Position numbers and translations under genes: made by a program. Positions 1-18,677 of a DNA stretch of 18,677 nt are shown in pieces. How positions within the stretch are numbered: the first letter of the stretch is position 1; every line of letters begins with the position of its first letter. Under the pieces are notes generated by a model, which saw nothing but the letters and a program-made list of their open reading frames with translations, was not told the DNA's origin and did not search any database. The DNA is from Pseudomonadota bacterium (lineage in GTDB: Bacteria > Pseudomonadota > Gammaproteobacteria > Xanthomonadales > Xanthomonadaceae), in the NCBI GenBank assembly GCA_023388355.1, contig JAEWGI010000056.1, positions 1-18,677 on the forward strand. The letters are read 5' to 3'.

Positions 1-39
1 CTCTCGACCCTTCGGGGTCAGGCGCGCATTCTTGTGCAT
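1..39 (-). CDS. Probable IS481-family transposase, N-terminal 13 codons only
   Basis: The minus strand opens an ATG at 39 and reads MHKNARLTPKGRE up to the window edge. HKNARLTPKGRE is typical of the beginning of IS481-family DDE transposases, which have an N-terminal helix-turn-helix followed by an integrase-core domain; both would lie outside the window. A good ribosome binding site, GAGGGG, lies about 7 nt upstream of the ATG on the minus strand, which supports the start. The family call rests on 13 residues, so it is tentative. It would explain the inverted repeat just upstream. Confidence 0.5.
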   Translation of the reverse strand, partial: MHKNARLTPKGRE

Positions 40-112
40 GGTTGTTCCCCTCGCGGATGGACGCTGGCGTTTGGCGACATCAGCATCTCCCTCCGGTCAG
101 AGGGGAACAACC
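40..112. repeat. 13-bp perfect inverted repeat at the edge of a probable insertion sequence
   Basis: GGTTGTTCCCCTC at 40-52 is the exact reverse complement of 100-112, separated by 47 bp. The inner copy contains the ribosome binding site of the probable transposase. The outer copy, read on the minus strand, contains TGTTCCCC from 109 inward; IS481-type ends commonly begin with TGT, so the element may end near 109. That boundary is inferred. The other end of the element is not in the window. The repeat could equally be a leader hairpin that limits transposase translation. Confidence 0.5.
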
Positions 113-260
113 TCTTGAAACATCACATCTAGCCCCGCGCCGCATCGCCCGGCCCTGCGGCCTGCGGGGCGGCGAGCCGCCGAAACCCCGCTCCGGGGCC
201 TCCCGGCGCGCCATCGCCGGCTGCCCGCGTGGGGCCGTGCTTCACGTCGACGCGACATCG

Positions 261-289
261 TCGACAACGCGGGGTTGACGAAAAATTAA
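261..289 (+). promoter_or_regulatory. Weak sigma70-like promoter candidate before the M48 peptidase gene
   Basis: TCGACA at 261-266 and AATTAA at 284-289 are 17 bp apart, about 50 nt before the peptidase start. The -35 match is good but the -10 match is poor. This is the only AT-rich patch in 113-339; otherwise that stretch is GC-rich noncoding DNA in which no gene is seen. Confidence 0.2.
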
Positions 290-339
290 GACCGTCGTCT
301 CCAAACTCGCGGCCTGCAGCGCACGGAACCCCCAATCCA

Positions 340-1131
340 ATGAGACACGCCATCGCCACGCTGGTCATTGTCGTCACGCTGGCCGCGTGCGCGACCACGA
401 CCTCGTCCACCGGGCGCCGCCAGTACGTTGGTGCGGTCTCCCAGGACCAGCTCAACCAGCTTGGCGCGCAGGCGTTCACCGAGGCGCGGCAGAAGGGGCC
501 GCTGAGCAAGGACCAGCGCCAGAACGCCTACGTGCGCTGCGTGGTCGATGCCCTGGTGCGGCAGCTGCCGGACGGGCAGCGCGCCATCGCCTGGGAAAGC
601 GCGGTCTTCGCCCAGGATGAACCCAACGCCTACGCCCTTCCGGGCGGCAAGGTCGGGATCAACACCGGCCTGTTCAGCGTGGCCAGGGGCCAGGACCAGC
701 TGGCGGCGGTGGTCGCGCATGAAATCGGCCATGTGATCGAACGCCACCACGACGAGCGCATCACCAGGCAGATGGGTGCGGCCGGCGCGGTCCAGCTGCT
801 TGGCGCGCTTGCCGGCGACTACGGCCAGCTCGCCTCCCAGGGCGGCAGCATGCTCGCCCAGACCGGCTTCCTGCTGCCCGGATCGCGCGCCCAGGAAAGC
901 GAGGCCGACGTGGTCGGCCAGCGCCTGATGGCCAAGGCCGGGTTCGACCCGCGCGCCGCGGTCGCGCTGTGGCAGAACATGATCGCCGCCGGCGGCAGCC
1001 GCCCGCCGCAATGGCTCTCGACCCATCCCGATCCGAGCAGCCGCATCTCCGAACTGCAGGCCCGCGCCGAGAAGCTGGTGCCGACCTGGCAGCAGGCGCG
1101 CGCTGCCGGCCGTCGCCCGGCCTGCGGCTGA
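340..1131 (+). CDS. M48-family zinc metallopeptidase, lipoprotein (LoiP/YcaL-like)
   Basis: The product is a 263-residue predicted periplasmic, lipid-anchored zinc protease of family M48. Residues 1-17 form a lipoprotein signal peptide ending in the lipobox LAAC, with Cys17 as the lipidation site. The zinc and catalytic motif HEIGH is at 127-131 and the third-ligand motif ExxxD at 186-190 (ESEAD). Length matches the short M48 lipoproteins such as E. coli LoiP (about 250 residues). It lacks the C-terminal TPR region of BepA. Such proteases act in quality control of outer-membrane proteins; the actual substrate here is unknown. The start at 340 is chosen because it gives a clean lipoprotein signal, while the upstream in-frame GTG at 229 would put a charged, disordered segment before it. 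The ribosome binding site is weak. The TPR gene follows 98 nt downstream in the same direction. Confidence 0.9.
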   Translation: MRHAIATLVIVVTLAACATTTSSTGRRQYVGAVSQDQLNQLGAQAFTEARQKGPLSKDQRQNAYVRCVVDALVRQLPDGQRAIAWESAVFAQDEPNAYALPGGKVGINTGLFSVARGQDQLAAVVAHEIGHVIERHHDERITRQMGAAGAVQLLGALAGDYGQLASQGGSMLAQTGFLLPGSRAQESEADVVGQRLMAKAGFDPRAAVALWQNMIAAGGSRPPQWLSTHPDPSSRISELQARAEKLVPTWQQARAAGRRPACG

Positions 1132-1229
1132 ACGGCCCGGGCTTTCCCGCAACCGTCGTTTCGCAATACCCTTTCACGTCCCTGTTCACGTCCTTGCGCC
1201 CCTGGCGCACGCCACGAGGTGCTACCCCC

Positions 1230-2432
1230 ATGCCGCACAAGACCCTCCCGACCCGCCTGCTGACCGCGATGATGGCCGCCGGCCTGATGCTGGCGACCAC
1301 CGCAGCGCTCGCCCAGGAGACCCGGGCCGAGCAGCGACGCGCCGAGCGCGCGGCCAAGGCCAAGGAGGGCGAACAGGCCGACCGGTTTGCCGGCGCCAGC
1401 CGCGAGGAACCCGAGACCAAGACCTCCTCTCGCGCCAGCAGCACGCGCCTGGGCAAGCTGTCGGATGCCTATGAAGCCAAGGACCCGGCGCAGACCCGGC
1501 AGCTCGCCGACGAGATCATCGCCGACGAGAAGTCCAATGCCTATGAGCGGGCGCTGGCCGCGCGCATCGCCGGAGCCATCCTGCTGGGCGAAGACGACGC
1601 CGCATCCCTGTCGTACCTGCAGCGCGCGCTGGAGTTCGACGGCCTCAAGAACCGCGAACACTACGAGGTGATGTACATCGTCGCCCAGCTGCACGCCCAG
1701 GACGAACGCTACGACGAAGCGCTGGCGACAATCGACCGGCTGCAGACCGAAACCGGCACCACCGACGCCGAGGTGGCCGCGCTCAAGGGCAACGTCCTGC
1801 TGCGGCTCGAGCGCTACCCGGATGCGATCGCCACGCTCAAGCCGCTGGCCGAATCGCCGGACGCGACGCCCCAGTGGCAGCAGCTGCTGATGGCCGCGTA
1901 TTCCGAGAGCGGCCAGGGCGCGGAGGCCTCCAGGCTCGCCGAGCAGATCGCCGCCAATACCCCCGACGACAAGCGCTCGCAGCTCAACCTCGCCGCCACC
2001 TACCTGCAGACCGACCAGTACGACAAGGCCGTCGCCGTCTACGAGCGCCTGCGCGCGGGCGGCGAGCTGACCGAGGAGCGCGAGTACCGCAACCTCGTCG
2101 CCTCCTACCTCAGCCTCGACGACGGCCACCACAAGGCGATCGCGGTGATCGAGGAAGGCCTGGCGAAGAACGTCCTGCCGCCCGACTACCAGACCTACGT
2201 GGCGCTGGCGCAGGCGCACTATTTCGGCGAGCCGCAGGACATCAACGCCTCGATCGCGGCCTACCAGAAGGCCGCGCCGCTGGCGGAAACCGGCGAGACC
2301 TTTCTCAACCTGGCCAAGCTGCTGTCCAACGAGGGCCGCCTGGCGGAAGCCAAGCAGGCCGCCCAGCAGGCCCTGGACAAGGGAGTCCGGGCGCCCGACG
2401 AGGCGCGCAGCATCCTCTCGCGCAGCCGCTGA
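1230..2432 (+). CDS. Periplasmic tetratricopeptide-repeat protein preceding the TonB operon
   Basis: This 400-residue protein has a Sec signal peptide (residues 1-28, cleavage after ALA). A charged low-complexity segment (about 30-65) follows, and the rest is helical with repeated TPR-type signatures, for example motifs around LQRALEFDG, ERYDEALATIDRL, ERYPDAIATLKPL and DQYDKAVAVYERL. TPR domains bind partner proteins, so a scaffold role in the periplasm is likely; no enzymatic motif is visible. The ATG at 1230 has GAGGT about 10 nt upstream and a proper signal peptide, whereas earlier in-frame starts run back through the preceding gene. TPR proteins are known next to TonB/ExbBD systems in several proteobacteria, which suggests a role in TonB-dependent transport, but this is inferred from position. 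tonB follows after 142 nt and has its own promoter candidate. A short direct repeat (TTCACGTC at 1173-1180 and 1185-1192) lies upstream. Confidence 0.85.
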   Translation: MPHKTLPTRLLTAMMAAGLMLATTAALAQETRAEQRRAERAAKAKEGEQADRFAGASREEPETKTSSRASSTRLGKLSDAYEAKDPAQTRQLADEIIADEKSNAYERALAARIAGAILLGEDDAASLSYLQRALEFDGLKNREHYEVMYIVAQLHAQDERYDEALATIDRLQTETGTTDAEVAALKGNVLLRLERYPDAIATLKPLAESPDATPQWQQLLMAAYSESGQGAEASRLAEQIAANTPDDKRSQLNLAATYLQTDQYDKAVAVYERLRAGGELTEEREYRNLVASYLSLDDGHHKAIAVIEEGLAKNVLPPDYQTYVALAQAHYFGEPQDINASIAAYQKAAPLAETGETFLNLAKLLSNEGRLAEAKQAAQQALDKGVRAPDEARSILSRSR

Positions 2433-2455
2433 CATCCAATTACGCAGGAAACCGG

Positions 2456-2484
2456 TTGGTATCACGGCTGCGGATTGGTATAAG
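2456..2484 (+). promoter_or_regulatory. Sigma70-like promoter for tonB-exbB-exbD1-exbD2
   Basis: TTGGTA at 2456-2461 and TATAAG at 2479-2484 are spaced by exactly 17 bp, giving an expected start near 2491 and a leader of about 85 nt before tonB. The heptamer TTGGTAT occurs twice (2456-2462 and 2475-2481), 19 bp apart, overlapping both promoter hexamers, so a regulator could bind there. tonB in relatives is iron-regulated by Fur, but no clear palindromic Fur box was recognised. Confidence 0.6.
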
Positions 2485-2574
2485 CTTGGAAATTCCCGTC
2501 GCCGAAAACCGGCTGCGGCACGACAGACACGACCACAGGGCGTTTCGGCGCCCGGCCAGACTTGAGTTCAACGC

Positions 2575-3243
2575 ATGACCGACCGCTTGCCGACGACCGA
2601 CAAGAAAGACGAAGACGAAGGTCTGGACTGGGCGCGAATCGCAGGATTCACCCTCGTAGTGGCCATCCACGCCGCGGCGCTGCTGCTGCTGCTGGCGCCG
2701 GCCACGCCTCCCCAGGCCGAGCAGCAGGCCGAAGATGCCACCCGCGTGGTCATCATCGAGCCGCCGCCGCCGCCGCCCCCGCCGCCGCCGCCGCCGCCGC
2801 AGCCGCCCAAGCCCCAGCCGATCAAGGAGCTGGTGCCGCCGACGCCGACCCCGCTGCCGCCGCCGCCGGAAGATCCGCCGGTGGTGTTCGACGAGCCGTC
2901 CCCGATCGACACCCCCGCGCCGCCGCCCGCGCCGCCCGCGCCGCCCGCGCCGACGCCGGACATCGGCGCCAGCGTCGACATCTCGTCCAAGAACATGAAC
3001 CCGCCGCAGTACCCGCCGGCCGCCGCGCGCGCCGGCATCGAGGGCACCGTGGTCCTGGTCATCGATGTCGACGCCAACGGCAACGTCACCGACGTGTCGG
3101 TCGAGAAGTCCAGCCGCAACCGCGACCTGGATCGTGCGGCGATGCAGGCCGCCCGTCGCTGGCGTTTCAATCCCTCGGTCATCAATGGCCAGAAGGCCGC
3201 CGGTCGCGTGCGCGTCCCGGTCACCTTCCAGCTCGGCGGCTGA
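2575..3243 (+). CDS. tonB: Energy transducer TonB
   Basis: TonB (222 residues) spans the periplasm and transmits proton-motive force from ExbB/ExbD to outer-membrane receptors. The protein has a cytoplasmic N-terminus rich in charge (1-19) and a single membrane anchor (about 21-42). A proline-rich spacer follows, containing 13 consecutive prolines at 63-75 and PPAP-type repeats at 114-127. The C-terminal TonB domain covers about 130-222 and includes the conserved YPP at 146-148 and the terminal strand RVRVPVTFQL. The ATG at 2575 has a GAG-containing ribosome binding site about 10 nt upstream. It is the first gene of an operon with exbB (82 nt downstream), exbD1 and exbD2. In Xanthomonas campestris the same gene order is known, and all four genes are reported as needed for the plant hypersensitive response. 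The proline run is encoded almost only by CCG codons. Confidence 0.96.
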   Translation: MTDRLPTTDKKDEDEGLDWARIAGFTLVVAIHAAALLLLLAPATPPQAEQQAEDATRVVIIEPPPPPPPPPPPPPQPPKPQPIKELVPPTPTPLPPPPEDPPVVFDEPSPIDTPAPPPAPPAPPAPTPDIGASVDISSKNMNPPQYPPAAARAGIEGTVVLVIDVDANGNVTDVSVEKSSRNRDLDRAAMQAARRWRFNPSVINGQKAAGRVRVPVTFQLGG

Positions 3244-3325
3244 CCGCCGCCGCGCCACAAGCGTTTTTTCCAACCGCTACACCGTTCCACTTCCTACACT
3301 CAACAACATCTAGAAGGTAAGCGTC

Positions 3326-4066
3326 ATGCTGCAGGAAACCACCGCCCCCGTTGCCGGAGCCGGCAACGCCCAGGCACTGACCCAGATGGGCTTCGCGAAC
3401 CTGATTGAACACATGACAGTGGTCAACTGGATCGTGTTCCTGACCCTGATCCTGATGTCGGTCCTTTCGATCTACTGGATCATCTACAACTTCATCAAGA
3501 ACATCCGTCTGAAGAAGAGCTCGGACCGGGTGATCGCCACGTTCTGGGAAACCCCCAACGCGCAGGACGCGATCCGCTTCATGGAAGAGCAGCCGCGCAG
3601 CGAGCCGTTCTCCAAGGTCGCCCTCGACGCCGCCCAGGCCGCCGCGCACCACCAGCGCCATGACGGTTCGCGCCTGGCCGAGTCGCTCAGCCGCTCCGAG
3701 TTCGTCGATCGCGCGCTGCGCCAGGCGGTGACCCGCGAGTCGCTGGGCCTGGAAGCCGGCCTGACCGTGCTCGCCACCGTCGGTGCGACCGCGCCGTTCG
3801 TCGGCCTGCTCGGCACGGTGTGGGGCATCTACAACGCGCTGATCCGCATCGGTGCCACCGGCCAGGCCGACATCGGCGCGGTTGCCGGTCCGGTGGGCGA
3901 GGCGCTGATCATGACCGCGATCGGTCTGGCCGTGGCGATCCCGGCGGTGCTGGGCTACAACTTCTTCGTGCGCCTGAACCGCAGCACGAACAACAAGCTC
4001 GACACCTTCGCCCACGACCTGCACGACTTCTTCGCCACCGGTTCGCGCGTCGGCGACGTGCGCTGA
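3326..4066 (+). CDS. exbB: Biopolymer transport protein ExbB (MotA/TolQ/ExbB proton channel)
   Basis: ExbB (246 residues) forms the inner-membrane pentamer that houses the ExbD dimer and couples proton flow to TonB. Three membrane segments are visible at about 33-55, 145-170 and 190-215, with the large cytoplasmic domain between the first and second. The conserved family region LATVGATAPFVGLLGTVWG is at 149-167 and the GEALIMTAIGLAVAIPA segment at 191-207. The ATG at 3326 is preceded by AAGGT about 9 nt upstream. The operon position between tonB and two exbD genes separates it from TolQ, which would be with tolR, tolA and tolB. Confidence 0.95.
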   Translation: MLQETTAPVAGAGNAQALTQMGFANLIEHMTVVNWIVFLTLILMSVLSIYWIIYNFIKNIRLKKSSDRVIATFWETPNAQDAIRFMEEQPRSEPFSKVALDAAQAAAHHQRHDGSRLAESLSRSEFVDRALRQAVTRESLGLEAGLTVLATVGATAPFVGLLGTVWGIYNALIRIGATGQADIGAVAGPVGEALIMTAIGLAVAIPAVLGYNFFVRLNRSTNNKLDTFAHDLHDFFATGSRVGDVR

Positions 4067-4092
4067 TCGAACAATACTGACGGAGATCGGAC

Positions 4093-4518
<426 letters not shown>

Positions 4519-4534
4519 TCGGGAGTAACGCACG

Positions 4535-4951
<417 letters not shown>

Positions 4952-5006
4952 CCGCACGACCGTCCGGCGTCGCCTGCAGCGCGCCGGCCGCTTACCGCAA
5001 TGTTTC

Positions 5007-5034
5007 GACGCCGCCTTCGGGCGGCGTCTTTTTT
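5007..5034 (+). terminator. Rho-independent terminator of the tonB operon
   Basis: A perfect 9-bp stem (GACGCCGCC, 5007-5015, with GGCGGCGTC, 5020-5028) closes a TTCG tetraloop and is followed directly by six T residues (5029-5034). It ends the transcript that comes out of exbD2. Confidence 0.93.
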
Positions 5035-5360
5035 GGTCCACCTCCCGTCCGCGGCGACGTTGCGACGCGGCGGATCTGCTCCCTCCCCCCCGCGCGCGGG
5101 ACGCCCGGCGCGCTGGACGGGTTGGGGTAGGGGAAAACCGGTCGCCGCGCCACTTCACGCGCGCCTGCGGCGCGCGCCCCCATCCCGACCTTCCCCCGCG
5201 TGCGGGGGAAGGGGGTTTACACACACGACGGAAGCGCGTTCATTGCCGACCTTCCCCCGCACGCGGGGGAAGGGGCGGAACGCAGGGAAAGGAGCGGGCG
5301 GCCGCGGCGCGCGTTGGGATCAGCGCCCTTGCCGCTATCACAGGCCGGAGAAGGCGCGCC
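5035..5360. other. Noncoding spacer with palindromic repeats between convergent exbD2 and pdxJ
   Basis: No credible gene is seen in this stretch. It is very GC-rich and carries two complete palindromic repeats (5187-5214 and 5248-5275) and a degenerate C-run/G-run copy around 5083-5100. Short frames through it have no start signals or family resemblance. Confidence 0.7.
5187..5275. repeat. Two copies of a palindromic CTTCCCCCGC repeat in tandem
   Basis: Copy one (5187-5214) and copy two (5248-5275) each consist of GACCTTCCCCCGC, a short centre and GCGGGGGAAGGGG. The centres are GCGTGC and GCACGC, which are reverse complements of each other. Each could fold as a strong hairpin. The core resembles the array at 15690-15809, so these belong to a dispersed extragenic palindrome family of the type common in Xanthomonadaceae. 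Confidence 0.75.
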
Positions 5361-6113
5361 TCAGCGGTTGGCGAGGATCGCCAGGTAGCGCGCGACGGTT
5401 GCGGCGAGGCCTTCGTACAGCGCCTCGCCGATCAGGGCGTGGCCGATCGACACTTCCTCCACCCCGGGCACCGCGTCGAGGAAGGCGGCCAGGTTGGCCT
5501 GGCTCAGGTCGTGGCCGGCGTTGATCCCCAGCCCCGCTGCGCGGGCCGCCTCGGCGGTCGCGGCGTAGGGCACCAGCGCGCGCTCCGCGCGTCCGGCGGC
5601 AAAGGCTTCGGCATAGGGGCCGGTGTAGAGCTCGATCCGGTCGGCGCCGATCGCGGCGGCGCTGGCGACCTCGCTGCAGGCATCCGCAAACAGGCTGACC
5701 CGGCAGCCCAGCGCCCGCAGCCGTTCGACCAGCGGGCGCAGCGCAGCGGCGTCGCGGCCGAAGTCGAAGCCGTGGTCGGAGGTGATCTGGGCGTCGTCGT
5801 CGGGCACCAGGGTGGCCTGCGCGGGCCGCGCGAGTTCGCACAGCGCCAGGAAGCCCGCGTAGCCCTCGCGCGGCGGCGCGGACGGATTGCCTTCGAGGTT
5901 GAACTCGACCCCGCGCTCGCGGCACAGCCCGGCCAGCGCCAGCACGTCGTCGTGGCGGGTGTGACGCGCATCGGGGCGCGGATGCACGGTGATGCCGTGG
6001 GCACCGGCGTCCAGGCAGGTGCGGGCCGCGTGCAGCAGACACGGCTCGTCGCCGCCGCGCGAATTGCGCAGCACCGCGATCTTGTTGAGATTGACGCTGA
6101 GGCGGGTGCTCAC
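5361..6113 (-). CDS. pdxJ: Pyridoxine 5'-phosphate synthase PdxJ
   Basis: PdxJ (250 residues) condenses 1-deoxy-xylulose 5-phosphate with 3-amino-2-oxopropyl phosphate to make pyridoxine 5'-phosphate, the last ring-forming step of the DXP-dependent vitamin B6 pathway. It is a TIM-barrel enzyme. Recognisable motifs are [14 protein letters not shown] (7-20), GITVHPRPD with His44 (40-48), NLEGN with Glu74 (72-76), and NAGHDL with His201 (198-203). His44, Glu74 and His201 correspond to the E. coli catalytic His45, Glu72 and His193. The start is a GTG at 6113: the family consensus begins within a few residues of it, and upstream sequence in frame has no family resemblance. The ribosome binding site is weak. 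It lies 29 nt after a small membrane-protein gene and is probably co-transcribed with it. In Xanthomonas pdxJ is also found next to the exbD genes. Confidence 0.94.
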
Positions 6114-6142
6114 GCGCGCCCGCGCCCGGTCCGGGGCACCGC

Positions 6143-6430
6143 TCAGGAGGCCTGCGGTTCGTCGGCAGCGGCCGCCACCGGCGCGGTGTCGGACGACGCC
6201 TCGGCGCGGCGCGTCTCGGCCAGTTCGCGCATGCGCTGCAGCTCGCGCGGGTCCAGCATCTGGGTGTCGTCGCGGCTGCGGTTGTCGATCCGCTGCGCCA
6301 GCAGGCCGAGGATCCACAGCGCCAGCAGCGCCAGCGCCGCCAGCAGGCTGATCACCACGATCGCCATCGACGAGGTCAGGAAGGCGATCGCCAGCGCCGC
6401 GACCGCGAGCAACAGGAACAACCAGGGCAT
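6143..6430 (-). CDS. Small two-helix inner-membrane protein, function unknown
   Basis: This 95-residue protein has two predicted membrane helices (about 3-19 and 22-45) rich in Leu, Ala and Ile, followed by a charged hydrophilic tail (46-95) with [17 protein letters not shown] helix and an Ala-rich end. The tail is probably cytoplasmic. GGAG lies 8 nt upstream of the ATG at 6430, supporting the start. The gene is immediately upstream of pdxJ (29 nt), suggesting one transcript. I do not recognise a characterised family, so no function is proposed. The frame stays open far upstream on the minus strand, but that extension runs antisense to real genes and is not part of the protein. Confidence 0.75.
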
Positions 6431-6720
6431 GGGGCAGACTCCGCTGCAGGGATGGCGCAAGTCTAACGCCAAGCCGCGGCCGCGCACGCCGTCCGCCACG
6501 CCGCTGCGCCCGCCGGTCCCCCCGCGCCGGGCGCCCCGGCGGCCGCGCGCGGACGCGGGGAGTCGGGACGCCGGTCGATGCGCCGGCCCTGGGGCTCGGC
6601 CGCCATCCCCGCGAACGCGGGGAACCAGGGACGCTGGACGATGCAACCACGCTCCCTGGACCGCCGGACCCGCGGGCGGCCAGGGGCACCTCGCGCGAAT
6701 GCCGGGAGACCGGTCCTGGA
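6431..6720. other. Noncoding spacer with a palindromic repeat between cls and the membrane-protein gene
   Basis: No gene is seen here. An 18-bp palindrome (TCCCCGCG, AA, CGCGGGGA) is at 6606-6623, with a degenerate half copy near 6550-6561. The motif is a familiar extragenic palindrome of Xanthomonadaceae genomes and lies downstream of cls, where it could act as a transcript-end hairpin. Confidence 0.6.
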
Positions 6721-8166
6721 CTACAGCAGCGGCGACATCAGCCGCGCCAGCGCCTCGGGCAGGCGCGCGGTCAGCAGGGCGCGCTTGCGACCCTGGCGAA
6801 CGCGCGGGGCGCTGGCCAGCTCGCCCTCGATCAGCTGCGCCATCGCCGCACCCAGGCTGGCGTCCTCGATCAGCGCCGACACCTCGAAGTTGAGGCGGAA
6901 GCTGCGGTGGTCGAAGTTGGCGCTGCCGATCACCACCGTGCTGTCGTCGACCAGCAGCGCCTTGGTGTGCAGCATCCGCGGGCCGTATTCGTAGATCTTC
7001 ACCCCGGCCAGCAACAGCGGGCCGAAGTACGAGCGGGCGGCCAGGGTCACCAGCCGCGAATCGCTCATCCGCGGCACCAGCAGGCGCACGTCGAGCCCGG
7101 CCAGCGCGGCCGAGGTCAGCGACATCATCGCCGCCTCGCCCGGGACGAAGTAGGGCGTGACCAGCCACACCCGCTCGCGCGCGGCGTGGATCGCGCCAAC
7201 GTGGGCCCGGTGGATCGCCTCCCACGGCGAGTCCGGCCCCGAGGTGATGACCTGTGCGCAGACCTTGCCGGACGGCAGGAGCGGAGTCTGGCGCGCGACC
7301 TCGCCGATGAAATCGCGCTCGCCGGTGGCGTAGGCCCAGTCCTCGGCGAACACCAGCTGCAGCGCGCGCACCATGTTGCCTTCCACCCGCAGGTGCAGGT
7401 CGCGGTAGGCGTCCGGGTTGATGCGCTCGTTCTGGTCGTCGCTGACGTTCATGCCGCCGGTGTAGCCGATGCGGCCGTCGATCACGACGATCTTGCGATG
7501 ACTGCGCAGGTTGGTCCACGGCCGCTGCCAGATGCGGCCGAAGCGGGTGGGGTGGAACCAGGCCAGCTCGCCGCCGGCGGCGACCAGCTCCGAGAACAGG
7601 CGCTGGCAGCGCGCGCTGCCCAGGGCGTCTGCCAGCAGCCGCACCTTCACGCCGGCGCGGGCGCGCTCGACCAGGGCATCGCGCACCGCGGTGCCGGTGC
7701 GGTCGGGATGCCAGATGTAGTACTCGAGGTGGATGTGGTTGCGGGCGCTGGCGATGTCGGCCAGCAGCGACTCGTACTTGGCCGCGCCGTCGACCAGCAG
7801 GCGCACGTCGCTGGCGGTGGTCATCGGCAGGCCGGTGGCCGCGCGCGCCATCCGCGCCAGTTCGGCCACCTCCTCGTTCTCGACCAGGGCCTGCGCCGGC
7901 AGCTCGCCGCGCACCCGCGCGCGCCGCAGGCGCTGGCGTTCGATCCGCTGCGGCCCGAACACGTGGTAGATCAGGAATCCCACGTACGGCAGCAGCGCCA
8001 GCCCCAGCAGCCAGCTCAGGGTCGCCACCGGTTCGCGCTTCTGCAGCACGATCCAGCCACCGAGCAGCAGCATGTACAGCGTCCAGCCCAGGCTCAGGTA
8101 CACCCGCAGGTAGGGAACCGACGCAAGCGCGTCCCAGCCCTGGCGCATGAGATCGAAAATCGGCAC
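6721..8166 (-). CDS. cls: Cardiolipin synthase (phospholipase D family)
   Basis: The 481-residue enzyme joins two phosphatidylglycerol molecules (or PG and PE, depending on subtype) to make cardiolipin at the inner membrane. It has two N-terminal membrane helices (about 22-41 and 47-69), then two phospholipase D domains. The HKD motifs are H223-x-K225-x4-D230 (HRKIVVID, followed by [10 protein letters not shown]) and H400-x-K402-x4-D407 (HTKALLVD, followed by SANFDHRSF). The length fits ClsA-type enzymes of about 480 residues. The start used is a GTG at 8166; an in-frame ATG six codons in (8148) is an alternative that would still retain both helices. The ribosome binding site is poor. The gene is divergent from the radical SAM gene with only 52 nt between them. 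Confidence 0.94.
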
Positions 8167-8218
8167 GGAGCGATCCGTCGTCGCGGCGGCTGCGACGCCC
8201 GGGCGCTAGGCTAGCCGG

Positions 8219-9325
8219 ATGTCGATGGCGACGAAAGCGAAGGCGACGCCAACCGCGCCGATCAAGGGACGAGGCGCCGCCTCGTGGGTGCCCGGCCGCT
8301 ACGAAACCGCGACCGTACACGCCTGCGACGATGGCTGGGATTGCCCGCAGGCGCGGGACGACACCGATCCCGCGCCGCATCCGGACACCCGCGTGCACGA
8401 GGAGTCGGCGCGCAGCATCGTCAGCCGCAACAGTTCGCCCGACGTCGGCTTCAGCCAGTCGCTCAATCCCTACCGCGGCTGCGAACACGGCTGCGTGTAC
8501 TGCTTCGCGCGCCCCTCGCATGCCTACCTGGGCCTGTCGCCGGGGCTGGATTTCGAGACCCGTCTGTTTGCCAAGACCAACGCCGTCGAGCGCCTGCGCG
8601 CCGAGTTCTCGCGCAAGGGCTATCGCTGTGCGCCGATCGCCCTGGGCATCAACACCGATGCCTACCAGCCGATCGAGCGGCGCTACCGGATCACCCGCAG
8701 CCTGATCGAGGTGATGGCGCAATGTCGCCACCCGTTCAGCGTGGTCACCAAGAGCGCGCTGGTCACACGCGACCTCGACCTGCTCGCGCCGCTGGCAAAG
8801 CAGCGGCTGGTGACCGTGCACTTCTCGATCACCACCCTCGACAACCGGCTCTCGGCGCGGATGGAGCCGCGCGCCGCAGCGCCGCACGCGCGGCTGCGTG
8901 CGATGCGCGCCCTGGCCGAGGCCGGGGTGCCGGTGGGCGTGCTGGTTGCGCCGGTGATCCCGGCGATCAACGACCACGAACCCGAAGCGATCCTGGAGAC
9001 CGCGCGCGAGGCCGGCGCGCGGTCCGCCGGCTACGTGCTGCTGCGGCTGCCGCACGAGCTGGGCGAGGTCTGGGAAGAATGGCTGCAGCTGCATTATCCC
9101 GACCGCGCCGCGCACGTGATGAGCCTGGTGCGGCAGATGCGCGGCGGGCGCGACTACGACAGCGCCTTCGGCCAGCGCATGCGCGGCCAGGGGCCTTTGG
9201 CCGACCTGCTTGCCCAGCGCTTCGCGCGTGCGCGCCGGCGCCTTGGCTACACCGGCCTGCCGGAACTCGATACCGGAGCCTTCCGCGCGCCGCAGGCGCA
9301 GGGCGACCAGGGCCAGCTGTTCTGA
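8219..9325 (+). CDS. PA0069-family radical SAM protein
   Basis: The 368-residue protein has a radical SAM cluster motif C88-x3-C92-x2-C95 (CEHGCVYC) preceded by NPYRG, the signature of the PA0069/SplB-like group. It would bind a [4Fe-4S] cluster and cleave S-adenosylmethionine to start radical chemistry. The substrate of PA0069-type proteins is not established. The sequence then shows a typical SAM-barrel with GINTDAYQPIE, FSVVTKSALVTRDLDLL and VHFSITTLD segments. It lacks the spore context and full sequence of spore photoproduct lyase, with which this family is often confused. The start at 8219 is uncertain: ATG at 8225 is just as possible and neither has a strong ribosome binding site. The N-terminal 60 residues are variable in such proteins. 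It faces away from cls. Confidence 0.9.
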   Translation: MSMATKAKATPTAPIKGRGAASWVPGRYETATVHACDDGWDCPQARDDTDPAPHPDTRVHEESARSIVSRNSSPDVGFSQSLNPYRGCEHGCVYCFARPSHAYLGLSPGLDFETRLFAKTNAVERLRAEFSRKGYRCAPIALGINTDAYQPIERRYRITRSLIEVMAQCRHPFSVVTKSALVTRDLDLLAPLAKQRLVTVHFSITTLDNRLSARMEPRAAAPHARLRAMRALAEAGVPVGVLVAPVIPAINDHEPEAILETAREAGARSAGYVLLRLPHELGEVWEEWLQLHYPDRAAHVMSLVRQMRGGRDYDSAFGQRMRGQGPLADLLAQRFARARRRLGYTGLPELDTGAFRAPQAQGDQGQLF

Positions 9326-9363
9326 GAGGGGCGCGCGGCCGCGGCGCCGCCGGCTTCACGATC

Positions 9364-9381
9364 CGTGCACCGGTCGTGCAC
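9364..9381 (+). promoter_or_regulatory. Possible operator: CGTGCAC direct repeat before the histidine kinase gene
   Basis: CGTGCAC occurs at 9364-9370 and 9375-9381, 11 bp apart (one helical turn), and each GTGCAC core is itself a palindrome. It lies in the 113-nt gap before the kinase start. The regulator is unknown and the repeat could be chance in GC-rich DNA. Confidence 0.25.
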
Positions 9382-9438
9382 GCCGTTGTTCCGTAGACTG
9401 GACCCGCGGGCGCGGTCGCCCGCGCCATCCGGCAAGCC

Positions 9439-10533
9439 ATGGAAGCACACTCCATTTCCCTGTACCGCCAGGCGTTCGAGCACGTCGACGCCGGGCTTGC
9501 CGTGCTCTCGGCGCAGGGCGAGTGGCTGCTGGCCAACGCCGCGCTGGCGGCGATGCTGGGCCTGCCGCCTGAATCGCTGTGCGGCCGGCGCGCGCACGAG
9601 GCGGTGTTCGAGCCCGCGCTCGCCCGCGGCATCGACGCGGCGCTGGCCGCGCCCGCGCTCGGGCAGCCCCTGCGCCAGGTGCTGGAAACCCAGGCCGGGC
9701 CGGCCGATGACGGTGGCGCCGTCCCCGCCTGGCGGCTGACGCTGACGCCGCTGTCCGGCGACAGCGACGGCGTGCTGCTGATGCAGTGCGAGGACCTGGC
9801 CCAGGCGCGCGGGCGCGAGCGCCGCGAGCAGGCCGACGACCGGCTGCAGGAACACCTGGCCCATGGCCTGTCGCACGACCTGCGCGCGCCGCTGCGCAGC
9901 ATCGCCGGCTTCGCCGCGCGGATCGACGACAGCGCAGGCCTGGCCGAAGCCGACCGCGCCGACCTGGCCCGGATCCGTGCCGCCGCCGCGCGCGCCGAAC
10001 GCCTGGTCCAGGCGCTGCTCGAACTGCTGCGCGCATCGCGCCAGCCGATGCGCGAGGACGAGGTCGACATCAGCCTGTTGTGCGACTGGGTGGCGGTCGA
10101 ACTGCAGGATCGCGATCCCGGGCGCGCGGCCGACATCGAGGTGGCGCAGGGACTGTGGGCGCGCGGCGACGAACACTGGCTCAAGGTGCTGCTGCGCGAG
10201 CTGTTCGACAACGCATGGAAGTTCTCGATTCCCGGCGCGCGGGTGCGGATCACGGTGGAGGGCTCGCGCGAGGGCGACCGCCTGCGGCTGTCGGTGGGCG
10301 ACCGCGGGCGCGGTTTCGACATGCGTTATGCTGACAAGCTGTTCCTGCCGTTCCAGCGCCTGCACGGCACCGACCAGGGCGGAGGCGACGGCCTGGGACT
10401 GGCGATCGCGCAGCAGGTCGCCAGGCGCCACGGCGGATGCATCCAGGCGCAGTCGCAGCCCGGCCAGGGCAGCACCTTTCTCATCGAGCTGCCGGCGGCT
10501 GCCACCGGCGCGGGCGGAAACCAGATGCCATGA
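9439..10533 (+). CDS. Soluble PAS-domain sensor histidine kinase
   Basis: This 364-residue histidine kinase has no membrane segments, so it senses a cytoplasmic signal. An N-terminal PAS-like domain occupies about 8-118. A dimerisation/phosphoacceptor domain follows with the H-box LSHDLRAPLRSI and phosphoacceptor His146. The catalytic ATPase domain has the N-box ELFDNAWKF (Asn258), the G1 box DRGRGF (288-293) and the G2 box GDGLGLAI (316-323). The H-box and the F-box-like segment LFLPFQRLHG are like those of phytochrome-type kinases, which often pair with Rcp1-type regulators, but no chromophore-binding GAF/PHY region is present. Its stop overlaps the start of the response regulator gene by 4 nt (ATGA), implying translational coupling. 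The signal sensed by the PAS domain cannot be read from sequence. Confidence 0.92.
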   Translation: MEAHSISLYRQAFEHVDAGLAVLSAQGEWLLANAALAAMLGLPPESLCGRRAHEAVFEPALARGIDAALAAPALGQPLRQVLETQAGPADDGGAVPAWRLTLTPLSGDSDGVLLMQCEDLAQARGRERREQADDRLQEHLAHGLSHDLRAPLRSIAGFAARIDDSAGLAEADRADLARIRAAAARAERLVQALLELLRASRQPMREDEVDISLLCDWVAVELQDRDPGRAADIEVAQGLWARGDEHWLKVLLRELFDNAWKFSIPGARVRITVEGSREGDRLRLSVGDRGRGFDMRYADKLFLPFQRLHGTDQGGGDGLGLAIAQQVARRHGGCIQAQSQPGQGSTFLIELPAAATGAGGNQMP

Positions 10534-10970
10534 ACCAGAGCGACATCCTGCTGATCGAGGACAACCCGGACGACGCGGAGCTGACCCGGATCGCGTTCGC
10601 CCAGGCCGGAATCGATCGCCAGCTGGTGGTGGTGCGCGACGGCGCCGAGGCGCTGGACTACCTGTTCGCACGCGGCGCGTACGCCGCGCGCGAGGTGCGC
10701 GCGCTGCCGGCGATCGTGCTGCTCGACCTCAACCTGCCCAAGCTCGACGGCCGCGAGGTGCTGCAGGCGATCCGCAGCGACGCACGCACGCGTGCGCTGC
10801 CGGTGGTGGTGCTGACCACCAGCGATGAACCCTTCGACGTCGAGGCCACCTACGCCCTGGGCGTCAACAGCTACATCCGCAAGCCGGTCGACTTCGAGCA
10901 GTTCGTCGACGTGGTCAAGCAGATCGGCCTGTACTGGCTGGTGCTCAACCAGCCGCGCGTGGCCGGCTGA
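10530..10970 (+). CDS. Single-domain response regulator (Rcp1-like receiver)
   Basis: The 146-residue protein is a receiver domain only, with no DNA-binding or enzymatic output. The acidic pair Glu10-Asp11, phosphorylated Asp66 (LLDLNLPKLDG), conserved Thr96/Thr97 (LTTS) and Lys118 (RKPVD) are all present. The insertion YLFARGAYAAREVRALP between helix 2 and strand 3 is typical of the Rcp1 family, known as partners of phytochrome-like kinases. It overlaps the kinase gene by 4 nt, so the two form a cognate pair. With no output domain, it must act by protein contact or as a phosphorelay intermediate. The ATG at 10530 is preferred to the in-frame upstream ATG at 10437, which would add an unrelated 31-residue tail inside the kinase gene. 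Confidence 0.93.
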   Translation: MNQSDILLIEDNPDDAELTRIAFAQAGIDRQLVVVRDGAEALDYLFARGAYAAREVRALPAIVLLDLNLPKLDGREVLQAIRSDARTRALPVVVLTTSDEPFDVEATYALGVNSYIRKPVDFEQFVDVVKQIGLYWLVLNQPRVAG

Positions 10971-11038
10971 GCCTTGCAACGTGCGCGATCGGCTTCGGCC
11001 GCGCTTGCCACCTGCCGATGCGATGCGCCGACGGTCCG

Positions 11039-11067
11039 GTCGCGGCTGAAGCCGCACCCGCGGAACA
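11039..11067. repeat. REP-like palindrome between convergent genes
   Basis: The palindrome GCGGCTGAAGCCGC (11042-11055, 6-bp arms around GA) sits in GTCGCGGCTGAAGCCGCACC, which matches the repeated extragenic palindromes (GAAGCCGCTCC type) of Xanthomonas, Stenotrophomonas and Pseudomonas. It lies in the 106-nt gap between the response regulator and the oxygenase and could serve as the shared transcript end. A related weaker hairpin (CGGC TTCG GCCG) occurs at 10990-11001. Confidence 0.6.
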
Positions 11068-11076
11068 CTCATCGCG

Positions 11077-11781
11077 TCACGCGCCCGCGTACAGCGCCTC
11101 GGCGCGCTGGAACAGGATCCAGCTGGTGGCGATGAACTTGTCGCCGCCCGCGGGACGGTTGCCGCGGTGGGTGTGGGTGAAGGCGGTGGGCGCGAGCAGC
11201 AGGTCGCCGGTGCACGGCACGATGCGGCGCCGCTGGAACAGGAACTCGGTTTCGCCGACGTCGAAACCGTCGTTGAGGTAGAGCGTCCACAGCAGGTGCC
11301 GGTGCAGGGTCTCGCAGTCGGGCGCGCGCGGGTACAGCTCGCAGTGCCAATAGGGATAGCCGCCTTCGCCGTCGCGATACCACTGCAGGTTGATCGCGCC
11401 CGGCCGAAGGCAGGTGCGCGCGAGCCGGCCGAGCGCGGCGTCGTCGAGCGCGGCCACGTCATCCGCGCCGAGCCGGCGCAGGCCGCCGCGGCCATCGTCA
11501 TGCTGCAGCATCAGCGGCGCCACCAGCGCCTGCGGGTAGCGCCGCAGGTAGCCGAGCAGGCCGGCGTACACGGCCACGTTGAGCGCCTGCGCGGCATCGG
11601 CCCAGTCGGGACGGTCGCTGATCGACAGGTCGGCGCTGCGCTTCAGTTCGGGATACACCCCGCCGCCCACCCGGCCCGGCGCCAGCGCGTCGCTGGCGCG
11701 CATGCGCGCCACGATCGCCGCACAGGTCGCGGCATCCAGCGCACCGGGAAACACCTCGATGAAATCACCCGGATCGTCCAT
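11077..11781 (-). CDS. 2-oxoglutarate/Fe(II)-dependent oxygenase (prolyl 4-hydroxylase-like fold)
   Basis: The 234-residue product resembles bacterial 2OG-Fe(II) oxygenases of the prolyl 4-hydroxylase superfamily. The first iron-ligand motif appears as HxE (His146-x-Glu148, in YWHCELYP), and the distal histidine and 2OG-binding residue lie in HTHRGNRPAGGDKFIATSW (His203/His205 and Lys215). Between them is the double-stranded beta-helix core LLWTLYLNDGFDVGETEF and the FLF...GDLLLAPTAFTHTHRG strand pair. Such enzymes use O2, 2-oxoglutarate and Fe(II) to hydroxylate a side chain or small molecule. The substrate is unknown. The gene is 113 nt downstream of a TonB-dependent receptor on the same strand, which echoes receptor-oxygenase pairs such as PiuA-PiuC, but this is not a PiuC-type sequence. 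HxE is a rarer variant than HxD. Confidence 0.85.
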   Translation of the reverse strand: MDDPGDFIEVFPGALDAATCAAIVARMRASDALAPGRVGGGVYPELKRSADLSISDRPDWADAAQALNVAVYAGLLGYLRRYPQALVAPLMLQHDDGRGGLRRLGADDVAALDDAALGRLARTCLRPGAINLQWYRDGEGGYPYWHCELYPRAPDCETLHRHLLWTLYLNDGFDVGETEFLFQRRRIVPCTGDLLLAPTAFTHTHRGNRPAGGDKFIATSWILFQRAEALYAGA

Positions 11782-11856
11782 CCGCGGATTCTAGCCGCGA
11801 TCGGCGCGCCCGCCGCCGCGGTGGCGCGCGCGGGCACCCCCAGCCTTCGACCCTCT

Positions 11857-11870
11857 CCCGCAGGAGCGGG
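11857..11870. repeat. Short hairpin after the TonB-dependent receptor gene
   Basis: CCCGC AGGA GCGGG forms a 5-bp stem within CTCTCCCGCAGGAGCGGGCT, another member of the dispersed palindrome family. It has no T-run, so it is at best a weak transcript-end signal between the receptor and the oxygenase gene. Confidence 0.4.
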
Positions 11871-11894
11871 CTCGGCCGCGACCCGCGGACTCCA

Positions 11895-14054
11895 TCAGCG
11901 TGCGCCTGCCTCCCAGTCCCAGCGCAGTCCGAGCAGCAGGCCACGGCCCGGCGCCGGCTCGTAGTAGCGCCCGTTGCCTTCGTTCACGATCACCGAACCC
12001 ACGTGCGCGTGGTCGAACAGGTTGTCGATCCTGGCGAAGGCGCGCAGCCCGCCGTGCGTCGTCGTCCAGCGCCGCGCCGCCTCGACGTTCGCCACCACGT
12101 AGCCGGGCGCATGCGCGCTGCCGGCGTCGTTGACGCCGATCGGGCTGACCGCGAACGCCTCGACCGCCAGCCGCCACGGTCCCGGCTGCCACTGCAGCCG
12201 CGCCGAACCCTGGCGCCGTGCCGTGCCGGGGACCGCCGTGCCCGCGGACACCAGCACGGAAGGATCGGTGCAGCCGGGGCCGGTGCAGATCGGAAAGCCG
12301 TCGCGGAAATGCGCGTCGAGCCAGGTCGCGGCCAGCGCCAGCGACCAGTCCGCCGCCAGCGGCAGCCGCGCCGAGAACTCCGCGCCTTCGCGCCGCGCGC
12401 GGCCGGCGTTGCGATAGCTGCTGCGGCCGCCGACGTTGCGCGCCACCGCCAGCTCGTCGTCGGTATCGGCGCGGAACAGCGCCGCCTGCAGCTCCATGCC
12501 GCCGGCATTGCGCCAGCGCGCGCCGAGTTCGAGGTTGGTGCTGGTGGCCGGCGCGAGGTCGAACGCCAGCCCGGCGCCGCCGTCGGCGCGGTAGCCCAGC
12601 TCGTTGAAGGTCGGGGTCTCGAAGCCGCGGCCGACCGAGGCGTAGACGCGCCACTGCGCGTCCGGCGCGAAGGTCAGGCCCAGCACCGGCGTGGTCTGCG
12701 AGTAGTCGACCCGGCCGCTGTCGTCGGGATTGGTGGCGGTGACGTAGCCGTCGCTGGAGCGGAAGCGCAGCTGGCTGTGGCGTACCCCGGCCAGCAGCGA
12801 CCAGCGGTCGGCGAACGCCCACCACGCCTGCGCGTAGCGGTCGAGGCTGTCGACCCGGCTGCGCTCGTCGCGGCGCAGGCTGCCGCGTATGCCCAGGGTG
12901 TCGCCGACGAAATTCTCGTAGCCGCGACGATGCTGGCGCTGGCGGTCGGCGTTGGCGCCGGCGGTCACTTCGAACCCGCGCCCTGCAAGCGCGCCGACCC
13001 AGCGCCAGCGCAGGTCGACGCCGCCGTAATCGTTGTCCAGGTCGATCACGCCGCCGGAGCTGAGCGGGTTGGCCTGCGCGCCCACCGGCACCGACAGGAA
13101 CTGTTCGATCGCGCGCTGCCCGCCATAGGCCATCGCCTCGAGCGCATGGCCGCTGCCCAACGGCTGCTCCCAGCGCAGGCCCAGCTGGTCCTGGCGCGCG
13201 GACTTGCGGGTGTCGTACAGGGTGGCCACCGACGTCGCCTGGCGCGGATCGGCCCGCACCTGTTCGGCGGTGAGGCCGAGTGGATCCTGCGCGTCGGGCG
13301 CGTCGAAATGATTGGCCACCAGCTGCACCCGGCCGCCGCCGGGCAGGTCGGCGTGGAGCTTGGCGTTGAGCCAGCTGCGGCGCGCGCGGCTGTGGTCGCG
13401 CCAGCCGTCGGTTTCGAAGCGGCTGGCGGCCAGCGCCACGCCAAGCACGTCGCCGGCGCCGCGCAGGCTGGCCGAGAGCACGTGGCTGTCGTCCCGGCCG
13501 GCGCTGGCCTGCACGTGGCCGTGGGCGGGCGCGCGGCCGTCGGCGCTCCAGATCTGGACCACGCCGCCCGACGAATTGCCGTGCAGGGCCGAGAACGGCC
13601 CGCGCATCACCTCGATGCGTTCGGCCGCGGCCAGCACGAAGTGCGAGACCTGGCCCTGCCCGTCGGGCATGGTGGCCGGTATGCCGTCGGCGTACAGGCG
13701 CAGCCCGCGCACGCCGAAGGTCGCGCGCGCGCCGAAGCCGCGGATCGACAGCTGGGTGTCCTGGGCGAAATTCTGCCGCTCGCGCGCGGCAAGGCCGGGA
13801 ACGCCGGCCAGCGCTTCGGAAATGCCGATGCCCGGCCGTGCCCCGGTGCCGTCGAGTTCGATCGTGGCAAGCGAGGCCGGCACGTCGAACGCCGACACCC
13901 CGTGCAGGCGCGCGGAGGTGACCTGGACGCGGTCGAGCGTGACCGGATCGGGCGCCTCCCGGGCCAGTACGGTGACCGGCAGCAGCATCGCAAGCGCAGC
14001 CGCAAGCGGCCGGAAACGACGACGCACGCGCCGCGCAAACAGCATCTCAGGCAT
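11895..14054 (-). CDS. yncD: TonB-dependent outer-membrane receptor, YncD/PqqU family
   Basis: The 719-residue receptor matches E. coli YncD along its length, not only in the plug. The shared plug motifs are FAQDTQLSIRGFGARAT, GIPATMPDGQGQ and RGPFSALHGNSSGGV (about 97-164), and barrel motifs include GRGFETPTFNELGYRADGG, FRADTDDELAVARNVGGR and DNLFDHAHVGSVIVNEGNGRYYEP. A signal peptide covers 1-31 (cleavage after VLA), and the TonB box is near 40-46 (LDRVQVT). Two cysteines near 590 and 595 match a two-Cys loop in YncD. E. coli YncD has been described as a pyrroloquinoline quinone uptake receptor (PqqU); that function is inherited by family resemblance and needs a test here. The ATG at 14054 has GGGG 9 nt upstream; an in-frame TTG lies three codons earlier. 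The C-terminus ends WDWEAGAR, without the usual final aromatic residue. Expression would need TonB energy from the operon at 2575-4951. Confidence 0.92.
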   Translation of the reverse strand: MPEMLFARRVRRRFRPLAAALAMLLPVTVLAREAPDPVTLDRVQVTSARLHGVSAFDVPASLATIELDGTGARPGIGISEALAGVPGLAARERQNFAQDTQLSIRGFGARATFGVRGLRLYADGIPATMPDGQGQVSHFVLAAAERIEVMRGPFSALHGNSSGGVVQIWSADGRAPAHGHVQASAGRDDSHVLSASLRGAGDVLGVALAASRFETDGWRDHSRARRSWLNAKLHADLPGGGRVQLVANHFDAPDAQDPLGLTAEQVRADPRQATSVATLYDTRKSARQDQLGLRWEQPLGSGHALEAMAYGGQRAIEQFLSVPVGAQANPLSSGGVIDLDNDYGGVDLRWRWVGALAGRGFEVTAGANADRQRQHRRGYENFVGDTLGIRGSLRRDERSRVDSLDRYAQAWWAFADRWSLLAGVRHSQLRFRSSDGYVTATNPDDSGRVDYSQTTPVLGLTFAPDAQWRVYASVGRGFETPTFNELGYRADGGAGLAFDLAPATSTNLELGARWRNAGGMELQAALFRADTDDELAVARNVGGRSSYRNAGRARREGAEFSARLPLAADWSLALAATWLDAHFRDGFPICTGPGCTDPSVLVSAGTAVPGTARRQGSARLQWQPGPWRLAVEAFAVSPIGVNDAGSAHAPGYVVANVEAARRWTTTHGGLRAFARIDNLFDHAHVGSVIVNEGNGRYYEPAPGRGLLLGLRWDWEAGAR

Positions 14055-14202
14055 CAAGGGCAACCCCGGTTGGTGTGCACCGCACCGCAGTCTAGGAGCG
14101 GCGGCTGAACCTCGCGTGCGCGGGGGCGGGGGCGAGGGCGAGGTCGACCCGTGCCTGCCCCCGTGCCCGGCGACCCGCAGGTGGCGCGATGCGCGACGGC
14201 GC

Positions 14203-15399
14203 TCAGCTGACCGCCGCGACTGCCCTGGCCACGTAGTCGAGGTTGTCCGCGCTCAGCGCGGCCACGCAGATGCGGCCAGTGCCCACGGCGTAGATGCCGA
14301 ACTCCTCGCGCAGGCGTTCGACCTGTGCGCGCGACAGGCCGGAGTAGGAGAACATCCCGGCCTGGCGCTGGATGAAGCCGTACTGTGGCGCGCCGTGCGC
14401 GGCCAGCCGCTCGACCAGGCCCGCGCGCAGGGCGTGGATGCGATCGCGCATCCGGCCCAGCTCGGCTTCCCACTGCGCGCGCAGCGCCGGATCGTTGAGC
14501 ACGCCGGCAACCAGCGCCGCGCCGTGGGTGGACGGACTGGAATAGTTGGCGCGGATCAGGCGCTTGATCTGCGACTGCACCCGGCGCGCCTCCTCGGCGC
14601 TGTCGCCGACCACGGTCAGCGCGCCCACGCGCTCGCCGTAGAGCGAGAACGACTTGGAGTACGAACTGGCGACCACGAAGTTGCGGATCGGCGATTGCGC
14701 CAGCAGGCGGATGGCGTGCGCGTCCTCGTCGATGCCGCGGTCGAAGCCCTGGTAGGCCATGTCGATGAACGGGAACAGCCCGCGCTCGTGCAGCAGCGCG
14801 ATCACCTGCTCCCACTGCGCCGGGGTGAGGTCGGCGCCGGTGGGGTTATGGCAGCAAGCGTGCAGCAGCACCACGGTGCCGGCTTCGAGCTGGCGCAGGT
14901 CGGCGAGCATGCCGTCGAAGTCCAGGCCGTGCGTGGCGGCGTCGAAATAGGTGTACTCCACCACCTCGAAACCGACCGCGCCGAACACCGCGCGGTGGTT
15001 TTCCCAACTTGGATTGCTGATCGCGATGCGGGCGAACGGCAGCGTCTTGTTCAGCAGCTCCGCACCCACGCGCAGCGCGCCGCTGCCGCCGATGGTCTGG
15101 GTGGTGCTGGCGCGCCCGGAAGCGACAAGCGGCGAGTCCGCGCCGAACAGCAGGTCGCGGGTGGCCCGGGTGTAGTCGGGCATGCCGTCGATCGGCAGGT
15201 AGCCGCGCGGCTTGCTCGCTTCGGCCAGCTGGTGCTCGACCCGCTGCACCGCCTGCAGCACCGGGATGCGCCCGTCCTCGTCGTAGTAGATGCCCACGCC
15301 CAGGTTCACCTTGGTGGCGCGGGTGTCGGCGTTGTAGGCCTCGGTCAGGCCCAGGATCGGATCACCGGGGACCAGTTCAACGTTCGCGAAAAAGGGCAC
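14203..15399 (-). CDS. tyrB: Aromatic-amino-acid/aspartate aminotransferase (TyrB/AspC family)
   Basis: The 398-residue PLP enzyme belongs to aminotransferase class I, subgroup I-alpha. It carries CHNPTG (183-188), Asp213 and Tyr216 that contact PLP, the Schiff-base Lys249 in SSYSKSFSLYGERVGAL, Arg257, and the substrate carboxylate-binding Arg376 in VGTGRICVAAL. The MPFFANVELVPGDPILGLTE start is typical of TyrB/AspC proteins. It interconverts tyrosine or phenylalanine with the matching keto acid, and often aspartate and oxaloacetate too. TyrB and AspC cannot be told apart by sequence alone. Its location just downstream of phenylalanine hydroxylase, with the Lrp-type regulator beyond, favours the aromatic role (tyrosine to 4-hydroxyphenylpyruvate). 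A spacer of 421 nt with a tandem repeat separates it from the hydroxylase gene, so it may have its own promoter. Confidence 0.9.
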   Translation of the reverse strand: MPFFANVELVPGDPILGLTEAYNADTRATKVNLGVGIYYDEDGRIPVLQAVQRVEHQLAEASKPRGYLPIDGMPDYTRATRDLLFGADSPLVASGRASTTQTIGGSGALRVGAELLNKTLPFARIAISNPSWENHRAVFGAVGFEVVEYTYFDAATHGLDFDGMLADLRQLEAGTVVLLHACCHNPTGADLTPAQWEQVIALLHERGLFPFIDMAYQGFDRGIDEDAHAIRLLAQSPIRNFVVASSYSKSFSLYGERVGALTVVGDSAEEARRVQSQIKRLIRANYSSPSTHGAALVAGVLNDPALRAQWEAELGRMRDRIHALRAGLVERLAAHGAPQYGFIQRQAGMFSYSGLSRAQVERLREEFGIYAVGTGRICVAALSADNLDYVARAVAAVS

Positions 15400-15820
15400 G
15401 GCAGCAGTCGTCGCAGGAGGAGGGGAGGACGCGCCTTGGCGCGGCGAAAAAGCGCATGGATTCTAGCAGCCATCCCCGCAGCGGCCGCGTTCGTTGCGCG
15501 CGGAACCGTTCCATCCCGCGGCTGCGGCTTCGGCTCCTTCCTCCGCCTGCAGGACATTGCGCCCGTCACGGGTGGAAGCCTTGATGGAAGCGGGTGAAGC
15601 GCGTGGGCTGGTCGTTGGCAGTTGCTGGTGGGTTGGCGCGCTGCGCGCGGAAAGATCCCGCCACCGCTGGCCCCCACCCCAGCCCTCCCCCGCAAGCGGG
15701 GGAGGGAGCCAAGCCGCAAGCGGGGGAGGGGGCCAAGCCGCAAGCGGGCGAGGGAGCCAAACCGCAAGCGGGGGAGGGAGCCAAGCCGCAAGCGGAGGCG
15801 GGAGCCAGACGCGCGAAGAC
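15400..15820. other. Noncoding spacer with tandem repeats between phhA and tyrB
   Basis: This 421-nt spacer contains no credible gene. Positions 15683-15809 hold a palindrome and a five-unit 24-bp tandem array. Positions 15520-15560 carry another degenerate palindrome (CCCGCGGCTGCGGCTTCGGC type). A 72-codon frame on the minus strand through the array (15566-15784) only encodes a repeated octapeptide created by the 24-bp period and is not considered a gene. Confidence 0.7.
15683..15809. repeat. Palindrome (15683-15706) overlapping a five-unit 24-bp tandem repeat array (15690-15809)
   Basis: A perfect 24-nt palindrome (11-nt arms CCCTCCCCCGC and GCGGGGGAGGG around AA) starts the block. Five units of exactly 24 bp then follow, beginning at 15690, 15714, 15738, 15762 and 15786. 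Each unit starts CCGCAAGCGG and ends in GAGCCAAG or a near variant; unit 3 has one changed base in its G-run, unit 4 differs from the preceding unit at the junction base, and unit 5 has diverged. The core is the same as the dispersed palindromes at 5187-5275. Because the period is a multiple of three, all frames stay open across it. Confidence 0.88.
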
Positions 15821-16711
15821 TCAGACGTCGTCGTCGCCCGGCCAGCCTTCGCCGCTGCCGCGCTGGAACACGCGGTCGTCGTCGAGTACGGCGCCGGCGG
15901 GAATCGGGTCCTGTCCGGCCAGGTGCGCGTAGATCGGCGCGAAGTCGGGGCGGGTGGCCTCGATCAGCTGCTCGAAGCTGTCGATCACGAAGTACGTCTT
16001 CTGGTAGCTGTCGATCCGGTAGCGGGTGCGCATGATCCGCGCAAGGTCGAAGCCGATGCGGTTGGGCGCGGCGCTTTCGAGCGCGTGCACCGATTCGCCG
16101 CCGGACGAGACGATGCCGCTGCCGTAGATGCGCAGCCCGCCGGCCTCTCGGATCAGGCCGAACTCGACCGTGTACCAGTACAGCCGGGTGAGGTTCTGCA
16201 GCGCTTCGGCGCCGATGCCGTGCGCCTTCACCCCGCCGCGGCCGTAGGCCTGCATGTAGTCGGCGAACAGCGGGTTCATCAGCAGCGGCACGTGGCCGAA
16301 CAGGTCGTGGAACAGGTCCGGCTCTTCGATGTAGTCGATCTGCCCGGGCTTGCGGATCCACCAGGTGACGGGGAAGCGCCGGTTGGCCAGGTGCTCGAAG
16401 AAATCCAGCTCGGGCAGCAGCCCCTCGACCCCGATCAGCTGCCAGCCGGTGGCCCGGCCAAGCACCGCGTTGAGGTCGCGGTAGCGCGGGATCGCCTGCG
16501 GGCTCATGCCCATCGCGTCCTGTGCCTGCAGGAACTGCGCGCTGGCGCGACCGGCCAGCACCCCGCGCTGGCGCGCGTACAGCGTGGCCCAGGTGGCGTG
16601 GTCGGTGGCGTCGTAATCGTCCCAGGGCTGTTCGACGATGCCGGTCGCGTAGACCGGAACCTTGCCCTTGTCGGTGTGCAGGTTCTCGACGCGGCGGGGG
16701 GGAGTGGACAT
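15821..16711 (-). CDS. phhA: Phenylalanine 4-monooxygenase
   Basis: The 296-residue enzyme converts phenylalanine to tyrosine using tetrahydropterin, O2 and Fe(II). The iron ligands are His135 and His140 in EPDLFHDLFGHVPLL and Glu184 in WYTVEFGL. The region GVEGLLPELDFFEHLANRRFPVTWWIRKP that precedes them is typical of bacterial phenylalanine hydroxylases, which have a catalytic domain only. The start at 16711 has GGAG 6 nt upstream; an alternative in-frame ATG at 16732 would add seven residues and has a weaker ribosome binding site. No pterin carbinolamine dehydratase gene (phhB) is seen nearby, though it is often adjacent in Pseudomonas. The gene is transcribed away from an Lrp/AsnC-type gene, 138 nt apart, and faces tyrB downstream. 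Confidence 0.94.
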   Translation of the reverse strand: MSTPPRRVENLHTDKGKVPVYATGIVEQPWDDYDATDHATWATLYARQRGVLAGRASAQFLQAQDAMGMSPQAIPRYRDLNAVLGRATGWQLIGVEGLLPELDFFEHLANRRFPVTWWIRKPGQIDYIEEPDLFHDLFGHVPLLMNPLFADYMQAYGRGGVKAHGIGAEALQNLTRLYWYTVEFGLIREAGGLRIYGSGIVSSGGESVHALESAAPNRIGFDLARIMRTRYRIDSYQKTYFVIDSFEQLIEATRPDFAPIYAHLAGQDPIPAGAVLDDDRVFQRGSGEGWPGDDDV

Positions 16712-16849
16712 GGCGGTCTCCGGCGCGGGCATTGGGGGAGGGCAACGGTCAGGATATCCACTATCCGGCGCAACAGGTTTGCGATCATTGCGCGATAACC
16801 GCGTTGGAGCGCACTATTCGTGCGTAGAAGCGACCTGAAGCGCACGCTT
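16712..16849. promoter_or_regulatory. Divergent regulatory region between phhA and the Lrp-type gene
   Basis: The 138-nt intergenic region is more AT-rich than its surroundings around 16750-16820. It contains TTGCG-based motifs on the plus strand (TTTGCGATCA and ATTGCGCGAT) and the related GTTGCGCCGGAT on the minus strand. These repeated elements could be binding sites for the divergent Lrp-type regulator. No promoter with good -35 and -10 boxes was identified confidently for either gene. Confidence 0.35.
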
Positions 16850-17344
16850 ATGACCCAATCGACCCTCGACCGCACCGACCTGCAGCTGCTGGCCGAACTG
16901 CAGCGCGCCGGCCGCCAGACCAATGCCGAACTGGCCGAACGCGTACACCTGTCGCCCTCGGCCTGCCTGCGCCGGGTGCAGCGGCTGGAGCGCGAGGGCG
17001 TGATTGCCTGCTATCGGGCCGAACTCGACGGCGGCCGCCTGGGCCTCGCCCTGCAGGCCTTCGTGCGCGTGCACCTGGCCAGCCACGACGCTGCCTCGGT
17101 GGCCGCGTTCGCCGCGCATGTCGACGAGTGCCCGGAAGTCGTGGCCTGCCATGCGCTCACCGGCGACATGGACTACCTGCTGCACATCGCCGTGACCGAC
17201 CTGGAGCACTTCTCGCGCTTCCTGCTCGATCGCCTGCTGGCCCAGGCCGGCGTGGCCGACGTGAACTCGAGCTTCGTGCTGCGCACGGTCAAGGCGTTTC
17301 GCGGGCTGCCGCTGCCGGCGCCCGGGGGAGATCGAGCGGACTGA
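16850..17344 (+). CDS. Lrp/AsnC-family transcriptional regulator
   Basis: The 164-residue product has a winged helix-turn-helix (about 24-50, [23 protein letters not shown]) followed by the RAM ligand-binding/oligomerisation domain (about 66-150) with the TGDMDYLL motif at 104-111. Lrp-type regulators are octamers that bind DNA in response to an amino acid. The gene is divergent from phhA, so it probably controls aromatic amino acid breakdown and may bind phenylalanine or tyrosine; this is inferred from position. The ATG at 16850 gives the usual family start ([14 protein letters not shown]); the in-frame upstream GTG at 16820 adds ten residues and is less likely. Its last 56 nt overlap the integrase gene on the opposite strand, tail to tail. 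Confidence 0.92.
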
Positions 17345-18299
17345 GCACGCCGCGGCCGCCGCGGTTGAGCACGTGCGTATAGATCTGGGTGGTGGCCACA
17401 TCCTTGTGCCCGAGCAGCTCCTGGATCGTGCGGATGTCGTAGCCGGCCTCGAGCAGGTGGGTGGCGAACGAATGGCGCAGCGTGTGCGCCGACACCGGCT
17501 TGTCGATCCCCGCGCGCAGGCGTGCGCGCCGGATCGCGCGCGACAGCGTGGCATCGTCCAGGTGATGGCGCCGGGTGCTGCCGTCGTGCGGATCGATCGA
17601 CAGCCGCAGTGCCGGGAACACGTACTGCCACGCGAACTCGTGCGCCGCCGACCGGTACTTGCGCGCCAACGCGTGCGGCAGCCAGGCCTCGCCGAACCCG
17701 GCCTGCAGATCGCCGTTGTGCAGGACGCGCGCCCGCTCCACCTCCTCCTGCAGCGGCGCCACCAGCGACGCTGGCAGCAGCGTGCGCCGGTCGCGCCCGC
17801 CCTTGCCGTTGCGCACCAGGATCTCGTTGCGCGCGAAGTCGACGTCCTTGACCCGCAGCCGCAGCCCTTCCATCAGCCGCATCCCGGTGCCGTACAGCAG
17901 GCGCGCCACCAGCGCCGAGCGTCCGTCCATGCAGGCCAGCAGCGAGGCCACCTGGGACTGCGACAGCACGACCGGCAGCCGCGCCGGCCGCTTGGCGCGC
18001 ACCACGTCTTCCATCCACGGCAGCTTGACCTCCAGCACCTGCCGGTACAGGAACAGCAGCGCCGACAGCGCCTGGTTCTGGGTACTGGCCGACACCTTGC
18101 CGTCCACGGCGAGGGTGGTGAGGAAGTGCTCGACCTCGCGCCCGCCCATCGCGCGCGGGTGGCGCCGGCCGTTCGCCAGGATGAACCGGCGGATCCACCC
18201 GAGGTAGGCCCGCTCCGTGCGCAAACTGTAATGATGAACCCGCAACTTGCGACGAACCTCGTCGAAAAGCCGCGGAGCACGCGCTTCCTTCGCGTCCAT
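17289..18299 (-). CDS. intI: Integron integrase (tyrosine recombinase, IntI type), apparently intact
   Basis: The 336-residue recombinase has all tyrosine-recombinase catalytic residues: Arg141 ([13 protein letters not shown]), Lys166 (NGKGGRD), His272 and Arg275 ([12 protein letters not shown]), His298 (LLGHKDV) and nucleophile Tyr307 (TTQIYTHV). Each lies exactly five positions below the IntI1 equivalents (146, 171, 277, 280, 303, 312). The integrase-specific extra domain between patches II and III is present at about 194-250 ([43 protein letters not shown]), which separates IntI from XerC/D and phage integrases. The end [12 protein letters not shown] is also typical. Such enzymes capture and shuffle gene cassettes at an attI site. 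Its promoter would face the attI region to the right; no clear -35/-10 pair or LexA box was found. The ATG at 18299 lacks a strong ribosome binding site. There is no frameshift or stop, unlike many Xanthomonas integrases. Confidence 0.95.
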
Positions 18300-18416
18300 G
18301 TTTATCAGACGGTTCCGTGTCCATAAAAAATATCACCGCGTTTTCGGCAGGCGACTTGCTGCAGGATGAGGCTGGAGGCGCGCGGGGAAAGCCGGGCAAC
18401 TACCTGTTCCAGGGTA

Positions 18417-18505
18417 GGAATATCCCGAATTGACCGGGCGAAGCCGAGGCTGAATACTCGCGGATATCCCCCGGAAGTGGGGACTACTAGGCGTTAGCGC
18501 TCAAC
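18417..18505 (+). other. Candidate attI recombination region
   Basis: Between the integrase start and the first cassette frame lies a 206-nt region. ATATCCC occurs twice as a direct repeat (18420-18426 and 18464-18470), 44 bp apart, each within a longer similar context (GGAATATCCCGAA and CGGATATCCCCCG). attI sites commonly carry integrase-binding direct repeats, so these may be such sites. The core-like GTTAGCG is at 18493-18499, with predicted crossover after G18493. It departs from the GTTRRRY consensus at the last two positions, so the exact core needs confirmation. The position, just upstream of a low-GC open frame, is what an attI next to cassette one should look like. Confidence 0.6.
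18430..18458 (+). promoter_or_regulatory. Candidate cassette promoter Pc
   Basis: TTGACC (18430-18435, one base off TTGACA) and AATACT (18453-18458) are separated by exactly 17 bp and point into the cassette array. Transcription should begin near 18465, about 40 nt before the first cassette start codon. This is the best promoter match in the right end of the window. Integron Pc promoters usually lie in intI or attI, directed toward the cassettes. Confidence 0.7.
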
Positions 18506-18677
18506 ATGCATCATCGTAGATTCAATGCGTTTGTCCTTATAGCCACAATGGTTCTACTCACTGGCTGCGTGGGGACGAGGCCAGCTAGATCGGACTTTGC
18601 ATTTGCATCGGTAGAGGCGAGTGACGGCCTGCTAGACGGATCGTGGAAGGGCCGCCTCACCATTAGGAGGCCTTACG
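18506..18677 (+). CDS. First gene-cassette product: lipoprotein of unknown function, partial (cut by window end)
   Basis: The frame starting at ATG 18506 stays open for 57 codons to the window edge. It begins MHHRRFNAFVLIATMVLLTG followed by Cys21, a clear lipoprotein signal peptide with lipobox LTGC, then a segment containing SDFAFASVEASDGLLDGSWKG. Counted by hand, these 172 nt are about 55% GC, and the first 55 nt only 40%, against roughly 70% or more in the flanking chromosome. Codons such as CTA, ATA, AGA and TTT, rare elsewhere in the window, occur here. It starts 12 nt after the predicted crossover and has no good ribosome binding site, as in many cassettes. It is too short to name a family. 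An in-frame ATG at 18548 is possible but would lose the charged signal start. Confidence 0.7.
   Translation, partial: MHHRRFNAFVLIATMVLLTGCVGTRPARSDFAFASVEASDGLLDGSWKGRLTIRRPY

Follow-up and report, generated by a model that had tools for sequence, protein, structure and literature searches.

Head of a sedentary chromosomal integron in a Lysobacteraceae bacterium near Luteimonas and a candidate stem-loop in its attI site

A Lysobacteraceae bacterium near Luteimonas very probably carries an intact sedentary chromosomal integron whose head forms the end (17289-18677) of the window, the whole stretch of DNA that was analysed (18,677 nucleotides); the probability of this reading is about 0.96. 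The integrase gene intI, a divergent cassette promoter Pc, the attI site and a genuine first cassette were all present. The evidence comprised an IntI frame free of interruptions, a Pc and an attI placed as in the family, the cassette boundary, the occurrence of the same cassette elsewhere with its attC, and the arrays that near relatives have at this locus. The integron head itself is ordinary and of a kind already known, and the part worth following is a putative stem-loop in attI, which, as judged from sequence, is kept by compensating changes across the family.

Recombination of a bottom-strand attC with attI is established integron knowledge. In the window, IntI would join the folded bottom strand of the attC of an incoming cassette to attI at G^TTAGCG (18493/18494), each newly captured cassette would land right behind Pc, and Pc would transcribe the array in the direction away from intI; the most recently inserted cassette would be the gene for a 170-aa predicted lipoprotein. 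The enzyme is presumably active and Pc probably in use, and a cassette array would follow in the window's own strain. The features of the integron head and its locus are listed from left to right.

15821..16732, minus strand: phenylalanine 4-monooxygenase gene phhA, locus marker (TIGR01267, 332 bits; synteny)
16820..17344, plus strand: gene for an Lrp/AsnC-type regulator, marker of the insertion locus (same neighbour in L001, L095 and L096)
17289..18299, minus strand: intI, integron integrase, 336 aa, intact (TIGR02249, alignment with IntI1 and IntI3, 2a3v match)
18430..18458, plus strand: Pc, predicted cassette promoter TTGACC-17-AATACT (best match and family conservation; sequence only)
18467..18483, plus strand: candidate attI stem-loop TCCCC-CGGAAGT-GGGGA (arm complementarity across the family)
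18481..18487, plus strand: probable L-box position of attI, GGACTAC, family consensus GGTCTAC (placed by register with CCCTAAA of attI1)
18493..18499, plus strand: R box GTTAGCG with the crossover at 18493/18494 (homology with L093 begins at the core)
18494..18677, plus strand: first gene cassette, truncated by the window end, attC outside (cassette recurs in L085/L093, where it has its own attC)
18506..18677, plus strand: 5' part of the cassette-1 gene for a predicted lipoprotein, full product of 170 aa = P0122 (57/57 residues identical)

Integrase and chromosomal locus

In the profile search, the integrase reached 473.5 bits with the integron integrase model TIGR02249, exceeding the cut-off of 265 by 208 bits; an earlier sequence-only reading of this DNA had proposed a search with an intI-specific model as a check. 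With NF011946, a narrower equivalog that likewise bears the name integron integrase, the score of 350 bits stayed below the cut-off of 435. The full RKHRHY set described in that reading was recovered in the alignment with IntI1 and IntI3, and R141, K166, H272, R275, H298 and Y307 are the aligned residues that we take to be catalytic. The alignment against IntI1 was gapless from residue 23 to the C-terminal tail, so the offset was constant (5), as had also been claimed, and the integron-specific extra domain was borne out by a stretch around residues 207-228 that is kept in the alignment. No internal stop or frameshift was present in intI, in agreement with the apparently intact head of the earlier description.

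The best solved-structure match of IntI was PDB 2a3v (entry name IntI4; E 1.8e-94), which we take to be the Vibrio cholerae integrase. Among the named near relatives, the Pseudoxanthomonas koreensis IntI was 90% identical over 96% of the query and the Luteimonas kalidii IntI 85% identical. A match to the window IntI at E <= 1e-60 was found in 192 of the 297 genomes of the family sample, and TIGR02249 was matched in 73/398 genomes of the phylum sample versus 0/14 control genomes. In the protein database this IntI occurred on 4 contigs, the longest of 18705 bases, so the window is probably nearly the whole contig, breaking inside the first cassette. A plasmid search with window positions 18290-18677 gave no match, and Rfam at gathering thresholds gave nothing in the window.

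The lrp-type gene and intI are convergent, with the 3' end of intI overlapped by 56 bp. Genes lrp, phhA and tyrB and a TonB-receptor gene stood beside the integron in the window and in loci L001, L095 and L096, a locus common to L. kalidii, G037 and G168; among loci L001-L102, many of which end early, these neighbours occurred only in L001, L095 and L096 and in the repeats L081, L087, L088 and L098. The shared lrp-phhA-tyrB-TonB locus indicates that in that group the platform is chromosomal and sits here. Elsewhere in the window, a tonB-exbB-exbD-exbD gene set was located at 2575-4951 (Pfam TonB_C, MotA_ExbB and ExbD twice), a TonB-dependent receptor at 11895-14063 resembled PqqU (654 bits, under the cut-off of 1200), and a tandem repeat of a 24-base unit (4.9 copies, 15690-15807) lay between phhA and tyrB.

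Cassette promoter, first cassette and arrays in relatives

The divergent arrangement of intI and the cassette side, called canonical in the sequence-only reading, was reproduced in the relatives, which have Pc and attI where the window has them; Pc and attI recurred upstream of intI in the same order and at nearly constant distance. The 17-bp-spaced promoter directed toward the cassettes corresponded to Pc, with 9/12 consensus matches and 1 site found versus 0.2 per shuffle. Of the 102 attI compared, 84 had the TTGRC 62-66 nt upstream of the crossover, a conserved position that disfavours a chance origin. Downstream of Pc the sequence runs GATATCCCCCGGAAGTGGGGACTACTAGGCG^TTAGCG, with the core G^TTAG at 18493-18497 in an attI that adjoins intI. 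Compared with GTTRRRY, the first five positions of the R box GTTAGCG fit and the last two deviate, the same box being present in the cassette of the L093 relative. Between intI and Pc, a TGATAAGACATA-like element was observed in L002, L004, L009, L012 and L013, which is perhaps an integrase promoter or operator; the window has only a degenerate form of it at 18320-18340.

The low-GC open frame that had been noticed after a core-like site is the first cassette, with a G+C content of 54.3% versus 70.7% for the window, and its boundary was fixed by the match to L093. From the core G^TTAGCG onward the window and L093 agreed, the match running GGCGTTAGCG, and ahead of the core they were unlike, with attI in the window and the attC of another cassette in L093. 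This places the crossover at 18493/18494 and shows the cassette directly behind attI in the window and directly behind another cassette in L093. The window was said to stop about 170 nt into the first cassette, which holds for the cassette frame (172 nt from the start at 18506) and not for the distance from the crossover, which is 184 nt; it ends ahead of any attC, and the array was seen in relatives only.

The 57-residue start of the cassette gene had two matches among the 297 family genomes, with 82% and 32% identity. In the genome of the 82% match (L085/L093), the gene sits between two attC sites, and the cassette's own attC begins with CGCTAAC, the complement of GTTAGCG (the core G plus the first cassette bases). 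The full cassette product, P0122, was found on a 966-base contig, and with the L093 protein as query, P0121 and P0122 were the only ones at E <= 0.001 among 417 candidates. In Pfam, neither the 170-aa L093 relative nor the 57 residues from the window had a match. An LTGC lipobox was seen by eye at the start of the protein, a predicted lipoprotein; its structure prediction (mean pLDDT 45.5 with 3 sequences) was too poor for a structure search.

Arrays were sought in 11 stretches in all by a scan for paired R''/R' boxes with complementary arms. The three of the nearest relatives that share the lrp-phhA-tyrB locus had 8-17 attC-like sites beyond attI (8 in G037, 9 in G168 and 17 within 8971 bp in L. 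kalidii). Other loci carried 7 (L003), 14 (L011), 5 (L012), 6 (L021) and 3 (L009) such sites, L093 and L094 1 each, and L097 (G104, 3384 bp) 0; shuffles gave 0 or 1 site. The near-palindromic nature of the sites made counts about as high on the reverse strand, and since the scan needs a matching R'' and R', sites in which these differ are missed, the attC of cassette 1 included.

With these results, two other accounts of the region were weighed. A XerC/D or phage-type integrase standing beside an unrelated promoter has in its favour the common tyrosine-recombinase fold and weaker matches to XerA/C/D models, but the XerC and XerD models stayed under their cut-offs (138 of 335 and 142 of 330 bits) where TIGR02249 was passed, the integron-specific insert is in place, and attI and a bounded cassette adjoin intI, so that this account is hardly credible; a grouping of the recombinase with XerC/D, named earlier as a refuting result, was not found by model scores, and the other such result, a lack of attC-like sites to the right, was not found in the three same-locus relatives. 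An In0-like or decaying platform, with intI, Pc and attI present and at most one cassette, is improbable. The short visible part of the cassette would suit it, and the available text of a Xanthomonas study distinguishes a group of intI that lack cassettes and refers to previous work that predicted most integrase genes to be inactive (PMC12444791). Against it stand the uninterrupted intI, the correctly bounded cassette 1 and the sites in the same-locus relatives, together with a contig that ends inside cassette 1, as assemblies, we infer, tend to do in repeat-rich arrays.

Arm pairing in attI across the family and beyond

The stem-loop of the window ends 10 nt before the crossover. Arms of the type CCCC...GGGG occurred in most attI aligned, and elsewhere CCTC/GAGG, CCGC/GCGG, GCGTC/GACGC, ATCCC/GGGAT, GCCCT/AGGGC and more were found. 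The first set comprised 152 de-duplicated upstream regions, of which 89 had an attI match at E < 0.01 and 63 without one were left uncounted; L014 and L010, in which the crossover was missing, and one duplicate were dropped, giving 86 distinct attI. In 83 of the 86, and not in the other 3, four Watson-Crick base pairs formed a stem whose end lay 9-12 nt ahead of the crossover. A 5-bp stem was formed in 58/86, or in 83/86 with G-T allowed, compared with 0-6 when the 5-bp stem was sought at ten other distance ranges. Swapping the right arms between attI lowered the number of 5-bp stems from 58 to a mean of 31.4 (maximum 42 in 500), and among attI without GGGG on the right side, 19 of 22 paired with themselves versus 3.5 after swapping (maximum 10 in 2000).

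A hold-out of 40 regions was located by a model with the stem masked, with matches accepted up to E 10; no attI match was obtained in 12, and 28 remained. The 4-bp stem was found in 22/28 versus 12.7 by swapping (maximum 19 in 2000) and was absent in 6 (L219, L224, L225, L232, L245 and L258), the 5-bp stem in 17/28 versus 7.5 (maximum 14). In the non-GGGG part, 7/11 paired versus 2.6 by swapping, a number that swapping also reached at its maximum (7), so that this part does not by itself stand out from the swaps.

Position by position, 91 attI were compared (the 86 plus five from other lineages picked for having a stem), in a register picked to favour pairing, so that, other than in the swap tests, which are without that bias, the figures lean upward: Watson-Crick pairs were formed in 50/91 at 10 nt from the crossover, plus 16 G-T, in 78/91, 90/91, 87/91 and 89/90 at 11, 12, 13 and 14 nt, and in only 7/91 at 9 nt. 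Loops ranged from 3 to 9 nt. The non-Watson-Crick pairs of the stem were G-T in 28 cases and A-C in 5, or 13 and 4 without the outermost pair (113 attI, 3 not fitted), counts to which no clean probability attaches, the attI being related. On a rough tree of the flanks, which is weak, whole-pair versus left-side changes numbered 45/37, 28/27, 12/12, 15/13 and 6/5 at 10 to 14 nt; pair changes thus hardly exceeded left-side changes, as expected if both sides change together. L005 and L007, with IntI cores 79% identical and the arms ACCCC and GCGTC, were the closest pair with such differing arms. A gapless alignment with column statistics was rejected in favour of the alignment-free arm-swap tests; registers were mixed because the distance from the -10 to the stem shifts, and the highest-scoring pair of columns was not one of the stem pairs. 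When folded as a single sequence, the window hairpin did no better than shuffles (z -0.39 and -0.55).

Outside the family, 7/59 upstream regions without a clear attI match had a 5-bp stem before a GTTR-type core (stem end 8-12 nt away), versus 1.9 in plain shuffles. In the phylum sample (398 genomes), 9 of 30 loci, four of whose regions were under 300 nt, had such a 5-bp stem at 9-12 nt versus 0-3 at six other distance ranges; three of the nine (L196-L198) belong to genomes already in the first family sample, L197 being a repeat of L. kalidii. The class 1 attI1 (L183) carried AGGGC-AGTC-GCCCT, ending 9 nt before the crossover, and Aquabacterium L188 CGGAC/GTCCG at 11 nt, and by eye no stem was seen at that place in attI3 (L184) and Thiodictyon (L187). 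Two further observations were made by eye. In the integron of a cyanobacterial plasmid from Kovacikia minuta (L185, 250-600, reverse strand), the likely attI was preceded by a direct repeat, GGGATCTTAGGCTGAA, together with an imperfect AGGC...GCCT stem, and a TTATACACC motif, exact in L047 and approximate in L052 (Stutzerimonas/Pseudomonas), was repeated in both orientations between the start of intI and the L box.

Possible roles of the stem-loop and known systems

A real hairpin of the mRNA-sense strand, as a leader of the cassette transcript or as a DNA hairpin in recombination, is the narrowly favoured reading of the paired arms. In its fullest form, this reading gives attI a hairpin about 10 nt from the crossover, one that is conserved by compensation over the Lysobacteraceae and recurs in some distant integrons, attI1 among them; it would be a leader stem-loop for every captured gene, protective or regulatory, or folded DNA in recombination. 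A functional hairpin in attI, RNA or DNA, and this fuller form of it are tentative, with not quite an even chance. 5'-terminal stem-loops are known to slow mRNA decay. In the 84 attI of the window's family that were measured, 8-15 nt separated the end of the -10, placed by best match, from the stem, which should put the mRNA start right beside the stem; with Pc as placed, the cassette mRNA would begin just before the stem-loop. The excess of G-T over A-C agrees with an mRNA-sense strand that folds, whether that strand is RNA or single-stranded DNA. A role at the RNA end everywhere is opposed by the P. stutzeri-type attI, where the distance from stem to crossover is kept too and Pc is reported, in the available text of PMC8876359, inside the integrase gene. 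A riboswitch-like ligand role was not adopted, nothing pointing to it.

The arms could also be two inverted integrase binding sites that form no hairpin and track the changing specificity of IntI, a serious possibility that stays clearly short of an even chance. It accords with the available text of PMC8946536, where recognition of attI is described as sequence-based and on double-stranded DNA, and co-evolution of attI and its integrase is proposed. Further direct or inverted arm copies were seen by eye in the P. stutzeri-type L047 and in L064, copies of the arms elsewhere in the intI-attI region were in mild excess (40/58 versus 30.7 +/- 3.0 for swapped arms), and the non-CCCC arms were copied elsewhere in 15/21 versus 10.2 +/- 2.1. 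Such sites are harder to reconcile with a pairing that ends sharply at the L box, at 9 nt, with an L-box core that is not mirrored on the left, and with loops of varying length; the surplus of G-T also looks as if the mRNA-sense strand folds, for which transcription-linked C-to-T change is an alternative cause.

Among known systems, the L. kalidii integron (L001/L098), also sedentary and chromosomal, shares with the window the layout of attI and Pc, the lrp-phhA-tyrB-TonB locus and an attC-like array, but has about 1.2 kb between intI and lrp, which overlap in the window, and a different first cassette. The class 1 IntI1/attI1 (L183) resembles the window in its IntI (52% identical), R-box crossover, divergent layout and the stem in attI1, and differs in its attI sequence and in being plasmid-borne with a resistance cassette. 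In class 1 integrons, Pc lies inside intI1. The chromosomal integrons of Xanthomonas, in the same bacterial order, likewise have intI, attI, Pc and cassettes, but according to the available text are mostly located downstream of ilvD with many intI inactive (PMC12444791), whereas the window has an intact intI frame beside lrp/phhA.

For attI1, the literature, in the parts available, describes an L box CCCTAAA, an R box and two direct repeats; the L box is a named attI element in the available text of PMC12901181, and the V. cholerae attI is reported without direct repeats in that of PMC8946536. An aminoglycoside riboswitch was proposed in attI1 (PMC7588185) and argued against in PMC9410878, as far as the available texts of both go. 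That proposal shares with the stem-loop described here a structured reading of the attI leader; it concerns one highly conserved class 1 sequence, whereas the present evidence is compensating change in many attI and involves no claim of a ligand. No report of a covarying hairpin in attI was found in the available parts of the literature on attI structure, subscription papers lying mostly outside this scope, so that its absence is unproven.

Integrons of this bacterial order are proposed, in the available text of PMC8352920, as sources of the cassettes now spread by mobile resistance integrons, which makes intact platforms and unnamed cassettes worth recording; the window contributes a cassette for a predicted lipoprotein that had no match in Pfam. 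If the stem-loop is functional, it would be a part of the platform that is missing from the available parts of the attI descriptions found, and two questions would become open to testing: how a single fixed leader can work for all captured genes, and what makes up attI in addition to the L and R boxes. If the hairpin reading is true, the cassette transcript would start with the same stem-loop whatever gene is captured.
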